Below, one piece after another: positions 1-64,000 of a stretch of 64,000 nucleotides of DNA (position 1 is the first letter of the stretch; each line of letters begins with the position of its first letter). A program made the position numbers and the translations under genes. Source of the stretch: Bacteroidales bacterium. GTDB lineage: Bacteria > Bacteroidota > Bacteroidia > Bacteroidales > WCHB1-69. The notes under the pieces were generated by a model. The model worked only from the letters and a program-made list of their open reading frames with translations, was not told the origin of the DNA and searched no databases. Where the stretch lies: NCBI GenBank assembly GCA_016285145.1, contig JAEEQE010000006.1, positions 23,310 to 87,309 on the forward strand, given 5' to 3'.

Positions 1-1271
1 TTGATACCGTAAGCACACAGGACCACTGGCAGATAGCCTACGGACCGAGCGGCTTCGACCTGGATATGGCCCCCAATCTCATCATTGCGGACACCGTGCC
101 CTTCACCATCACCGGCTTGGCGGAAGGCGTGGACTACGATTTCTACCTGAGAACTTATTGCTCGGCTGACGACCAAAGTTTCTGGATGGCGCCCATCACC
201 GTGCGTACCGCCTGCTCTTCTGCCAAACCGCTGCCTTACATTGAGAATTTCGATTCATACCAAGGCACCAGCTTGAACAGCGACGGCACCGTTCCCGGTT
301 GCTGGTTCGCCTATAAGACGAACAGCACCCTCAAACTGCCTCATATCGTGAATCAGAACTTCAACTACACCTATCCGAATGCCCTGATGATGACGGCCAA
401 TGTCAATGGCGCCAGCACATATGTCGTCCTGCCCGAATTCTTGGATTCCCTGAACCGTCTCAACATCACCTTCTGGAAGCGCATGTACAATGTGGACAGC
501 ACCGCCATGTTGACGGTAGGTTACATGACGGACAACATGGACTATACCACCTTCGTGCCGTTGAAGACCGTCACCAATGTGCATGACATCAGCGGTGCCT
601 TCGATACGGTCAAGTTCTACACCTTCCAGAATGTCCCGGCGCATGGCTATATCGCTTTCCGCTTCAGCACAAATTACCCCGGCCAATCGCAGTGCGGTAT
701 TGACAATGTTCTGGTCACCAATACCGATGTGATTGACTGTCAAACTCCCACCAATCTGACCGTCACCAATATCGGATACACCTCTGCCACCTTTAGCTGG
801 ACACCCGGCGGCGACGAAGACTATTGGTATCTTGAAATCTGGCCGGCGGAAGATCCGGATCCCATCATTTCCGGCATCGGCACGAGTTATACCTCCATTA
901 ATCTGAACAATCTGGCGACAAACACCGAATATGTCGTACGTGTGAAGGCCCTCTGCTACGGACAATGGGAGAGCGATCCCACCGACACCATCCATTTCCG
1001 CACCCTCAGCGATGACACGTTAGGTGTTGCCGGTTTTGCAAGATTCATTTCCTTGTATCCCAACCCGACCAACGGCCAATTCACCATTCACAACAGCCAA
1101 TCCACCATTCACAACGTGGATGTTTATGACGTGTATGGCAAGCTATTGAAATCGGTGGAAGTGAATAGTGACCAGACCCGCCTCGACATGACGCCTTATG
1201 CCGACGGCATCTATTTCATCCGCATTGAAACCGAAAAGGGCATTGTAACGAAGCGGTTAGTGAAGAAATAA
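1..1271 (+). CDS. T9SS-secreted adhesin-type protein with fibronectin type III domains (5' end outside window)
   Basis: The frame is open from base 3, so the first ATG (66) is internal and the N-terminus lies outside the window; 423 residues are visible. In order there is the end of a fibronectin type III-like domain, a MAM/cleaved-adhesin-like jelly-roll region (starting at the PYIENFDSY segment and ending at GIDNVLV), a complete fibronectin type III domain (from CQTPTNLTV), and a C-terminal T9SS type A sorting domain (LYPNPTNGQ ... GIYFIRIETEKG ... KRLVKK). This architecture is typical of Bacteroidota proteins exported by the type IX system and anchored on or released from the surface. Binding target unknown. 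The sorting domain contains a 7-bp-periodic DNA repeat (1071-1112). A hairpin terminator follows the stop. Confidence 0.88.
   Translation, partial: DTVSTQDHWQIAYGPSGFDLDMAPNLIIADTVPFTITGLAEGVDYDFYLRTYCSADDQSFWMAPITVRTACSSAKPLPYIENFDSYQGTSLNSDGTVPGCWFAYKTNSTLKLPHIVNQNFNYTYPNALMMTANVNGASTYVVLPEFLDSLNRLNITFWKRMYNVDSTAMLTVGYMTDNMDYTTFVPLKTVTNVHDISGAFDTVKFYTFQNVPAHGYIAFRFSTNYPGQSQCGIDNVLVTNTDVIDCQTPTNLTVTNIGYTSATFSWTPGGDEDYWYLEIWPAEDPDPIISGIGTSYTSINLNNLATNTEYVVRVKALCYGQWESDPTDTIHFRTLSDDTLGVAGFARFISLYPNPTNGQFTIHNSQSTIHNVDVYDVYGKLLKSVEVNSDQTRLDMTPYADGIYFIRIETEKGIVTKRLVKK
1071..1112 (+). repeat. Heptamer-periodic repeat inside the T9SS sorting-domain coding sequence
   Basis: Six consecutive 7-bp units (aacggcc, aattcac, cattcac, aacagcc, aatccac, cattcac) lie inside the coding sequence and encode the residues TIHNSQSTIHN of the sorting domain. 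The unit aacggcc also occurs in the intergenic heptamer repeats downstream (1350-1620). Period and words are read directly; the link to the intergenic family is inference from the shared period and shared words. Confidence 0.75.
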
Positions 1272-1293
1272 GCAACACGCAAGAACAAAAACA

Positions 1294-1332
1294 AAAGGAG
1301 TCGATGCTGGAAGGTGTCGGCTCCTTTTTTTT
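1294..1332 (+). terminator. Intrinsic terminator of the first T9SS gene
   Basis: AAGGAGTCGA pairs, with wobble, with TGTCGGCTCCTT around a short loop and is followed directly by a run of eight T, 25-60 bases after the stop codon. Confidence 0.8.
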
Positions 1333-1628
1333 GATGGGGGAGGGGGGGGAGAGTTGAGAGTTTAGAGATTAGAGTTGAGAGGATGTAGGGAGTTAAGGAG
1401 TTAAGACCAGTGATCAGTGAATAGTGAATAGTGACAAACGGTCAACCTTATTCAGGCATTAACACAAAAGCCAATGGCTAACGGCCAACGGCTAATAGCC
1501 AGAGACCAGTGATCAGTGATCAGTGATTAGTGATCAGAGAACCAAGAACTAAGAACTAAAAGCTAATGGCTAACGGCCAACGGCTAAAAGCTTAATTTCT
1601 TAACTACTTAACTTCTTAACTCAAAAAA
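1333..1628. repeat. Intergenic degenerate heptamer repeats
   Basis: This 405-base gap (1272-1676) contains no gene. After a G-rich run it is made of imperfect tandem words with a 7-bp period: gagttga/gagttta/gagatta near 1352-1380, agtgatc/agtgaat/agtgatt near 1410-1435 and 1508-1535, aagaact near 1546-1558, and ggctaac/ggccaac/ggctaat near 1486-1500 and 1566-1588. A Bacteroidota promoter for the next gene follows at 1634. The same word families recur elsewhere in the window. Confidence 0.85.
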
Positions 1629-1633
1629 ATTCG

Positions 1634-1641
1634 TATCTTTA
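1634..1641 (+). promoter_or_regulatory. -7 promoter box (TATCTTTA) for the first duplicated module
   Basis: A TAnnTTT-type Bacteroidota -7 box sits 35 bases before the ATG at 1677. The box and the whole leader are repeated almost exactly before the second module copy (5989-5996), so the promoter was duplicated with the genes. Confidence 0.7.
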
Positions 1642-1676
1642 CCGCCGAAAAAATTTATCAACCTTAAAATTCAATC

Positions 1677-3290
1677 ATGAAGAAAAAGATCTTTATTTCT
1701 CTCGGTTTTTTAATGATGTCCATTCTCCCTGTTTTCGCGCAAAACAGCCATTGGGAGTATCAAGGTGTCCCTACCACAAGTGCTGTTACGGTAGTGCATT
1801 CGAACGGTGTTGCCTATTTGTTTCAATCGGACGGTGGGAACCTGTATGTTCAAGAATTGGATCCGAACACCATGCAATCGCTCCCTCCAAGTTCAAACAA
1901 TGCAATGTCTTTGCCAATACTACCATTATATATTCAGGGTGCTTATGAGGATTTTAGTGGTAACATTGTTATTTACGGGAATTTAGGTCTCAATCCTGCG
2001 GCTGCCCAATATGATGTTAGTACTCATCAGATTATGAATGTTTTCTTAGATGCAAATCACACATACGACAGTTTTATTAATGGTTGTTCCGGAAATGATA
2101 TTAATGGAATCATGGTCGATGTGTTCGTATTAGAGAATCAAGGAATTCTCATTGGTACAGATTGGAGCGGCAATGACTTTAATTCAACGGTGTCGAATCC
2201 TATTGGATACTTTTCGGATGTTCTTTGGGACCCTTTCAATTCGTGTTTTGCCGTGACTGGATACGGCGGTTCTAACATTGCAAATCCTCAATTGTTTCTG
2301 ATTGGTATGGAATATGATGTTTTTTCTGGTTTTCAAATTACAACCAATCCTCTTGCTTGGGATTTGTCAAATCAGACATTCTCTTTTGCGGAATATAGAA
2401 CATGTTTGGAAATTCTTCCTAATGGGGATTTTGTTGTGGGCCAAAGTCTTAGAGAAGGACAATATGATTGGATATGGCTCACCACCACAAATGGATATAC
2501 GGGAACAATCAATTCTGCAGTTTTTCGGATGCCCTCCCATAAACTAATGGTATTGGATATGAAACACAATGAAGATATTGGCCAACTCGTCTTACTCGGA
2601 AAGATAGTTCATTCGTGTGGCACAATTCATTTTTTAGCACAAGTGGACCCCTATGCTCTGTCAAGCATGGTGGCGGCACAGGTGACGGGCATCAAACCTC
2701 TCAATATTTGTCTGTTCAATCCCAGTGGTTTAAGTTCTAATGCTGTTGCATTACAGAAGTTGGAAATAAATCCTTATCCTTGTGCCAGAATTCTCGCCAC
2801 GGGCACTTATGCGAACAATGAAACATACGTAACAGAGACATACGACCTCGCAAATAGTTCTTGTGATTTGATTTTCTACCCATTAGATGTGCCCTTGATT
2901 CCGAATATTGGGAATGTGTCTTGTAATTTTTCTCAGATAAATCTCAATCCATTACCTGCACCGTTATTCCCGGCCTATCTTTATATATATGAAAATTGGT
3001 CTTGTCAGGACCCAATGCCCTGTTCGAAGCAGCTTCAGGAAAAATCGATTCTGCTACCATCAGACAGCGCAATAGTTGATTGGATGGAAAACGGGCTACT
3101 GGAATTTTCAGGATTTACAGGAGAAATCACTTACAAGGTTTATAATATGTTAGGGGAATGTGTGGCGGTTGGGAATACAGTTAATGGGGCGAAAGGTTTG
3201 CTTCTTACTGCCAGAGGATTATACGTAATTACGGCAGAAGACCAATACGGTCATTCAGCCACAAAAAAATTCATCTATTTAAACAAATAG
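1677..3290 (+). CDS. Secreted protein of unknown function, first copy of duplicated module, with T9SS-like C-terminus
   Basis: 537 residues with a clear signal peptide (MKKKIFISLGFLMMSILPVFA, cut before QNSHWEYQG). The body has no family I recognise; it reads as beta-rich repeats with recurrent aromatic and Asp-rich turns, possibly a propeller. The last ~70 residues (TYKVYNMLGECVAV ... GLYVITAEDQYGH ... KKFIYLNK) resemble the second half of a T9SS type A sorting domain but lack the usual YPNP motif. It is paralogous to the gene at 6032: the first ~60 residues are nearly identical, the middle is diverged but alignable. The type B sorting gene starts 15 bases downstream, so the two are probably co-transcribed. 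The gene is AT-rich compared with flanking genes. Confidence 0.85.
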   Translation: MKKKIFISLGFLMMSILPVFAQNSHWEYQGVPTTSAVTVVHSNGVAYLFQSDGGNLYVQELDPNTMQSLPPSSNNAMSLPILPLYIQGAYEDFSGNIVIYGNLGLNPAAAQYDVSTHQIMNVFLDANHTYDSFINGCSGNDINGIMVDVFVLENQGILIGTDWSGNDFNSTVSNPIGYFSDVLWDPFNSCFAVTGYGGSNIANPQLFLIGMEYDVFSGFQITTNPLAWDLSNQTFSFAEYRTCLEILPNGDFVVGQSLREGQYDWIWLTTTNGYTGTINSAVFRMPSHKLMVLDMKHNEDIGQLVLLGKIVHSCGTIHFLAQVDPYALSSMVAAQVTGIKPLNICLFNPSGLSSNAVALQKLEINPYPCARILATGTYANNETYVTETYDLANSSCDLIFYPLDVPLIPNIGNVSCNFSQINLNPLPAPLFPAYLYIYENWSCQDPMPCSKQLQEKSILLPSDSAIVDWMENGLLEFSGFTGEITYKVYNMLGECVAVGNTVNGAKGLLLTARGLYVITAEDQYGHSATKKFIYLNK

Positions 3291-3305
3291 CTAATAAATA
3301 AAGCA

Positions 3306-5849
3306 ATGAGGAGAATTGTATTTTTTATGGGATTTCTTCTCCTTACTATTGTGTCCACCGCCCAAGAGGAATACCTCAAAGGCCGGGAATTCTGGACCAC
3401 ATCCATATCTCGTTTTTTATATATTCAAAACGATACTTGTTTGCTGTATATTATGGGCGATACAGCAAGTACTGGTTATGTGGAGAATCCCAATACGGGT
3501 TTTTATACGACATTCTCTGTCACACCCGGAGTTACAACAGAGGTGAAAATACCACGTTCCGACCTGTGTATGTCGCTTCCGAATTATTGGACGAATCAGG
3601 ATTTTGACACCGTACTTCCTATAGGTGTTCATATTGTCACTGACAGACCCGTTTGTGTTGTACAACTTACAAAACATAATGATTGGGTAGTACGCAAGGA
3701 TATTGTTAAGCCGTTGTCCTTGCAGAGCAAAATCTCACTTCATTTGGTAAATGGTTGCTTTATGTGGACGGACGATTGTGCTCACGTTTACCCTTTTCAT
3801 GTGATGGCTACAGAGGACAGCACCTTCGTTTCTATTTATAAGAACAACACAGACGTTTCTCATCGTCTTCTTCAAAAAGGGGAAATATTAACATACAGGT
3901 CCTGTCGAGACTTTTTGTCAATACAAGACAGTGGATATGTATATACTATTATGAGTGACTGCAAGCCTATATGTCCGTTCTTTTCTGTGGGTTATTCGGG
4001 GGCAATTAATGATCCCTATATCCTTGATTGCTATTACAAAAATGCAGAATATTATCTTACCAAACGATATGCCAACAATAGACTTATAAAAAAATTAAGC
4101 TGGACTTTACCAATTGATTTGGGACCAGTGGAAATTTACGATGGGATAAACGCTGTAAGGCTGTGGAATCATACACAAGGAATTATTAAACTAAATCAGA
4201 ATTCCTCCGGATACGGATTTTTCCGATTCTTGTCAAATACATGTACGAGTTATTATCCGAATAGTGGAGTATCATGTAATACAACTAATAGTATCGATCT
4301 CGATGCTTTAAAACATCCTTCTCCCACCAACTACTTCGTCCGTTCTTGCTGGATCCCCACCTCCACCAACGAGATGCCCGACGACACCAACTACGCCGAC
4401 CTGCTCATATACGTGCATGAGGACGGCCTCCTCTCCACCACCCTCAACGGGCAGCCCGTCCCCGCCTCCGCCTTCGACTCCTTCCCCTACACCAACCGCG
4501 AGTACTGGGTGGCACAGTTCGCCTACTACAACCAAGACATTCCGCCTTATTTCAAAATAGAGAACCCCCACGGCTTTCACGCCGACCTCGACGAGATTGC
4601 CTACCATTCCATTCCAACCGCTCCAGTGGAACCTCCGAGGATAACGGTGAGTTCTATTACACAGACATCATCGGGTGTGGCCTACGAAGACCTCGACTTC
4701 GCGCACAACAACCTCTCGCCCCACGATTCGGCCACCGTCTATCGGTGCGTGGGCGACACGCTGCTCCTGGATGCCAACACGCAGTGGGACTCCATCCCCT
4801 GCCTCTGGACCCTGGACGGCACGGACTACCCCGACATGCCCATTGTGGCGGTGCCGCTCTTGGACACGGGCCTGCGGGTGGCTCGCCTCGTCCTCTACGG
4901 CAACCCCGACTGCCCCGACACCATCACCACCTTCGTGCAAGTGCTGCCTCCGCCGGTGCTGCCCCTGCATTCCGATACCACCCTCTGCCGTGGCACACAG
5001 CTCTCCGCATGGGACGAGAACGCCATCCTCTACCGCTGGAGCAACGGGGCCGCCACGCCCTCCGTCACCATCGACACGGCGGGCTTCTACTCTGTGACCG
5101 TCACCAACCGCGGATGCACGGCCCACTCCGACAGCGTGCTCGTGGACCTGTTCCCGCAGTCGGCCGTGGACTTCGGCGCCGACACCGCGCTTTGCTCCAT
5201 GGCCACGCTCATTCTGGACGCGGGACAGCCGCACCCAGCCTCCTATCTCTGGCACAACGGCTCCACCAACCGCACCTACACCGTATATCAGGACGGCACC
5301 TACTGGGTGGTGGTCACCGACCACTGCACGGGCGTGAGCGACACCATAGCGGTGGAGTACCTGGAGGACTTCGACATAGAGCTGGGCAACGACACGACCC
5401 TGTGCACGGGCGAGGAACTGCGGTTGTCGGCCTACGTGCCGGGCGCGCAGTACCGCTGGCAGGACGGGAGCGCGCAGCCCGAATACGTGGTGCGCCACGA
5501 GGGCGAGTACAGCGTGAGCGTGCAAAACGCCTGCTTCAGCCACGGCGACCGGATCTACGTCAGTTACGGCGACTGCGAACCGGAGTTCCGTATGCCCACG
5601 GCGTTCACCCCCGACGGCGACGGCCTCAACGACCGCCTGCTGCCGGTGTTCGAACACCCCGAGCAGGTGAAGGATTTCCGGATGATCGTTTTCGACCGCT
5701 GGGGCGCAATCCTGTTCGTGACGCGCGACCCCAACGAGGGCTGGGGCGGATCGGGCGCGCCCACAGGACTGTATGTGGTGGAGATACGCTACTCGGGCCC
5801 CGACGGCTTTGAAGAAACCGTGCGCGGCACGGTGACGTTGGTGAGGTGA
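3306..5849 (+). CDS. IgGFc-binding-like T9SS type B sorting-domain protein, first copy
   Basis: 847 residues. A signal peptide (MRRIVFFMGFLLLTIVSTAQ) is followed by an IgGFc-binding-like N-terminal domain (starting EEYLKGREFWTT, with the GVHIVTDRPVCVVQL strand). From about residue 450 there are Ig/PKD-like segments rich in CxGD/DTTLC motifs, and the C-terminus is a gliding-motility/T9SS type B sorting domain (FRMPTAFTPDGDGLND ... FDRWG ... GLYVVEIRY). Such proteins are exported by T9SS to the cell surface. The gene is a compositional mosaic: the part before about 4316 is AT-rich and diverged from its paralogue at 7646, the part after it is GC-rich and nearly identical to it. Ligand unknown; the IgGFc assignment is by pattern only. 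Confidence 0.85.
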   Translation: MRRIVFFMGFLLLTIVSTAQEEYLKGREFWTTSISRFLYIQNDTCLLYIMGDTASTGYVENPNTGFYTTFSVTPGVTTEVKIPRSDLCMSLPNYWTNQDFDTVLPIGVHIVTDRPVCVVQLTKHNDWVVRKDIVKPLSLQSKISLHLVNGCFMWTDDCAHVYPFHVMATEDSTFVSIYKNNTDVSHRLLQKGEILTYRSCRDFLSIQDSGYVYTIMSDCKPICPFFSVGYSGAINDPYILDCYYKNAEYYLTKRYANNRLIKKLSWTLPIDLGPVEIYDGINAVRLWNHTQGIIKLNQNSSGYGFFRFLSNTCTSYYPNSGVSCNTTNSIDLDALKHPSPTNYFVRSCWIPTSTNEMPDDTNYADLLIYVHEDGLLSTTLNGQPVPASAFDSFPYTNREYWVAQFAYYNQDIPPYFKIENPHGFHADLDEIAYHSIPTAPVEPPRITVSSITQTSSGVAYEDLDFAHNNLSPHDSATVYRCVGDTLLLDANTQWDSIPCLWTLDGTDYPDMPIVAVPLLDTGLRVARLVLYGNPDCPDTITTFVQVLPPPVLPLHSDTTLCRGTQLSAWDENAILYRWSNGAATPSVTIDTAGFYSVTVTNRGCTAHSDSVLVDLFPQSAVDFGADTALCSMATLILDAGQPHPASYLWHNGSTNRTYTVYQDGTYWVVVTDHCTGVSDTIAVEYLEDFDIELGNDTTLCTGEELRLSAYVPGAQYRWQDGSAQPEYVVRHEGEYSVSVQNACFSHGDRIYVSYGDCEPEFRMPTAFTPDGDGLNDRLLPVFEHPEQVKDFRMIVFDRWGAILFVTRDPNEGWGGSGAPTGLYVVEIRYSGPDGFEETVRGTVTLVR

Positions 5850-5851
5850 AC

Positions 5852-5975
5852 AAAGACCAGTAGTCAGTGAATAGTGATCAGGGAATAGGGACTATTGAAC
5901 AGGGACAAGTGACAGCGTTTCCCACATTGCCCTATAATTATTAACTGTTAATTATTAATTGTTAATTGTCTCCTG
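5852..5975. repeat. Intergenic heptamer repeats between the two module copies
   Basis: After the stop at 5849 the sequence runs in 7-bp words (cagtagt, cagtgaa, tagtgat, cagggaa, tagggac, cagggac), followed by a second 7-bp-periodic AT-rich stretch (tgttaat, tattaat, tgttaat) just before the duplicated promoter. Confidence 0.8.
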
Positions 5976-5988
5976 TTTACTTTTTTCG

Positions 5989-5996
5989 TATCTTTA
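5989..5996 (+). promoter_or_regulatory. -7 promoter box (TATCTTTA) for the second module copy
   Basis: Identical in box, leader and distance (35 bases to the ATG at 6032) to the promoter at 1634-1641. It marks the 5' edge of the duplicated unit. Confidence 0.7.
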
Positions 5997-6031
5997 CCGC
6001 CGAAAAAATTTATCAACCTTAAAATTCAATC

Positions 6032-7639
6032 ATGAAGAAAAAGATCTTTATTTATCTCGGTTTTTTAATGATGTCCATCCTTCCTGTTTTCGCGCAAAAC
6101 AGCCATTGGGAGTATCAAGGTATCCCTGCCACAAGTGCTGTTACGGTAGTGCATTCGAATGGTGTTGCCTATTTGTTTCAATCGGACGGTGGCCGTGTTT
6201 ATGTTACAGAATTGGATCCTACGTATATGACAGTAATGAATCCGAGTAACTATCAAAGTATTCAAAATGTGGTTTTACAAGGTGGTTATGAGGATATTAA
6301 AGGTGATATTGTAATATACGGAAGCATGGGTGATTATCCTGTTGCAGCTCTATATGATGTAATTACTCAACAGATCACAAATGTTTTTTATGATTTAAAT
6401 CATCAATATGATTATTTTATTAACGGGTGTTGTGGGTATGATATTAATGGACAGATAGCAAATATGCTGGTGTTGGAAAGCCGTGGTACTCTTGTGGGTT
6501 TTGATTGGAACAATGTTATTGACACATTGATGATTATGAATAATTCTGGTCGTATATCTGACGTATTATGGGACCCCAATGCCGCCTGTTTTGCGGTGAC
6601 TGGATATAACTTTAACCCCGCAGGACCTCAGCTGTTTTTAGTCGGAATAAAATTCGATGTTAATAATGGTTTTATTCTGAATCCGATTAACTCCACGGCA
6701 TGGTATCTTCCAAACCTAATATATCCATATTTTTTTGCGGAATATAGAACATGTTTGGAAATTCTTCCTAATGTGGATTTCGTTGTGGGCCAAAGTATTA
6801 GAGACAACCAGACAGATTGGTTGTGGCTCACTACAGTAAGTGGATATTCAGGGATTAATAATGCAGCTGTTTTCCAGATACCCTCCCAAAAATTGTGGGT
6901 GTTGGACATGAAACACAAGGATGATTTAGACAAGCTTGTCATACTTGGAAAAATAAACCACTCGTGTGGTAATATCCATTACATAGCCCAAGTGGACCCG
7001 TATTCTCTAACGAGTATGACGGTGGCACAGGTGACGGGTTATATGCCTTACACTATTTGTGGTTTTAGCCAAAACCTATTCACCAACGACATTGTCTTGC
7101 AGAAATTGGAAGTGAATCCAATATCATGTCCCAGGATACTTGCCACTGGCACTTATGCAAATAGTGAAGCATACATGACGGAGACTTTTGACATTGCGAA
7201 CAGTTCCTGTGATTGGTTTCTCAAAATTCCAGATACGCACCTTTATCCAATTTTAGGGAATATGACGTGCGTAAACACAGGAGTGGCCCTGTTTCCAACC
7301 TTATTAAATATTCCTCTAAACAATTTATTGAATTTGTCAGAAAACTGGTCTTGTCCAGACCCGATGCCTTGTACGAAGCAAGGGTTGAAAATGTTTTCTG
7401 AAAAAGATACGAATCATGTAACTGTTGAATGGGACGGAAAAGATTTCCTACAATTCATAGGGTTTTCAGGAGAGGTTTTTTATACCATTTATGACGTATT
7501 GGGACGACATATAGAAGAAGGAAGGACTTGTGATTTCTCTGCACATATATTTCTGCCAAAATCAGGTATATATATTGTGAAGGCTGAGGATTATGATAGT
7601 AATTATACAACAAAAAAAATTGTTTTCATGAGAAAATAA
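6032..7639 (+). CDS. Secreted protein of unknown function, second copy of duplicated module
   Basis: 535 residues, paralogue of the gene at 1677. The signal peptide differs by one residue (Tyr for Ser at position 8) and the first ~60 residues are almost unchanged, whereas the rest has diverged with many substitutions but the same landmarks (AEYRTCLEILPN, CLxxVTGY-type turns, ENWSC.DPMPC). The C-terminus (VFYTIYDVLGRHIEEG ... GIYIVKAEDYDSN ... KKIVFMRK) again looks like the end of a T9SS type A sorting domain. The type B partner begins six bases after the stop. No function is recognised; co-duplication of the pair suggests the two products work together. Confidence 0.85.
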   Translation: MKKKIFIYLGFLMMSILPVFAQNSHWEYQGIPATSAVTVVHSNGVAYLFQSDGGRVYVTELDPTYMTVMNPSNYQSIQNVVLQGGYEDIKGDIVIYGSMGDYPVAALYDVITQQITNVFYDLNHQYDYFINGCCGYDINGQIANMLVLESRGTLVGFDWNNVIDTLMIMNNSGRISDVLWDPNAACFAVTGYNFNPAGPQLFLVGIKFDVNNGFILNPINSTAWYLPNLIYPYFFAEYRTCLEILPNVDFVVGQSIRDNQTDWLWLTTVSGYSGINNAAVFQIPSQKLWVLDMKHKDDLDKLVILGKINHSCGNIHYIAQVDPYSLTSMTVAQVTGYMPYTICGFSQNLFTNDIVLQKLEVNPISCPRILATGTYANSEAYMTETFDIANSSCDWFLKIPDTHLYPILGNMTCVNTGVALFPTLLNIPLNNLLNLSENWSCPDPMPCTKQGLKMFSEKDTNHVTVEWDGKDFLQFIGFSGEVFYTIYDVLGRHIEEGRTCDFSAHIFLPKSGIYIVKAEDYDSNYTTKKIVFMRK

Positions 7640-7645
7640 TCAAGA

Positions 7646-10246
7646 ATGACGATGCGGATTCGATTATTCATAGGCTTTCTTATACTGTTGATTTCTGCCC
7701 AGGCCCAGGAAGAATATCTTAAAGGCCGCGACTTTTGGACGACATCCTTTTCAGCGTATTCATCTTTTTCCCCTTTTACTCCGGTCCGACCCGATACTTG
7801 TGTGCTGTACATAACAGGTGATACTATTTGTAGCGGTTATGTGGAGAATCCGAACACGGGATTTAACCAATCTTTTTCTATTGTTCCCGGATTGGTGACT
7901 GTGGTGAAAATTCCACACGAGCATATCATGAGTTCATTCCATTCGTTTTCTTTTGCAGACACAACTATGCCGACAGGTTTGCATATTGTTTCAAATAAGA
8001 ATGTGCTTGTATATCAGATGACGAATTTGAATGCTTTTAACACCAATTTTAATTCCACTACAAATAAAATCGTTGTTCAAAAGACCCCAATTTGGCCGAC
8101 ACAGTTATTCAATTCGTATGCCCATTATTATAACACCAATAGTTATACAAAACCTTTCGGATTGATAGCGACTGCTGATTCCACTGTCGTGAATGTTTAT
8201 GAAAATGATATACCCATACTACAACGAAGTTTGCAGAAGGGTGATTTTCAGGCAGTTTATTTGAATAACAGTACTCCATATAGTGAAATCAAAATAGAAA
8301 CAAATTGTAAGACAATTATATCGTTTGTCTCAAGTTTGGGTTGGTTTGAGGCTTCTCCCCTCTTGTCTTATAACTATAACTATAAGGTCAAGGATTGTTT
8401 GTTTAAAAAATATTCCAATGTACGGTTATATAAATATAATATCCACTATGCTGTGAATGGGATTTCATTTTCCACTTATACTTGTTATAACGGTATTGAT
8501 TTGTTTAATTCTCCACAATATATTTCGTTAGGTGATAGGGTGTTTAACAACAATGCCACATCTCAACCTGCTGTGGCAAATGCAGTATATGGTTTTGAAC
8601 GGTGGTCTCCTGCATGGCTTTTTTTATATAAAAACTATTATACTGTTGGATACAACCCAACTTATTCGGGAGGAGCCACTTGGGTGAATGGATGGAGTTG
8701 TGATTTTTATTCCAATAATAAATACCTTCCCACCAACTACTTCGTCCGTTCCTGCTGGATCCCTACCTCCACCAACGAGATGCCCGACGACACTAACTAC
8801 GCCGACCTGCTCATCTACGTACACGAGGACGGCCTCCACTCCACCACCCTCAACGGACAGCCCATCCCAGCCTCCGCCTTCGACTCCTTCCCCTACACCA
8901 ACCGCGAGTACTGGGTGGCACAGTTCGCCTACTACAACCAGGACATTCCCCCTTATTTCAAAATCGAGAACCCCCACGGCTTCCACGCCGACCTCGACGA
9001 GATTGCCTACCACGCGCGACCCTCGGACCCCTCCAAGATTGACGTGACGGGATTCCTGCTCTCCTCCTCCGGCGAGGCCTACGAGGACCTTGACTTCGCG
9101 CACAACAACCTCTCGCCCCACGATTCGGCCACCGTCTATCGGTGCGTGGGCGACACGCTGTTCCTGGATGCCAACACGCAGTGGGATTCCATACCCTGCC
9201 TCTGGACCCTGGACGGCACGGACTACCCCAATATGCCCATTGTGGCGGTGCCGCTCTTGGACACGGGCCGCCATGTGGCTCGCCTCGTCCTCTACGGCAA
9301 CCCCGACTGCCCCGACACCACCACCACCTTCGTGCAAGTGCTGCCTCCGCCGGTGCTGCCCCTGCATTCCGATACCACCCTCTGCCGCGGCACACAGTTC
9401 TCCGCATGGGACGAGAACGCCATCCTCTACCGCTGGAGCAACGGCGCCGCCACACCCTCCATCACCATCGATTCGGCAGGCATGTACTCCGTGACCGTCA
9501 CCAACCGCGGCTGCACGGCCCACTCCGACAGCGTGCTCGTGGACCTGTTCCCGCAGTCGGCGGTGGACTTCGGCGCCGACACCGCGCTTTGCTCCATGGC
9601 CACGCTCATCCTGGACGCGGGCCAGCCGCACCCCGCCACCTACCTGTGGCACGACGGCTCCACCAACAGGACCTACACCGTGTATCAGGACGGCACCTAC
9701 TGGGTGGTGGTCACCGACCACTGCACGGGCGTGAGCGACACGATAGCGGTGGAGTACCTGGAGGATTTCGACATAGAGCTGGGCAACGACACGACGCTTT
9801 GCACGGGCGCGGAGTTGCGGCTGTCGGCCTACGTGCCGGGCGCGCAGTACCGCTGGCAGGACGGGAGCGCGCAGCCCGACTACGTGGTGCGCCACGCGGG
9901 CGAATACAGCGTGAGCGTGCAAAACGCCTGCTTCAGCCACGGCGACCGAATCTACGTCAGTTACGGCGACTGCGAACCGGAGTTCCGTATGCCCACGGCG
10001 TTCACCCCCGACGGCGACGGCCTCAACGACCGCCTGCTGCCGGTGTTCGAACATCCCGAGCAGGTGAAGGATTTCCGGATGATCGTTTTCGACCGCTGGG
10101 GCGCAATCCTGTTCGTGACGCGCGACCCCAACGAGGGCTGGGGCGGATCGGGCGCGCCCACGGGACTGTATGTGGTGGAGATACGCTACTCGGACCCCGA
10201 CGGCTTTGAGGAAACCGTGCGCACCACCGTGACGTTGGTGAGGTGA
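7646..10246 (+). CDS. IgGFc-binding-like T9SS type B sorting-domain protein, second copy
   Basis: 866 residues. The start at 7646 is used here; Met3 at 7652 is an alternative. A signal peptide ending ISAQAQ precedes the IgGFc-binding-like region (EEYLKGRDFWTT, GLHIVSNKNVLVYQM), which is strongly diverged from the first copy. From the NYFVRSCWIPTSTNEMPD segment onward (DNA ~8727) the protein is nearly identical to the copy at 3306, apart from a short variable stretch after DLDEIAYH. Ig/PKD-like repeats and a type B sorting domain (AFTPDGDGLNDRL ... FDRWG ... LYVVEIRYS) follow. The abrupt change from variable AT-rich to conserved GC-rich sequence is the same as in the first copy and points to gene conversion or domain shuffling. 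Ligand unknown. Confidence 0.85.
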   Translation: MTMRIRLFIGFLILLISAQAQEEYLKGRDFWTTSFSAYSSFSPFTPVRPDTCVLYITGDTICSGYVENPNTGFNQSFSIVPGLVTVVKIPHEHIMSSFHSFSFADTTMPTGLHIVSNKNVLVYQMTNLNAFNTNFNSTTNKIVVQKTPIWPTQLFNSYAHYYNTNSYTKPFGLIATADSTVVNVYENDIPILQRSLQKGDFQAVYLNNSTPYSEIKIETNCKTIISFVSSLGWFEASPLLSYNYNYKVKDCLFKKYSNVRLYKYNIHYAVNGISFSTYTCYNGIDLFNSPQYISLGDRVFNNNATSQPAVANAVYGFERWSPAWLFLYKNYYTVGYNPTYSGGATWVNGWSCDFYSNNKYLPTNYFVRSCWIPTSTNEMPDDTNYADLLIYVHEDGLHSTTLNGQPIPASAFDSFPYTNREYWVAQFAYYNQDIPPYFKIENPHGFHADLDEIAYHARPSDPSKIDVTGFLLSSSGEAYEDLDFAHNNLSPHDSATVYRCVGDTLFLDANTQWDSIPCLWTLDGTDYPNMPIVAVPLLDTGRHVARLVLYGNPDCPDTTTTFVQVLPPPVLPLHSDTTLCRGTQFSAWDENAILYRWSNGAATPSITIDSAGMYSVTVTNRGCTAHSDSVLVDLFPQSAVDFGADTALCSMATLILDAGQPHPATYLWHDGSTNRTYTVYQDGTYWVVVTDHCTGVSDTIAVEYLEDFDIELGNDTTLCTGAELRLSAYVPGAQYRWQDGSAQPDYVVRHAGEYSVSVQNACFSHGDRIYVSYGDCEPEFRMPTAFTPDGDGLNDRLLPVFEHPEQVKDFRMIVFDRWGAILFVTRDPNEGWGGSGAPTGLYVVEIRYSDPDGFEETVRTTVTLVR

Positions 10247-10259
10247 ATGAAAAAAATCG

Positions 10260-10267
10260 TATTTTTG
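10260..10267 (+). promoter_or_regulatory. -7 promoter box (TATTTTTG) for the glycosyltransferase gene
   Basis: An exact TAnnTTTG box lies 23 bases before the ATG at 10291 and directly after the stop of the preceding gene, so the glycosyltransferase group starts its own transcript. Confidence 0.7.
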
Positions 10268-10290
10268 CACTCTTTTGAACAAGTGCGCCT

Positions 10291-11301
10291 ATGACCAAAC
10301 TTGCCATCGTAATCTTGAACTGGAACGGGAAACGCTATCTGGAACGCTTCCTGCCTACATTGTTGCGCTATATGCCGGATTATGCTGAACTTGTGGTGGC
10401 CGACAACGCCTCCACCGACGACTCCATTCCATTCCTGCAGGAACACTATCCCTCCGTCCGCATCATCGAGAATGGACGTAACGAGGGCTTTGCACGCGGA
10501 TACAATGTTGCATTGCAGCAGGTGGAAGCCCAATACTATTGCCTGCTCAACTCCGACATAGAGGTGACGGAACACTGGGTGGAACCCATCATCGAGATGA
10601 TGGACGCCAACGACAAGATCGCTGCTGTGCAGCCCAAGTTGCGTTCCTTCGACCAGCGGGACTCCTTCGAGTATGCCGGCGCCGCCGGCGGATTTGTGGA
10701 CAAGTATGGTTACCCCTTCTGCCGGGGGCGCGTGTTCGGGAATGTGGAAAAGGACCACGGCCAGTACGACACCGACATCGACGTGTTCTGGGCTACGGGC
10801 GCCGCCCTGTTTGTGCGCAGCGATGTCTATCGCGTCATGGGCGGCCTTGACGACGACTTCTTCGCCCACATGGAGGAAATCGATTTCTGCTGGCGCATCA
10901 AGAACGCCGGCTATAAGATAAAATGCTGCCCGCAGTCCGTGGTTTACCACATCGGTGGCGGCACCCTTCCCAAACAGAACTCCTACAAGACGTTCCTCAA
11001 CTTCCGAAATAACCTGTTCCTGCTCCTGAAAAACCTGCCCGACGAACGCCTTGCCCCCACCTTCGTGGCCCGCTTCTTCCTCGACATCATGGCGGCCGGA
11101 TCTTTCCTGTTGCAAGGCCATTTCAAGGATTTCACCGCCGTCTTCAAAGCGATGGCAGCGTTTTACAAGAACTACAACTACTGCAAGGCCAAACGCAACA
11201 CGATGCCCAAACTGGCTTATTCCGACACATTCCCGAAATCCATTGTCTTTCTTCACTATTTTAAAAGAAAAAAAGTTTTCGATGGTGAGAAATTTATTTA
11301 A
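10291..11301 (+). CDS. Glycosyltransferase family 2 (rhamnosyltransferase-like)
   Basis: 336 residues, probably cytoplasmic and membrane-associated, transferring a sugar from an activated nucleotide donor onto a surface polysaccharide or lipid acceptor. The GT-A fold is visible: AIVILNWNG at the N-terminus, DNASTDDS (38-45) for nucleotide binding, LLNSDI (85-90) as the DxD-like metal site, ATGAALFVRSDVY in the acceptor region, and HMEEIDFCWR as the catalytic ED-containing motif. This matches the WbbL-like subgroup of family 2. No polysaccharide cluster surrounds it; the next two genes encode a membrane reductase-like protein and a lipoprotein. Donor and acceptor cannot be told from sequence. 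Confidence 0.88.
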   Translation: MTKLAIVILNWNGKRYLERFLPTLLRYMPDYAELVVADNASTDDSIPFLQEHYPSVRIIENGRNEGFARGYNVALQQVEAQYYCLLNSDIEVTEHWVEPIIEMMDANDKIAAVQPKLRSFDQRDSFEYAGAAGGFVDKYGYPFCRGRVFGNVEKDHGQYDTDIDVFWATGAALFVRSDVYRVMGGLDDDFFAHMEEIDFCWRIKNAGYKIKCCPQSVVYHIGGGTLPKQNSYKTFLNFRNNLFLLLKNLPDERLAPTFVARFFLDIMAAGSFLLQGHFKDFTAVFKAMAAFYKNYNYCKAKRNTMPKLAYSDTFPKSIVFLHYFKRKKVFDGEKFI

Positions 11302-11328
11302 TCCGCATATAATTAAATATAATATAGT

Positions 11329-12117
11329 ATGGAATTCTTTGCGCAATTTTACCACTATCTGCTTATCGTGATGTCCATCTTGGGAGTGCTCGTCTTTGTG
11401 GTGCTCCAGTTTGTGACCCCCGCCTATGGAATGACCTTCAATAACCGTTGGGGTATGTCCGTCAGAAGCAATCTCGGCTGGTTTATTATGGAATCCCCCG
11501 TGTTTTTCACGATGCTGATTCTCTATTTTATCTCCCTGTATTTCCATATCCGACCATTCAATATTGTCACATTGGTGATGTTCATCTTTTTCGAATTCCA
11601 CTACTTCCAACGATCGTTTGTGTTTCCACTGTTGATGAAGGGCCAAAGCAAAATGCCTATATCTATCATTATCATCGGCTTTGTATTCAACACGTTCAAT
11701 GCCATCATGCAGGGTGGATGGCTTTTCTATTTTTCCTCCGAAAACGCCTATCCGATATCATGGTTCTGGTCGCCACAATTCATCGTCGGCACGCTCATCT
11801 TCCTCTTCGGCATGGTGGTGAACATCTATGCCGACCGTATTATACGCGGACTTCGGAAGGATGATATGGACAATAATTATTATCTTCCGATGGGCTGGCC
11901 TTTTAATCGGATCAGCTCTGCCAACTATTTCGGTGAGATTCTCGAATGGCTTGGTTTCGCCATCCTCACTTGGTCAGTGTCCGGCTTCGTGTTCCTGCTA
12001 TGGACATGCGCCAATATTATTCCTCGTTCCAAAGAGGTATATAGCCGTTATACCCAGTTCTTCGGTGAAGAGTTCACTTCACTGAAGCGCTACAAGATTT
12101 TCCCTTGGATCTATTAA
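11329..12117 (+). CDS. Steroid 5-alpha-reductase family membrane protein (DUF1295/3-oxo-5-alpha-steroid 4-dehydrogenase-like)
   Basis: 262 residues, strongly hydrophobic with about six membrane segments. The C-terminal signature of the family is clear: SANYFGEILEWLGFA, then FLLWTCANIIPRSKEVYSRY, then FGEEF and KRYKIFPWIY. The family reduces a C=C bond in steroids or polyprenols using NADPH, with the conserved Asn, Glu and Tyr residues of the C-terminal half near the cofactor. In gut Bacteroidota, relatives have been discussed as steroid reductases, but isoprenoid or lipid substrates are equally possible. It lies between a glycosyltransferase and a lipoprotein gene on the same strand (gaps of 27 and 3 bases) and is probably co-transcribed with both. 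Confidence 0.82.
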   Translation: MEFFAQFYHYLLIVMSILGVLVFVVLQFVTPAYGMTFNNRWGMSVRSNLGWFIMESPVFFTMLILYFISLYFHIRPFNIVTLVMFIFFEFHYFQRSFVFPLLMKGQSKMPISIIIIGFVFNTFNAIMQGGWLFYFSSENAYPISWFWSPQFIVGTLIFLFGMVVNIYADRIIRGLRKDDMDNNYYLPMGWPFNRISSANYFGEILEWLGFAILTWSVSGFVFLLWTCANIIPRSKEVYSRYTQFFGEEFTSLKRYKIFPWIY

Positions 12118-12120
12118 AAG

Positions 12121-12537
12121 ATGAAAAAAAGCCTGCTTGTATTTGCTTTGATGTTATCGCTGGTGGGATGTGATTATTACAATCATCCTACAATTCCGAA
12201 CGTGTCGGTGGATTTCACAATATATCCCAATGATGTGATGTACTATCGCCTCAACACGTATGGCGGCTACGAGTATTTCACCGGCGGTGTGAACGGGATT
12301 ATCGTGTATCGTCTGGATGAATGGACATTCCTGGCCTACGACCGGGCCTGCTCATTCGATTATGAAGAGCCGGCCTCGTGGCTCTATGTGGCCCCGGATG
12401 GACTGCGACTGGTGGATTCGCTTTGCGGCTCCACCTTCAACATCCTGGACGGCAGCGTCCTCTCCGGCCCGGCCAAATGGCCCGCCCGTATGTACAAGAC
12501 CCGCTACGACGGAATGAAATTAAGAGTGTATAATTGA
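12121..12537 (+). CDS. Lipoprotein with degenerate Rieske-like pattern
   Basis: 138 residues with a lipoprotein signal (LSLVGC, Cys17). The C-terminal half follows the order of a Rieske domain: AYDRACSF (Cys77) where box I would be C-x-H, then DSLCGSTFNILDG (Cys102) where box II would be C-x-x-H, then the post-cluster strand SGPAKWPARMYKTR. Both Cys remain but neither box histidine is present, so a normal [2Fe-2S] cluster is unlikely; a disulfide between the two Cys is possible. Homology to Rieske is my inference from pattern and spacing. It follows the steroid-reductase-like gene by three bases. Confidence 0.7.
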   Translation: MKKSLLVFALMLSLVGCDYYNHPTIPNVSVDFTIYPNDVMYYRLNTYGGYEYFTGGVNGIIVYRLDEWTFLAYDRACSFDYEEPASWLYVAPDGLRLVDSLCGSTFNILDGSVLSGPAKWPARMYKTRYDGMKLRVYN

Positions 12538-12555
12538 TTCAGAAAAACACCAGGG

Positions 12556-13380
12556 CTACATTTCCGGCAGCATGGCACAAATCAACTGCACCATCTTCGG
12601 CTCGGCAGCATTGGCGGCGGCCAGCACCTCTTCGTGCGAGGCATTCATAACCTTCCCCACCACTCCAAGGTCGGTGATGACCGACAAGGCGAATATTTCC
12701 ATGCCACGGTAATGGGCCACGATGGCTTCCGGCACCGTGGACATGCCCACTGCATCAGCACCCAGAATATGGTAGGCCCGATACTCGGCAGGGGTCTCGA
12801 AACAAGGACCGGAAACACCTAAGTAAACACCCTCCTGCAGATGTATGTTCAACGCATTGGCTTTCTGACGCGCCAACTGGATGAGCCTGTGGGAATACAC
12901 CTCGCTCATATTGGGAAAACGCTCCCCAAGAGTGTCATCGTTGGGCCCGATGAGCGGATTGGTGCCGAAAAAGTTGATATGGTCGCGAATAATCATGATG
13001 TCCCCCTCTGTGAAGGTCGGATTCATGCCGCCGGCAGCATTCGACAGAATGATGGTCTTGACACCAAGACCGCAGAACACCTGCTGCGGATAGGTCACCG
13101 TGTCCATCGAATAGCCTTCATAATAGTGGAAACGCCCGTTAAGCACCACGATGTCAACGCCGTTCAACTTTCCGAAAATGAGAGTGCCCTTGTGACCCTT
13201 GACGGTGGAAACCGGGAAATTGGGAATGTCCGTGTACGGGATTTCGTCCATAACATCAATCTGTTTGGTAAGGCCTCCTAAACCGGAGCCCAAAACAATG
13301 GCGATTTTCGGCGCATTAGGCTTGCGCTGGTTCAAATATTGGACGGTTTCGTCAATTCTTTTCTTCTGTTCTTCTGACAT
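12556..13380 (-). CDS. punA: Purine nucleoside phosphorylase (trimeric type, inosine/guanosine)
   Basis: 274 residues, full length for trimeric PNP. It cleaves inosine, guanosine and deoxy forms with phosphate to the free base and (deoxy)ribose-1-phosphate in purine salvage. Family landmarks are GSGLGGL near the N-terminus (phosphate site), GRFHYYEGY, NAAGGMNP, the GVYLGVSGPCFETPAEYR active-site segment, GADAVGMSTVPE and VITDLG with the purine-binding Asn nearby. It is the last gene of a minus-strand operon after lpxK; its ATG lies 29 bases inside the end of lpxK, which suggests translational coupling. The symbol follows actinobacterial and general naming for this class. Confidence 0.93.
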   Translation of the reverse strand: MSEEQKKRIDETVQYLNQRKPNAPKIAIVLGSGLGGLTKQIDVMDEIPYTDIPNFPVSTVKGHKGTLIFGKLNGVDIVVLNGRFHYYEGYSMDTVTYPQQVFCGLGVKTIILSNAAGGMNPTFTEGDIMIIRDHINFFGTNPLIGPNDDTLGERFPNMSEVYSHRLIQLARQKANALNIHLQEGVYLGVSGPCFETPAEYRAYHILGADAVGMSTVPEAIVAHYRGMEIFALSVITDLGVVGKVMNASHEEVLAAANAAEPKMVQLICAMLPEM

Positions 13381-14440
13381 GATGCTTTAGGATGTTAATG
13401 AATTCTTGTCGGTCGTCTTCAAATACAAATCCCACTTCAATGGGTAGAATGAAAACAGGGAGCAAAGATACGCTTTTTTTCAAACGCTCTGTCTGTAGCC
13501 GCATCCAGTCCTTCTCTGTTGTGAGAAGAAACGGCTGATCGACATTTTTGGAAAAATAGGATTCCCGAATATGTTGTATGTCGCTCTCGGAATAGTTATG
13601 ATGATCCGGGAAACGCACATGCTTTATGCTATGAAACCGTTGTCGTAGATGCTCATAGAGCGGTGAGGGATTGGCGATTCCTGTAAGCAGCACGATATTG
13701 GCGTCCGGCGTTAGCATAATACGGGAAGCCTGTTCCGTGACAGGCTCCGGCGACGCATACGTATATCTTGTGAAAAAAAGCGGCTGATGTGGGGCAAGTC
13801 CCAACTGATACCGCCAAAACTCCCGATCAACGGGTGCGGAATCGTCCGGTACTTTGGTAACCAACACACAATCCGCATCGCGCACGGCATCCGGGAACTC
13901 ACGCAACCGTCCCGCTGGCATAGGATAGTCGCGGAAGTATGGCCGGTTATATTCGGTCAGGATAATACGCAGCGACGGGGTGACCGACAAGTGCTGGTAA
14001 GCGTCGTCCATCACGATGACATCCGTGTCGGGTGCAAACGTGAGAAGACGACGTATCCCCTCCTCGCGATTCTCAGCCACCGCCAATGGCAATGCGGGAA
14101 AACGCTGGTGCAACAAAAGCGGCTCGTCGCCGATCAGATTGGCGCTCAACTCCGCCGACGGCGTGGCGTTGGCCAAGACAAACCCCTTGGATTTCCGCCC
14201 ATACCCCCGACTCAACATGGCCACGTGAGCAAATCGGCTCAGACATCGCGTGATAAAAGAGGCGTGCGGCGTCTTGCCCGTACCCCCAATGGCGATATTG
14301 CCAACGCAAATCACCGGAATCTCCGCCTTGTAGGAACGGATAATGCCTTTGTGATAAGCCCATCGGCGCAATCGGGCGATGTTGCCGAAAAGCCATCCCG
14401 CCGGCATCAACAGTTGTCGTATCTTGAAAGGCCTACTCAT
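13352..14440 (-). CDS. lpxK: Tetraacyldisaccharide 4'-kinase
   Basis: About 362 residues from Met at 14440; an upstream ATG at 14458 in the same frame is possible but would overlap phoH further. LpxK phosphorylates the 4' position of the lipid A disaccharide precursor at the inner membrane using ATP. Visible features are an N-terminal amphipathic/hydrophobic segment (LMPAGWLFG), the P-loop GNIAIGGTGKT, the SRGYGRKSKG motif, GDEPLLLHQRF, and DAYQHLSVTP with the catalytic Asp (DD.. motif shifted as VMDDAYQH). It overlaps phoH at its start and punA at its end, so the operon is tightly packed. Presence confirms an LPS-making organism. Confidence 0.93.
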   Translation of the reverse strand: MSRPFKIRQLLMPAGWLFGNIARLRRWAYHKGIIRSYKAEIPVICVGNIAIGGTGKTPHASFITRCLSRFAHVAMLSRGYGRKSKGFVLANATPSAELSANLIGDEPLLLHQRFPALPLAVAENREEGIRRLLTFAPDTDVIVMDDAYQHLSVTPSLRIILTEYNRPYFRDYPMPAGRLREFPDAVRDADCVLVTKVPDDSAPVDREFWRYQLGLAPHQPLFFTRYTYASPEPVTEQASRIMLTPDANIVLLTGIANPSPLYEHLRQRFHSIKHVRFPDHHNYSESDIQHIRESYFSKNVDQPFLLTTEKDWMRLQTERLKKSVSLLPVFILPIEVGFVFEDDRQEFINILKHHVRRTEEKN

Positions 14441-15467
14441 GGTCCGGTTCGGTTGCAACCTCAGCCTGCATTTTCAACTTGCTCTCTTTTCGTTCTTTAG
14501 CTAATTCGGCAAGATGATTCTCATAGGCTTCGTAACGGTTGATGATCTTGGTAACCAAATGATGGCGTACCACATCCTTTGTGTCCATGTAGATGAAGTC
14601 AATACCCGGGATGGAACTCAAGATGCGGTCGGCCTGGATCAGTCCCGATTGCTGGTTCTTGGGCAGGTCTATCTGGGTGATGTCACCGGTAATGAAGAAC
14701 TTGGCGTTTTTTCCCATACGGGTGAGAAACATCTTCAACTGCGACGAAGTGGCATTCTGGGCCTCATCAAGGATAACGTAGGCGTTGTCCAACGTGCGTC
14801 CACGCATGAAAGCCAACGGGGCTATTTCGATCACCTTGTCCTCCATGTACGACATGAGCTTCTGCATGGGCATCATGTCCCAAAGGGCGTCGTAAAGCGG
14901 CTGCAAATACGGGTCAAGTTTGTCGCGCAGGTCGCCGGGAAGGAAGCCGAGATTCTCGCCCGCTTCCACTGCCGGACGCGTAAGGATGATGCGCTTGATC
15001 TGTTTGTTTTTCAAAGCCCGCACGGCCAAGGCAACGGCAGTGTAAGTCTTGCCGGTACCCGCCGGCCCGATGATAAAGACCATGTCGTTCTTGGCGGCAC
15101 TCGCCACCATCTTCTTCTGGTTAGGCGTGATAGCCTTGATGAGTTTGCCCTCCCGCCCGTGCACGATGACGTTGCTGTCGCCGCTGTCAAGCCGGTAAAA
15201 ACTGTCGTCCTCCAAGGCCGTGATGTTGAGGATATCCGTCTCCGTAAGCCGGCCAAATTCCTCCAAATGCTTCTGCAACAACTGTATCCGCTCCTCAAAG
15301 AGCAGCACCTCATGGTCCTCGCCCATAACTTTGATCTCGTTGCCTCGGGCAATGATCTTGAGTTTGGTGAAAATGTGCGACAGCAGGTCTATATTGGCGT
15401 TCTGGCTACCGTACAGGCCTACTACATTGTCGGGTTCTATAGGGATAATCTTTTCCATATCATTCAA
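14433..15467 (-). CDS. phoH: PhoH family ATPase
   Basis: 344 residues. PhoH-like proteins are cytoplasmic P-loop ATPases of uncertain role, linked to RNA metabolism. The N-terminal ~100 residues carry the usual KH-like RNA-binding region; the ATPase core shows Walker A GPAGTGKT, the TRPAVEAGENLGFLPGD signature of the family, Walker B YVILDEAQN, and FITGDITQIDLP as sensor segment. An alternative start at the second Met (15458) is possible. It overlaps the upstream peptidase gene by eight bases and the downstream lpxK start, consistent with one transcript from the promoter at 16399. Confidence 0.93.
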   Translation of the reverse strand: MNDMEKIIPIEPDNVVGLYGSQNANIDLLSHIFTKLKIIARGNEIKVMGEDHEVLLFEERIQLLQKHLEEFGRLTETDILNITALEDDSFYRLDSGDSNVIVHGREGKLIKAITPNQKKMVASAAKNDMVFIIGPAGTGKTYTAVALAVRALKNKQIKRIILTRPAVEAGENLGFLPGDLRDKLDPYLQPLYDALWDMMPMQKLMSYMEDKVIEIAPLAFMRGRTLDNAYVILDEAQNATSSQLKMFLTRMGKNAKFFITGDITQIDLPKNQQSGLIQADRILSSIPGIDFIYMDTKDVVRHHLVTKIINRYEAYENHLAELAKERKESKLKMQAEVATEPDHE

Positions 15468-16377
15468 TGGTTAAATAATTTAAAGGGTTAATAGGGAAAC
15501 CGTTATACCATAACTCGAAATGCAGATGACTGGTTTTCCCTTCGGATGAGCCGCTATTGCCGAGCTTCGCGATACCTTCGCCGGCGCGGACACGCGCTCC
15601 CGTCTTCTTCATCAGGACCGCATTGCGCTTGTAAACGGAAACCAGATTGCCCGGATGCTGGACAATGATGGTGAATCCGTCTTCGGCCGTAAAGCCAGCA
15701 TAGACCACCACCCCGTCGGCAATACACGAAACGACACTGTTCTGCGGAGATAAAATATCAATGCCATAATGCTTGCGCGTGGCATCAAACACCTGAACCA
15801 CCGATCCGATGGCCGGCGGGTATATGGACAGGTTTGTGATCTTGGCTTGGGCTATACCCGGAACGTTGTCACTCCCGCCACCATCGTCTTTTCGGATACG
15901 TCCCAAAATCCGCTTGGCCTCTCTTTCTATGGCTTCCGTCTCGGCCACCCGCTTTTTGTCACGCTCGGCACTATGGGTTTGCGGAGAGGATTGGGCATCC
16001 TTGTCCATATCTCCAATCGTAGGCACATCCCCTGCAAACATCTTGGACAAATGCTCGATATATTCCTGGTTGTATTGGATGACGCGACTCATCGAGTCCA
16101 CCCGTGCGGCTGTCTGCTTGTACAACTTGTAGTCCTTCTGGGTAGTGTAACCTGGAATGTACATGCGCAAAGGCGTAAGCGCAATGATGACTGTCGTCAG
16201 CAGGATGAGTACAACGGAAGCTAAAATAATGAAGACCACCATCTTCTGTATGGTGATCCGCTTGATGACAAAACTCTGCTCATGAGTCTCCTCATTGGAG
16301 AAGACCAACCGGTATCGAGTCTTCCATTCGTTCACAATAACGCTCCAAAACTTCTTAAATTTTTGAAATTTGCCCAT
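15460..16377 (-). CDS. M23 family metallopeptidase (murein endopeptidase-like)
   Basis: 305 residues from the start at 16377. The frame is open to 16434, but a promoter box lies at 16399-16406, so the longer start is excluded. A cytoplasmic basic N-terminus is followed by one membrane segment (MVVFIILASVVLILLTTVII), a coiled-coil linker rich in charged residues, and a C-terminal LytM/M23 domain with the HYGIDI (H-x-x-x-D) and HLHFEL (HxH) zinc motifs. It probably cuts peptidoglycan cross-links or activates other hydrolases in the periplasm. It is the first gene of the operon that continues with phoH, lpxK and punA, so envelope synthesis genes are grouped. Confidence 0.9.
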   Translation of the reverse strand: MGKFQKFKKFWSVIVNEWKTRYRLVFSNEETHEQSFVIKRITIQKMVVFIILASVVLILLTTVIIALTPLRMYIPGYTTQKDYKLYKQTAARVDSMSRVIQYNQEYIEHLSKMFAGDVPTIGDMDKDAQSSPQTHSAERDKKRVAETEAIEREAKRILGRIRKDDGGGSDNVPGIAQAKITNLSIYPPAIGSVVQVFDATRKHYGIDILSPQNSVVSCIADGVVVYAGFTAEDGFTIIVQHPGNLVSVYKRNAVLMKKTGARVRAGEGIAKLGNSGSSEGKTSHLHFELWYNGFPINPLNYLTIE

Positions 16378-16398
16378 CCGCGATTTTTTTATTGGGCG

Positions 16399-16406
16399 CA
16401 AAAATA
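16399..16406 (-). promoter_or_regulatory. -7 promoter box (TATTTTTG) of the M23-phoH-lpxK-punA operon
   Basis: An exact TAnnTTTG box on the minus strand, 21 bases before the ATG at 16377. It fixes the start of the M23 gene. Confidence 0.75.
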
Positions 16407-16497
16407 CAAAAAAAAGCGCTCTTTGCTTCATCAATTCAGAGATTAGTCAATGTGAAAATAATAATAATAAAAAATGTCGTTGTTTTAAAAAAAAAAT

Positions 16498-16505
16498 TAT
16501 CTTTG
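16498..16505 (+). promoter_or_regulatory. -7 promoter box (TATCTTTG) for the four-helix-bundle/C10 peptidase pair
   Basis: An exact box 28 bases before the ATG at 16534, with a TTG-type upstream element near 16480. Confidence 0.75.
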
Positions 16506-16533
16506 TCCCCAATCTTAATTAAAAATAATATTT

Positions 16534-16977
16534 ATGAATGATCAAGACAACAATGTGAGCTTTTTCAGGTTTGAGGACTTGAGGATTTATGCCAAGGCAA
16601 CCGACTATATAACCTGGCTCTATCAGGAAACGGCTGGTTCTATCTTGGAAGTTGCCGACTGCAAGAATGTGCTGCGGGATTCTTTCCTGAAGTCAGCGCA
16701 GAGTATTGCCTTGAACATGGCGGAGGGCTCTTCCCGTAATAAGACCCAATTCCTGTATTACCTTAAAATGGCCAAGAGTTCCGTGCGCGAGTGCGTCGTC
16801 TTCACCGAAATCGCCTACAAGCTGGGCTTATTCTCGGAAGACGCAAAAGAATACTCCCGAAATCAATTGATGGAATTAACCAAAATGGTCGGATCGCTGA
16901 TTGCTTCCCTTCAGAGGAGTGCAAACAGTATAATTCGCGATGAAAAGGAGGACGACTTCGATGATTCAATTTTGTAA
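16534..16977 (+). CDS. Four-helix-bundle protein (S23 / 23S rRNA intervening-sequence protein family)
   Basis: 147 residues, all-helical. The family pattern is clear: FRFEDLRIYAKATDY at the N-terminus, the FLKSAQSIALNMAEGSSR core, then FLYYLKMAKSSVRECVVFTEIA and a final helix ending in SLIASLQRS. Related proteins were first seen encoded in rRNA intervening sequences but are widespread as free-standing chromosomal genes; diversity-generating retroelement accessory proteins share the fold. No rRNA or retroelement is nearby, so the role is unknown. Its 3' end overlaps the C10 peptidase gene and carries that gene's ribosome binding site. Confidence 0.88.
   Translation: MNDQDNNVSFFRFEDLRIYAKATDYITWLYQETAGSILEVADCKNVLRDSFLKSAQSIALNMAEGSSRNKTQFLYYLKMAKSSVRECVVFTEIAYKLGLFSEDAKEYSRNQLMELTKMVGSLIASLQRSANSIIRDEKEDDFDDSIL
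16943..16951 (+). promoter_or_regulatory. Shine-Dalgarno site setting the C10 peptidase start
   Basis: AAAAGGAGG inside the end of the preceding gene lies nine bases before the ATG at 16961. Strong Shine-Dalgarno sites are uncommon in Bacteroidota, so this supports 16961 over the upstream in-frame ATG at 16940. Confidence 0.65.
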
Positions 16978-19057
16978 AAGATGCTGGCTGCTGGCCGTTT
17001 GTCTCTTTTCAGCCTCTTTCGTGACAAACGCCGCCCCTGTCACTCCCGACTCTCTGATTGCTCTATCGAAAAAAGCCTTTCTCCAAAAACTTAACGGACA
17101 TACAGCCGACGCACGGGATGTGTCGGTCCGTTCTGCCTCATTCTATAAAAATGGGACGGATACCGTTATGCTCATCACGAATTTCAACAAAGGATTCCTG
17201 GTTTTGGCAACAGATGATGCCGTAAGCCCAGTGCTGGCCTACTCGCCGGACGAGCAGATGGTTTTGGAAGACATGCCTCCTGCCGCCCGGGATTGGCTGG
17301 ACCAATACGCTCAGGAAATCGCCCATGTCCGGAACAATTCGGAACGCTCCGCCCATCCGGATTGGAAAACCCTTAAAAACGGCAACCCCGGAAAAGGCGA
17401 CAGTGTCATCGTTTCACCGCTCCTGACAGCCAGCTGGAACCAAACGAAGTATTACAACAAATATTCCCCGGAAGATGACAGTGTGCCTGCGGCGTATGAC
17501 CATCGGACACCCAACGGATGCGTGGCTGTAGCTATGGCCATGATCATGTATTATTACCGTTATCCCGCTCACGGCACTGGCAGCCACACCAATCATACGG
17601 ATTACGGCGATTTTTATGTGAATTTCGGCCAACAGAACTACTGCTACGAGGCTATGGAAGACCAACTTAACGGTCCGAATGACGAGGTGGCCAAACTGAT
17701 TTTCCATTGTGCAACATCCGTGGATATGATGTATGGCACAAACGGGTCGGGAGCATATTCCCATAATGTGCCCGATGCCATGCATACCTATTTCGGATAC
17801 AGTCCAAACACATCCATCGTGGGACGCTACAACTACTCCAACTCCCAATGGAAACAAATGCTGAAAACCGAACTGAACAACGGCAGACCGGTTTACTACT
17901 CGGGACATGGCGATGAAGGAGGCCATGCCTTCGTCTGCGACGGATATAACAACAACAATCTCTTCCATTTCAATTTCGGCTGGGGCGGATCAGCTAACGG
18001 CTATTATGCATTGAATGCCTCTGAAAGTGCCTCAGCCGTTGGCGGTTTCCATCACAGTCAGCAGATGATTGTCAACTGCTATCCGGGCGATGCCGATTAT
18101 CCCTATTATTGCCTGGACAAGATTGTATCATGCTCTCAAGGCACCATGGAAGATGGTAGCGGACCATCACCCTATCAGAACAACACCCACTGTATGATGG
18201 CCATCACGGATGATTATGCGGAATACATCAATATCTCCCTGAAAATGCTGGATACGGAAGACGGGTACGACACACTCTCGTTCTGGGACGGACATCCGGC
18301 CAACGGACGCCTGCTCAAAACATTCTCCGGCCAGTTACCAACACAACGGGATTTTTCGTTTCATACAGACACATTGTATGTCACGTTCAACACGAATGAC
18401 TCAGTGACTGGACAAGGATGGCGTTTTACGTATGAAGTGCTGAGCACCACCTACTATTGCGGATATGAACTGCACAGAACACATCAGGACACCATTACGG
18501 ATGGCAGTGGCGCTTTGAACTACCAGCCCAACAGTTACTGTATCTGGAGAATCTGGCCCAACCACGCCCAATACATCATCCTATCCTTTTCCGAATTGGA
18601 TATCAACCCTAACGACAATCTGTATATTTATGATGTGAAATCTACGAGAAGCAAGCTGGTGGCCACCTATTCCGGGAATCAGATTCCGGAGCCGCTTACG
18701 GTAAACTCCAATAAGATCATGATAATCCTCGAAACCGACAACTATCTGGGCGGAAACGGGTTCACACTCTCCTGGATCACCGACAGTGTGGTTTCCTCCA
18801 TACAGGATCCTTCTGGAGATATTATCACCGTTTACCCTAATCCTGTCTCCGAGATATTACATGTTTCGCTTCCCAGCTGCTCACAGAAAGCCGAGATGAT
18901 ATTATATGACCTGTCAGGGAAACTCATCAAAAAAACAAAAACAGCGTCCAGCACAGATTGTATTATGGATGTTTCCTCCCTTCCATCAGGCATATATATA
19001 TTAAAGGTATGTGATGACAAGAATGTTTATCGGAGGAAGATTGTCGTGGAACGATAA
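16961..19057 (+). CDS. Secreted C10 family cysteine peptidase (streptopain-like) with CUB-like domains and T9SS sorting domain
   Basis: 698 residues from the start at 16961. Order: signal peptide (CWLLAVCLFSASFVTNA); Spi-type propeptide; peptidase C10 domain with catalytic Cys187 in PNGCVAVAMAMIMYYYRYP and His322 in GDEGGHAFVCDG, followed by the HFNFGWGG Trp loop; two CUB-like domains (each starting with C.....G....GSG..Y..N..C); a T9SS type A sorting domain (TVYPNPVSEILHV ... GIYILKVCDD ... RRKIVVER). C10 enzymes such as streptopain and interpain are secreted as zymogens and degrade host or environmental proteins. The gene overlaps the four-helix gene by 17 bases. Confidence 0.93.
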   Translation: MIQFCKRCWLLAVCLFSASFVTNAAPVTPDSLIALSKKAFLQKLNGHTADARDVSVRSASFYKNGTDTVMLITNFNKGFLVLATDDAVSPVLAYSPDEQMVLEDMPPAARDWLDQYAQEIAHVRNNSERSAHPDWKTLKNGNPGKGDSVIVSPLLTASWNQTKYYNKYSPEDDSVPAAYDHRTPNGCVAVAMAMIMYYYRYPAHGTGSHTNHTDYGDFYVNFGQQNYCYEAMEDQLNGPNDEVAKLIFHCATSVDMMYGTNGSGAYSHNVPDAMHTYFGYSPNTSIVGRYNYSNSQWKQMLKTELNNGRPVYYSGHGDEGGHAFVCDGYNNNNLFHFNFGWGGSANGYYALNASESASAVGGFHHSQQMIVNCYPGDADYPYYCLDKIVSCSQGTMEDGSGPSPYQNNTHCMMAITDDYAEYINISLKMLDTEDGYDTLSFWDGHPANGRLLKTFSGQLPTQRDFSFHTDTLYVTFNTNDSVTGQGWRFTYEVLSTTYYCGYELHRTHQDTITDGSGALNYQPNSYCIWRIWPNHAQYIILSFSELDINPNDNLYIYDVKSTRSKLVATYSGNQIPEPLTVNSNKIMIILETDNYLGGNGFTLSWITDSVVSSIQDPSGDIITVYPNPVSEILHVSLPSCSQKAEMILYDLSGKLIKKTKTASSTDCIMDVSSLPSGIYILKVCDDKNVYRRKIVVER

Positions 19058-19137
19058 TTTTTTTCAGGCATCTTAAACGTTGCAGTGCTTTTCTCGTCTT
19101 ACCTGTCGTTTTCACTAACTTTTAAAATCACACAATT

Positions 19138-20355
19138 ATGAAAAAGTCAGTTTTGTTAATCAGCCTTTTATGGATGGGTAGTCTGGCCGTTTCTTCGGTC
19201 ATGGCACAGCCAGCATCCAGAGCTACTGCCCCGAGCAGCAAGCCCGCAACCACTGTCAGCAGTCCGGTGGATCGTCAGGTCCGGAAAGGTGACGCGCAGA
19301 TGAGCAGAGCCAACAGCAGTTACCAAAAGGCACAGACGACATCGAGACCGACTTCTTCAAGTGCGGTGAGCAGACCGGCATCCACGCCTTCAAGCGCTTC
19401 GTCAAGGACTTCTGCACCGTCGTCAGTGTCCCGTCCGGCTTCTTCCTCAACGGTTGCGCCGGCCTCCCGGAACAGTTCCACGCCTGCGGTAGCACGTCCG
19501 GCTTCTTCAAGCAGCTCCTCCAGCGTGAGTTCGAGTGCCGCACGCACGAACACGTCATCAACCGTATCTCGTCCGGCATCCTCCGCAACGGCAAAGCCAG
19601 CCTCTTCCGCGACGGCCAGACCGGCCTCTTCCGAGGTGTCAAGACCGACGGCAACGGCAAGACCGGCCACTTCCACAACAAGTCGTCCGGCATCCTCTTC
19701 CGATGTTGTTAGTAGTAGAACGGTAGATTCTCGCGTGTCAACGCCGGCCACGGCTACAACGGCCTCCACTTCAGAAGCCAAGAGAGGATACACCGCCACG
19801 GGTCAGGCAACACCGCAACCGGCATCCTCACGTTACGAAGGCGGTCGTACTTCTGGTCAGGGAGGTGCAGCACCTGCATCGGATGCCAAGCCGATTCCCG
19901 GACACGCTCCGCACTATATTCCCTATGTACACCCGAACCACCACTCTTTCGGCCACCACATGCACGTTCCTCACGGTATCCGTCCCGTTTACTATCACGG
20001 TGTCCCCTACTACTTCTACAACAGCGTTTACTGCCGCTACATCAACGGATACTACATCATCTGCCGCCCGCCTGTAGGAGCAGTCATCGCCCACTCGATC
20101 TTCCACACCTGGAGCCCTGTGGTGGTAATCTACAAAAATGTGACCTATTACTACGATGATGGCACATTTTACACCCCGAGACAGAAAGATTACGTGGTTG
20201 TGAACCCTCCGATTGGTGCCCGCGTGGCTGAACTTCCCAGCAATTACGAGGAAATCGTTTTGGACGGACACGTCTATTACAAAGTGGATAATGTTTATTA
20301 TAAGGAAGTTATAGTGAGCGGGTATATCTGGTACGAAGTGATTTTCGTAAGTTAG
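19138..20355 (+). CDS. Secreted Ser/Ala/Pro-rich protein with DUF6515-like C-terminal domain
   Basis: 405 residues. Signal peptide MKKSVLLISLLWMGSLAVSS ending VMAQ. Residues ~25-245 are low-complexity, built from many short RPASS/ARPASS/TSRPASS units, so extended and disordered, possibly a glycosylated or wall-spanning stalk. Residues ~255-405 form a compact Tyr-, His- and Pro-rich domain (HPNHHSFGHHMHVPHG, then three YYxxxxxYY-type repeats: VPYYFYNSVYCRYINGYY, TYYYDDGTFY, HVYYKVDNVYYK) of the DUF6515 type found in secreted proteins. Function unknown; His clusters might bind metal. The repeat part leaves long open frames on the opposite strand, which are artefacts. No clear promoter box is seen in the 80 bases upstream. 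Confidence 0.82.
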   Translation: MKKSVLLISLLWMGSLAVSSVMAQPASRATAPSSKPATTVSSPVDRQVRKGDAQMSRANSSYQKAQTTSRPTSSSAVSRPASTPSSASSRTSAPSSVSRPASSSTVAPASRNSSTPAVARPASSSSSSSVSSSAARTNTSSTVSRPASSATAKPASSATARPASSEVSRPTATARPATSTTSRPASSSDVVSSRTVDSRVSTPATATTASTSEAKRGYTATGQATPQPASSRYEGGRTSGQGGAAPASDAKPIPGHAPHYIPYVHPNHHSFGHHMHVPHGIRPVYYHGVPYYFYNSVYCRYINGYYIICRPPVGAVIAHSIFHTWSPVVVIYKNVTYYYDDGTFYTPRQKDYVVVNPPIGARVAELPSNYEEIVLDGHVYYKVDNVYYKEVIVSGYIWYEVIFVS

Positions 20356-20368
20356 AAAAAAAATTTGC

Positions 20369-20415
20369 TTGAGCGCGCTTGGTATATGAAAAAAAGTATA
20401 TCTTTGCGCGCTCAA
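20369..20415. repeat. Perfect 10-bp inverted repeat flanking the tRNA-Gln promoter
   Basis: TTGAGCGCGC (20369-20378) and GCGCGCTCAA (20406-20415) flank the region holding the -7 box. It lies just after the DUF6515 gene, so it may be that gene's terminator hairpin, but no T-run follows; an operator or coincidence of G+C-rich start-site sequence is possible. Confidence 0.6.
20399..20406 (+). promoter_or_regulatory. -7 promoter box (TATCTTTG) of tRNA-Gln
   Basis: An exact box 14 bases before the mature tRNA 5' end, with TTGG at 20379 in the -33 region. Confidence 0.75.
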
Positions 20416-20420
20416 ACTTT

Positions 20421-20491
20421 TGCCCTGTGGTGTAATGGTAGCACAGCAGATTCTGGTTCTGTTTGTATGGGTTCGAGTCCTATCGGGGCAA
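20421..20491 (+). tRNA. tRNA-Gln (anticodon CTG)
   Basis: A full cloverleaf can be folded: acceptor TGCCCTG with CGGGGCA, short D arm (GTG...CAC), anticodon stem GCAGA/TCTGT with loop TTCTGGT, giving anticodon CTG at positions 34-36, and T arm ATGGG-TTCGAGT-CCTAT. The discriminator is A; CCA is not obviously encoded. It reads CAG codons. It has its own promoter and is followed by an intrinsic terminator, so it is a single-gene unit. Confidence 0.95.
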
Positions 20492-20497
20492 CAAGAA

Positions 20498-20526
20498 AAA
20501 TCACGCTTCCAGCGTGATTTTTTTTA
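20498..20526 (+). terminator. Intrinsic terminator of tRNA-Gln
   Basis: AAATCACGCT pairs perfectly with AGCGTGATTT around a three-base loop, followed by a T-run. Confidence 0.85.
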
Positions 20527-20545
20527 TTCCCATTGTGAAAAATAG

Positions 20546-20553
20546 TATCTTTG
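20546..20553 (+). promoter_or_regulatory. -7 promoter box (TATCTTTG) of udk
   Basis: An exact box 26 bases before the ATG at 20580. Confidence 0.75.
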
Positions 20554-20579
20554 CGTTCGCATTTTAAAACACAAACACT

Positions 20580-21194
20580 ATGCTCGTAATTGGAATCGCC
20601 GGCGGATCCGGCTCCGGCAAAACATCGGTGGTGAAGAAAATCATCCAAAGCCTGCCCAAAGAGCAGGTCAGCGTACTTTCCCAAGACGCATATTACAAAG
20701 ATAATGGTAATCTGCCCCAGGAGGAGAAAGAGAAAATCAACTTCGACCACCCGTCGGCCATTGAATGGACGCTCTTGGTGGACCATATCGCCAAGCTGAA
20801 AGCCGGCATCCCCGTGGAAATGCCCACATACTCGTACGTCACCTGCGCCCGAGGCAAGGACACCATTCCCGTCAATCCCTGCGACGTACTGATTGTGGAA
20901 GGCATCCTGATTTTCACAGACAAGGCCCTTCGGGATGTCCTTGACCTCAAAGTGTTCGTGGACACGGATGCGGATGAACGATTGATACGAATTATCCAGC
21001 GTGACGTGAATGAACGCGGACGCGGATTAGACAAATCCATCATCCATTATCAGCATTTTGTAAAGCCTATGCACGAACTCTTCATCGAGCCATCCAAACG
21101 CTCAGCGGACATCATTATCCCCGTGGGAGCCCAAAATGAGAAAGGAATCGATATTCTGACCTCCAAAATAAAACAGACATTAGGAATTATCTAA
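20580..21194 (+). CDS. udk: Uridine kinase
   Basis: 204 residues, normal length. It phosphorylates uridine and cytidine to UMP and CMP in pyrimidine salvage. Walker A GGSGSGKT (8-15), the QDAYYKD motif, NFDHPSAIEW substrate segment, YSYVTCARG, VEGILIF (Walker B-like), the RIIQRDVNERGR lid with its arginines, and a final FIEPSKRSADIIIP strand are all in place. It is a single gene between its own promoter and a terminator hairpin that includes the stop codon. Confidence 0.95.
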   Translation: MLVIGIAGGSGSGKTSVVKKIIQSLPKEQVSVLSQDAYYKDNGNLPQEEKEKINFDHPSAIEWTLLVDHIAKLKAGIPVEMPTYSYVTCARGKDTIPVNPCDVLIVEGILIFTDKALRDVLDLKVFVDTDADERLIRIIQRDVNERGRGLDKSIIHYQHFVKPMHELFIEPSKRSADIIIPVGAQNEKGIDILTSKIKQTLGII

Positions 21195-21208
21195 TGTCTG
21201 TTTCTTTT
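21171..21208. terminator. Terminator hairpin enclosing the udk stop codon
   Basis: AAACAGACATTA (21171-21182) pairs perfectly with TAATGTCTGTTT (21192-21203); the TAA stop of udk is the first three bases of the descending arm. T-rich sequence follows on the plus strand, and A-rich sequence precedes, so it could serve the convergent gene at 21209 as well. Confidence 0.75.
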
Positions 21209-22471
21209 CTATGTTTTTTGCTGCTGTTTTTTTGCAGCAGGGAACAACACATTGTTTAATATAAGCCGGTAGCCCGCCGAATTGGGAAACAGATCCAGAT
21301 TGGTGGGCGGATCGTTCACCAAATGTTGGTAGTCCTCGGGATCATGGCCCGAATAGAACGTCCAAGTACCTTTCCCATACTCGCCATGTATATAACGAGC
21401 TTCATTGAACAACTGTGTCTCTCCCATAATGGTAACAGTGGGTTTGATAAGTTCTTTTCTGAAAGCTGTAGTCTGCCCCATGAAACCGGGAATGACCGTC
21501 AGATGGTTCTGGCAGAGCATAGTGGGCACAGGATCCCACTTGGCGGAAAACTCAAACAAAGTGAAATAATCGCTGGATTTATTGGTCATGTGCAGCGTAG
21601 GGCTAACATCAATGTCAGAAACCTCATACACGTAAGGGTTTGTCTCAATCTTGAAGTTCGTGAAGGCGAAACAATTGTCATAGTTTAACTTGCTCTGCGC
21701 CTGCGGGTCCATGGGGTCTCCATCGAACATGACATCACAAATGTCCACACCTTCGGCGGCCAGGGCGATATCGTAGCTGTCAGGACCGGAGCACATGGCA
21801 AAGAGGTAACCTCCACCCGCCACGAAATCCCGTATGCCCTTGGCTACAGCCAGTTTCATTTGTGAGACCTTGGCGAAACCCAGCTGCGCAGCTCGCTCCT
21901 CATTCTCCTTCACATCATCCTGATACCATTTGGCATTCCGGTAGCTGGCCCAGAATTTCCCATATTGTCCTGTAAAATCCTCATGATGCAAATGCAGCCA
22001 ATCGTATTTTGGCAATTCCCCTTTGATAACCTCTTCATCATATATTACTGTATAGGGGATTTCCGCGTAGGTCAGGACCAATGTGACGGCATCGTCCCAA
22101 GGGAGCTTGTTTTTCGGGGAATAAACAGCGATTTTGGGCTCTTTGGTCAAACGGATCTCGTTCATATTGTTTTCCACTGCCGCAATTTCGCTCAATATTT
22201 GCTGGGCCTGGATATCGGCGATAATCTGGTAAGAAACACCTCGAATGGAGCACTCGTTTTCAATATCCGAGTTGTATTGGCACATGAAACTGCCCCCCCG
22301 ATAGTTGAGCAGCCAACTCATGTCCACCTGATGAGAAACGGCATAGTATGCTATCCCGTATGCTTTTAGATGGTTGGTCTGGCCCATGTCCATCGGAATG
22401 AGGATGTGGGTGCAAAATGCGGACGTTGCGCATATTATGATGAAAAAGAGACTGAATACAAGCCGCTTCAT
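21209..22471 (-). CDS. Conserved exported Bacteroidota protein, commonly labelled 'asparagine synthetase B' without support
   Basis: 420 residues with a signal peptide (MKRLVFSLFFIIICATSAFC). The mature part starts THILIPMDMGQTNHLKAYG and includes KIAVYSPKNKLPWDDAVTLVLTYAEIPY, HLHHEDFTGQYGKFW, a glycine-rich FVAGGGYLFAMCSGPDSYDIALAA segment and YGKGTWTFYSGHDPEDY near the end. These suggest a flavodoxin/class I glutamine-amidotransferase-like fold (compare ThuA-type proteins). As I recall, databases call such proteins asparagine synthetase B, but there is no N-terminal catalytic Cys, no Ntn-amidotransferase domain and no PP-loop, and the protein is exported. Real function unknown. It has its own divergent promoter (22492). 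Confidence 0.8.
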   Translation of the reverse strand: MKRLVFSLFFIIICATSAFCTHILIPMDMGQTNHLKAYGIAYYAVSHQVDMSWLLNYRGGSFMCQYNSDIENECSIRGVSYQIIADIQAQQILSEIAAVENNMNEIRLTKEPKIAVYSPKNKLPWDDAVTLVLTYAEIPYTVIYDEEVIKGELPKYDWLHLHHEDFTGQYGKFWASYRNAKWYQDDVKENEERAAQLGFAKVSQMKLAVAKGIRDFVAGGGYLFAMCSGPDSYDIALAAEGVDICDVMFDGDPMDPQAQSKLNYDNCFAFTNFKIETNPYVYEVSDIDVSPTLHMTNKSSDYFTLFEFSAKWDPVPTMLCQNHLTVIPGFMGQTTAFRKELIKPTVTIMGETQLFNEARYIHGEYGKGTWTFYSGHDPEDYQHLVNDPPTNLDLFPNSAGYRLILNNVLFPAAKKQQQKT

Positions 22472-22491
22472 GATAATGGTTTTTGAGGGTG

Positions 22492-22499
22492 CAAAGGTA
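22492..22499 (-). promoter_or_regulatory. -7 promoter box (TACCTTTG) for the gene at 21209-22471
   Basis: An exact TAnnTTTG on the minus strand 20 bases before the ATG at 22471, divergent from the box at 22532. Confidence 0.7.
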
Positions 22500-22531
22500 C
22501 GAAAAAACTAACGTAAAAAACAAATATTTTG

Positions 22532-22539
22532 TATATTTG
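22532..22539 (+). promoter_or_regulatory. -7 promoter box (TATATTTG) for the SDR-LD-carboxypeptidase-acyltransferase operon
   Basis: An exact box 80 bases before the ATG at 22620, giving a leader of about 75 bases. Confidence 0.65.
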
Positions 22540-22619
22540 CGCTCGGTTTCAGGGCATGTGTTTGGCATGACCGATGGAACTGGAATCTACAATGTCTAAT
22601 TATCTACATATCAAAACAG

Positions 22620-23474
22620 ATGAGTAAAGGAACAGCATTAGTGACGGGTGCCGACGGCGGCATGGGTACGATACACACCCGCACGCTGGCGAAGGCAGGC
22701 TATGATGTCATCATGGCCTGCTACGACAAGGAAGTGGCCCGTCCCACGTATGAGCAAATACGCCAAGAGACTGGCGCGAACCTTTTTTTGAAACAGGTGG
22801 ACCTCGGCAACCTTCAGGATATCATCCGTTTCGCCAATGAGGTGAAAGAAGAGTTCTCCTCGTTGCAGATTTTGCTGAACAACGCCGGTGTATTATGCCA
22901 TCGGGCCCGCAACAGCGCGAACGACATTGAATACACCACAGCGGTCAACTACTTGGGACACTACACGTTAACAAATGCATTACTGCCCATTATGGGACGT
23001 GGCACGCGTGTGGTCAGTATGGTGTCCATAGCTTATATACTGGGTAAGATCCGTTCGGACTACTTCGAGCCCACGAATGAGAGCAAATTCAACCGTTTCA
23101 CCACGTATGGCAACTCCAAACGAGCGCTCTATTACTTCACGCTGGATGCTGCCGAGGCTTGGAAAGACCGCGGCATCTGCATCAACGTCGCCGACCCAGA
23201 CATTGTGAGCACGGGTATCATCCGGCAGGGCAACATCGTGGTCGATAAACTGTGCGATTGGTTTTTCCGTCCATGCATCAACACGCCCGAGGAGGGCGCG
23301 GCCACCATGCTGGCAGCTGCGTTGAATCCGGAATTCGAGGGAGTGACGGGAGCCTATTTCAAGAAATGCAAGGTTAAAAAGCCTAAAAAGAAATTTTACA
23401 ACAACATACAGGAAAGAACCCTGTTGCGGGAAATGACTCAGGAAGTCTTGCGGAAAAACGGCATAGAATTATGA
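22620..23474 (+). CDS. Short-chain dehydrogenase/reductase family oxidoreductase
   Basis: 284 residues. Classical SDR signatures: the N-terminal nucleotide-binding TGADGGMG (9-16), NNAG (87-90), a Ser in VVSMVS (133-136) and the catalytic Tyr163-x-x-x-Lys167 in YGNSK. The closest look is to retinol-dehydrogenase/light-dependent protochlorophyllide reductase-like SDRs, which act on lipophilic alcohols or ketones with NAD(P)H. The C-terminal tail is Lys-rich ([12 protein letters not shown]). It overlaps the next gene by four bases (ATGA), so it is translationally coupled to the LD-carboxypeptidase. Substrate unknown. Confidence 0.88.
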
Positions 23475-24373
23475 TTGTTCCCGATTATCTGCGGCAAGGC
23501 GACACAGTGGCCATTGCGGCTCCGGCACGTAAAATCTCCCCGGCGGAGATTGCGCCCGCCGTGCATCTTTTGGAGCAGAATGGCTTTAACGTTTTTTATG
23601 ATGACCGCCTCTTCGACGAATGTCATCAGTTTGCCGGCGACGAGGCTGTGCGCGCAGGCTACATACAGGATCTGCTTGACAATCCCGACATCAAGGCCGT
23701 GTGGTGCGCCCGCGGCGGCTACGGCTCCGCCCGCATCATCGACCGCCTCGACTTCACCGCATTCTGCGCCAAACCCAAATGGATTTGCGGATACAGCGAC
23801 GTGACAGTCTTCCATTCCCACATCCAGCAGAACTACAACATCGCCACGCTCCACGCCACCATGCCTATCAACGTGCATGAAGAGAATCTGGACAATGCCG
23901 CCAACCGTTCTCTGATGGCCGCCCTACGCGGCGAGCATCTGCGCTACGAACTGCCCAAGCACCCGTTGAGCCGTCCCGGCAATTTTGAGGGCATCGTCAC
24001 AGGTGGCAACTTGTCGATGCTTTACTCTCTGCTTGCTTCCCCTTCGGATGTAAACACGGATGGCAAGATTCTTTTTATCGAGGATTTGGACGAATACCTG
24101 TACCATATCGACCGCATGATGACCAGTTTGGAGCGTGCCGGCAAGCTGCGCCGACTGGCCGGATTGCTGGTGGGCCATTTGAGCGATATGCACGACAACA
24201 CCATCCCGTACGGCAAAAATGCCGAGGAGATTGTGGCAGAACATGCCCGTCATTATGATTTCCCCGTGGTATTCGGCTTTCCGGCGGGGCATGAAGCCGA
24301 CAACCGCGCCATCCGCATGGGCTGTCCGTTGAAATGCATCTTTGATGGCCAAATACGAATAACAGAAAATTAA
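23471..24373 (+). CDS. S66 family LD-carboxypeptidase (LdcA-like)
   Basis: 300 residues, the normal length. S66 peptidases remove the terminal D-Ala from tetrapeptides during cytoplasmic recycling of murein. The nucleophile Ser109 is in WICGYSDVT, the oxyanion region in WCARGGYG, the catalytic Glu in [14 protein letters not shown] and the catalytic His274 in [12 protein letters not shown]. There is no signal peptide, consistent with a cytoplasmic recycling role. It sits between an SDR (4-base overlap) and an acyltransferase (6-base gap) in one operon. Confidence 0.92.
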
Positions 24374-24379
24374 ACATCC

Positions 24380-24982
24380 ATGTCAGTACATACCTTTTTG
24401 TTGAAATTCCATCGTTTCCGCGTGTCGGGTCTCACCCCGGAGGAGATCCACAGCAATCCTGATCTGAAAAAATGCGTGGTAATCATGGCTCCGCACACCG
24501 CCGTTGCCGATTTCTTCATCGGATTGAGGGTGATTCGTCATCTGCGGCTGAAGATGGCGATGGCCATGAAAAAGGAGTTCTTCATATTCCCGTTGAAACC
24601 TCTTCTCCTCAAGATCGGTTGTGTGCCGGTGGATCGCCAACATGCGTTGCATTTCGCGGATTTTGCAGTGGATTTGATAAACAGCAGGGAGGAGATTGCG
24701 TTCATCATCTGTCCCGAGGGAACCCGCCAGTTGGTGACCAAATGGAAGCGCGGCTTCTATCAGATTGCCGTCAAGGCAGGTGTGCCGATATGTATCAGTC
24801 ACATCGATTTCCGGAGTCGTACGGCGGGCATCGGGAAGATTTTCTATCCGACAGGAGATTATGAGAAAGACCTGGCTGAAATAGAGCAGTACTATTATGG
24901 GATGCGCGGAAAGCACAAAGGTTGGTTCAACTTGGAGAACAAGGAACCGTACGCTCATCCGGAGTGGCTGAAGCGAGATTAG
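24380..24982 (+). CDS. 1-acyl-sn-glycerol-3-phosphate acyltransferase-like protein
   Basis: 200 residues. PlsC-type acyltransferase core: His39 and Asp44 in APHTAVADFF (the HX4D catalytic motif), IGCVPVDRQ as the second block, ICPEGTR (EGTR at 113-116) for glycerol phosphate binding and the GVPICISHIDF block. It lacks the long N-terminal membrane helices of E. coli PlsC, so it may be a peripheral or specialised acyltransferase. It is the last gene of the SDR/LD-carboxypeptidase operon. Confidence 0.87.
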   Translation: MSVHTFLLKFHRFRVSGLTPEEIHSNPDLKKCVVIMAPHTAVADFFIGLRVIRHLRLKMAMAMKKEFFIFPLKPLLLKIGCVPVDRQHALHFADFAVDLINSREEIAFIICPEGTRQLVTKWKRGFYQIAVKAGVPICISHIDFRSRTAGIGKIFYPTGDYEKDLAEIEQYYYGMRGKHKGWFNLENKEPYAHPEWLKRD

Positions 24983-25375
24983 ATTTTAACGATTTGCGGT
25001 TTACGGTTTACGATTGGTTTTTGGGAGTTGGGGGCTTTAGTTAAGAAGCTAAGAAACTAAGGAGTTAAGGTAGTTGGGAGTTGGGGATTGGGATTTACGG
25101 TTTTCGGTTCCCAGTTCTCAAATCTCTGTTCTATGTTCTCTATTTTTGTTCCCGTCCTAACGCCTGACGGCGTTGTGGTGGGACGGGCGCGTTCTCTGGC
25201 TACAGATATGGATCCCCTGACGGGGATGTTTTGTGAACGGCACCTCAAAAGTAGGAAAAAACTAACTGAGACGTGGGAGATTCCGCCGCTCCTGTCGTCG
25301 CCGGCAGAATAGCGTTGAGCGGAATCCCCAAACATTCAGGAAACCGCGAATCGAAAATCGCAAACCGTAAATCGC
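24983..25375. repeat. Intergenic region with heptamer repeats and TGAC-loop hairpins
   Basis: No gene is seen in these 393 bases. 24993-25110 has 7-bp-periodic words (cggttta repeated; agttggg, agttggg, gattggg). Two hairpins share the same TGAC loop: AACGCC-TGAC-GGCGTT (25159-25174, itself enclosed by CCCGTCC/GGACGGG) and ATCCCC-TGAC-GGGGAT (25212-25227). GATTCCGC/GCGGAATC pair across 25279-25326. A second heptamer run (gcgaatc, gaaaatc, gcaaacc, gtaaatc) at 25346-25373 abuts the stop codon of the next gene. Confidence 0.8.
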
Positions 25376-25570
25376 CTATTTTCCTTCCTTCTGCTCTCTC
25401 CGTTTTTTTTCGATGATGGCGTAACTGACCCAGTATGCGATGGTGACCGCAAGGGTAATGCCTATCACGATGGGGAAGCGCTCCTTGTCCACAAACTCCA
25501 CATTCTGAATGAATGTGAACGGCAGCAGGCACAAGGCCAGAATCATCAGATAGCGTAAAGTGGCTTTCAT
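25376..25570 (-). CDS. Small membrane protein of unknown function
   Basis: 64 residues with two predicted membrane helices ([17 protein letters not shown] and [21 protein letters not shown]) and a positively charged tail ([11 protein letters not shown]) that would face the cytoplasm. Its ATG overlaps the valS stop (ATGA), so it is translated as the second gene of the valS transcript. I do not recognise the family; the coupling and sensible topology argue that it is real. Confidence 0.65.
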
Positions 25571-28203
25571 GATTTCAACTTGGCTAATTGTTCCTTGATG
25601 ATGCGAATCTTCTCTTCGGCATCGGACTGTTTTTTGCGCTCGATGTCCACCACGTTCTGCGGAGCGTTGTTCACGAAGCGTTCGTTGGAAAGTTTCTTCA
25701 AAACGCCTTGCAGGAATCCCTCTGCATACTTGAGGTCGGCTTCCAGCTTCTTGATCTCCTCCTCCGCATTGACGAGGCCCGTCAACGGGATGGAGTATTT
25801 GATGTTCTGTTCGATGAAGGAAGCCCCGTTCACTTCGGCGGATTCGCCCACATACAGGATGGAATCCACGTTGGCCAGTTTGCGAATGACGGCATCCAGC
25901 GCCTCATTGGCCTGCTGGGCATCGGCGTGAACATGAAGGGTGAGGGCCTGTTTGTTAGCGATGTTCTTCTCGGAACGCACGCGCCGCACCTGCTCAATGA
26001 TGTTGCGGGCGTTGGCAAAGGCATTCAGCAAAGCATTGTCCGTGCCAGCGGATTTCGGCATGGCGGTCAGCATGATGGATTCGCCATCCTGACGCGCGCG
26101 CAGTTCGTGCCACAACTCTTCCGTGATGAAGGGCATGAACGGATGCAGAATTTCCATCAACGTCTCAAAGAGATCCGTGATTTCACCAAAGGTCTTGGCA
26201 TCGATGGGCTGCATATAGGCCGGCTTCACCACTTCAAGGAAGCAGGAGCAGAAGTCGTCCCAGATGAGCTTATAGACCGACATCAGGGCTTCGGAGAGAC
26301 GGTAGCGGGTGAAGTCCTCCTCCATGCCGGCGACAACCTCGTTGATGCGCTGCCGCATCCATTCCACTGCGGTCTTGGAGTGGATGGGCTGTTCGATGCC
26401 GGCATCCACGCTCCATCCTTTCACCAAGCGGAAGGCGTTCCAGAGTTTGTTGCTGAAATTGCGTCCCTGCTCGCAGAGGGCCTCGTCGAACAGCAGGTCA
26501 TTGCCCGCCGGCGAAGTCACCAACATGCCGAAACGCACACCGTCGGCACCGTATTTTTCCATCAGCATGATGGGGTCCGGGGAGTTGCCGAGCGACTTCG
26601 ACATCTTGCGGTGCAGCTTGTCGCGCACGGTGCCCGTGAAATAGACATCTTTGAAGGGGATGGCGCCGCGCCATTCCAAACCGGCCATAATCATACGAGC
26701 CACCCAGAAGAAGATGATGTCGGGAGCCGTGATGAGGGCAGAGGTAGGATAATAGTAGTTGATTTCCGGATTGTCGGGATGACGGATGCCATCGAAGACG
26801 GAAAGCGGCCACAGCCAAGAGGAGAACCATGTGTCCATCACATCCTCGTCTTGTTTCAGGTCCTCGGCATTGAGGTTCAGTTCAGGGTACTTCTGGCGGG
26901 CGATGCTCAGTGCCTCGTCGGCGTTGTGCGCCACCACATATTCGTGGTTGGGAAGATACCAGGCCGGGATGCGATGACCCCACCACAGCTGTCGGCTGAT
27001 GCACCAGTCCTTCACGTTCTCCATCCAGTGGGAGTAAGTGTTTTTGAATTTGTCCGGATAGAATTGGATTTCGTTCTTCATCACCACCTCCAACGCCGGT
27101 TTAGCCAATTCGCCCATCTTGCAGAACCATTGCATGGAGAGCTTCGGCTCTATGACCTCGTTGGTGCGCTCGGAAAATCCCACTTTGTTGACGTAATCCT
27201 CTATTTTCACCAGACTGCCGGCCTCTTCCAGCATCGGGATGATGGCCTTGCGCGCCTCGAAACGGTCCATACCCACCAAGAATTGGGCGTTTTCGTTCAA
27301 GGTGCCGTTGTCATTGAAGATGTTGATGGTGTCAAGATGGTATTTGATACCGAGATTGTAGTCGTTGATGTCGTGTGCCGGCGTGATTTTGAGGGCGCCG
27401 GTACCGAATTCGCGTTCCACATATTCGTCATAGATAAGCGGAATAGAGCGGTTGACGATGGGCACGATAGCGCGTTTGCCTTTGTATTTGGCATAGCGTT
27501 CATCATCCGGATGCATACAGATGGCCGTATCGCCGAGAATGGTTTCCGGTCTTGTGGTGGCGATGGTGATGTACTCGCCGGGCTCGCCCTCGATGGCATA
27601 GCGCACATAGTAGAGCTTGGATTGCAGCTCTTTGTAGATGACTTCCTCGTCGGAGACGGCGGTCAGGGCCTTGGGATCCCAGTTGACCATACGCACGCCA
27701 CGGTAGATTTTTCCTTTATTGTAAAGATCCACGAACACTTGGATGACAGCTTCGGAGAGGTCCTCATCCATGGTGAACTTGGTGCGGTCCCAGTCGCAGG
27801 ACGCTCCCAGCTTACGCAACTGTTGCAGGATGATGCCGCCGTGTTTTTCCTTCCATTGCCAAGCGTATTTCAGAAACTCCTCGCGGGTAAGGTCTTTCTT
27901 GTCAATGCCTTGTTCTTTCAGAAAGTTTACCACTTTGGCTTCGGTGGCGATGGAGGCGTGGTCGGTGCCGGGCACCCACACGGCGTTGAAGCCGTTCATA
28001 CGCGCGCGACGGATCAGCACATCCTGAATGGTGTTGTTAAGCATGTGGCCCATGTGCAGCACGCCGGTGACGTTTGGCGGCGGGATGACGATAGTGTAGG
28101 CCGGACGATTGTCAGGCTCGGAGTGAAATATGCGGTGCTCAGTCCAAAAAGCATACCATTTGTCCTCCACCACGGTGGGATCGTATTTCGTTGCTAATTC
28201 CAT
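25567..28203 (-). CDS. valS: Valine--tRNA ligase
   Basis: 878 residues, full length. Class I aminoacyl-tRNA synthetase charging tRNA-Val: HMGH (50-53) in the [16 protein letters not shown] segment is the HIGH motif and [12 protein letters not shown] the KMSKS loop. The editing domain contains [12 protein letters not shown], the anticodon-binding domain follows, and the C-terminal ~70 residues form the valS coiled-coil arm ([17 protein letters not shown]). It is transcribed from the box at 28299 and is coupled to the downstream small membrane protein. Confidence 0.97.
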
Positions 28204-28298
28204 GTGTGATAAACTTTATTTTTCTTATTATCAATTTATTATAGAATAAAAAAACAGGTATTTCCTCTATTTTTATCCTCCTGTTTAAAACAAGGTTG

Positions 28299-28306
28299 CA
28301 AAAATA
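28299..28306 (-). promoter_or_regulatory. -7 promoter box (TATTTTTG) of valS
   Basis: An exact minus-strand box about 95 bases before the valS ATG, leaving an AT-rich leader in which I see no T-box or other riboswitch. Confidence 0.65.
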
Positions 28307-28346
28307 GTAAAAATGTGGCGAAAAATGTATCTTTCATCTGTTATTC

Positions 28347-28374
28347 GTAGAGGCGCGCCATGGCACGTCTCTAC
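28347..28374. repeat. Intergenic 28-bp palindrome of the GTAGAG...CTCTAC family
   Basis: The two 14-base arms are complementary apart from two G-T wobbles, with CCATGG in the centre. Outer arms and total length match the palindromes found inside the FISUMP genes (44376, 44569, 44698, 46824). It lies between the divergent valS and rlmN promoters. Confidence 0.85.
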
Positions 28375-28415
28375 ATAGGGCAATTTCTTATGCCTGTGTA
28401 TATTCGGAATTTATG

Positions 28416-28423
28416 TACATTTG
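28416..28423 (+). promoter_or_regulatory. -7 promoter box (TACATTTG) of rlmN
   Basis: An exact box 24 bases before the ATG at 28448. It overlaps the in-frame ATG at 28421, which therefore cannot be the start. Confidence 0.75.
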
Positions 28424-28447
28424 CCGCCCATATCAAAAACTGAAACT

Positions 28448-29482
28448 ATGGAGGATATTCGTAATCTGTCGCTTCCCCAATTGGAGGATTTCATCGCATC
28501 TGTTTCCGAAAAAAAATTCCGTGCCAGTCAGATCTGGCAGTGGCTCTGGCAGCGAGGGGCCGGCGGTTTTGAGGAGATGACGAACGTGTCGGCGGCATTG
28601 CGCGCGCGGCTGGCGGAGTGTTTCACGTTCCATCGGGCCAAGATCGCGCAGGAGGCACACAGCCGCGACAAGACTTCCAAGTTCGCCTTCCGGTTGTGGG
28701 ACGGCAAGATGGTGGAGGGCGTGCTGATACCCTCCAACGGGCGCGTCACCGCGTGCGTTTCCTCCCAGGTGGGCTGCCCGCTGCGCTGCACATTCTGCGC
28801 CACCGGCACAATGGGATTCATCCGTAACCTGCATTACAGCGAGATTGTGGACGAATACGTCCTGATGGACCGCCGTGCCCGCGAGCTGTACGACAACGGC
28901 ATCACCAACATCGTGTTCATGGGCATGGGTGAGCCATTGCTCAACTTCGACAATGTGATGACGGCCATCGACAAGCTCACCGACCCGAAAGGGTTCGGCC
29001 TGTCGCCCACGCGCATCACGCTCTCCACGGCGGGCATCATTAAAGGTATAAAAGCGTTGGCTGACAGAAAGTTCCCCTGCGGATTGGCCGTATCGTTGCA
29101 TAGTGCCGAGCCTGCCATTCGCGAAGTTCTCATGCCGGTCACGGAACGCAACCGTCTGCACGATTTACAGGCGGCGTTGCAGTATTATCATCAGAAAACC
29201 GGCGACCGCATCACCTTCGAGTACCTGCTGCTCTCCAAGGTGAACGACAGTTTGCAAGCCGCTGAGAAGCTGGCCCGCTACTGCCGACCTTTCCCCGTGA
29301 AAATCAACATCATTGAGTACAATGAGACGGAAGACGGCCTCTACCACCGCTCCTACCCCAACCAGCGGGAGAGTTTCATTGAATACTTGCAAAACTGCAA
29401 CATGGTGGTAAGCGTGCGCCAAAGCCGCGGTCGCGACATCGATGCCGCCTGCGGACAACTGATAAAAAATCAGAACCGCTAA
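28448..29482 (+). CDS. rlmN: 23S rRNA (adenine(2503)-C(2))-methyltransferase
   Basis: 344 residues from the start at 28448. A radical SAM dual-specificity methyltransferase that makes 2-methyladenosine at A2503 of 23S rRNA and A37 of some tRNAs. The iron-sulfur motif is Cys110-x3-Cys114-x2-Cys117 in GCPLRCTFCATG; the accessory N-terminal domain begins LPQLEDFIASVSEKKFRASQ; GMGEPLLN is the SAM GGE-like motif; and the resolving Cys335 is in DIDAACGQL near the C-terminus. All key residues are present. Confidence 0.96.
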   Translation: MEDIRNLSLPQLEDFIASVSEKKFRASQIWQWLWQRGAGGFEEMTNVSAALRARLAECFTFHRAKIAQEAHSRDKTSKFAFRLWDGKMVEGVLIPSNGRVTACVSSQVGCPLRCTFCATGTMGFIRNLHYSEIVDEYVLMDRRARELYDNGITNIVFMGMGEPLLNFDNVMTAIDKLTDPKGFGLSPTRITLSTAGIIKGIKALADRKFPCGLAVSLHSAEPAIREVLMPVTERNRLHDLQAALQYYHQKTGDRITFEYLLLSKVNDSLQAAEKLARYCRPFPVKINIIEYNETEDGLYHRSYPNQRESFIEYLQNCNMVVSVRQSRGRDIDAACGQLIKNQNR

Positions 29483-29497
29483 TTCGCGCGAATTTGC

Positions 29498-29505
29498 TAC
29501 CTTTG
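29498..29505 (+). promoter_or_regulatory. -7 promoter box (TACCTTTG) of the aminotransferase gene at 29544
   Basis: An exact box 38 bases before the ATG. Confidence 0.72.
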
Positions 29506-29543
29506 CAGCCCCAAAAAAGGCAACAACAATACTACAAATTTAT

Positions 29544-30776
29544 ATGGAAAGATTATCAAAAAGAGTAACTACGATGGCTGCGTCGGAAACGCTGGCCATG
29601 ACCGCGTTGGCACGCGAACTGAAGGAAAAGGGAAAAGACGTCATCAGCCTGAGTATCGGCGAGCCGGATTTCAACACTCCGGAGACCGTGAAAGAATACG
29701 CCAAGCAGGCCATTGACGACAATTTCACCCACTATCCACCAGTCCCGGGTTATGCCGATTTACTGAAAGCCATCAGCCACAAGTTCAAACGTGACAACAA
29801 CCTGGATTACGACACGAAGCAGATTGTGGTCTCCACAGGTGGAAAACAATCTATCTATCAGGTTGTCATGGCGTTGGTGAATCCCGGCGACGAAGTCATC
29901 ATTCCTACCCCGTATTGGGTGTCTTATCGTGCCATCGCCGAGATGGCCGAAGGCAAATGCGTATATATTCCGGCCAAGTTGGAGAACGATTTCAAGATCA
30001 CCCCGGAGCAATTGGAGGCTGCCATCACGCCCAACACCAAGTTGATGATGTTCAGCAGTCCGTCAAACCCCACGGGCATGGTTTATACCAAGGAGGAGCT
30101 GCGCGCCATCGCCGAGGTGGTGGCCAAGCACCCGCAAATGATGATCATGTCGGATGAAATATACGAACACATCAACTTCGTGGGCGGTCATGAGAGCATT
30201 GCTCAGTTTGATTTTATTAAGGATCAGGTGGTTACCGTTAACGGTGTAGCCAAGGGCTTCGCCATGACAGGCTGGCGTATCGGTTTCATCGGCGCACCGG
30301 TGGAGGTGGCCAAAGCCTGCAGCAAGCTGCAGGGTCAGATCACGTCTGCCACGGGTTCCATCTCGCAGCGTGCCGCTTTGCGCGCCATGGAGATGGATCC
30401 GAAGAACTCCGAAGACATCATCGGTATGCGCAACATCTTCAAGCAGCGCCGCGACTTGGTCTTCGGCCTTTTGCAGGAGATTCCCGGCTTTGAGGTAAGA
30501 ATGCCGCAGGGTGCATTCTACTTCTTCCCCAAAGTCAACACGCTGTATGGCAAGCAGGTGCCTGCCGACTCGGAGTTTGCCAAAGAGTACGGCAAAACCA
30601 CCATCGGAGATTCCAAGGACTTGGCCTTCTACCTGTTGCTGGATGCCGGCGTTTCCACCGTGCAAGGCAGTGCCTTCGGCGACAACGATTGTATCCGTCT
30701 CTCCTATGCCACTTCCGAAGAGAAGCTGAAGGAGGCATGCCGCCGCATCAAGGCTGCCGTGGAGGCGTTGAAATAA
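29544..30776 (+). CDS. Class I pyridoxal-phosphate aminotransferase (aspartate aminotransferase-like)
   Basis: 410 residues, cytoplasmic. Fold-type I transaminase with LSIGEPDFNTP at the N-terminal arm, STGGKQSIYQVV, PTPYWVSY (ring-stacking aromatic), SPSNPTGMVY (Asn binding PLP), SDEIYEHINF (Asp pairing with the pyridine N) and the Schiff-base Lys in NGVAKGFAMTGWRIGF, followed by the carboxylate-binding Arg in CIRLSYA. This is the Ib subgroup pattern used for aspartate and prephenate transamination. Expression is monocistronic: own promoter and a terminator at 30800. Confidence 0.92.
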   Translation: MERLSKRVTTMAASETLAMTALARELKEKGKDVISLSIGEPDFNTPETVKEYAKQAIDDNFTHYPPVPGYADLLKAISHKFKRDNNLDYDTKQIVVSTGGKQSIYQVVMALVNPGDEVIIPTPYWVSYRAIAEMAEGKCVYIPAKLENDFKITPEQLEAAITPNTKLMMFSSPSNPTGMVYTKEELRAIAEVVAKHPQMMIMSDEIYEHINFVGGHESIAQFDFIKDQVVTVNGVAKGFAMTGWRIGFIGAPVEVAKACSKLQGQITSATGSISQRAALRAMEMDPKNSEDIIGMRNIFKQRRDLVFGLLQEIPGFEVRMPQGAFYFFPKVNTLYGKQVPADSEFAKEYGKTTIGDSKDLAFYLLLDAGVSTVQGSAFGDNDCIRLSYATSEEKLKEACRRIKAAVEALK

Positions 30777-30799
30777 TGATTTTTATATTGACTTGAAAA

Positions 30800-30832
30800 A
30801 GGGCGTACTGCAAAAAAGTACGCTCTTTTTTG
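30800..30832 (+). terminator. Intrinsic terminator after the aminotransferase gene
   Basis: A ten-base stem (AGGGCGTACT with AGTACGCTCT, one G-T pair) is followed by six T. The T-run runs straight into the promoter box of the next gene at 30833, so termination and initiation signals are fused. Confidence 0.85.
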
Positions 30833-30840
30833 TATCTTTG
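30833..30840 (+). promoter_or_regulatory. -7 promoter box (TATCTTTG) of the LptF/LptG permease gene
   Basis: An exact box 21 bases before the ATG at 30862; the in-frame ATG at 30793 lies upstream of it and inside the terminator region, so it is excluded. Confidence 0.75.
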
Positions 30841-30861
30841 CCGCTCCTTTTAATAGAACGG

Positions 30862-31992
30862 ATGCAACAGAACATCATCAAACGGCTGCATGACGGATTC
30901 CGGTCCATAACCGGATGGAAAATCATCGATTCGTACATTCTACGGAAGTTCCTTGGATCGCTGGTTTTTTCCATCCTGCTGCTAATGACCATCATTATTG
31001 TGTTCGATGTGTCGGAAAACATCCAACGTTTCATGGGAAAAGGCATTCCCGTGAAAGAGATCATCACCGACTACTATCTCAACTTCATTCCCTACTTCAT
31101 CAACCTCTTCATTCCACTGTTCACCTTCATCAGCGTCATCTGGTTCACATCCAAGATGTCGTCCCGTAACGAGATCATCTCCATTTTGGGCAACGGGGTC
31201 AGCTACAACCGGTTCCTCGTCCCGTATGGAGTGGGATCTGTCATCATCGTTCTGTTATCCCTGATACTGTCCAACTTCATCGTACCCCACACGAATGCCA
31301 AGCTCAACGAGTTCAAATTCCGGAATTTCGGCAGACAAGCTGTTTCCACCACCATGCTGCATGTGAAAAACTCCGACAAGAGCTACGTCTTTGTGGAACG
31401 GTGGGACCGCGGCAATGGGGTCGGATACTATTTCACCTACGAGGAGTTTGAAGGCTCGGCCATTCACAAGAAGATTTCGGCGCAAACCATCCACTTTGAT
31501 GAAGAGCGTAACCATTGGGTTATGGAATACTGCACCCGGCGTGTCATCGACGACGAGGGCAACGAGTATGTAACCTCCGCGCGCAGGATAGACACATCCC
31601 TCAACATTCTGCCCCGGAATTTCGACCAGGACATCTATTTAAGTGAAACCATGTCGTATTCCGAACTGCGCCAATTTATCCGTGAGGAAAAAAGACGAGG
31701 GTCAAGTTTGGTGGCGCACTACCAAATCGAACAGCACAAACGTTTGGCCAACCCATTAGGTATCATCATCATGACTTTTTTGGGATTGAGTATATCCTCG
31801 CGGAAAAACCAACGTGGCGTCGGCGTACACCTGTTCATGGGCATGGGCCTTGCATTCACCTTCATCTTCTTGCAGCAAGTGTCAACCGTCTTTTCCGTTT
31901 CTGGCGGCCTTCCCCCTATATTGGGCACCTGGATTCCCAACATCATCTTCCTGTTTATCACATTATTTATGCTAAAAGTAGCACAGAAATAA
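30862..31992 (+). CDS. LptF/LptG family lipopolysaccharide export permease
   Basis: 376 residues from the start at 30862. YjgP/YjgQ-type permease: an N-terminal amphipathic helix (IIDSYILRKFLGS) and membrane helix, a second and third helix (YFINLFIPLFTFISVIWFTSKMSS; VIIVLLSLILSNFIVPHTN), a periplasmic jelly-roll domain of about 140 residues, and C-terminal helices beginning HKRLANPLGIIIMTFLGLSISS and ending IPNIIFLFITLFML. With LptB it forms the inner-membrane ABC extractor that loads LPS onto the periplasmic bridge. F and G cannot be told apart safely. The stop codon is inside a hairpin shared with the convergent gene. Confidence 0.9.
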   Translation: MQQNIIKRLHDGFRSITGWKIIDSYILRKFLGSLVFSILLLMTIIIVFDVSENIQRFMGKGIPVKEIITDYYLNFIPYFINLFIPLFTFISVIWFTSKMSSRNEIISILGNGVSYNRFLVPYGVGSVIIVLLSLILSNFIVPHTNAKLNEFKFRNFGRQAVSTTMLHVKNSDKSYVFVERWDRGNGVGYYFTYEEFEGSAIHKKISAQTIHFDEERNHWVMEYCTRRVIDDEGNEYVTSARRIDTSLNILPRNFDQDIYLSETMSYSELRQFIREEKRRGSSLVAHYQIEQHKRLANPLGIIIMTFLGLSISSRKNQRGVGVHLFMGMGLAFTFIFLQQVSTVFSVSGGLPPILGTWIPNIIFLFITLFMLKVAQK

Positions 31993-32004
31993 AAAGCTAC
32001 TTTT
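31974..32004. terminator. Bidirectional terminator covering both convergent stop codons
   Basis: AAAAGTAGC (31974-31982) pairs perfectly with GCTACTTTT (31996-32004). The TAA of the permease and the TAG of the BASS transporter gene both lie inside it, and each strand has T residues on the 3' side of the stem. Confidence 0.7.
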
Positions 32005-32908
32005 CACTTGAACAAGCCTGTTTCCGGTCGTGCCGCCATATCTGCCAGCTGTTGAAAAGGTTCTGCCAAATTGCATAAAACGCCAACGTAACGGATGTCA
32101 GGGGATTCAGGAATGTGTTGGCCATCCATATACCCAATGCCGTATTTTTCTGACCCAGAAGCTGACCGCCTGCCACCACATCCCCGTAACGCCGACCGAG
32201 CCAACGTCCCACTCCGAAATTCAACACGCAGGTTGCCAGGGAAATGACGCCTAACCATAGAATATTATTCAGATTTCCTTTTCCATGTATAAAAATAAAA
32301 TCGATGGTTTGCCCGATGACAGTCAGCAGGAGAAAAGCCCACAGATAGAACGACACATCCTTGAAACGGGCTATCTCATCATTGGCTTTTTTCCACACAA
32401 GCTGTAACAGCAACGCCACAAAGAATGGCAACGCGATTGTTGTTCCTATTTTCTTTAAAATCAACAAGAAAGAGATCCACACACTCATATCCTGATGCAC
32501 TCCGATCCAGGAGAAGCACAAAGGTGTGAAGATAGCGGCCATCAGATTGCCGACGATCGTGTATTCGGTTACGGTGGCGCGGTCCGCGCCCAGCATACAG
32601 GAGACCACCACCACAGAGGAAGCTACGGGACAGAGGATGCCCATCATCACGCCTTGCGCAAGCAACGTGTTGTGTAGCAGGGCTATCGAACCAAAATAGC
32701 CCGCCACGCTGACGGCCATTTGGAAAAGCATAATCCATACGCAGAGCGGAGTGAGCTTCAGGGAACGGATGTCAACGGCGGAGAAATTAAGCAAAAGGAT
32801 CACAAATATGAAGAACGGCACCGTTGGCGACAGGAGTGCGCACCAGCGATGGAGAGCCAACCCCAGCACGATTGCCACAGGCAGAACATAACTTCTATAT
32901 CTTGACAT
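31997..32908 (-). CDS. BASS (bile acid:sodium symporter) family transporter
   Basis: 303 residues, about nine or ten membrane helices. The family look is clear in LLNFSAVDIRSLKLTP, the crossover region GILCPVASSVVVVSCMLGADRATVTEYTIVGNLMAAIFTPL and GQKNTALGIWMANTFLNPL, where BASS proteins cross two broken helices at the sodium sites. Members import organic anions such as bile acids, pantoate or keto acids with sodium. Substrate not deducible here. It shares an intergenic region with guaA in the divergent direction, where each gene has its own box. Confidence 0.85.
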   Translation of the reverse strand: MSRYRSYVLPVAIVLGLALHRWCALLSPTVPFFIFVILLLNFSAVDIRSLKLTPLCVWIMLFQMAVSVAGYFGSIALLHNTLLAQGVMMGILCPVASSVVVVSCMLGADRATVTEYTIVGNLMAAIFTPLCFSWIGVHQDMSVWISFLLILKKIGTTIALPFFVALLLQLVWKKANDEIARFKDVSFYLWAFLLLTVIGQTIDFIFIHGKGNLNNILWLGVISLATCVLNFGVGRWLGRRYGDVVAGGQLLGQKNTALGIWMANTFLNPLTSVTLAFYAIWQNLFNSWQIWRHDRKQACSSEK

Positions 32909-32931
32909 CCGATTCTTATTTTTTGCGGCGG

Positions 32932-32939
32932 CAAAAGTA
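32932..32939 (-). promoter_or_regulatory. -7 promoter box (TACTTTTG) of the BASS transporter gene
   Basis: An exact minus-strand box 23 bases before the ATG at 32908. Confidence 0.72.
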
Positions 32940-32950
32940 CGCTTTTTTAG

Positions 32951-32958
32951 TATCTTTG
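32951..32958 (+). promoter_or_regulatory. -7 promoter box (TATCTTTG) of guaA
   Basis: An exact box 26 bases before the ATG at 32985, back to back with the box at 32932. No guanine riboswitch is seen. Confidence 0.75.
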
Positions 32959-32984
32959 CAGCCTCACTTTAGAACGCTCCCATT

Positions 32985-34589
32985 ATGGAAAAAATCATCA
33001 TTCTGGACTTCGGGTCCCAAACCACGCAACTCATCGGACGGAGAGTGCGGGAACTGGACATGTTCTGCGAAATCGTCCCTTACAACAAATTCCCGCACGA
33101 TGACCCGGATGTCATCGGTGTGATTTTGAGCGGTTCCCCGTTCAGCGTGTACGACGAGCGGGCTTTTAAAGTGGATTTGAGCAACATTCGCGGACGGCTT
33201 CCCATCTTAGGCATCTGCTACGGAGCGCAGTTCATGGCGCACACCGGCGGCGGCAAGGTGGAACCTGCCGGCAGTCGCGAGTACGGGCGTGCCAACCTTG
33301 CCGCCTTCGACCACGACAACCCCCTGCTACAAGGGTTAGACGACCACACCCAAGTGTGGATGAGCCACGGCGACACCATCACCCAGCTGCCCGACCACTG
33401 CCATAAGATCGCCTCCACCGACAAGGTGGAGTTTGCTGCCTACCAGTTTGACAACGAGCGGGTTTGGGGCGTGCAGTTCCACCCGGAGGTCTTCCATACC
33501 GTGCAGGGCACGCAACTGCTCAAGAATTTCGTGGTGGGCATCTGCGGTGGGCATCAGACCTGGAGTCCCGCTTCCTTCGTGGAGACCACCGTCGCCGAAC
33601 TCAAGGAGCAGATCGGCAACGACCGCGTGATTCTCGGTTTGAGCGGCGGTGTTGATTCGTCCGTGTGTGCTATGCTGCTCCACCGCGCCATCGGGCCCAA
33701 CCTGACCTGCATCTTCGTGGATCACGGCCTGCTGCGCAAAAACGAGTTCCAAAATGTGATGCGCGATTATGAAGGCCTGGGGCTGAATGTGATCGGCGTG
33801 GATGCCAGCGAGAAATTCTTCCGGGAGCTGGAAGGCGTGACCGAACCAGAACGCAAACGCAAAATCATCGGGGCCGGCTTTATCGACGTATTCAACGAGG
33901 AAGCCCAGAAAATCACCGATGCCAAATGGTTAGCGCAGGGCACCATTTACCCCGACCGGATCGAGAGTCTCAGCATCACGGGCATGGTCATCAAGAGCCA
34001 TCATAATGTGGGCGGACTACCCGAGAAGATGCACCTGAAATTGTGCGAGCCGCTGAAGTGGCTCTTCAAAGACGAGGTGCGCCGCGTGGGCCGCCAGCTG
34101 GGCATGCCCGAGCATCTGATTACCCGCCATCCGTTCCCCGGACCGGGACTGGCCGTACGCATCCTGGGCGACATCACCCGCGAGAAGGTGCGTGTGTTGC
34201 AGGAAGCAGACGACATCTTCATCCAAGGTCTGCGCGACTGGAAAGTGCGTCTGTCCGGCGAAGAGGCCCGCAAGGTGCTGGCTGCCGGCGTGCCTGCCAA
34301 CATGACCAACGGCGAAATCGAGGTCTCACTCTACGACCAAACATGGCAAGCCGGTGTCATCCTACTGCCAATCAAGAGCGTGGGCGTGATGGGCGACGAG
34401 CGCACGTATGAGCGCGCCGTGGCCCTGCGTGCCGTGACCAGCACCGACGCCATGACCGCCGACTGGGCACATCTCCCCTACGACTTCATGGCCAAAGTCT
34501 CCAACGACATTATCAATAAGGTAAAAGGCGTGAACCGCGTCTGCTACGACATCAGTTCCAAGCCACCCGCGACAATCGAGTGGGAATAA
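32985..34589 (+). CDS. guaA: GMP synthase (glutamine-hydrolysing)
   Basis: 534 residues, full length. It aminates XMP to GMP with glutamine and ATP. The N-terminal class I amidotransferase domain has Cys78 in LGICYGAQ and the His-Glu pair in GVQFHPEV; the PP-loop domain has GLSGGVDSS; the C-terminal dimerisation domain contains [30 protein letters not shown] and the final [20 protein letters not shown]. Nothing is missing. It ends five bases from the convergent lgt gene. Confidence 0.97.
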
Positions 34590-34593
34590 ACGA

Positions 34594-35469
34594 CTAAAAA
34601 TTCAGCGGTTTGCCCTCTTTGTACGAGCATTCCGGTATCTGTCGCTTGACAAAGGCATATACCAACAACCCGACACCGACAAGGACCATGGGGATGCTGA
34701 GGATTTGACCGTTGTCGAGAGTATGTCCGACTTCGCTGGCCACCTGCACCTCCTTGTAAAATTCGATGATAAAACGGGCGATGAAAATGATGGTAAGGGT
34801 AAGTCCCGAGGTGAGGCCGGCGGGCACTTTGCCTTTGGCGAACTTGAAGTAATAGACCGTAAGGCCCACGAAGAGCAGGAAATAGACGGCAGCCTCATAC
34901 AGCTGGGCCGGATGGCGGAACGTGCCTGCGATGCCGGGCCCACCATGGGTGAAGTCGAAAGCCCAAGCCACCGTGGTGATGCTGCCCACAATCTCGTGGT
35001 TCATCAGGTTGCCACAACGCACGAACGCCGCCGCAATGGGGATGGCGATGGCCAAGCGGTCAAGCAACCACAGGAAATTGATTTTGTGCTTCCACGTGTA
35101 ATAGATTACAAACAGCATGATGGCAATCACTGCGCCGTGGCTGGCTAATCCCTGATAGCCCACGAATTGGCCGTCGTGGATGGGCAATATGATTTCCAAC
35201 GGATTGATGATGAACTGCTCGGGTTCGTAGAACAGGAAATGCCCTAACCGCAGGCCCACAATAGTCCACACAATGGTCCAGATGGAGATTTTATCTAACA
35301 GTTTCTGGGATATGTTTTCGGTTTTGAAAATTTTTTGCAGGGTGAGGTAAGCCAACAGGAAGCCGCTGGCCAGCAAGATGCCATACCAACGAACCTGCAA
35401 TGCGCCCAAGTGAAAAGCGATGGGATTCACTTTCCAGGTTACGGTACACAGGAAATCAACAGGTGTCAT
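34594..35469 (-). CDS. lgt: Prolipoprotein diacylglyceryl transferase
   Basis: 291 residues with about seven membrane helices. Lgt transfers diacylglycerol from phosphatidylglycerol to the lipobox Cys of prolipoproteins at the inner membrane, the first step for the lipoproteins encoded elsewhere in this window. The signature FVRCGNLMNHEIVG (Arg, Asn and Glu essential in the family), the N-terminal RWYGILLASG block and the GGPGIAGTFRHPAQLYEA segment with its His are all visible. It is transcribed from the box at 35492. Confidence 0.95.
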   Translation of the reverse strand: MTPVDFLCTVTWKVNPIAFHLGALQVRWYGILLASGFLLAYLTLQKIFKTENISQKLLDKISIWTIVWTIVGLRLGHFLFYEPEQFIINPLEIILPIHDGQFVGYQGLASHGAVIAIMLFVIYYTWKHKINFLWLLDRLAIAIPIAAAFVRCGNLMNHEIVGSITTVAWAFDFTHGGPGIAGTFRHPAQLYEAAVYFLLFVGLTVYYFKFAKGKVPAGLTSGLTLTIIFIARFIIEFYKEVQVASEVGHTLDNGQILSIPMVLVGVGLLVYAFVKRQIPECSYKEGKPLNF

Positions 35470-35491
35470 AAGCGATTATATAAGAACGCCG

Positions 35492-35499
35492 CAAAGATA
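35492..35499 (-). promoter_or_regulatory. -7 promoter box (TATCTTTG) of lgt
   Basis: An exact minus-strand box 22 bases before the ATG at 35469. Confidence 0.75.
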
Positions 35500-35550
35500 C
35501 TACATTATTTTAATATGGGAAGAGGCTTTTTTCCAGCTTATAAAAACAAA

Positions 35551-35578
35551 GAAAGGCGCATTTTTAGATGCGCCTTTC
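35551..35578 (-). terminator. Intrinsic terminator of the POT transporter gene
   Basis: A perfect 11-bp stem (GAAAGGCGCAT with ATGCGCCTTTC) and six-base loop, followed on the minus strand by a T-rich tract, 30 bases after the transporter stop. Confidence 0.82.
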
Positions 35579-35607
35579 GGATTATAGGGGGAAATGGATT
35601 CCAAGGA

Positions 35608-37272
35608 TTATTGTGTCACTCTCTCCAACCATTTCACCATGCCGAGCATGATGGCCATGGAGACGAAGCAAACCACGGCGAACACCAGCCAGCAGTATTC
35701 GATAGGCCAAGCGTTGTACATGACAGGTCCGAGCCAGATCAGCAGGTTGCCGATGGCGGTGGCACCAAGCCACAAGCCCTGACACAAACCCACCATGTGG
35801 CGCGGAGCCACTTTGGAGACAAATGACAGACCCAGCGGGGAGATAAACAACTCGGCCACGGTCAGGAAGAAATAGGTAACGAGCAGCACCCATGGGGCAG
35901 CTTTGGCGAGACCGGCGGCGGCCATCTGGGCCAGATCCATAGCGCGGAACTCCGTACCGGAAGGATAGTTGTTCACGATGGAGATGATCATCAGGAAAAG
36001 GTAAGCACAACCGGCGATGGCCATACCGATGGCAATCTTGCGAGGCGTGGAAATGGGTTTGCCTCTGCGAGCCAATGCGGCGAAAATAACCATGATGATA
36101 GGAGTAAGCACAATCACGAAGAAAGGATTCAAGGCCTGCCAGATTTCAGGGGCAATCTTCTCCGTATCAACGAAATCGCGGGCGAACACGGACAACGACT
36201 GTCCATTCTGGTGGAATGAGAACCAGAAGAAAACAGCAATACCGAGAACAGCGAACAAAGCGTAGAGACGCTGTTTGATTTCCTTCGCCATAGCGAGTTT
36301 CTCCTCAGCAGTGTATTCCACTACCTGAGCATGTTCTTTCTTGGCCGGCTGCGGCAGTTTGTACTTGTTTGTCAAGAAGATAACCAAAGAAATGACCATA
36401 GCTAACACGGAAGCGATGAAGGAGAAGTGAACACCCTGGTTGAAGACGGTGATGTAGTCAGAGCAGAAAGCGGGAATATCGGTGAAGTTGTACCCGCTTT
36501 GGAGCACAGCCTGCATAGTCTCCGTGAATTTCTGGGTCTGCTCACCGTTGGCCAAGAATTGGTGGCAAAGGCCGGACATATCAGCATTATATACCAGATG
36601 ATGCGCTTTCAGCCACCACTCACGCAAGAACGGAGCGATGAACGGGGCGAAGAAACCGCCAATGTTGATGAACACATAGAAAATCTGGAAACCGGAGTCG
36701 CGACGGTCTTTGGCTTCTGCAAGAGCTTCCGGGCCTTGCTTGGCAGCCTCGGCCTCATATTCGTCGTACAGTTTGCCGACGATGGCTTGCAGGTTACCTT
36801 TGAACAAACCATTACCGAAAGCAATGAACAACAGAGCCATACAGGTGATGATGAGAATCGTCCACCAGCCACCGCCATTGTCGAGGATTGCTCCTTCGGC
36901 GGTCTTGCTGAACAATGGGATAGCCATCACCACATAGCCGATAGCCATGATGATGAGACCCCATTGGATGGTCTTGTTGTAGTTCTGCGTCTTGTCGGCG
37001 ATGATACCGCCCACCAAGCTCAGCACGTAGATGCCGAAATAGAAGACGGAGTAGATGACGCCGGCGGTGCCGTCGGGCAGACCGAACTTGGAAACGAGGA
37101 AGAGCAGCAACACGGCATTCATGATGTAATAGCCGAAGCGCTCACCCATGTTGCTCAAAGCAGCTGCAATCAAACCCTTCGGATGATGCAGCTTGGCTTC
37201 ACGCACATAGTAAAGTAAAAACGGTATGATGACAATCGTACCGATGAGGCAAATTAATAAAGCTGTACTCAT
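35608..37272 (-). CDS. POT/PTR family peptide MFS transporter
   Basis: 554 residues with about 14 membrane helices. Proton-coupled oligopeptide transporter: the E-x-x-E-R-F-x-Y-Y motif appears as SNMGERFGYYIMNAVLLL (first Glu replaced by Asn two positions earlier, the ERFxYY core kept), GGIIADKTQNYNKTI is the loop 2-3 motif, and FQIFYVFINIGGFFAPFIAPFLRE matches the PTR2 signature. An extended region between the two halves (about residues 180-290) is characteristic of bacterial POTs with extra helices. It probably imports di- and tripeptides, fitting a protein-degrading lifestyle with the secreted C10 peptidase. It lies 24 bases after trxA. Confidence 0.9.
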   Translation of the reverse strand: MSTALLICLIGTIVIIPFLLYYVREAKLHHPKGLIAAALSNMGERFGYYIMNAVLLLFLVSKFGLPDGTAGVIYSVFYFGIYVLSLVGGIIADKTQNYNKTIQWGLIIMAIGYVVMAIPLFSKTAEGAILDNGGGWWTILIITCMALLFIAFGNGLFKGNLQAIVGKLYDEYEAEAAKQGPEALAEAKDRRDSGFQIFYVFINIGGFFAPFIAPFLREWWLKAHHLVYNADMSGLCHQFLANGEQTQKFTETMQAVLQSGYNFTDIPAFCSDYITVFNQGVHFSFIASVLAMVISLVIFLTNKYKLPQPAKKEHAQVVEYTAEEKLAMAKEIKQRLYALFAVLGIAVFFWFSFHQNGQSLSVFARDFVDTEKIAPEIWQALNPFFVIVLTPIIMVIFAALARRGKPISTPRKIAIGMAIAGCAYLFLMIISIVNNYPSGTEFRAMDLAQMAAAGLAKAAPWVLLVTYFFLTVAELFISPLGLSFVSKVAPRHMVGLCQGLWLGATAIGNLLIWLGPVMYNAWPIEYCWLVFAVVCFVSMAIMLGMVKWLERVTQ

Positions 37273-37296
37273 AATATTGGAAATTAAAAATTGATT

Positions 37297-37611
37297 TTAC
37301 AGATACTGTTTGACCTTTTCCACGATGAGCTCCTTGGGAACAAGGCCCACAAGGCTGTCCACGACCTCCTTGTTTTTGACGAAGACCAGCATGGGGATGT
37401 TCATCACGCCGAACTGCATGGCGAGGTCGTTGTTCTCGTCGGTGTCACACTTGCCGATGACGGCCTGCCCTTCAAATTCGGCAGCCACCTCCTCGACGAC
37501 AGGTCCGAGATGACGGCAAGGTCCGCACCACGGGGCCCAAAAGTCGATCACCACCAGCTTATCACCGTTGACCAGTGATTCAAAATTGCTTGAGTCAATT
37601 GCTAATGCCAT
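37297..37611 (-). CDS. trxA: Thioredoxin
   Basis: 104 residues from the start at 37611; the longer frame to 37650 would begin inside the promoter box. The redox motif is Trp28-Cys29-Gly-Pro-Cys32 in FWAPWCGPC, with the cis-Pro in NIPMLVFV, and the length is standard. Cytoplasmic disulfide reductase. It is the first gene of a probable two-gene transcript with the POT transporter. Confidence 0.95.
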   Translation of the reverse strand: MALAIDSSNFESLVNGDKLVVIDFWAPWCGPCRHLGPVVEEVAAEFEGQAVIGKCDTDENNDLAMQFGVMNIPMLVFVKNKEVVDSLVGLVPKELIVEKVKQYL

Positions 37612-37647
37612 AATGATATTGGTTTTAAGATTAATATTTTTAAATTG

Positions 37648-37655
37648 CAAAAATA
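37648..37655 (-). promoter_or_regulatory. -7 promoter box (TATTTTTG) of trxA
   Basis: An exact minus-strand box 36 bases before the ATG at 37611. Confidence 0.72.
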
Positions 37656-37712
37656 CAAAAAAAAGCTTTTGGCATGGATTCTCTTTTTTTTCTTTCCCAA
37701 CTGCTTTTTTTG

Positions 37713-37720
37713 TATATTTG
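37713..37720 (+). promoter_or_regulatory. -7 promoter box (TATATTTG) of the aminotransferase gene at 37771
   Basis: An exact box 50 bases before the ATG, divergent from trxA. Confidence 0.7.
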
Positions 37721-37770
37721 TCCGCTTTTTGTTAAAATTGTAATCAATTAACAATCAAATAATTAAAACT

Positions 37771-38973
37771 ATGCCGCAAATTTCTAAAAAGGGTCAGACA
37801 ATGCCCTCCTCGCCAATTCGTAAGTTGGTACCCTTCTCTGATGCCGCCAAATCGCGCGGAATCCATGTCTATCATCTGAATATCGGCCAGCCGGACATCG
37901 AGACACCGAAGGGTGCCCGTGATGCCGTCAAGAACGCCGACATTCCCGTCATCGCCTATACGCACTCCGCTGGCAACCTCAGCTACCGCAAGAAGTTAGT
38001 GGAGTACTACCACAGCGTGGGTATTGACATCACGCCCGATGAAATCCTCATCACCACCGGTGGCAGCGAAGGCCTTCTGTTCGCCTTCAACAGCTGCATG
38101 GATCCCGGCGACGAAATCATCATCCCGGAACCATTCTACGCCAACTACAACGGCTTCGCCGTGACGTGCGGTGTGGTGGTGAAACCCATCGTCTCCACCA
38201 TCGACAACGGCTTTGCACTGCCCTCCATCGAGGAGTTCGAGAAACTGATCACGCCCAAGACGAAAGCCATCATGGTGTGCAATCCCAACAACCCCACGGG
38301 CTACCTCTACTCTGAGGAGGAAATCCGCCAGTTGGGCGAGATTGCCAAGAAACACGACCTCTTCCTCTTCGCTGACGAGGTTTACCGTGAGTTCTGCTAC
38401 GATGGCGTGAAACATTTCTCCGTCATGGAGTTGGAAGGCCTTGAGCAGAACGTGGTGCTGCTGGATTCCGTGTCCAAGCGCTACAGTGCGTGCGGCGTGC
38501 GTACGGGTGCGCTCATCACACACAACAAGGATGTCTATAACACGGCCATGAAGTTCGCCCAGGCCCGTCTGTCGCCTCCAACCTACGGCCAAATCCTCGG
38601 CGAGGCTGCCGTCAGCACCCCGAAGGAGTATTTCGATGCGGTCATCACCGACTATGTGGCCCGCCGCAACACGGTGGTCAACGGCGTGAACGCCATCCCC
38701 GGCTGCTACGTGCCGATGCCCAAGGGCGCCTTCTACTGCGTTGCCCGCCTGCCCATCGACAACTCCGACCGTTTCTGCCAGTGGATGCTGGAAGAGTTCA
38801 ACTACAACGGCGAGACCACGATGATGGCACCGGCCACGGGCTTCTATTCCACGAAAGGCAAAGGCACGGATGAGGTCCGTATCAGCTACTGTCTGAAGGT
38901 GGAAGACCTCAAGAAAGCCGTCAAGTGCTTGGAAGAGGCCCTCAAGGTCTATCCGGGTCGTACCAACAAATAG
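37771..38973 (+). CDS. Class I/II pyridoxal-phosphate aminotransferase
   Basis: 400 residues, cytoplasmic. Fold-type I with HLNIGQPDIETPKG, TTGGSEGLLFAF, IPEPFYANYNGFA, CNPNNPTGYLYS, ADEVYREFCYDG and the Schiff-base Lys in LDSVSKRYSACGVRTG. The GQPDI and SKRYSACG variants separate it from the aspartate aminotransferase-like gene at 29544; it belongs to a subgroup common in Bacteroidota and annotated simply as aminotransferase. Amino-acid substrate unknown. It ends at a strong terminator. Confidence 0.9.
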   Translation: MPQISKKGQTMPSSPIRKLVPFSDAAKSRGIHVYHLNIGQPDIETPKGARDAVKNADIPVIAYTHSAGNLSYRKKLVEYYHSVGIDITPDEILITTGGSEGLLFAFNSCMDPGDEIIIPEPFYANYNGFAVTCGVVVKPIVSTIDNGFALPSIEEFEKLITPKTKAIMVCNPNNPTGYLYSEEEIRQLGEIAKKHDLFLFADEVYREFCYDGVKHFSVMELEGLEQNVVLLDSVSKRYSACGVRTGALITHNKDVYNTAMKFAQARLSPPTYGQILGEAAVSTPKEYFDAVITDYVARRNTVVNGVNAIPGCYVPMPKGAFYCVARLPIDNSDRFCQWMLEEFNYNGETTMMAPATGFYSTKGKGTDEVRISYCLKVEDLKKAVKCLEEALKVYPGRTNK

Positions 38974-38986
38974 GAATATTTTCGTA

Positions 38987-39026
38987 AAAGGTGGAGGATA
39001 GCACAAGCCCTCCACCTTTCTTTTTA
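38987..39026 (+). terminator. Intrinsic terminator after the aminotransferase gene
   Basis: AAAGGTGGAGG pairs perfectly with CCTCCACCTTT around an 11-base loop and is followed by a T-rich run. Confidence 0.87.
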
Positions 39027-39038
39027 TTTTATAATGTT

Positions 39039-39842
39039 ATGAAACAACACATTGCCGTTCTGATGCTTGTTCTGATGCTGCCGATAGCGTTGCTCGCTCA
39101 GCGGGGCAGCTTGGCCGATGCACGCACCGACTTCAGCAGCAAGAACTATATTGACTCCGGAGCTACCATGGTGTGGACGGGCGTGAACATGTCCGGCTAT
39201 CTGCCGGTGGGCCACCTGCACGAATGGTTCAAGCCTAATCTGTCAGTAGGCACCGGCTTGACTGTCAAGACCGCCCGAAACTGGACATTCGACGTGAATT
39301 TCCACTATATGTTTGGCAGCAACCTGCGCGACACCACAGCCTCCTTCCTTGGCAACATGGTGGATGAGCATGGTCGGGTGGTGGACGGCAACGGCCTTAC
39401 CTCAACGCTCTATTTCGAAGGCCGTTACTGGTCCTTGGGAGCTGGCGTGGGCAAGGTGATCCCTGTCAGCCGATGGCGCAACTCCGGCATCTGGCTCCAT
39501 CTGGGCATGGGCTATTTCAGCCATAAGATCCGCATCAACGATTACGACAACCAAGTGCCACAACTGGCCGGCGACTACAAGAAAGGCTACGACCACCGCA
39601 GCGGCGGCTTCGCCATGAACCAGTTTATCGGCTATCTTTTCATCCAGAAAAACCGGCTGCTCAACTTTTACGGCGGCATCGAATTCTGGGAGATTTGGTC
39701 AAAGCCCAACCGGAATTACATCCTTAATGAGGGACCGACGGAAAATCTGAAATCGAAATTCAGCGGACTGATCGGTTTGAAAATAGGTTGGAACATCCCG
39801 CTTTATGAGAAAAAGGAGGTAACGACATTCTATTACCGATAA
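39039..39842 (+). CDS. Outer-membrane beta-barrel protein of unknown function
   Basis: 267 residues from the start at 39039 (the longer frame begins inside the terminator). Signal peptide MKQHIAVLMLVLMLPIALLA, then alternating amphipathic strands (TLYFEGRYWSLGAGVGKV, GIWLHLGMGYFSHKIRI, FIGYLFIQ, FYGGIEFWEIW, LIGLKIGWNIPLY) as in small barrels with a terminal aromatic (FYYR). The spacing to waaA is three bases, so it belongs to the envelope operon that follows. No specific family is recognised. Confidence 0.78.
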   Translation: MKQHIAVLMLVLMLPIALLAQRGSLADARTDFSSKNYIDSGATMVWTGVNMSGYLPVGHLHEWFKPNLSVGTGLTVKTARNWTFDVNFHYMFGSNLRDTTASFLGNMVDEHGRVVDGNGLTSTLYFEGRYWSLGAGVGKVIPVSRWRNSGIWLHLGMGYFSHKIRINDYDNQVPQLAGDYKKGYDHRSGGFAMNQFIGYLFIQKNRLLNFYGGIEFWEIWSKPNRNYILNEGPTENLKSKFSGLIGLKIGWNIPLYEKKEVTTFYYR

Positions 39843-39845
39843 TCC

Positions 39846-41081
39846 ATGGCGATGCGCATCCTGATTTCCATAGTGGTTCGCTTATACAGCGTGGCTGTTC
39901 TTCTGGCCGCCCCGTTCAACGGGAAGGCACGGCTATGGAGCAACGGCCGCAAACGCCTGCTTCAACAGATAGCAGACGCTGTGACCAGCGACGACCATCC
40001 GGTGTGGATTCACAGCGCCTCCTTGGGCGAGTATGAGCAGGCCCGACCTATTATCGAGAAAATTAAAAAAGAACGCCCTGACACCAAAATCATAGCGACG
40101 TTTTTTTCGCCTTCCGGATATGAGATACGAAAAAACGACCCACTGCCGGACTACGTCTTCTATCTGCCAATAGACACGATGCGCAACGCCCGCCGCTTCC
40201 TCCGCATCGTGCGTCCCTCGATGGCCATTTTCATCAAATATGAGTTTTGGTACAATTATATAATAGAGTTGACAGACAATAGCATACCATTTTATTATGT
40301 GAGTGCCATTTTCCGTCCGAACCAGTATTTCTTCAAGCCGTACGGACGTTGGTTCGTGAACCGCTTGCGCGGGGCATCCCGAATTTTTGTGCAGAATGAC
40401 GAATCGGCCCAACTGCTGGCAGGGGTTGGCATTCGCCAGGTAGAGGTATGCGGCGACACCCGCTTCGACCGGGTGGCCGCCATCGCACGGCAATCCGCGC
40501 CAGTGGAGATGGCTGAAAACTTCAAAAAACAGTCCAAACTGATTGTGGCGGGCAGCACCTGGGGACCCGATGAGGCCTTGTTGGCCCAGCTGCTCCCGAA
40601 GCTGAACGGATACAAACTGCTGGTAGCCCCGCACGAGATCAGCCGGAAGGAGGAGGTGATGCGTACCTTTTCCGGTTTTAAGACCATTGCCTTTTCGGAA
40701 ATGCAGAATCAGGAGTTGGGCGAATATGATGTGCTCGTGGTGGACACCATCGGGCTTTTGAATAAATTGTACAAATACAGCACCTTGTCGTATGTCGGTG
40801 GAGCCTTCAAAACGGGCTTGCACAACATTTTGGAAGCTGCCGTCTATGGTGTGCCGCTCTTTTTCGGTCCGCAGTACAGCCATTTCAACGAGGCGGTGAT
40901 GCTGGTCCAAAAGGGCGGAGCCTTCCCGGTAAACAATGCCGGGGAGATGTGGCAGGTGGTACAGCAGTTTGAGAACGACCCTGACACATACGCGCGGGTA
41001 TGCGCTGTGTGTCGCGAATACGTGGCCGCCAACGTCGGCGCATGCGAACGGATTTACCAATATATTTTCGAATGCGTATGA
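39846..41081 (+). CDS. waaA: 3-deoxy-D-manno-octulosonic acid (Kdo) transferase
   Basis: 411 residues. GT-B fold inner-membrane transferase attaching Kdo to lipid A precursor: an N-terminal membrane anchor, WIHSASLGEYEQARPI (the catalytic Glu region of WaaA), FSPSGYE, PIDTMRNARRFL, KYEFWYNYI, VCGDTRFDR, GSTWGPDE and APHEI with the C-terminal GGAFKTGLHNILEAAVYGVPLFFGP nucleotide-sugar block. Together with lpxK and the LptF/G permease it places LPS assembly functions in this window. The next gene's ATG overlaps its stop. Confidence 0.94.
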   Translation: MAMRILISIVVRLYSVAVLLAAPFNGKARLWSNGRKRLLQQIADAVTSDDHPVWIHSASLGEYEQARPIIEKIKKERPDTKIIATFFSPSGYEIRKNDPLPDYVFYLPIDTMRNARRFLRIVRPSMAIFIKYEFWYNYIIELTDNSIPFYYVSAIFRPNQYFFKPYGRWFVNRLRGASRIFVQNDESAQLLAGVGIRQVEVCGDTRFDRVAAIARQSAPVEMAENFKKQSKLIVAGSTWGPDEALLAQLLPKLNGYKLLVAPHEISRKEEVMRTFSGFKTIAFSEMQNQELGEYDVLVVDTIGLLNKLYKYSTLSYVGGAFKTGLHNILEAAVYGVPLFFGPQYSHFNEAVMLVQKGGAFPVNNAGEMWQVVQQFENDPDTYARVCAVCREYVAANVGACERIYQYIFECV

Positions 41082-41344
41082 AAAAGACATATCGTTTTTC
41101 CTCCGGAGAAATAATCCAAGCCGACCGCAATGAACTGTCGGCCCTTCTGGAACAGTATCGCCAATACCGCCAGAATTACGTCGAGTTGTTCAGCAATCTG
41201 GAGGACGCGGATTATGTGGCGCGGGGAAACGGGTTTTGCGACACCAAATACAGCGAGGATTTTGTAGAGGGTCAGATTGAAAAATACAGCCAGCAGATTC
41301 AGGATATTGAGCAATGGCTGGCACAGGATTTGCAGAAACAATAA
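41078..41344 (+). CDS. Small conserved-looking cytoplasmic protein of unknown function
   Basis: 88 residues from the ATG overlapping the waaA stop (ATGA). Mostly helical and charged (LSALLEQYRQYRQNYVELF; GQIEKYSQQIQDIEQWLAQDL), with a short central NGFCDTKYSEDF segment. No family recognised. Translational coupling to waaA and a 23-base gap to lemA support it as real and part of one transcript. Confidence 0.65.
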   Translation: MKKTYRFSSGEIIQADRNELSALLEQYRQYRQNYVELFSNLEDADYVARGNGFCDTKYSEDFVEGQIEKYSQQIQDIEQWLAQDLQKQ

Positions 41345-41367
41345 TTATTAACTTAAAAATTGAATAG

Positions 41368-41967
41368 ATGAAAAAAGTAATTGTAACCCTTTTGATTATT
41401 GCCGTGGCCGTCGTACTGATTCTGGCCACGTTTGTCAAACCGTACAACAACATGGTCCAGAAGGACGAGGTGTGCTCGCAGGCCTGGTCCAATGTGGAGA
41501 ACGTCTATCAACGCCGGGCGGATCTGATTCCGAATCTGGTGAAGACGGTGCAGGGTGCCGCCCAATACGAGAAGAGCACATTGGAGGCGGTCATCAACGC
41601 CCGTGCCAAAGCAACGTCGGTACAGATTGACCCGAGCAACCTGACGGAGGAGAACATCGCCAAGTTCCAGGCTGCCCAGGACCAGTTGAGTTCCGCTTTG
41701 AGCCGTTTGCTGGTTACCATTGAGAAATATCCTGACCTGAAGGCCAACCAGAACTTTTTGGAACTGCAGGCTCAGTTGGAAGGCACGGAGAACCGTATCG
41801 CCGTGGAACGCAATAAGTTCAATGAGACAGTGAACGATTACAATTCTTATATCCGCAAATTCCCGAACAACATCATCGCCGGGCTGTTCAACTTCGACAA
41901 GAAGGGCTATTTCAAGGCTGCAGCCGGTGCGGAGAATGCTCCGGAAGTGGAATTTAACTTTGAATAA
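41368..41967 (+). CDS. lemA: LemA family protein
   Basis: 199 residues. One N-terminal membrane helix (VIVTLLIIAVAVVLILATFV) and a long helical-bundle domain with the LemA landmarks YNNMVQKDEVCSQAWSNVENVYQRRADLIPNLV, ARAKAT and NFLELQAQLEGTENRIAVERNKFNETVNDYN. LemA proteins sit in the cytoplasmic membrane; the role is unclear. The pairing with a TPM-domain protein two bases downstream is very common across bacteria. Confidence 0.93.
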   Translation: MKKVIVTLLIIAVAVVLILATFVKPYNNMVQKDEVCSQAWSNVENVYQRRADLIPNLVKTVQGAAQYEKSTLEAVINARAKATSVQIDPSNLTEENIAKFQAAQDQLSSALSRLLVTIEKYPDLKANQNFLELQAQLEGTENRIAVERNKFNETVNDYNSYIRKFPNNIIAGLFNFDKKGYFKAAAGAENAPEVEFNFE

Positions 41968-41969
41968 CG

Positions 41970-42767
41970 ATGCGTAGAATTGCGCTTTGTCTTGTTGGTC
42001 TGCTCCTTGTGGCCACCGCGTTCGCCCGTGGCCACAAGGATGTCATCCCGCCCGCTCCCGACCCGCCGCGGTTAGTCAACGATTTTGCCGGCGTGATAAG
42101 CCCTGATCAGGTGGAGAGCATGGAGCAACGCCTCGTGGCTTTCAACGACACCACGACGAATGTCATCTGCGTGGTGACCATTGAGGACCTTAGAGGCTAT
42201 TCCGCCGCCGAATTCGCGTACGAGATTGGCGACAAATGGGGTGTGCGGGCCAAAAACAGCGACAAACGCAACGGTGTGGTTATCCTCATCAAGCCCCGAA
42301 ACGAGACAGACGGGGAGGTTTACATCTCTGTAGGTTATGATTTGGAGGGTGTCCTTCCGGATGTCACCTGCAAACGCATCATCGAGCGCAAGATGATTCC
42401 CGAACTGAAAGAGGGACGCTATGGTGACGCGGTGGATTCGGCCTTGGCTTATATCCTTCCGTTGGTGGCAGGCGAGATCTCCGACCTGCCCGAAGAAGAA
42501 GGCGAGGGATCGCTATTCGCCCTGATACTGTTAGTGGCTGTCTTGGCGGCGGTGGTGTTGGTGGTTTTTCTGCTCTCCTCGGTGGATGACGGCTCGGCGG
42601 GCAATACAGGACATTTTGGCGGTGGCTCGTACGTAGGGCCCTATTTCGGCGGAAGGCCATGGGGCGGCGGCAACACCTGGAGCGGAGGAGGCTTCGGCGG
42701 CGGAGGCTTTGGCGGTTTTGGTGGCGGAGGAGGCTTCGGCGGCGGCGGTGCCGGCGGCCGGTTCTGA
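41970..42767 (+). CDS. TPM-domain (YgcG-like) membrane protein
   Basis: 265 residues. Signal peptide (IALCLVGLLLVATAFA), a TPM/DUF477 domain (LVNDFAGVISPDQVESMEQRL ... VVTIEDLRGYSAAEFAYEIGDKWGV ... VILIKPRNE ... GYDLEGVLPD), a membrane helix (FALILLVAVLAAVVLVVFLL) and a C-terminal tail of GGGFGG repeats from residue ~215. The same layout is found in YgcG proteins next to lemA. Role unknown; linked to envelope or photosystem maintenance in other groups. Last gene of the group starting at 39039. Confidence 0.9.
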   Translation: MRRIALCLVGLLLVATAFARGHKDVIPPAPDPPRLVNDFAGVISPDQVESMEQRLVAFNDTTTNVICVVTIEDLRGYSAAEFAYEIGDKWGVRAKNSDKRNGVVILIKPRNETDGEVYISVGYDLEGVLPDVTCKRIIERKMIPELKEGRYGDAVDSALAYILPLVAGEISDLPEEEGEGSLFALILLVAVLAAVVLVVFLLSSVDDGSAGNTGHFGGGSYVGPYFGGRPWGGGNTWSGGGFGGGGFGGFGGGGGFGGGGAGGRF

Positions 42768-42819
42768 CCAGTCCCCGCAAAAGACACAACACAATGGCCG
42801 CTTGAATGGACTCCGCTTT

Positions 42820-43239
42820 TTACTTGCCACGGTGCGGACGCACTTGCAGCTCAAACGGCGTTAGCAGGTCGTCGTATGTGAAATTAGTGTCCAAAGTCTC
42901 ATAGCGACCGTTTTCAGTGCCATCAACATCATTTACCAGAAGTTGTACCTGGTTGGGGTGCTCCGCACCGTCCACAGAGACACAAAACACACCTGCGCTG
43001 TCCGTGGTGGCTTCCAGTTCCAAATCCGGAAAGTTTACGGCCAAGCCCTCCACCGGCTGACCAGTTTCCATGTCGGTTATGGTAGCCATAATGATAATAT
43101 CCTCATCGGGCGACATCCGATTTTGAGGCATCCCATAGCAAGCCTGAAAGACAAACATCAGAGCGGTGGCGGAGAATGATCCGAACAGGAATCGGATCAG
43201 CTGTTGTTTCTTATCTTTGATTTTCTGAATCAGTTTCAT
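42820..43239 (-). CDS. Radical SAM-associated putative lipoprotein
   Basis: 139 residues from the ATG at 43239, which overlaps the upstream lipoprotein gene by 29 bases. A basic start (MKLIQKIKDKKQQ) and hydrophobic segment end in a lipobox (VFQAC), followed at once by YGMPQNRMSPDE and a carboxypeptidase-regulatory-like beta domain (ATITDMETGQPVEGLAV ... TDSAGVFCVSVDG). This fits the lipoproteins that, as I recall, TIGRFAMs pairs with a radical SAM/SPASM enzyme in Bacteroidota (TIGR04134 with TIGR04133). Such an enzyme is encoded 7 kb away at 50146. Function of the system unknown. Confidence 0.78.
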   Translation of the reverse strand: MKLIQKIKDKKQQLIRFLFGSFSATALMFVFQACYGMPQNRMSPDEDIIIMATITDMETGQPVEGLAVNFPDLELEATTDSAGVFCVSVDGAEHPNQVQLLVNDVDGTENGRYETLDTNFTYDDLLTPFELQVRPHRGK

Positions 43240-43456
43240 TATTCTCTTTTCTTGATTTTTTATTCTGCTCCGGGGTATTCGGGGCTTGTTGAGAGTTTTC
43301 GTCCGCCTTGGGCATGTTTTTGTATTCCACGGGAGGTGGACCATACATCAAGATGTTTTCACCGCCACCCGGAGGTCCTTGAGGGGGGACCATCTCTCGG
43401 TTGCAGGATGTCATCACCCCTAACGCCGACAATATGAGCATGAAAAACTTTTTCAT
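43211..43456 (-). CDS. Small lipoprotein with MYGPP motif
   Basis: 81 residues. MKKFFMLILSALGVMTSC is a lipoprotein signal with Cys18; the rest is short and disordered, Pro-rich first (PPQGPPGGGENILMYGPPPVEYKN) then Asn, Glu, Lys-rich. It resembles the 78-residue lipoprotein at 51223 in both signal (ILALLLSALGFFTAC) and the MYGP motif. It is the first gene of a two-gene unit with the lipoprotein at 42820, from the promoter at 43481. Possibly a substrate or partner of the radical SAM enzyme; that is inference. Confidence 0.75.
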   Translation of the reverse strand: MKKFFMLILSALGVMTSCNREMVPPQGPPGGGENILMYGPPPVEYKNMPKADENSQQAPNTPEQNKKSRKENNETDSENQR

Positions 43457-43480
43457 AGTATAGATGAATTAATGCGGTTG

Positions 43481-43488
43481 CAAAGATA
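43481..43488 (-). promoter_or_regulatory. -7 promoter box (TATCTTTG) of the two lipoprotein genes
   Basis: An exact minus-strand box 24 bases before the ATG at 43456. Confidence 0.75.
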
Positions 43489-43522
43489 AGTTTTTTTTTG
43501 TCTATGAATAGCAAAAATCAAC

Positions 43523-44938
43523 TCAGTCCTTCACACAACGCACGGATCTACCCATAGAAGGAGAGTCAGAAAATCCATAAGTTGACGAATCATCATATTG
43601 AAAGGCCCAACCAAACGGTTCCGATTCACCTGAAGAAATTGATGAACTCCAAAAATGACACTCTTCACCTTCATCCTCATATAAATAACCATAAGGATAA
43701 AAAATACCCGCCGGAACGGCGGAAAAGCCCGTGGCATTGTTCATATTCGGATTGTTGCCTGGAGTACATGGGTTGTCACAATAAAACCAACCCACATCGG
43801 ATGCAAGAGCCTTGGCTATGTTACCATAGTAACCGCATCCATATTCGCTTTGCAAAAACAAATAGTAAATCAACTGCAAAATCTCCTCCTCGCTGGGCAC
43901 ATGCCAGCCCGTGGGGCAGATGCCCTGCACGCCGCTGGGGTTGGCATCAGAGGCACTGTCACCGTGCATCACCGCCGGCCAGTTGTACAGGTAGCCACGA
44001 TAATACAAGGGAATGGAGGAAGTGTCGTTATCGTAATAATATGGGTAGGTTTCACTATAACTTTGGCCTAGAGGAATGGGGGTGCCATCGTCATAATGCG
44101 TAGTGCGCAGGTTAAACTGCATCCAGCACTGCTGGCCTATCTTCACCGTGTTATATATGTTGCCGTCGTAGTCGGTGACCACAGGGGCGTCCGAACAGGG
44201 AAGGGCATCCCCCGGTGCCGGCAGAGGTGTGGTAAATGGCAACAGGATCATCCCGCCTTCGGTTTGGTATTGTGTCATGGATTGGCTGGCAATTCCACGG
44301 GCATACGCCACATAGCGCATATAGTCGCCCAATTGGAACGGGTGGTGGGAGGAACCCTTGGCGGATTTTGTCCTTGTAGAGGCGTCATAATATGGCGTGG
44401 AGGCGTCATAGTATGGCGCCTCTACAATGCCATCGTATTCCACGGCATCCTTGCCACCGTTGCCGGTGTTCAACAATTTTGCGGACAGGGTTTTGCCGTT
44501 CACGCGGGCCGTCAACACGTAGGTGCCCGGCGTGCGCAGCGCCACGCGCAGATTATGGGTGCCTTGCTGTAGAGACGCGATTAATCGCGTCTCTACGACA
44601 TGTCCGTTCACATCCGCAACCTCCACCTGCACGTCGCCGGGTTCCGGCATTTGCAGGTTCACCGTGGTGGTGCCGTTGAAGGGGTTGGGGGTGGTCTGTA
44701 GAGACGTTGCGCGCAACGTCTCTACATCCTCAATGCCCGTCCACACCGTCAGATTATATTGGGTGTCAGGGTAGTGCAGCGTCTCCGTCCACCCGCGAGT
44801 GATGTTCTCCACTATGATGATGTCGGGCTGCACCCACGTTCCGTCCACCATACGGCAGGAGAAAGTCAGAGACAGACTCTGCGCCATCGCGCCCGCACTT
44901 AACAGCATCATCGCAATAAGGGTAAAGATCTTTTTCAT
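43523..44938 (-). CDS. FISUMP-domain secreted protein carrying three in-frame palindromic elements
   Basis: 471 residues. Signal peptide (MKKIFTLIAMMLLSAGAMA), then an N-terminal beta region, then a T9SS/FlgD-like Ig domain at about 84-157 (TTPNPFNGTTTVNLQM ... GTYVLTARVNGKT), then one FISUMP domain from ~255 to the end (VTDYDGNIYNTVKIGQQCWMQFNLRT ... LYNWPAVMHGD ... GVQGICPTGWHVPSEEE ... ATGFSAVPAG ... SVRCVKD). FISUMP domains are typical of surface proteins in Fibrobacter and Bacteroidota. Residues 72-81, 115-124 and 172-188 are encoded by palindromic repeats (44698, 44569, 44376). Third of three tandem paralogues; ligand unknown. Confidence 0.87.
   Translation of the reverse strand: MKKIFTLIAMMLLSAGAMAQSLSLTFSCRMVDGTWVQPDIIIVENITRGWTETLHYPDTQYNLTVWTGIEDVETLRATSLQTTPNPFNGTTTVNLQMPEPGDVQVEVADVNGHVVETRLIASLQQGTHNLRVALRTPGTYVLTARVNGKTLSAKLLNTGNGGKDAVEYDGIVEAPYYDASTPYYDASTRTKSAKGSSHHPFQLGDYMRYVAYARGIASQSMTQYQTEGGMILLPFTTPLPAPGDALPCSDAPVVTDYDGNIYNTVKIGQQCWMQFNLRTTHYDDGTPIPLGQSYSETYPYYYDNDTSSIPLYYRGYLYNWPAVMHGDSASDANPSGVQGICPTGWHVPSEEEILQLIYYLFLQSEYGCGYYGNIAKALASDVGWFYCDNPCTPGNNPNMNNATGFSAVPAGIFYPYGYLYEDEGEECHFWSSSISSGESEPFGWAFQYDDSSTYGFSDSPSMGRSVRCVKD
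44376..44425 (-). repeat. Palindromic element in frame, with internal 21-bp duplication
   Basis: Outer arms GTAGAGGCG...CGCCTCTAC bound a 50-base element in which a 21-base unit is duplicated; removing one unit leaves a 29-base near-perfect palindrome like the others. Read on the minus strand it encodes VEAPYYDAST followed by a second PYYDAST. Confidence 0.8.
44569..44596 (-). repeat. Perfect 28-bp palindrome encoding VETRLIASLQ
   Basis: Arms GTAGAGACGCGATT and AATCGCGTCTCTAC are exact reverse complements. It lies in the T9SS/FlgD-like domain of the FISUMP protein, at the place where a paralogue (49720 region) has ordinary non-palindromic sequence of the same length. Confidence 0.9.
44698..44725 (-). 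repeat. Perfect 28-bp palindrome encoding VETLRATSLQ
   Basis: Arms GTAGAGACGTTGCG and CGCAACGTCTCTAC are exact reverse complements. It encodes the linker just before the PNPF motif and uses the same reading frame as the element at 44569. Confidence 0.9.
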
Positions 44939-44970
44939 GTCTATAAGGTTTTAGTTTTTAGTTTTACTAC

Positions 44971-45016
44971 CCCGCCCTGCGGGCACCCCTTCTAAAAAAT
45001 AGAAGGGGAGTTTTTT
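44971..45016. repeat. Double-hairpin intergenic element
   Basis: CCCGC-CCT-GCGGG is followed by CCCCTTCTA-AAAAA-TAGAAGGGG and then six T on the plus strand. It lies between two minus-strand FISUMP genes, so as a terminator it faces against their transcription. From memory, this layout is a dispersed intergenic element in many Bacteroidales. Confidence 0.7.
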
Positions 45017-45028
45017 GTGTGCGTCCTC

Positions 45029-45075
45029 CTCAAATCCATTCACTGTTCACTAATCACTGATCACTATTCACTATT
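45029..45075. repeat. Heptamer repeat starting at the stop codon of the middle FISUMP gene
   Basis: On the minus strand the TGA stop is the start of the first unit: tgaaata, gtgaata, gtgatca, gtgatta, gtgaaca, gtgaatg. The same arrangement follows the FISUMP gene at 47311. Confidence 0.85.
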
Positions 45076-47202
45076 TCAGTCCTTCACGCAACGGACGGAA
45101 TTCCCGCAGTCCTTGGGACCGGCGCTCCTGAGCACATCAGCGGCGCCGTAATAGAGATTGCGGGAGTAGGCGTTTGTGCTATTGTTCTGGGACTGGGTAG
45201 TGCTCCAGAAGTTTGCGTTGTAGGTGAGACCGTAGTAGTAGCCTCTGTATTCGCCAGCGGGAATGGCCGAAAAACCTGTGGCATTGTTCGCGTCCGGATA
45301 GCTGCCAACAGAATAAGGCACCGAACTGTATTCCCAGAATGATGTCGAAGCCAACGCCCGGGCAATGTATGTGCTATTGTTGTCCCAATAGTACTGGCTT
45401 TGGCTGCCCACATAGTCTTCCAATTGTGTCCACTCCGGATCGCTGGGCACATGCCAGCCGGTGGGGCAGATGCCTTGTACCCCAGAGGGGTTGGACAAAC
45501 TGCTGTTCGCCCCATGCATCACGGCAGGCCAGTTGTACAGGTAACCTCTGGTCTGCCAGGGAATATTGGATGTGGAATGATCGTAATAGTAGGGGGCACT
45601 GTCGCTTTGTGTTGTGCCAGTGGGAATGGCTGTTCCATCTGCGTAATGCGTGGTGCGCAGGTTATGGCGCATCCAGCACTGTTGGCCTATCTGAACTGTG
45701 GGATACACATTGCCATCGTAGTCGGTGACCGTAGGGGTGCCCGGACAAGAATTATGGAGCCCCACGGGATCATAATCATAATAATCACGAAGGCAGCGGA
45801 CGGCACACGCGTCGGCATGGCCTGCCCCTGCATAGTTATACGCATCGGGGATATCGTACTCCATATAAAAGAAACTACCATAACTGGTGGCACCCGAAGA
45901 GGACCAAATATAGGCACGGTATCCTAAATTACAGAACCCCGAGTCAAAATAGCCGCCCGTCGGGAATACACTAAAACCAGTGGCGTTGTTGTCCGCCGTA
46001 TTGTTACCCACAGCGCATACGGAGGTGCTCGGGTTCCAATCAGCGTCAAAAGGACCGGTTGCGAGCGCTTTGGCGATATTATCCTCATTCCCGCCACATC
46101 TATATTTGGGACGACTTTTCACATAGTCTATCAACTGATCCCACTCCGCCTCGCTCGGCACATGCCAGCCGTTGGGACAAACACCCTGCACACCGGAAGG
46201 GTTGGCATCGGAAGGAGTGGCACCGTGCATCAACGCCGTCCAATTGTACAGAAGGCCGCGTTGGGTCCACCACATAAGCCATCCCTCATATTCGTAATAG
46301 TATGGGGAGGTGCTGCTGGTGACCGGGGTGCCCGAGCCTGATACAGACGACCCTCCGGAAGGGATGACCGTGCCATCGGCAAAGTGCTTGGTGCGCAGAT
46401 TCGACATCATCCAGCACTGTTTCCCAATCCGGACCGTTTGGTAAACATTACCTTCAACATCCCTGAGAATAGGAATTTCCGGACAGTTTACACCATCCTG
46501 AACCTCCGAAAACTTCAACGATATCGTTTCCGAGGAATTTTGTGATTGGATTATAGGATAACTTTCCACCGCCTCCCCGTCAAAAGTGGCGTAGCCCCTA
46601 TATTCCATCTGATCACTGTAATTGAACGGATGGGTGATGTGGCCCTTAGGGGCATTTTTCAGTTGGAAGGCATTGTCCGCCATACCGGAGTATGCCACCG
46701 CATCCGCACCGCGTCCCCGATGGCACACCATCTTCATCGATGTGCTTCGTCCCGCCTGACGGGCCGTCAGGAAATAGACACCCGCCGTGGACACTGAAAC
46801 GCGCAACTGGTGCACACCCGGTTGTAGAGCCGCGATTGATCGCGTCTCTACGATGCGTCCGGTAATATCCGTCATCTGCACCGTCACGTCCCCGGGCTCT
46901 GCCACCTGCAGATTTACGAAGGTGGTGCCGTCAAACGGGTTGGGATAGTTCTGCGAAAAGGCGAAATCCTTTCCACCAACATAATCTTCAACGCCCACCC
47001 CATTCTGAATGGTCAGAACCGTATCCGGCCAATAGAGGGTCTCCTGCCAGTGCTTGGTCCTGTTGGACACCACCACACTGTCGAGCTTTTTGTCGTATCC
47101 GTTGTAATCTTTTCCGACAAACGTCAGCGTTACCGTTTGCGCCATCGCGCCCGCGCAAAGTAGCAGCAGCGCGATAAGAGTAAAGGTCTTTTTCATATTC
47201 AC
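45076..47202 (-). CDS. Secreted protein with two FISUMP domains and one in-frame palindrome
   Basis: 708 residues; the start may be Met1 or Met3. Signal peptide (MKKTFTLIALLLLCAGAMA), N-terminal beta region, a T9SS/FlgD-like domain at about 87-160 (YPNPFDGTTFVNLQV ... GVYFLTARQAGRS), then two FISUMP domains (first from ~ILRDVEGNVYQTVRIGKQCW, second from ~VTDYDGNVYPTVQIGQQCW), each with the GVQGxCPxGWHVPS and ATGFS...P.G blocks. Residues 118-127 (VETRSIAALQ) come from the palindrome at 46824. As in its neighbours the sorting-like domain is near the N-terminus rather than at the end. Confidence 0.88.
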   Translation of the reverse strand: MNMKKTFTLIALLLLCAGAMAQTVTLTFVGKDYNGYDKKLDSVVVSNRTKHWQETLYWPDTVLTIQNGVGVEDYVGGKDFAFSQNYPNPFDGTTFVNLQVAEPGDVTVQMTDITGRIVETRSIAALQPGVHQLRVSVSTAGVYFLTARQAGRSTSMKMVCHRGRGADAVAYSGMADNAFQLKNAPKGHITHPFNYSDQMEYRGYATFDGEAVESYPIIQSQNSSETISLKFSEVQDGVNCPEIPILRDVEGNVYQTVRIGKQCWMMSNLRTKHFADGTVIPSGGSSVSGSGTPVTSSTSPYYYEYEGWLMWWTQRGLLYNWTALMHGATPSDANPSGVQGVCPNGWHVPSEAEWDQLIDYVKSRPKYRCGGNEDNIAKALATGPFDADWNPSTSVCAVGNNTADNNATGFSVFPTGGYFDSGFCNLGYRAYIWSSSGATSYGSFFYMEYDIPDAYNYAGAGHADACAVRCLRDYYDYDPVGLHNSCPGTPTVTDYDGNVYPTVQIGQQCWMRHNLRTTHYADGTAIPTGTTQSDSAPYYYDHSTSNIPWQTRGYLYNWPAVMHGANSSLSNPSGVQGICPTGWHVPSDPEWTQLEDYVGSQSQYYWDNNSTYIARALASTSFWEYSSVPYSVGSYPDANNATGFSAIPAGEYRGYYYGLTYNANFWSTTQSQNNSTNAYSRNLYYGAADVLRSAGPKDCGNSVRCVKD
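46824..46851 (-). repeat. 28-bp near-palindrome encoding VETRSIAALQ
   Basis: GTAGAG...CTCTAC arms with one mismatch and one wobble; same position in the T9SS/FlgD-like domain and same frame as the perfect palindrome at 44569, so either it was inherited before duplication or inserted at the same site. Confidence 0.85.
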
Positions 47203-47261
47203 AAGGTTTAATTATTAACTTTTAGTTTTACTACCCCATTTGGTGTCTGCTTCACACCCGA

Positions 47262-47313
47262 ATCTATTCACTGTTCACTAATCACTGATCACTGATCACT
47301 GTTCACTATTTCA
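47262..47313. repeat. Heptamer repeat starting at the stop codon of the FISUMP gene at 47311
   Basis: On the minus strand the TGA stop opens the array: tgaaata, gtgaaca, gtgatca, gtgatca, gtgatta, gtgaaca, gtgaata. It resembles the array after the next FISUMP gene, with one unit more. Confidence 0.85.
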
Positions 47314-50085
47314 ATTGTTGCGGAGACAACGCACAGAAAGACCATATCTCATATCGGAGCTATCCCTGTGCATGGAGGCACTGTCATTAACGAGAGCGCG
47401 AAAGAAACACCAACCGCTGTTATAATTCTTGGTAGAACTCCAGAAGTAAGTAGCGATGCCGAGATTATAGTATCCATAAATGCCAGCGGGATAGGCCGAA
47501 AAGCCTGTAGTATTGTTTGAACTCTGGTTATTGCCCACATTACATATATTGGAGGAGCTGCTTTCCCAACCCGAAGCAGAAGCCAATGCTTTGGCTATAT
47601 TGTCGCTGCTGGCACCACATACATACAGGCTGTTGCCACTCACAGAGTTTTCTAACTGCGTCCACTCCGCGTCGCTCGGCACATGCCAGCCATTAGGGCA
47701 GATGCCCTGTACCCCACTGGGATTGGTGGTGCTGCTGCTCGCCCCATGCATCACGGCAGGCCAGTTGTAGAGGTATCCCCTGTCTGACAAGGAAATGTTA
47801 GTGGTGGGATAATTGTAATAGTAGGGGACAGTAGTACTTCCAGATGAGCTGGTGGAGATAGAAGTTCCATCTGCAAAGTGTGTGGTACGCAGGTTCGACT
47901 TCATCCAGCACTGGTTCCCGATCCCCACCGTATTATAAACATTGCCATCATAATCGCTCACCGTGGTCTGGCCGTGGCATGCACCAGTCGTGAACTCCAT
48001 CACGTCACCGTAAACTGTACCGGCACCATTTCTGGCATAAGCACGTACATAATATTTTGTGTTGCTCTCTAAATTATCATATCTAATAGAAAAACTACCC
48101 AGATGGTAATGATAATAGGAGGGCTCATTAGAAACCAAATGGCAGTCGTCACCATTTTCTGTAGGGTTGGGCAATCTGCTATAAATCATGCCGCGAACAT
48201 AATGCTCACATTGAGCACTACCCTTTGAGGTTACCGTGCCATGCAGAATAATGGCATTTGGATGGCCTGGGACACTAGAGACCGAATCCGTACGCACCGA
48301 AGGAACCTCATAGTACAATATCACATCATTGCCGTACACCACCGTGCCGGCGGCAGTCTTGGCGTAGGCCCGCATGTGATAGATGCCCTCCGTCAGCCCC
48401 GTGATATCATCGGTGTAGATAAAGCCGGGGCCCGAACTGACCTCCACATGGTTGCCGCCCAACGTGGGATTGGCATAGATACTCCAGCACACACCTTTCT
48501 GCACTATCGGTGCACCACCGTGGGACGTGACATATCCATAACAACTGGCTCGACCCATAGATGCATAATATTTCACGCTGTCGGTGGTCACCGTGGGAGG
48601 GGTCGTCTCCTGCTCGTCGCGAAGGCAACGCACGGAGCATCCGTCTGCACCAGTCGAAGGGTTCACTAATACAGTTGGTGAGTTTGTTACAACCCAGGGA
48701 CCATACACCTGTGAGACATTTACGTATGGATCATAAATGATTCCAAAAGAGCTCCAAAACTTCGTCAAATCGCCGAAGCCACTGGTGGCGCCATTGGTGA
48801 GGGTTCCTGCAGGAAAGGCTTCAAATCCAGGGTAGAAGTTGTCCTCTGCGACAATGTCTGCAAAGCCGTTGGAGGAGGGATCGTTGCCCGGAGCGCAAGG
48901 CACACTGTTGGCACTCCAGACTTCCGCCTTCGTCGCCATTGCCTTGGCATTGTATCCTACAACTCCATTGCAGACATATTCGTCGCGGCTGTTCAGATAG
49001 TTCAGCATCAGTGTCCACTCGGCAAGACTCGGCACATGCCAGCCGTTGGGGCAGATGCCCTGCACCCCACTGGGAATCTCGTTGCTGTAGGAGGCCCCGC
49101 GCATCACCGCCGCCGAATTGTACAACAAACCGTAGGACCCTGAAACGGTGGGGTTCCCGTTCGGATAGTAGTAGTAGCCCGTCTGGTAGGATGTCATTAT
49201 GTTCGAGAGGTTCTGGTCCCCGCGTGCAATGGGCGTGCCGTCCGGATAGTGTCTGCTGGCGAGGTTTACCCCCATCCAACACTGGTGACCCACCCACATC
49301 GCGATATAACTGTTGTTGTCGTAGTCGTACACATAACCGTTGTTGATGCAGTTCGTCCCGTCGCGTGTGGGGAACCACAGCGTCACCGTCTGCGACATCA
49401 ACGAGCCTGTCTCACGCAGGCTCTTAAACGCGCGGGTCGGCATGGGCTCGCCCCACACGGCATGCGGATAGTCGTTCACCGTGATGTAGCCCACATACTG
49501 CAACGAGTCGCCGTAGTCCCACGGATGGCTGCCATAGACCTTCATCTGCGACTTGCCGTTGGCGGCGCCCGTCATGCCCACGTACTCCAGAGTGTTCGCA
49601 CCGCCGTTACCGCGGCTCACCATCTTCACCGTCGAGGTGCGGCCGTTCTGCCGCGCCGTCAGGAAGTAGAGGCCCGCGTTGGCGAGTGTCACGCGCAGCT
49701 CGTGCGCACCCTCCTGCGGGGATTCGATGCGTAGTGTCTCCACCACGCGCCCGAAGATGTCCGAAATCTGCACCTGCACATCGCCGCGGTCCGTCACGTT
49801 CAGCGTGGCGCGCGTCTCGCCCTCAAAGGGGTTGGGCCTGTTCTGCGTCAGGCCGAAAGCGCCCGTCTGCACATAGTGCTCCACGCCCGCGGGCGAGAGT
49901 ATGAGGCGCAAGTCCGGCGCATACACCGTCTCCGTCCAGTTCTGCGTCAAGTTGGTCACCACCACGCTGTCCATCTGTACAGCCTGGTCGTTACCGTCCA
50001 TTCCTTCAAAGCTAATCACTACCTGTTGCGCTGGCAACAGCAGCACCATCAGCATCATCGCGATAAGAGTAAAGGTCTTTTTCAT
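47311..50085 (-). CDS. Secreted protein with two FISUMP domains separated by Ig/fibronectin-like repeats
   Basis: 924 residues. Signal peptide (MKKTFTLIAMMLMVLLLPA), N-terminal beta region, T9SS/FlgD-like domain at about 78-150 (NRPNPFEGETRATLNV ... GLYFLTARQNGRT), a FISUMP domain (YDYDNNSYIAMWVGHQCWMGVNLAS ... GVQGICPNGWHVPSLAEW ... CSVRCLRDE), two Ig/fibronectin-like repeats (TVTTDSVKYYASMGRASCYG; VRTDSVSSVPGHPNAI) and a C-terminal FISUMP domain ending SVRCLRNN. First gene of the three-gene FISUMP group, expressed from the box at 50119. At the palindrome site of its paralogues it carries VETLRIESPQ from non-palindromic DNA. Confidence 0.88.
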   Translation of the reverse strand: MKKTFTLIAMMLMVLLLPAQQVVISFEGMDGNDQAVQMDSVVVTNLTQNWTETVYAPDLRLILSPAGVEHYVQTGAFGLTQNRPNPFEGETRATLNVTDRGDVQVQISDIFGRVVETLRIESPQEGAHELRVTLANAGLYFLTARQNGRTSTVKMVSRGNGGANTLEYVGMTGAANGKSQMKVYGSHPWDYGDSLQYVGYITVNDYPHAVWGEPMPTRAFKSLRETGSLMSQTVTLWFPTRDGTNCINNGYVYDYDNNSYIAMWVGHQCWMGVNLASRHYPDGTPIARGDQNLSNIMTSYQTGYYYYPNGNPTVSGSYGLLYNSAAVMRGASYSNEIPSGVQGICPNGWHVPSLAEWTLMLNYLNSRDEYVCNGVVGYNAKAMATKAEVWSANSVPCAPGNDPSSNGFADIVAEDNFYPGFEAFPAGTLTNGATSGFGDLTKFWSSFGIIYDPYVNVSQVYGPWVVTNSPTVLVNPSTGADGCSVRCLRDEQETTPPTVTTDSVKYYASMGRASCYGYVTSHGGAPIVQKGVCWSIYANPTLGGNHVEVSSGPGFIYTDDITGLTEGIYHMRAYAKTAAGTVVYGNDVILYYEVPSVRTDSVSSVPGHPNAIILHGTVTSKGSAQCEHYVRGMIYSRLPNPTENGDDCHLVSNEPSYYHYHLGSFSIRYDNLESNTKYYVRAYARNGAGTVYGDVMEFTTGACHGQTTVSDYDGNVYNTVGIGNQCWMKSNLRTTHFADGTSISTSSSGSTTVPYYYNYPTTNISLSDRGYLYNWPAVMHGASSSTTNPSGVQGICPNGWHVPSDAEWTQLENSVSGNSLYVCGASSDNIAKALASASGWESSSSNICNVGNNQSSNNTTGFSAYPAGIYGYYNLGIATYFWSSTKNYNSGWCFFRALVNDSASMHRDSSDMRYGLSVRCLRNN

Positions 50086-50118
50086 ATCTATAAAGTTTTA
50101 ATTTTCAGTATTGGATTG

Positions 50119-50126
50119 CAAAGATA
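50119..50126 (-). promoter_or_regulatory. -7 promoter box (TATCTTTG) of the FISUMP group
   Basis: An exact minus-strand box 33 bases before the ATG at 50085. No box is seen before the other two FISUMP genes, so the three may be one transcript. Confidence 0.72.
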
Positions 50127-50145
50127 CAAAATCCGGATAAACAAA

Positions 50146-51216
50146 TCACTCCCCAAAGAGCTTCCTGTACAGGCATCCCACCAGCTGGCGGTCGTCGTCG
50201 CGCTGGTGCATGCCGCCGCCCAAACAGTAACGGAAGGCCTCGCAATGCTCGCACGGGCCGGTCTTGGCCCAACGGCGGTCGCGGAACTCCTGAAAACGGT
50301 TCTGCCACACATCCCAGAAGTCGTCCTTGTAGATGTTGCCCTGGTGGAAATTGTGCCGGATGCTGGTACAACCGGAGATACTGCCGTCGATGCGGATGCT
50401 GGCGGCATTCACGCCGGCGGCGCAATGGTAGAAATAGTCGCGCACCTCAGCCTCGTATTCCCCTAAAAAGCCCTCGCAGGCAAAATTCAGACGGATGCGG
50501 CCCTCTTGGCGGGTGCTTTTGATGAATTCCATGATTCCCCGCACCTGCTCGGAGGAGAGTTGCAGCGTGTCATCGTCGGCCGCACGTCCCGCCGGGAAAA
50601 TGGTGAAGATGCGCCAGCGCCGCACGCCGAGGCTGATCAGGAACTCCTTGAAACGTTCTAAATAGGGAAATGTCTGCGGCGTCACGCAGGTGACCACATC
50701 GTAGGTAAGGCCCTTCTCCTGTGCAATCATCTGGATGGCCTCCACGGCCCTGTCAAAGCTGTCGGGATGGCCGCGCATGGCGTTGTGCTCCTCGGTAAAG
50801 CCATCCAGACTGATCGTGATAGAGTGCAGGCCCGCCCGCAATAGGGAATCTAACCGCGCACGGTCCAGCAACATGCCGTTGCTCACCATGCCCCACGGAT
50901 ATTCGCGCTTGTAGAGTTCCCGTCCCACCTGCTCCAAATCGTTGCGCATCAAAGGCTCGCCGCCCGAGAAAATAATCATCACCTTATGCGGGTCCACATG
51001 CGGCGTAAGCTTGTCGATGACGGCCAGAAAATCCTCCGCCGGCATGTCGGGCGTGTTGCTCTTGGCGGTGCAGTCGCTGCCGCAGTGCTTACAGTTGAGA
51101 CAGCAGCGAAGCGTACACTCCCAGAAGAGCTGCATCAGCGTATGTTCCCGCACTTCGATGGCGTGATACTTGCGATACAACTCCAGCGCGACCCGTTTCT
51201 TCCAACCCAGTTTCAT
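50146..51216 (-). CDS. Radical SAM/SPASM enzyme of the rSAM/lipoprotein system (TIGR04133-like)
   Basis: 356 residues. The radical SAM cluster motif is Cys38-x3-Cys42-x2-Cys45 (LRCCLNCKHCGSDC), with the IIFSGGEPLM SAM motif. The C-terminal SPASM region has seven cysteines (247, 265, 283, 322, 325, 331, 348) spaced for two auxiliary iron-sulfur clusters, including GCTSIRHNFHQGNI and CEHCEAFRYCLGGG. SPASM enzymes usually modify peptides or proteins. The gene starts six bases after a small lipoprotein gene and flotillin lies before that, so all three are probably co-transcribed. As I recall this Bacteroidota family pairs with a lipoprotein of unknown function; matching lipoproteins are at 42820, 43211 and 51223. 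Confidence 0.88.
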   Translation of the reverse strand: MKLGWKKRVALELYRKYHAIEVREHTLMQLFWECTLRCCLNCKHCGSDCTAKSNTPDMPAEDFLAVIDKLTPHVDPHKVMIIFSGGEPLMRNDLEQVGRELYKREYPWGMVSNGMLLDRARLDSLLRAGLHSITISLDGFTEEHNAMRGHPDSFDRAVEAIQMIAQEKGLTYDVVTCVTPQTFPYLERFKEFLISLGVRRWRIFTIFPAGRAADDDTLQLSSEQVRGIMEFIKSTRQEGRIRLNFACEGFLGEYEAEVRDYFYHCAAGVNAASIRIDGSISGCTSIRHNFHQGNIYKDDFWDVWQNRFQEFRDRRWAKTGPCEHCEAFRYCLGGGMHQRDDDRQLVGCLYRKLFGE

Positions 51217-51222
51217 AAACGG

Positions 51223-51459
51223 CTATTGGGAATCGTCTGTGTATGGCAACTCTTCGGATGAGACACCCTCCGTTTGCGGGATGGCGTCTGTTTGCTTGCC
51301 AGGCTCAAAAGTCTTGTAAACAACACCATACATTTCCGACATCGTATCGCCAGGTGTCGTCCAGTGATCGGGAGGAACAGGGCCATACATGAGTTCGGGT
51401 CCGTCACAGGCTGTGAAAAAGCCCAAGGCTGAAAGCAGCAATGCGAGGATCTTTTTCAT
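51223..51459 (-). CDS. Small lipoprotein upstream of the radical SAM enzyme
   Basis: 78 residues. MKKILALLLSALGFFTAC is a lipoprotein signal (Cys18). The mature part is short, Pro-, Thr- and acid-rich, with two MYG motifs (ELMYGPVPPDH; SEMYGVVYKTF). It resembles the 81-residue lipoprotein at 43211 and shares the YG.P motif with the larger lipoprotein at 42820. Placed six bases before the radical SAM gene, it is the best candidate for a substrate or partner; this is inference from position. Confidence 0.75.
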   Translation of the reverse strand: MKKILALLLSALGFFTACDGPELMYGPVPPDHWTTPGDTMSEMYGVVYKTFEPGKQTDAIPQTEGVSSEELPYTDDSQ

Positions 51460-51470
51460 GACAATTAGAC

Positions 51471-52976
51471 TTATTGGTTGTTGTTTTTCTGCGAGGTCCG
51501 TTTCACAGCGCCTTCTAACGTAGTAGTCTTCATTATCTCGCCCATGTTCACACCGGTGGCGTCGGACACCACATCCATGGTCTGGCGGATGACGGTGGGC
51601 ACATTGCCCGACATCTCGGCCACGCCCTTGCCGTCGTTGCCGTAGATGCGCACGTCCTTGATGGCGGAGATGGGCTCGGCGATGCTGGCGGCGATTTCCG
51701 GCAGTTTCTCGATGACCATCTGGGCCTTGGCGGCATCGCCGTACTCCTTGTAAGCCTCGGCCTTCAGACGAAGGGCTTCGGCCTCCGCCCTACCCTTCTG
51801 CTCGATGGCGTAAGCCTCGGCATCGGCAATTTTCTTCTTACCGATGGCTTCCTGCTCCATCTTGTACTGTTCGGCTTCGGCCATGGCACGAACCGCTTTG
51901 GCGTTCTGTTCGGCCTCGTAGGCGGCGGCTTCCGCATTGCGCTTGCGCTGCTCCAACTCGGCGGCGGCGGCAATCTCGGTGTTGTATTTGTCGGCATCGG
52001 CCCTCTTCTGGATTTCGGCTTCCAACGTATTCTGCTGAATCTTAACCTTTTCGGCGGTCAGTTCCTGCTCGCGTTTCGCCTTTTCAATCTGGGCCTCCAC
52101 CTGCTTGGAGTTGATAACCTTCTGTTTCTCCTGTTCGAGGATGCTCTTGGCAGCCACAGCCTCCACCGTCTTCTCGTTCACCGTCTTCTGTTGCTCTTGC
52201 TGCTGAATCATGTAGGCAGCGTCGGCCTTGGCTTTCTGCGTGTCTTCCACCACCTTAAGGTCGGCGATCTTCACCGCCAACTCATTGTTTTTCTCAGCGA
52301 TGATGGTCTCGTTGAGCACGCGCGCGTCGTTGGCGGCCTTCTTGGCCTCCGACTGCTTGATGGCAATGTCACGCTCGGCCTCCGCCTTGGTAATGGCCGC
52401 CTGCTTGCGGATGGCATAGGTGTTGTCGGCACCCAAGTCCTTGATCAAGCCCACCTCATCGGTGATGTTCTGGATGTTGCAAGAGATAATCTCAATGCCC
52501 AGCTTGGCCATATCCGGACCGGCTTTCTTGGCAATCTGGTCCGAGAAACCGTCGCGGTCGATGTTGAGGTTTTTCAGCGTGACGGCGCCGATGACCTCAC
52601 GCATGTTGCCCTCTAATGAGTCCTTGCACTGCAGGGCGATATCTTTCTCCGACATGTTCAGGAAGTTCTTGGCAGCCAGACGGATACCCTCGGGCGTGTT
52701 CATGACGCGGATCTTGGCCACCGCATCCACCATCACGTTGATGAAGTCGTTGGTCGGCACCGAGGTGCTGGTCTTGATGTCCACGGAGGTCTGTCCTAAA
52801 AACACTTTGTCAATCCGCTCGAAAAACGGAATCCGGAATCCCCCCTTGCCAATCAGGACACGGGGTTGCCGGGAAAGGCCGGAAATGATCATAGCCTCTT
52901 TTGGCGGGGTTTTAACGTAGGAAAAGAGGATTATGAGAAACAGTGCGATAGCAGCAATAATAATAAGGATACTCAT
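51471..52976 (-). CDS. Flotillin family (SPFH domain) membrane scaffold protein
   Basis: 501 residues. N-terminal membrane hairpin/helix (ILIIIAAIALFLIILFSYV), SPFH domain at about 30-200 (AMIISGLSRQPRVLIGKGGFRIPFFERID ... TDEVGLIKDLGADN), then a long Ala/Glu/Lys-rich coiled coil of about 220 residues and a C-terminal conserved tail. This is the FloT/YuaG type; such proteins organise membrane microdomains and associate with secretion and signalling complexes. It is the first gene of the unit with the small lipoprotein (11-base gap) and radical SAM enzyme, so a membrane scaffold may be tied to the lipoprotein system. Confidence 0.9.
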   Translation of the reverse strand: MSILIIIAAIALFLIILFSYVKTPPKEAMIISGLSRQPRVLIGKGGFRIPFFERIDKVFLGQTSVDIKTSTSVPTNDFINVMVDAVAKIRVMNTPEGIRLAAKNFLNMSEKDIALQCKDSLEGNMREVIGAVTLKNLNIDRDGFSDQIAKKAGPDMAKLGIEIISCNIQNITDEVGLIKDLGADNTYAIRKQAAITKAEAERDIAIKQSEAKKAANDARVLNETIIAEKNNELAVKIADLKVVEDTQKAKADAAYMIQQQEQQKTVNEKTVEAVAAKSILEQEKQKVINSKQVEAQIEKAKREQELTAEKVKIQQNTLEAEIQKRADADKYNTEIAAAAELEQRKRNAEAAAYEAEQNAKAVRAMAEAEQYKMEQEAIGKKKIADAEAYAIEQKGRAEAEALRLKAEAYKEYGDAAKAQMVIEKLPEIAASIAEPISAIKDVRIYGNDGKGVAEMSGNVPTVIRQTMDVVSDATGVNMGEIMKTTTLEGAVKRTSQKNNNQ

Positions 52977-53049
52977 AATGGTTGTTTTTGGGGTTTAATA
53001 CTATGGATTATAAATTTCTAATGATTTTTGTATCTTGAAAACACAACGG

Positions 53050-53057
53050 CAAATGTA
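53050..53057 (-). promoter_or_regulatory. -7 promoter box (TACATTTG) of the flotillin-lipoprotein-rSAM unit
   Basis: An exact minus-strand box 73 bases before the flotillin ATG. Confidence 0.62.
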
Positions 53058-53093
53058 CATTTTTTTTTAAGACATCCCATTGAAAATATTTTG

Positions 53094-53101
53094 TATTTTT
53101 G
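53094..53101 (+). promoter_or_regulatory. -7 promoter box (TATTTTTG) of the TPP-riboswitch leader
   Basis: An exact box about nine bases before the riboswitch starts, so transcription begins right at the aptamer. Confidence 0.72.
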
Positions 53102-53109
53102 CTGCCGTT

Positions 53110-53186
53110 TTGAAAGGGGTGCCGAAAGGCTGAGATCAGACCCGTTGAACCTGATGCGGATAATGCCGCCGTAGGGAGATAAACAG
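53110..53186 (+). promoter_or_regulatory. TPP riboswitch (THI element)
   Basis: The conserved blocks of the thiamine pyrophosphate aptamer are in order: GGGGTGCC, GGCTGAGA, GACCCGTTGAACCTGAT, GCGGATAATGCCGCCGTAGGGA. It lies in the 5' leader of the TonB-dependent receptor at 53244. AGGGA at the end of the aptamer (53173-53177) could pair with TCCCT at 53197-53201, which may be part of the expression platform; no clear terminator is seen, so control of translation is likely. Confidence 0.95.
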
Positions 53187-53243
53187 AGTCTTCTTTTCCC
53201 TCTTTCAGTATTTGTTTAATTATAAAATAAAACTGTTAGAGTT

Positions 53244-55643
53244 ATGATTAAAAGTTTAGAATTTAGAGTTGAGCGTTTCAAGTACAACAATCAACAGCTA
53301 ACGGCTAAAGGCCAACAGCCCGCGGCCCGTTTTTTCCGTTTGTTTTCTGCCATGATAGCCATGCTGATTCCGTCAGTGTTGTTCGCGCAGCGCCCCGACA
53401 CCGTGCAGCGCGGCGAGGTGGAAGAAGTGACCATCCAGTTCACCAAGCCCACGGTGCAGACTTCGGCCAACGTCACCACCATGTCCATGCCGCAGATACG
53501 CGCCCAGCAGGGCAACGGAAGCGTCAACAACCTGTTGGAACTGATGCCCTCGGTGGTCACCACCTCCGAATCGGGCAACGGTCTGGGTGCCACCTACCTG
53601 TTCATCCGCGGCATTGACCAGACGCGTATCAACACCACCCTCAATGGTGTGACCATCAACAATGCCGAGTCGCAGGGTTCCTGGCTGGTGAACCTGCCGG
53701 ACATGGCGACGTTTATCGAGAATGTGAGCGTGCAGAGCGGGGCCAACACCTCCGACGGCAGCACCTCCTACGGTGCCCGCGTTGATTTCGTGACCCGCAA
53801 AATACCCGCCAAGCCCTTTGCCGAGGTGCGCAGCTCTTACGGCTCGTTCAACACGTTCCACAATATGGTGAGCGCCGGCACCGGCCTCATCGGCAAGCGC
53901 TTCTCCATGCTGGCCTCCTTCTCCGACATCCGCAGCGACGGCTACATCGACTACTCCGGCGTACGCCTCAACTCCGGCTTCCTGACCGCCCAATATGATT
54001 TGTACAATTTTAAAAAGAATAAAGACTATGGCAAACTGAAATTCCATCTCCTTTTCGGCACCGAACACACCGACCTTGCCTGGAACGGCGTGTCCCATGA
54101 TATGTTAGAGACCAACCGCACCTACAACTCCTGCGGTGAATATTACGATGACAACGGAGTTTACCATTACTATGAGAATTCCAAAGACCATTACACCCAG
54201 ACATTCTATCAATTGGAATACGTCAAAGACTGGATTCGCCAAGAGGGACGCCAGCGCCACAGTCTGCAGGTGATGCCCTATCTGACACGCGGCATCGGTT
54301 ATTACGAACAGTATAAAGACGATAAGAAGGTGAAGAAATACGGTTTGGAAGGCATCATCCATATGGTGGGTCATGAACTGGACAGCGCCACGTACACGGT
54401 TACCACTCTTTATGACACTTCAAAGAAAGCCGACTTTGTCACACAGAAATACTTGGACAACTATTTTTACGGTGTTCATGCGCAATATACGGGCACGCAG
54501 GTGTTCAAGGAACATAGCGACCAAGGTCTGCGCTGGGTGGCTGGTGCGGATGTCAGCAACTACAACGGCAAGCACTACGGCTACATCGTGTGGGTGCAAC
54601 CCGACCGCGTGGTGGATTGTCCGGCCATGTACAAATGGTACGAGGGCACCGGCAACAAGCTGCAGGCCAAGCTCTTCGGCAGTCTGCGCTATTGGTACAA
54701 GAATTTCAGCGTGACGGGCGAGTTGCAGTATCGTCGGGTGAATTATGCCATTGACGGTGTCAACGACGAGCTGACCCCCATCCCGCAGGATTATCACTGG
54801 AATTTCATCAACCCGAAAATCGCGTTACACTATTATATAGACAAGAACCCATTGAAACACAGTTTCGACCTCTCCTTTGCCACCGCCAACCGCGAGGCCA
54901 CACGCAACGATCTCGTTGGCGCCCCTGACAACCGCAAGCCTATGCCGGAAACGCTCTACGACTTGGAGTTCAGCTATATGATGCACAATAACAAGTTCTT
55001 CTTCAACACCACGTTGTATGGTATGTACTATAAGGACCAGCTGGTGCGTACCGGCGAGTTGGACCAGACCGGCGACCCGCTCATGACCAACGTCGATAAG
55101 AGCTACCGCGCCGGCATTGAGCTTTCAGCGGCCTATCGTCCGGTGCGCTTCTTCACCTGGCACATCAACGGCGGCTTCAGCCTCAACCGCATCATCGATT
55201 ACGTGCATTATGTGGATCACTATTCGGGAGAAGATTGGGACTGGGACGGTCAAATCGAACAACACCTGGGCAACACCCCGATTTCCTTCTCTCCGAGCGT
55301 AGTGCTGGGCAATGACTTCACCTTCACCCCGCTCAAAGACTTCAACATTTCATTGATCACCAAGTTTGTAAGCAAGCAATATCTCGACAATTCCGGTGAC
55401 GACACCTATTGTTTGAGACCGTATTCCTACAGCAACCTGCGTCTTTCCTACACTTTCCATTTCAAATGCTTGAAGGATTTGGAACTCTTCTTCCATATCA
55501 ACAACCTCTTCAATGCCAAATACGAAAGTAACGCCCAGATATATACCTCCTATTATGAGAATGAACCGGACAAGTACTACAGTACCGGTTATTTTCCGCA
55601 GGCAGGCATCAACTTCTTGGGCGGCCTGAGATTGAAATTCTAA
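53244..55643 (+). CDS. TonB-dependent outer-membrane receptor under TPP riboswitch control (thiamine uptake candidate)
   Basis: 799 residues from 53244. An N-terminal signal peptide with an unusually long n-region ends IPSVLFAQ; an alternative start at Met37 (53352) would leave a short normal signal. The plug domain runs from GEVEEVTIQFTKPTVQ to VDFVTRKIP (with LLELMPSVVT, LFIRGIDQTRINTTLNG, NAESQGSW), and the 22-strand barrel ends in the canonical aromatic LGGLRLKF. Because the leader carries a TPP riboswitch, the receptor most likely imports thiamine or its phosphates with TonB energy. No inner-membrane thiamine transporter is next to it. Codons 4-26 consist of heptamer-repeat DNA. Confidence 0.92.
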   Translation: MIKSLEFRVERFKYNNQQLTAKGQQPAARFFRLFSAMIAMLIPSVLFAQRPDTVQRGEVEEVTIQFTKPTVQTSANVTTMSMPQIRAQQGNGSVNNLLELMPSVVTTSESGNGLGATYLFIRGIDQTRINTTLNGVTINNAESQGSWLVNLPDMATFIENVSVQSGANTSDGSTSYGARVDFVTRKIPAKPFAEVRSSYGSFNTFHNMVSAGTGLIGKRFSMLASFSDIRSDGYIDYSGVRLNSGFLTAQYDLYNFKKNKDYGKLKFHLLFGTEHTDLAWNGVSHDMLETNRTYNSCGEYYDDNGVYHYYENSKDHYTQTFYQLEYVKDWIRQEGRQRHSLQVMPYLTRGIGYYEQYKDDKKVKKYGLEGIIHMVGHELDSATYTVTTLYDTSKKADFVTQKYLDNYFYGVHAQYTGTQVFKEHSDQGLRWVAGADVSNYNGKHYGYIVWVQPDRVVDCPAMYKWYEGTGNKLQAKLFGSLRYWYKNFSVTGELQYRRVNYAIDGVNDELTPIPQDYHWNFINPKIALHYYIDKNPLKHSFDLSFATANREATRNDLVGAPDNRKPMPETLYDLEFSYMMHNNKFFFNTTLYGMYYKDQLVRTGELDQTGDPLMTNVDKSYRAGIELSAAYRPVRFFTWHINGGFSLNRIIDYVHYVDHYSGEDWDWDGQIEQHLGNTPISFSPSVVLGNDFTFTPLKDFNISLITKFVSKQYLDNSGDDTYCLRPYSYSNLRLSYTFHFKCLKDLELFFHINNLFNAKYESNAQIYTSYYENEPDKYYSTGYFPQAGINFLGGLRLKF
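53253..53321 (+). repeat. Heptamer repeats within the signal-peptide coding sequence
   Basis: agtttag, aatttag, agttgag (53253-53273) and acagcta, acggcta, aaggcca, acagccc (53294-53321) keep the 7-bp period and use the same words as the intergenic repeat at 1350-1620. They encode the region between Met1 and the hydrophobic core of the signal peptide. Confidence 0.75.
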
Positions 55644-55652
55644 TAGTGTATT

Positions 55653-56219
55653 CTATTTAACCACCCGCCCTTCGTTGTTGGCGATAAAGGATTTCCAATC
55701 GTTGAACTTCTTCCCCCCGCCGACGACCACGCGGTGCTGCAGATGATGGCACACGGCGGCGGCGAGGGCATCGGTGGCGTCCAGATACTCAATGGAATCC
55801 TTCAGCGGATACATGTGACACAACATGGCCGCCACCTGCTCCTTGGCAGCGTTGCCGTTGCCCGTGATGGATTGCTTGATTTTGCGCGGCTCGTACTCAT
55901 AGACCTCCATGCCCGCATGCAGGCAGGCGGCGATGACAACCCCCTGCGCACGACCCAATTTCAACATAGATTGTACGTTCTTGCCATAAAAGGGGGCTTC
56001 AATGGACAATATATCCGGCTGATACTGTTCAATCAACGCATTCACTTTTTCGTAGATGAACTTCAACTTGGCATAATGATCCAACATTTTTTTCATCTGG
56101 ATCACACTGATCACCTCCACCTCCGACTGGCTGAGATGCGTATTCAACACCGCATACCCCATCACATTCGTGCCGGGATCGATGCCTAAAATCTTATGAC
56201 GGACAATTGGCTCTTCCAT
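55653..56219 (-). CDS. ruvC: Crossover junction endodeoxyribonuclease RuvC
   Basis: 188 residues. Holliday-junction resolvase with the four acidic active-site residues visible: Asp14 in ILGIDPGTNVMGYAV, Glu74 in ILSIEAPFYGKN, and Asp147 and Asp150 in EYLDATDALAAAVCHH. It works with RuvAB in recombination. The gene directly upstream (four-base spacing) encodes a retropepsin-like protease, so the two share a transcript. It is convergent with the TonB receptor gene, nine bases away. Confidence 0.95.
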   Translation of the reverse strand: MEEPIVRHKILGIDPGTNVMGYAVLNTHLSQSEVEVISVIQMKKMLDHYAKLKFIYEKVNALIEQYQPDILSIEAPFYGKNVQSMLKLGRAQGVVIAACLHAGMEVYEYEPRKIKQSITGNGNAAKEQVAAMLCHMYPLKDSIEYLDATDALAAAVCHHLQHRVVVGGGKKFNDWKSFIANNEGRVVK

Positions 56220-56222
56220 CTT

Positions 56223-56645
56223 TTATTCAAAAACGAGATAATTGTCGTGATAATTGATTACAGCCTTGTGGTTTACAAAAAAATCATTCCCCAAAATCAT
56301 CTGGATGGGCTTACGCCGGAGCTTTTTGTATGCCGTGTTGATATAGGTAAAATCCAAAAGCGCCATATTCCGATAGCAGGGCAGATGGAAACGTCCGAGA
56401 CGGAGGTCGGGCACATCGGCGATACGTACGGTGAAATCATCGCCGCCAATGCCGGCCGTCACGCCATCGTGCGGAGCCGTAGGCATCTGGGGCAAAAGCG
56501 ATTGCGCATACGCCACATCCAAGCAGCTATGCGATGCGCCCGTATCCAGCACAATACGGATGGGCTGTCCGGCCACCGAACCGCGAACGAGCGTGTGGAA
56601 ATCGCCCGACTCCAGCTCCACCACATTTAGTTTCGTTTTATACAT
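56223..56645 (-). CDS. Retropepsin-like aspartic protease
   Basis: 140 residues, no signal peptide. Single-domain clan AA protease: the catalytic Asp34-Thr-Gly in IVLDTGASHSCLD and the partner hydrophobic-Gly motif MILGNDFF near the C-terminus, as in retropepsins, which act as homodimers. Single-domain bacterial relatives exist but their substrates are mostly unknown. The promoter box ends four bases before the ATG, so the mRNA may be leaderless. Co-transcribed with ruvC. Confidence 0.82.
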   Translation of the reverse strand: MYKTKLNVVELESGDFHTLVRGSVAGQPIRIVLDTGASHSCLDVAYAQSLLPQMPTAPHDGVTAGIGGDDFTVRIADVPDLRLGRFHLPCYRNMALLDFTYINTAYKKLRRKPIQMILGNDFFVNHKAVINYHDNYLVFE

Positions 56646-56649
56646 AATT

Positions 56650-56657
56650 CAAAAGTA
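56650..56657 (-). promoter_or_regulatory. -7 promoter box (TACTTTTG) directly before the retropepsin gene
   Basis: An exact minus-strand box with only four bases (AATT) to the ATG at 56645; initiation would fall on or next to the start codon. Confidence 0.6.
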
Positions 56658-56684
56658 AAACACATTACACCCTCTTGCCAAGGC

Positions 56685-57596
56685 CTAAAGCCAATGTTTC
56701 TTGATGAAAAAGAGGACCAGAAAGACCAATATCAGCACACAAATGCCCATCACAATCCAAAAGGCGTACGGCGACGCGGCAAACGGCAGCGCCACATTCA
56801 TGCCATAGAGGCCGCTGATGAACGTCAACGGGAGCACGATGGTGGAGATGATGGTGAGCATGCGCATGATCTCGTTGGTCTTGTTCGTCTGCAAAGAATC
56901 GAACGTGCTGGAAAGTCCATCCACCAACTCGCCGTAGTCGTCAATCATATCCCACATCTTCTGGTAAAAGTCCAAAATATTACCCCAGTATTCCTCCATG
57001 TCGTCGGCAAAGCCTTTGATGTCGCCCGACTCGAACTTGTTGAACAGTCGCAGCTGCGGGCGGAACATGGTGTTCATCTGGATGATGTTCTTGCGGAAAC
57101 GGGAAATCTGCTCAATGATCTTTTCCGACTTGGTGCTGAAAAGCTCCCGATTGATGAAATCCAGCTCCGTGCCCATACGCTCCACCAGCAGGAAGGATTC
57201 CTTCATCATCCTATACAAAATATGATATAGCACCGCATCGCTGGTGCCGCTGATGTCGTCTTCGTCTTCCGGTTCCGGATTCACCTTCGTATAATTGAAC
57301 AGATCCTGCACCACATAGTGGGAGTTCCCAACTGTAATCAGATAGTCCTGCCCCCAGAAAATCTTCGTCTCCTCTGTACGGACCAGCTGCGTACGCTTGT
57401 CCATCAACGGGAAATGCAACACGAGGAAATAGTAATCGTCGTATTCATCGATTTTGGGACGTTGTACAAAACTGGAGCAGTCGTCAATATCCAAAGGGTG
57501 AAAATGGAAGTTGTCGCGCAGGAAGTCCAAGTCTTCCACGGTTGGATTTGTTATATGGTGCCATTTAAAAGTACCGAAATTGATGGTGTCAACCAT
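56685..57596 (-). CDS. corA: CorA family magnesium/divalent metal transporter
   Basis: 303 residues. A long cytoplasmic N-terminal domain (DFLRDNFHFHPLDIDDC at its start) and two C-terminal membrane helices; the pore motif Gly-Met-Asn is in FISGLYGMNVALPF at the end of the first helix, and the second helix ends at the Lys-rich tail (FFIKKHWL). It forms pentameric Mg2+ (or Co2+/Ni2+) channels. The start is supported by an AAAGGAGG ribosome site seven bases before the ATG. Confidence 0.92.
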   Translation of the reverse strand: MVDTINFGTFKWHHITNPTVEDLDFLRDNFHFHPLDIDDCSSFVQRPKIDEYDDYYFLVLHFPLMDKRTQLVRTEETKIFWGQDYLITVGNSHYVVQDLFNYTKVNPEPEDEDDISGTSDAVLYHILYRMMKESFLLVERMGTELDFINRELFSTKSEKIIEQISRFRKNIIQMNTMFRPQLRLFNKFESGDIKGFADDMEEYWGNILDFYQKMWDMIDDYGELVDGLSSTFDSLQTNKTNEIMRMLTIISTIVLPLTFISGLYGMNVALPFAASPYAFWIVMGICVLILVFLVLFFIKKHWL

Positions 57597-57668
57597 TTTA
57601 CAACCTCCTTTCTACTTTTGGATTAACAACTAAAAGACTACATCTTGGTATGGAATTTCAAAACGCCG

Positions 57669-57676
57669 CAAAAGTA
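57669..57676 (-). promoter_or_regulatory. -7 promoter box (TACTTTTG) of corA
   Basis: An exact minus-strand box 72 bases before the ATG, divergent from the toxin gene promoter. Confidence 0.65.
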
Positions 57677-57746
57677 CAAAAAAATGCGTAAAACGGGCGG
57701 GATTGTATATAAAATTAAAAATTGACATATATATCAAATTATTTTG

Positions 57747-57754
57747 TATTTTTG
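57747..57754 (+). promoter_or_regulatory. -7 promoter box (TATTTTTG) of the toxin-antitoxin pair
   Basis: An exact box ending seven bases before the ATG at 57762, so the transcript has at most a few leader bases. Confidence 0.68.
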
Positions 57755-57761
57755 CCGCGTT

Positions 57762-58241
57762 ATGAAAAAGAAGACTACGTTAGATATTATATCGGAATCC
57801 GAAAGGGCTACACTTTACTCCATTAGTTTCGAAAAGGATGGTACAACTGAATTTGAGAAGTTTGTAGCTGAATTTGAAATGAATGCCAAATACAACTATG
57901 ATTATCAAAGAATTATCGCTGCCTTGCAGGTGATTTTGGATAAAGGAGCATTAGAACGGTTCTTCCGTCCGGAAGGAAGAATGAACGACAATGTCCATGC
58001 CATCCCAATTGAAGGCAGCAAATTGCGTTTATATTGTCTTCGTATTTCGGAACAGATTGTCATCCTTGGGAATGGGGGTGTTAAGAATACGAAGAGTTAC
58101 CAAGAAGATTCTAAATTATACGGTTATGTGTTGGACTTACAGCGGTTTGAAAAAATTCTGAAGGAGAACATTGACAAAGGTTATATTCACGTTGATGAGA
58201 AAGAACTTCACGGCACCGAGCAAATCACTTTTGAGATATGA
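57762..58241 (+). CDS. Probable type II toxin (HigB/RelE superfamily, Gp49-like)
   Basis: 159 residues. Core RelE-like layout in the middle: EFEKFVAEFEMNA, then IIAALQVILDKGALERFFRPEG, KLRLYCLRISEQIVILGNGGVKN and a final helical stretch with QRFEKILKEN. It is longer than most RelE/HigB toxins at both ends. The next gene is an XRE-type regulator overlapping by four bases (ATGA), which is the HigBA order (toxin first). The expected action is ribosome-dependent mRNA cleavage, not provable here. The upstream in-frame ATG at 57744 is inside the promoter box. Confidence 0.75.
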   Translation: MKKKTTLDIISESERATLYSISFEKDGTTEFEKFVAEFEMNAKYNYDYQRIIAALQVILDKGALERFFRPEGRMNDNVHAIPIEGSKLRLYCLRISEQIVILGNGGVKNTKSYQEDSKLYGYVLDLQRFEKILKENIDKGYIHVDEKELHGTEQITFEI

Positions 58242-58507
58242 ACAACAAACAAGAATGGTTTAAGACAAAGGTGGAAAAGGTTTCACCGGAAATCATGGCT
58301 GAAGTGCAGATGTCTGCGAGCATCATTGCACGAATAGACAAGATTCTCAAAGAAAAGCACATGTCCCAACGGGAACTTGCCCGCAAAATGGGGAAAGACG
58401 AAGCTGTGGTGTCACGATGGATAACAGGATTCCCGAATTTCACCCTGCGCACACTTTTGCAAATATCCGCCGCCCTCGGCGAACCCCTCATTCAATTGGC
58501 AGAATAA
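58238..58507 (+). CDS. XRE-family antitoxin (HigA-like)
   Basis: 89 residues. An N-terminal helix (KQEWFKTKVEKVSPEIMAEVQ) is followed by a standard helix-turn-helix domain: ARIDKILKEKHMSQRELARKMGKDEAVVSRWITGFPNFTLRTLLQISAALG. It should neutralise the toxin encoded just upstream and repress the shared promoter. The start overlaps the toxin stop codon, so synthesis is coupled. Confidence 0.85.
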   Translation: MNNKQEWFKTKVEKVSPEIMAEVQMSASIIARIDKILKEKHMSQRELARKMGKDEAVVSRWITGFPNFTLRTLLQISAALGEPLIQLAE

Positions 58508-58511
58508 AGAA

Positions 58512-60296
58512 TCATCCTATAGTTTTTGCAATCTTCTCGATATTAAGACTCCTTGCCGAAGCATCGATGATTTCCTTGTAAACACCGCCTTTCCGGTAGA
58601 TTTCGTCAGGGTCGCCCGACTCCTCCACGCGACCGTTCTTGAGGGCGTAGATATAGTCTGCATCGATAATCTGCGAAATGCTGTGCGAGATGATGATGAC
58701 CGTGCGGTTCTGCTTGATGGCGTCGATGCTGTTCTTGATCTGCTCGGTGGCGATGGCGTCCAAGCTGGCCGTCGGCTCGTCAAGGAAGATGATGGGTGGG
58801 TTCTTGAGGAACATGCGAGCGATGGCCACACGCTGCTGCTGCCCGCCGGAAAGGTCGGTGGCACTGTGCGCGAACTGCTTCGGCAAGGCCATGATCTGGT
58901 CGTATAGATGCGCCTTCTTGGCGGCCTCGACCACCTCGTCGTGACTTGCATCCGGATTGCCGTAGAGAATATTCTCCTCGATGGTGCCGTCGAAGATGTG
59001 GTTCTTCTGCAACACTAATCCGATGTTCTCGCGCAGGTAATGCGTGTCGTAGTCGCGCAGATCAACACCGTCAAGGGTAATGGCACCCACCTGCGGCTCA
59101 TAGAACTTATCCAACAAGTTGACGATGGTACTCTTGCCCGCACCCGACAATCCGACCAAAGCCGTGATCTTGCCCGGCTCAATCCGCATGTTGACATCAA
59201 ACAGCGCCTGCGTGCCATTCGGGTAGGTGAAATCGACATTTTTAAGCTCGAAGTTTCCATGAATCTGCTCGGGACAATAGTCACCCGACGGTTCGACCTC
59301 CTTTTCAGAGTTGAGGATGCCGAAGAAGCCCTCGGCATAAATCAGCGCATCGTTCACGTCGTCGAAAATGCGCTGCAGCTGCGTGATGGGCGCAATGACG
59401 TTGCTGAAAAGCATCACGTGGTACATGATCTTACCGATGGTCATGCCGGGATATTCAATGAGCACCAGATAGGCGGTGAGAATGATGACCAACACGGTGC
59501 CGATTTGCTTCACAAAACTCTTGAGCCCGTTGTAGTAGAAAGCCACCTTGCGGGTTTTCATCTGGTTCTCGGTGACTTGGTTCTGGATATCCAACTGTTT
59601 CTGTCCCTCAATCTGCTCGCGGTTGAAGCTCTTGATAACGTTGATGGAATCAATTATATTCTTGATTCCCTGACTTTTGGATTCCAAGTGACTACGCATC
59701 TCGCGGCGCCAACCCTTGAGACGACGGGCCTGCCGGTAAGTGATCCAAAAATAGACGGGCACGATACCGAGCGCCACAAGCCCCACATAAACGTTAGCCG
59801 CGAACATCAGGATGAGGGCGAGCAAAGCGCTGGTGAAGAGCGGCAACAAGTCGATGAAAAAATTCTGCACTGTGCGTGACAACGAACTGACACCCTGGTC
59901 GATACGGGCTTGCAACTTGCCAGTGGCATTGTCACCGGAGTTGAAGAAGGCCATCTTGAAGGTAAGCACCTTCTCGATGACGCTCTGAGCCAGATCGCGG
60001 CTGACGTAAATGCGCATCCGCTCGCCAAAGTAGTTCTGCGCAAAGGTCACCAATGAAGAAAGCAACTCCTTGCCTAACAGCACGATGGAGATGACAGTCA
60101 TAATCCGTGCCGCCTGGCTCCACTGGAAATTGGTGCCAATGAGCGCATTGATGGCATCCACCGTACGGTCCAGCACGATGGCATTGACCTGCGCCATCAA
60201 AGAACCGACCAACGTGAGAATCAATGTGATGAGCACCAGCCATTTGTATGGTTTCACAAATGGTCGGAGATTTTTGAAAAGTTGCAACAGATTCAT
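58512..60296 (-). CDS. ABC transporter, fused permease and ATPase (MsbA-like)
   Basis: 594 residues. Six membrane helices in the N-terminal ~320 residues (type IV exporter fold) and a nucleotide-binding domain with Walker A GLSGAGKST, Q-loop VLQKNHIF, signature LSGGQQQRVAIARM, Walker B IIFLDEPTASLD and switch His in IIISHSIS. Such half-transporters dimerise and export lipids, drugs or peptides. With LPS genes nearby a lipid A flippase role is possible, but MsbA identity is not certain. Third gene of the dtd-ubiE-ABC operon (12-base gap to ubiE). Confidence 0.9.
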   Translation of the reverse strand: MNLLQLFKNLRPFVKPYKWLVLITLILTLVGSLMAQVNAIVLDRTVDAINALIGTNFQWSQAARIMTVISIVLLGKELLSSLVTFAQNYFGERMRIYVSRDLAQSVIEKVLTFKMAFFNSGDNATGKLQARIDQGVSSLSRTVQNFFIDLLPLFTSALLALILMFAANVYVGLVALGIVPVYFWITYRQARRLKGWRREMRSHLESKSQGIKNIIDSINVIKSFNREQIEGQKQLDIQNQVTENQMKTRKVAFYYNGLKSFVKQIGTVLVIILTAYLVLIEYPGMTIGKIMYHVMLFSNVIAPITQLQRIFDDVNDALIYAEGFFGILNSEKEVEPSGDYCPEQIHGNFELKNVDFTYPNGTQALFDVNMRIEPGKITALVGLSGAGKSTIVNLLDKFYEPQVGAITLDGVDLRDYDTHYLRENIGLVLQKNHIFDGTIEENILYGNPDASHDEVVEAAKKAHLYDQIMALPKQFAHSATDLSGGQQQRVAIARMFLKNPPIIFLDEPTASLDAIATEQIKNSIDAIKQNRTVIIISHSISQIIDADYIYALKNGRVEESGDPDEIYRKGGVYKEIIDASARSLNIEKIAKTIG

Positions 60297-60308
60297 ATTT
60301 TCAAGATA

Positions 60309-60998
60309 TTATTTTACAGCCTTATAAACGGATGCTATGCCGAAGGAATAGGGCGTGCAACGCGGCACGCGGAAGCCCGTTTGCGATAATTTTTCCGTCA
60401 TCTTCTCCCCCCAGATGAAATTCTTCACACTCTTGTTCAAATAGGTGTAAGCCGACTTGTCGCGACTCAGCCAGCGTCCCACGGCGGGCAGGATGTGCGA
60501 GAAGTAGAGGTCATAGCCCCATGCCACGATTCTGTTTTCCGGATAGGAGAACTCTAACACCATCAGCTGTCCGCCGGGCTCGAGCACACGGAGCATTTCC
60601 CGAAGGCCGGCGTCCAGATCGGAGAAGTTGCGCACTCCGAACGCACAAGTCACAGCATCAAAGCTGTTGTCATCGTACGGGAGTTGCAACGCACTGCCTT
60701 CCCGGAAGGTGATACGGTCCGACATGCGCTGGCGTTCCACCTTTTCCCTGCCAATGCGCATCATCTCCAGGGAGAGGTCAATGCCCTCCACCTGCGCGGC
60801 CTTTTCCTGCCGGACAAGTTCAATGGCCAGATCCGCCGTGCCCACAGCCACGTCCAGCACCGTCTCACAGGAGGCCATCCCCTTGACGGCACGCCGCCGC
60901 CATCGCCGGTCCACATTCAGCGACAAGATATGGTTAAGCCGGTCGTAACTGCCCGCGATGCGGTCAAAAAGTTTTCCGATATGCTGTTTTTCCTCCAT
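60309..60998 (-). CDS. ubiE: Demethylmenaquinone methyltransferase (UbiE/MenG)
   Basis: 229 residues. SAM-dependent C-methyltransferase completing menaquinone: FDRIAGSYDRLNHILSLNVDRRWRR is the family N-terminal signature, VLDVAVGTADLAIELV motif I, GIDLSLEMM motif II, and CAFGVRNFSDLDAGLREMLRVLEPGG the UbiE post-II block. Menaquinone is the expected quinone in Bacteroidota. It overlaps dtd by one base (TAATG). Confidence 0.94.
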   Translation of the reverse strand: MEEKQHIGKLFDRIAGSYDRLNHILSLNVDRRWRRRAVKGMASCETVLDVAVGTADLAIELVRQEKAAQVEGIDLSLEMMRIGREKVERQRMSDRITFREGSALQLPYDDNSFDAVTCAFGVRNFSDLDAGLREMLRVLEPGGQLMVLEFSYPENRIVAWGYDLYFSHILPAVGRWLSRDKSAYTYLNKSVKNFIWGEKMTEKLSQTGFRVPRCTPYSFGIASVYKAVK

Positions 60999-61447
60999 TA
61001 TTTATCCAGACTATCCAATAAAATAGTGACAGGGCCGTCGTTGATGAAGTCCACTTTCATATCCGCGCCGAAGCGTCCCGTTGCCACGGGGATACCGTAT
61101 TCGTTTTGGAGCAGATGGTTGAAATATTCGTACAGGGGTTCGGCCACCTCTGGGCGGGCGGCGTGCACGAAGCTGGGGCGGTTGCCCTTGCGTGCATCAC
61201 CGTACAGGGTGAACTGCGATATGCTCAGCACCGCGCCGTCCACATCCTTCAGTGCCAGGTTCATTTTTCCCTCGACATCATTGAAGACCCGCATACCTGC
61301 CACTTTTCTGGCCATATATTCGGCATCCGCCCGTGTGTCGTCATGGGTGACGCCTACCAACAGAAGGAAGCCCGTATCTATACGTCCCGTGACCTCTCCG
61401 TCAATGCGGACCTCTGCCCTGCTGCACCGTTGAACAACTATTCTCAT
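60998..61447 (-). CDS. dtd: D-aminoacyl-tRNA deacylase
   Basis: 149 residues, standard. It hydrolyses D-aminoacyl-tRNAs (and Gly-tRNA-Ala) as a proofreading step. The two signatures [17 protein letters not shown] and [11 protein letters not shown] (family SQxT and NxGPVT) are intact and form the cross-subunit active site. First gene of the dtd-ubiE-ABC operon, from the box at 61469. Confidence 0.95.
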
Positions 61448-61468
61448 AATTCGATTAAATCAAAGTTG

Positions 61469-61476
61469 CAAAAGTA
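61469..61476 (-). promoter_or_regulatory. -7 promoter box (TACTTTTG) of the dtd-ubiE-ABC operon
   Basis: An exact minus-strand box 21 bases before the dtd ATG. Confidence 0.74.
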
Positions 61477-61496
61477 CAAAAAAAGAAAAAATACGC

Positions 61497-61504
61497 TATT
61501 TTTG
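61497..61504 (+). promoter_or_regulatory. -7 promoter box (TATTTTTG) of the metallophosphoesterase gene
   Basis: An exact box 18 bases before the ATG at 61523, divergent from the dtd promoter. It shows that in-frame ATGs upstream (from 61106) are not used. Confidence 0.75.
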
Positions 61505-61522
61505 CGCCAAAATTTGATTTGC

Positions 61523-62620
61523 ATGAAAAGAATCCTAATCCTGCTGGCATTCTTCGCCATCATCGGCGTCGCCATCGGGTATCTTGCCCGGCGCACCGCC
61601 TTCATATTCGGATGCAAGCCCGGCTGGCTCTATATTGGATACACGCTGGCCCTGGTCGGGACGTTTGTGTTCACCTTCGGAGGTGCCTCCACATGGAGTT
61701 GTAATCCTGTGTGCCATATTCTGTTCTGCATCTTCAGCACCCTGTTAGGCGTGCTGCTGTATCTGCTCATCATCATGGCAGCGGTGGACATTGTGCAACT
61801 GTTTGCGCACTTCTCGCCACGGGTGTTCGGGCTTGTCGTGGGAGTGTTCACGCTGGCCCTCTGCACTGGTGGTATCATCAATGCCTTCGAGCCACGCCTC
61901 ACGCCCGCGACGGTGGAACTACCTAACCTACAGCAACCTGTGCGCGCCGTATTGCTCACCGACACCCATCTGGGACACTTCCGCGGCGGCGCGCATGTGC
62001 AACGCCTCGTCAACAAAATCAACCAAGCACAACCGGACATCATCTTCTTCACCGGCGACTGCTTCGAAAGTCCCTACAACCTTAACACTCAGACCCTTGA
62101 GCCGCTAAAGCAACTGAAGGCCCCCGTCTATTTCGTGGCCGGCAACCACGACGGCTATGTGGGCACCGACTCTGTCAAGAAACTGCTGCGACAAGTGGGT
62201 GTGCGGGTGTTAGAAACGGAATCGGTGGAGGACCACGGTCTGCAGATTGTAGGGTTGGACTACATGCGCGCTGACGAGCAGGATGGCAACTCCATGCACG
62301 CGCCCGTGGGCGACGCCACCGTTGAGTCCGTAAGCCAGGAGATGATACACAAGGGCGATTTGCCCCTTGTGGTATTGCACCACAACCCTTGCGGCGGGGA
62401 GTATTTGGAGAAGGCTGGTGTCGATCTCTATCTGGCGGGGCACACGCACGGCGGACAGCTCTATCCGCTCATCTGGGTAAACGACCGCGTCTTCCAGTTC
62501 AACCGGGGATTGTACCGCTTCGGAAATATGCAAGTGTACACCTCCTGCGGCAGCGGCACCTTCGGCCCACCCATGCGCATCGGCACCCGCAGCGAAATCA
62601 CGGTGATGGATATCAGGTGA
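61523..62620 (+). CDS. Membrane-bound metallophosphoesterase (YkuE/LpxH-like superfamily)
   Basis: 365 residues from the start at 61523. About four N-terminal membrane helices (ILILLAFFAIIGVAIGYL; WLYIGYTLALVGTFVF; ILFCIFSTLLGVLLYLLIIM; VFGLVVGVFTLALCTGGII) are followed by a calcineurin-like phosphoesterase domain with all five motifs: LLTDTHLGH, FFTGDCFE, VAGNHDGY, VVLHHNP and AGHTHGGQ. The YkuE-like subgroup acts on lipid or nucleotide phosphates at the membrane. Substrate unknown. The stop is followed after seven bases by the hairpin array. Confidence 0.9.
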   Translation: MKRILILLAFFAIIGVAIGYLARRTAFIFGCKPGWLYIGYTLALVGTFVFTFGGASTWSCNPVCHILFCIFSTLLGVLLYLLIIMAAVDIVQLFAHFSPRVFGLVVGVFTLALCTGGIINAFEPRLTPATVELPNLQQPVRAVLLTDTHLGHFRGGAHVQRLVNKINQAQPDIIFFTGDCFESPYNLNTQTLEPLKQLKAPVYFVAGNHDGYVGTDSVKKLLRQVGVRVLETESVEDHGLQIVGLDYMRADEQDGNSMHAPVGDATVESVSQEMIHKGDLPLVVLHHNPCGGEYLEKAGVDLYLAGHTHGGQLYPLIWVNDRVFQFNRGLYRFGNMQVYTSCGSGTFGPPMRIGTRSEITVMDIR

Positions 62621-62627
62621 GAAGGAT

Positions 62628-62970
62628 GTAAAGACGTCACACCGTGGCGTCTCACAAAAAAAAAGGAAACCGTAAAGACGTCACATCGTGGCGTCTCAAC
62701 AAAAAAGAGGAAACCGTAAAGACGTCACACCGTGGCGTCTCATCAAAAAAAGAGGAAACCGTAAAGACGTCACACCGTGGCGTCTCACCCCAAAAAAGAG
62801 GAAACCGTAAAGACGTCACATCGTGGCGTCTCACCCCAAAAAAGAGGAAACCGTAAAGACGTCACACTGTGGCGTCTCAACAAAAAAAGAGGAAACCGTA
62901 AAGACGTCACACCGTGGCGTCTCACCCAAAAAAAGGAAACCGTAAAGACGTCACACCGTGGCGTCTCATC
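62628..62970. repeat. Tandem array of eight hairpin units (44-46 bp period)
   Basis: Units begin at 62628, 62672, 62716, 62761, 62807, 62853, 62898 and 62942. Each has a hairpin AGACGTCAC-loop-GTGGCGTCT (nine pairs, one G-T) preceded by GTAA, followed by an A-run and GAGGAAACC. The stems are invariant; only the three-base loop (acc, atc, act) and the A-run length vary. The core resembles a decayed version of the GTAGAGACG...CGTCTCTAC palindrome. It fills the 362-base gap between two genes. Open frames through it are period artefacts. Confidence 0.9.
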
Positions 62971-62982
62971 AAAAAAACAGAT

Positions 62983-63465
62983 ATGCCAAAAGAGAAGATC
63001 AACAAGACCAACGCCTGCCGTCTGCTAGACCAGAAAAAGGTGGCATACGAGCTGATACCTTACGAAGTGGATGAAAACGACCTTGGCGCGCAGCACATCG
63101 CCGACCAGTTGGGCGAGGATATCGACCAAGTATTCAAAACATTAGTGCTGAAAGGCGACAAGACCGGCCATTTTGTGTGCGTCATTCCGGGCAACGAGGA
63201 GGTGGACCTGAAGAAGACTGCCAAAGTGACGGGCAACAAGAGTTGCGACCTCATCCCGATGAAGGAGTTGCTGCCGTTGACGGGCTACATCCGGGGCGGT
63301 TGCTCGCCCGTGGGCATGAAGAAGCCCTTCCCCACTTACATTCACGAGACCTGCGAGCTGTTCGACTACATCTATGTCAGCGCGGGCGTGCGCGGCCTGC
63401 AGTTCAAACTAAACCCGCAAGATCTGATTGCGGCGGTGGGCATGACGGTGGCGGACCTGACATAG
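62983..63465 (+). CDS. ybaK: Cys-tRNA(Pro) deacylase (YbaK/EbsC family)
   Basis: 160 residues from the ATG at 62983; the frame extends back into the hairpin array to 62914, but that part is repeat. YbaK removes Cys mischarged onto tRNA-Pro. Landmarks: KTNACRLLDQKKVAYELIPYE at the start, TLVLKGDKTGHFVCVIPGNEEVDLKK (with the conserved Lys), GYIRGGCSPVGMKKPFPTYI and VSAGVRGLQFKLNPQDLI. Full length. Any promoter would have to lie in or near the hairpin array, or it is read through from the phosphoesterase gene. Confidence 0.92.
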   Translation: MPKEKINKTNACRLLDQKKVAYELIPYEVDENDLGAQHIADQLGEDIDQVFKTLVLKGDKTGHFVCVIPGNEEVDLKKTAKVTGNKSCDLIPMKELLPLTGYIRGGCSPVGMKKPFPTYIHETCELFDYIYVSAGVRGLQFKLNPQDLIAAVGMTVADLT

Positions 63466-63592
63466 GAATGGCCGACATTACCGATGTCTCACCGCCACAC
63501 CGCGAAACAGTATAATTTTCCCGAATTTTCACAGGCTAAGGTTTTAAAAGTTTATATTCGCCAACCCTTTAATTTCACAAATCATACAATAT

Positions 63593-63623
63593 TGTTGACA
63601 AAAACCACTGTTTTTTGTCAACA
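63593..63623. repeat. Perfect 12-bp inverted repeat upstream of the last genes
   Basis: TGTTGACAAAAA pairs with TTTTTGTCAACA across a seven-base spacer, ending 16 bases before the promoter box at 63639. It could be an operator or the end of an upstream transcript (T-rich arm). The 231-base gap 63466-63696 otherwise holds no gene. Confidence 0.65.
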
Positions 63624-63638
63624 TTGTGCTGTTTTTTG

Positions 63639-63646
63639 TATTTTTG
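63639..63646 (+). promoter_or_regulatory. -7 promoter box (TATTTTTG) for the gene at 63697
   Basis: An exact box 50 bases before the ATG. Confidence 0.68.
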
Positions 63647-63696
63647 CACAATCAAGTCATATTGATTTGATTAACTGCTGTTATTGACTTTTTTTT

Positions 63697-63909
63697 ATGA
63701 CCCAAAACGAAACAATCCTTATCATCCCCGAAGGGAAAGTCCGCGATTACGTTGACGGAACCATCCGCAACGACACCCCGGAAGAATATGTGCGCCAGAC
63801 TGTTGAAAAACGTTTGGTGAACGAACACAAATACAACAAAGAGCGCATCGCAGTGGAGTACCATGTGCAAATTGGCTCAGGCAGGAAACGGTATTACTTA
63901 AATTACTAA
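63697..63909 (+). CDS. Short protein resembling the N-terminal domain of type I restriction-related enzymes
   Basis: 70 residues. GKVRDYVDGTIRNDTPEEYVRQTVEKRLVNEHKY...AVEYHVQIGSGRKR follows the pattern of the HSDR_N-like domain that begins many Bacteroidota restriction or predicted DNA-processing proteins (TPEE-RQ, then a GSGRKRAD-type motif). Here it stops right after GSGRKR with YYLNY, before the catalytic part would come. The next reading frame (63928) starts with the similar DDGMIVDCLSGALLK. It may be a truncated duplicate of that gene's start or a short stand-alone protein. Assignment is by pattern only. Confidence 0.55.
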   Translation: MTQNETILIIPEGKVRDYVDGTIRNDTPEEYVRQTVEKRLVNEHKYNKERIAVEYHVQIGSGRKRYYLNY

Positions 63910-63927
63910 TCGAAACGAGTATAAGAT

Positions 63928-64000
63928 ATGAATCATAATGACATTGAATTTAATGACGATGGTATGATTGTCGATTGTTTGTCAGGAGCGTTACTTAAAG
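63928..64000 (+). CDS. Start of a gene running out of the window (restriction-related candidate)
   Basis: An ATG at 63928, 18 bases after the previous stop, opens a frame of 24 residues to the window end (MNHNDIEFNDDGMIVDCLSG, then ALLK). The G-x-I-x-D-x-L-S-G-x-x-L-K pattern parallels the beginning of the 70-residue protein before it and the usual start of type I restriction-like N-terminal domains. Too little is visible to name a product. Confidence 0.5.
   Translation, partial: MNHNDIEFNDDGMIVDCLSGALLK

Follow-up and report, generated by a model that had tools for sequence, protein, structure and literature searches.

GTAGAG...CTCTAC palindromes resembling double-foot REPs reside in frame at fixed sites of FISUMP proteins in a Bacteroidales genus

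Short palindromes with the ends GTAGAG...CTCTAC, several of them inside genes, occur in the 64-kb window analysed here (the whole stretch of 64,000 nucleotides, from the genome of a Bacteroidales bacterium). They belong to one sequence family that is dispersed across genomes, is associated with RAYT transposases, is present or absent at given places between relatives, and resides in frame inside proteins. The explanation in which we place fairly high confidence is that they are dispersed double-foot REPs with RAYTs of the subclass 2.4 type, that their sites in FISUMP proteins have long been occupied, and that the type of palindrome at these sites has sometimes been exchanged.

Three palindrome sites lie in one minus-strand gene (43523–44938), which encodes a FISUMP protein of 471 aa (TIGR02145, E 8.8e-27; TIGR04183, E 1.5e-7; PF09603 and PF18962) with an N-terminal T9SS-like sorting domain at residues 84–155. 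On re-reading, the coordinates, sequences and translations given by the first-pass annotation for the GTAGAG...CTCTAC elements proved exact. Both palindromes that it had called perfect over 28 bp pair at 14/14 positions, namely the site 2 element in the hairpin (44569–44596; centre CGATTAATCG; peptide VETRLIASLQ) and the site 1 element directly before PNPF (44698–44725; centre TTGCGCGCAA; peptide VETLRATSLQ), and each is read GTA GAG ... on the minus strand. Site 3 (44376–44425) is a composite, VEAPYYDASTPYYDAST, in which a 29-bp sister subfamily is joined by an in-frame 21-bp tandem duplication; its palindrome is not perfect, and the orthologue in the relative G041 has an additional 54 bp (18 codons) there. 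The first-pass list of copies held for every element in it, but had overlooked one at 46824–46851 (12/14 pairs; VETRSIAALQ), which occupies the same site 2 in the adjacent FISUMP paralogue (45076–47202, minus strand, 708 aa; PF09603 and PF18962). The third FISUMP paralogue (47311–50085, minus strand, 924 aa) reads VETLRIESPQ at site 2, and no palindrome was detected in the DNA beneath that peptide. The copy reported between genes, at 28347–28374, is indeed intergenic, though imperfect (12/14 pairs), and is of the GCCATGGC variant.

A chance origin of the palindromes was ruled out by shuffles of the window and by a genome-wide reversed control. The window holds four matches to GTAGAGN{8,34}CTCTAC against 0.02 expected, and four were reached in 0/100 shuffles. 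Applied to the window's own genome (G000; 2.73 Mb in 71 contigs, 94.8% complete; G and L numbers denote the genomes and loci compared), the same search found 29 matches, compared with 10 in the reversed control. All but one of these show 11–14 pairs out of 13 or 14; the exception, at C40:1749, has 10/17. When the spacing was narrowed to N{16,17}, the own genome gave 27 matches against three for the control, and 24 same-genus genomes, the own genome included, gave 6–274 copies each, with 0–3 in the control. A second subfamily, GTAGGGGCG...CGCCCCTAC, was present in 29 of 40 same-genus genomes, at no more than 26 copies. These genome-wide and genus counts support the first-pass view of a dispersed family of palindromes, lying in and between genes and read in frame, and copies stand throughout the genome, in relatives and in other phyla, so that the condition named there for a refutation, an element absent from the rest of the genome, does not hold.

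The exact 28-mer of 44569 was found in at least 118 stretches of named genomes, with 80 loci among the matches listed. Its hosts include Bacteroidota, Cyanobacteria, Gammaproteobacteria and Patescibacteria, and the records among the matches listed are from Nostoc, Calothrix, Crenothrix, Flavobacterium, Bacteroidales, Patescibacteria, Spirochaetia, Abditibacteriaceae and Calditrichota. Elhai and colleagues reportedly described very small palindromic dispersed repeats of Nostoc in 2008; the elements studied here are likewise small dispersed palindromes, and cyanobacterial genomes also bear the exact window 28-mer.

Presence and absence were compared at five places, with gene names by our own reading. 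The intergenic palindrome of the window belongs to an 88-bp plus-strand unit with a promoter-like tail (28332–28419), which is absent in the close relatives G041 and G018 and whose ends are ambiguous within a 10-bp imperfect terminal repeat. Similar units recur in all three genomes, and other palindrome variants stand at a similar distance from the same promoter-like tail. G018 lacks both a copy lying upstream of a glycosyltransferase-like gene (L015), which G041 has, and a further unit (L019), which in G041 is interrupted by contig ends. Two copies are shared, one in a T9SS tail on C26, common to the own genome and G018, and one upstream of an adenosylhomocysteinase-like gene (L006), common to G000, G041 and G018.

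REPs are usually regarded as extragenic. Among the 28 copies of the own genome, at least eight are read in frame within genes that could be recognised, a lower bound. The FISUMP genes of the window account for three and RAYTs for two, and a FISUMP gene on C38, a T9SS tail on C26 and a Vsr gene on C40 for one each. The C26 tail belongs to an esterase-like protein (PF18962, E 3.9e-13), and the C40 gene encodes a Vsr endonuclease (PF03852, E 1.7e-32). The Vsr loop that separates HGH from CCKIP, or the position it would occupy, was visible in 28 of 30 loci; it holds a GCCATGGC-type palindrome in G000, G055 and G018, a decayed one in G041 and TTTCATGAAA in G015, and the other 23 loci have other loops (those of L168 and L174 resemble decayed REP peptides, and L182 is without a loop). 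In a named Bacteroidales genome, the corresponding loop of a Vsr gene (L295, PF03852) contains the CGATTAATCG palindrome. Among the matches listed, the exact 28-mer occupies 82 sites in 80 loci, of which 28 lie within an ORF as called by a crude caller (some of the short ORFs are spurious), four of them in RAYTs. The pieces around the 28-mer match an Ogt-type methyltransferase (L325), RecG (L250), an AMP-binding enzyme (L281), an E1-E2 ATPase (L269) and a T9SS tail (L290). Of the three frames of the palindrome, one is closed by a TAG stop, which leaves two usable. The 28 ORF sites use one open frame 16 times, the other 12 times and the stop frame never; GTA GAG is the frame of the own-genome T9SS and Vsr copies, and both open frames are used in RAYT linkers.

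Two RAYT-like proteins are encoded in the own genome. The first (C61:42118–42675) has a 29-bp palindrome in frame between its HUH and YI..N motifs and an identical palindrome directly upstream of the gene, and the second, an ORF on C21, has a different palindrome in its linker. Both carry variants other than CGATTAATCG, TTGCGCGCAA and GCCATGGC, and no RAYT was found in the own genome for these three. The 29-bp subfamily of the own genome, like several variants of its relatives, flanks a RAYT with the same REP, and the CGATTAATCG variant accompanies a cognate RAYT only in other genomes (L039 of G002; L237 of G066). RAYT homologues occur in 23 of the 40 same-genus genomes, own counted; at E 1e-10 none was found in the other 17, which include G003 with 154 palindromes, some of the assemblies being incomplete. 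Among 30 RAYT loci of the genus (L046 and L054 being one gene), 22 have a GTAGAG...CTCTAC palindrome and eight have none, and in 12 it lies inside the ORF, that of L041 in a possibly untranslated N-terminal extension. The palindrome variant differs among RAYTs, and in several the inside copy equals the flanking copy (GTGCATGCAC in L036, CGATTAATCG in L039 and GTGTGCACAC in L047).

The association was also found across the phylum, Bacteroidota as judged by the T9SS and FISUMP genes of the own genome. A profile built from 19 RAYTs matched in 84 of 198 phylum genomes, the own genome among them; the palindrome was found in 31, and both in 26. A RAYT was therefore present in 26/31 palindrome-bearing genomes compared with 58/167 palindrome-free ones (Fisher p 5e-7, not corrected for kinship), and in the five palindrome-bearing genomes with no RAYT match single copies of the palindrome, as in G062, can be chance. 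Among the best 30 RAYT loci by score, 27 have an ORF, and in 12 of these, one of them from the own genome, the ORF contains a palindrome, always between HUH and the Tyr of YI..N. Six loci of this set have a palindrome within 600 bp outside the ORF, the inside copy being the same as the flanking one in four, and three loci without an intact ORF also bear a palindrome. Alignment of the 19 RAYTs showed [DN]H[ILVF]H, WQ and YI..N to be invariant, in agreement with the subclass 2.4 motifs NH[IFV]H, WQ and YIxNNP, the final P of the last motif being often V. All five RAYTs scanned matched NF047646 (one above the cut-off, four below), and two of the five had no match to Pfam Y1_Tnp. Outside ORFs, a RAYT lies within 400 bp of the exact window 28-mer at only 2/54 sites. 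IS200-type transposases on C51 and C9 (PF01797) are not favoured as movers, because the ~2.2-kb stretches L026 and L027 are without a palindrome.

Judged by motifs rather than by the published tree, the window elements fit double-foot REPs (5' GT[AG]G ... C[TC]AC 3') of TnpA_REP/RAYT subclass 2.4. Passages of Quentin et al. 2018 (PMC6006769) give this subclass double-foot REPs ending in GT[AG]G and C[TC]AC, place REPs in frame inside tnpA_REP between HuH and Y, and name Cyanobacteria, Bacteroidetes and other phyla as hosts. The family described here agrees with those passages in its ends, in flanking RAYTs, in lying in frame within them and in its host phyla, but the sites in FISUMP, T9SS and Vsr proteins and the exchange of REP type at a fixed codon are, relative to those passages, described here only. 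In passages of Di Nocera et al. 2013 (PMC3733652), GTAG and CGTC REPs lie within genes, many of them DNA-repair genes, in loops or linkers; recB of two Xanthomonas species has different REPs at about one place; and GTAG repeats are given for Proteobacteria, Cyanobacteria, Chloroflexi and the PVC group, with Bacteroidetes named there only for CGTC repeats. Residence of coding-sequence copies in loops and linkers is common to those REPs and ours, whereas the GTAG type is found here in Bacteroidota. Both the kind of element and the way in which proteins tolerate it are therefore already known from these passages of the two papers, and what looks new is how the palindromes sit in FISUMP/T9SS proteins. 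The main texts searched, mostly from outside the subscription journals, yielded no description of type exchange at fixed codons and no paper on REPs in T9SS/FISUMP proteins; the listed text matches to the 9-mer GTAGAGACG were unrelated by title and abstract opening.

We aligned the N-terminal FISUMP domains of the genus, taken from 30 loci among the matches listed and from 60 further stretches. Of 101 domains selected, 95 distinct ones were kept; a partial match, the second stretch of L075, was dropped, and L059, L088, L091 and L106 are without rows of their own, L088 repeating L060. Palindromes stand at two fixed places: site 1 immediately precedes PNPF, and site 2 lies in the hairpin that follows G[RH][IV]V. 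When 10 or more of 14 pairs in phase 0 were required, 13/95 domains have a palindrome at site 1 and 26/95 at site 2, with six types at each, the types being labelled by our own string rules and the scan, which took starts GT or TT, missing L096 and L110 at site 1. A scan in all frames gave 19 at site 1 (17 in phase 0) and 33 at site 2 (30 in phase 0), and none of the five out of phase 0 starts with GTAG. At a 12-pair score of 11 or more, the palindromes numbered 7/95 at site 1 and 16/95 at site 2, compared with 13/719 for windows elsewhere in these domains; elements such as site 3 may lie in some of those windows. Site 2 also holds GTAGGGGCGAATMATTATTCGCCCCTAC, which reads VGANHYSPLQ.

The site 2 segment is 14 residues long in 24/26 palindromic domains (18 and 26 in the other two), and in palindrome-free domains it is 14 residues long in 45/69 and 13 in the remaining 24. 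The palindrome therefore occupies a native segment, mostly with no added length. The first-pass annotation had spoken of inserted palindromes, each 28-bp insert shifting the frame unless two neighbouring bases were gained or lost. The fit to the reading frame holds, but insertion is too simple a description: at site 2 mostly no length has been added, and the frame puzzle is therefore mostly absent there. At site 1, the close paralogues L117 and L118 show ~30 bp with a palindrome opposite 24 bp of unrelated sequence. Palindrome-free copies may be decayed, as L144 appears to be, or native. An AlphaFold2 model of the three-site protein, built on an alignment of the three window paralogues only, had a mean pLDDT of 62.7. 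Site 2 (residues 115–124) falls within a predicted strand (114–123) with block means of 80 and 79, and sites 1 and 3 fall in segments mostly below 50 pLDDT; the model thus agrees, weakly, with site 2 belonging to the predicted fold.

Different palindrome types stand at the same codon in close homologues. L096 (G000), L110 (G018) and L123 (G014) have a common site 2 type and three different 28-bp palindromes at site 1, that of L110 imperfect; the three align ungapped and at equal length, with conserved flanks, and the block that differs is ~28 bp. The palindrome at 44569 is common to the orthologues of G000 and G041, and G018 has the 29-bp subfamily there. The codons around this exchanged site also differ in G018, a raised divergence that fits gene conversion. 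The palindrome at 44698 is also present in the G018 orthologue, and paralogues bear other palindromes at that codon.

On a quick tree of the FISUMP domains, with long branches and with the palindrome sites masked, there were at least seven changes of type at site 2 and at least six at site 1. Shuffled labels gave a mean of 10.4 changes at site 2, with none of 300 shuffles as low as the observed seven, and a mean of 7.9 at site 1, with six or fewer in 11/300. Type thus mostly passes down with the gene, and as six types cannot arise in fewer than five changes, the excess is only two at site 2 and one at site 1. Taken jointly with the whole explanation that we favour, it is likely that on at least a few occasions one type took the place of another at an occupied site, with position, length and frame kept. 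Such an exchange would have been a direct replacement and not a loss followed by a new insertion.

A strong rival for the exchange step only is that type changes by gene conversion or recombination between the FISUMP paralogues of each genome, and not through a transposase, which we regard as a serious possibility falling somewhat short of an even chance. The own genome has 12 FISUMP-type matches, its paralogues L058 and L096 are both of the TTGCGCGCAA type at site 1, and the divergence around the exchanged site in G018 points the same way; yet the arms differ between the L096 and L058 copies, the difference among L096, L110 and L123 is confined to the palindrome block, and the same variants are also intergenic. 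Alternatively, REPs might be swapped foot for foot at docking sites in T9SS/FISUMP surface domains, either by the RAYT or by a single-stranded REP that behaves as an oligonucleotide does in recombineering, which would amount to a frame-safe cassette system for protein variation, since REPs of 28 bp with the same GTAG/CTAC ends would retain length and frame when swapped. The size of the exchanged block and the occurrence of variants elsewhere in the same genomes favour a swap of this kind, which we nevertheless consider rather unlikely: the G018 divergence, the strong inheritance of type and palindrome-rich genomes with no RAYT match (G003) tell against it, and its odds are lowered by the shuffled-label control, in which exchange is rarer than inheritance. 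It is also unlikely, in our view, that each site had one ancient palindrome whose variety arose in place by stepwise compensatory mutation. Symmetric arm changes do exist (L096: GCAGAGGCG...CGCCTCTGC), many copies look decayed, and types track the gene tree better than shuffles do, but the centres found at the sites look like variants that are dispersed in those genomes. With docked exact copies counted, the TTTCATGAAA 28-mer has five copies in G020, 12 in G040, 35 in G014, 57 in G006 and three in G005, all with the same or like types at their FISUMP sites, and 0 copies in 22/40 genomes; on the side of compensatory mutation, G001 has a one-mismatch TTTCATGAAA copy at site 2 (L132) without any exact copy.

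The remaining alternatives concern the nature of the element itself. The first-pass annotation had compared it with the palindromic elements of Rickettsia, and the common trait, the in-frame reading of a palindrome in proteins of unrelated kinds, holds. The kind of element does not: the tag GTAG...CTAC and the RAYT bearing the same palindrome are those of a double-foot REP, whereas rickettsial RPE-4 and RPE-6 differ in sequence and, in passages of PMC3733652, are CGTC-tagged repeats with no dedicated transposase. A Rickettsia-type identity, that is, a selfish repeat with a tolerated peptide and no transposase of its own, is accordingly not favoured and is very improbable. The idea that nothing here is mobile, the T9SS hairpin natively coding V-E-T....-S-L-Q and the palindrome being selected for an mRNA or cruciform hairpin or arising by coincidence, would account for paralogues of equal length in which no palindrome was detected, some with like peptides (VETLRIESPQ, VETRRIESPQ). 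It is extremely improbable, as the same 28-mers occur in intergenic DNA, RAYTs and Vsr and extend to other phyla, and VGANHYSPLQ is encoded at the same codon by the GTAGGGGCG subfamily, itself dispersed in 29/40 genomes.

Under the double-foot REP reading that we prefer, the RAYTs of the genus, several with their own palindrome variant, would spread REPs through the genome, the transposase presumably doing the moving as in the known model. Copies in genes would persist in the frames without the TAG stop, at places tolerant of a ten-residue peptide, which may be loops and hairpins such as the RAYT linker, the Vsr loop and the T9SS/FISUMP domain; the peptides themselves are probably tolerated and not selected. 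Two positions of the FISUMP domain would have borne palindromes for a long time, with the type mostly inherited along with the gene and the resident palindrome occasionally exchanged for another type, its place, length and frame retained.

REP variants at fixed codons of a large family of secreted proteins, changed in type with the frame unbroken, make the movement of REPs by RAYTs testable: each exchange leaves its trace and its borders in the protein site, and an intact frame shows a length-true outcome. If foot-for-foot swapping were true, a single step would recode a beta-strand of a surface protein from a pool of mobile variants. In proteins of these genera, peptides like VETxxxxSLQ, xRDxxxxVST and VGANHYSPLQ can be products of REPs and are not to be taken as functional motifs, and alignments and trees of FISUMP domains include transposon-derived segments.

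In the Vsr homologues of the genus (loci L156-L185), the loop bounded by HGH and CCKIP is hypervariable. This loop is filled by two REP palindrome types and by many other sequences, some of them repeat-like. In an Ogt-type methyltransferase ORF (L325), the exact 28-mer lies within a loop, which also holds a second stretch that appears to be REP-derived. The exact 28-mer is also present in the T9SS tails encoded at L290 and L299, at a different place and reading YPNPTNnVLF-VETRLIASLP; this place is perhaps an additional docking site of the T9SS tail domain family.

Directly 5' of the RAYT gene on contig C61 of the window's genome there is an array of degenerate half-palindromes (L023, 2700-3030), roughly ten when counted by eye. 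A 44-bp repeat occurs in 7.8 tandem copies at window positions 62628-62977, and each copy contains a diverged REP-like palindrome, GTAAAGACGTCACACCGTGGCGTCTCAC. The FISUMP intergenic spacers at 45040-45072 and 47264-47308 carry heptamer-type repeats, TCACTGA/TCACTAA.

At window positions 28332-28419, a REP palindrome is followed approximately 15-25 bp on by a promoter-like motif, TGTGTATATTCGnAATTTATGTAnnTTTGC, and compound units of this kind also occur at loci L005, L009, L019, L020, L198, L199, L202, L206 and L214. The REP variants upstream of the motif differ between units. The compound looks like a mobile promoter unit.
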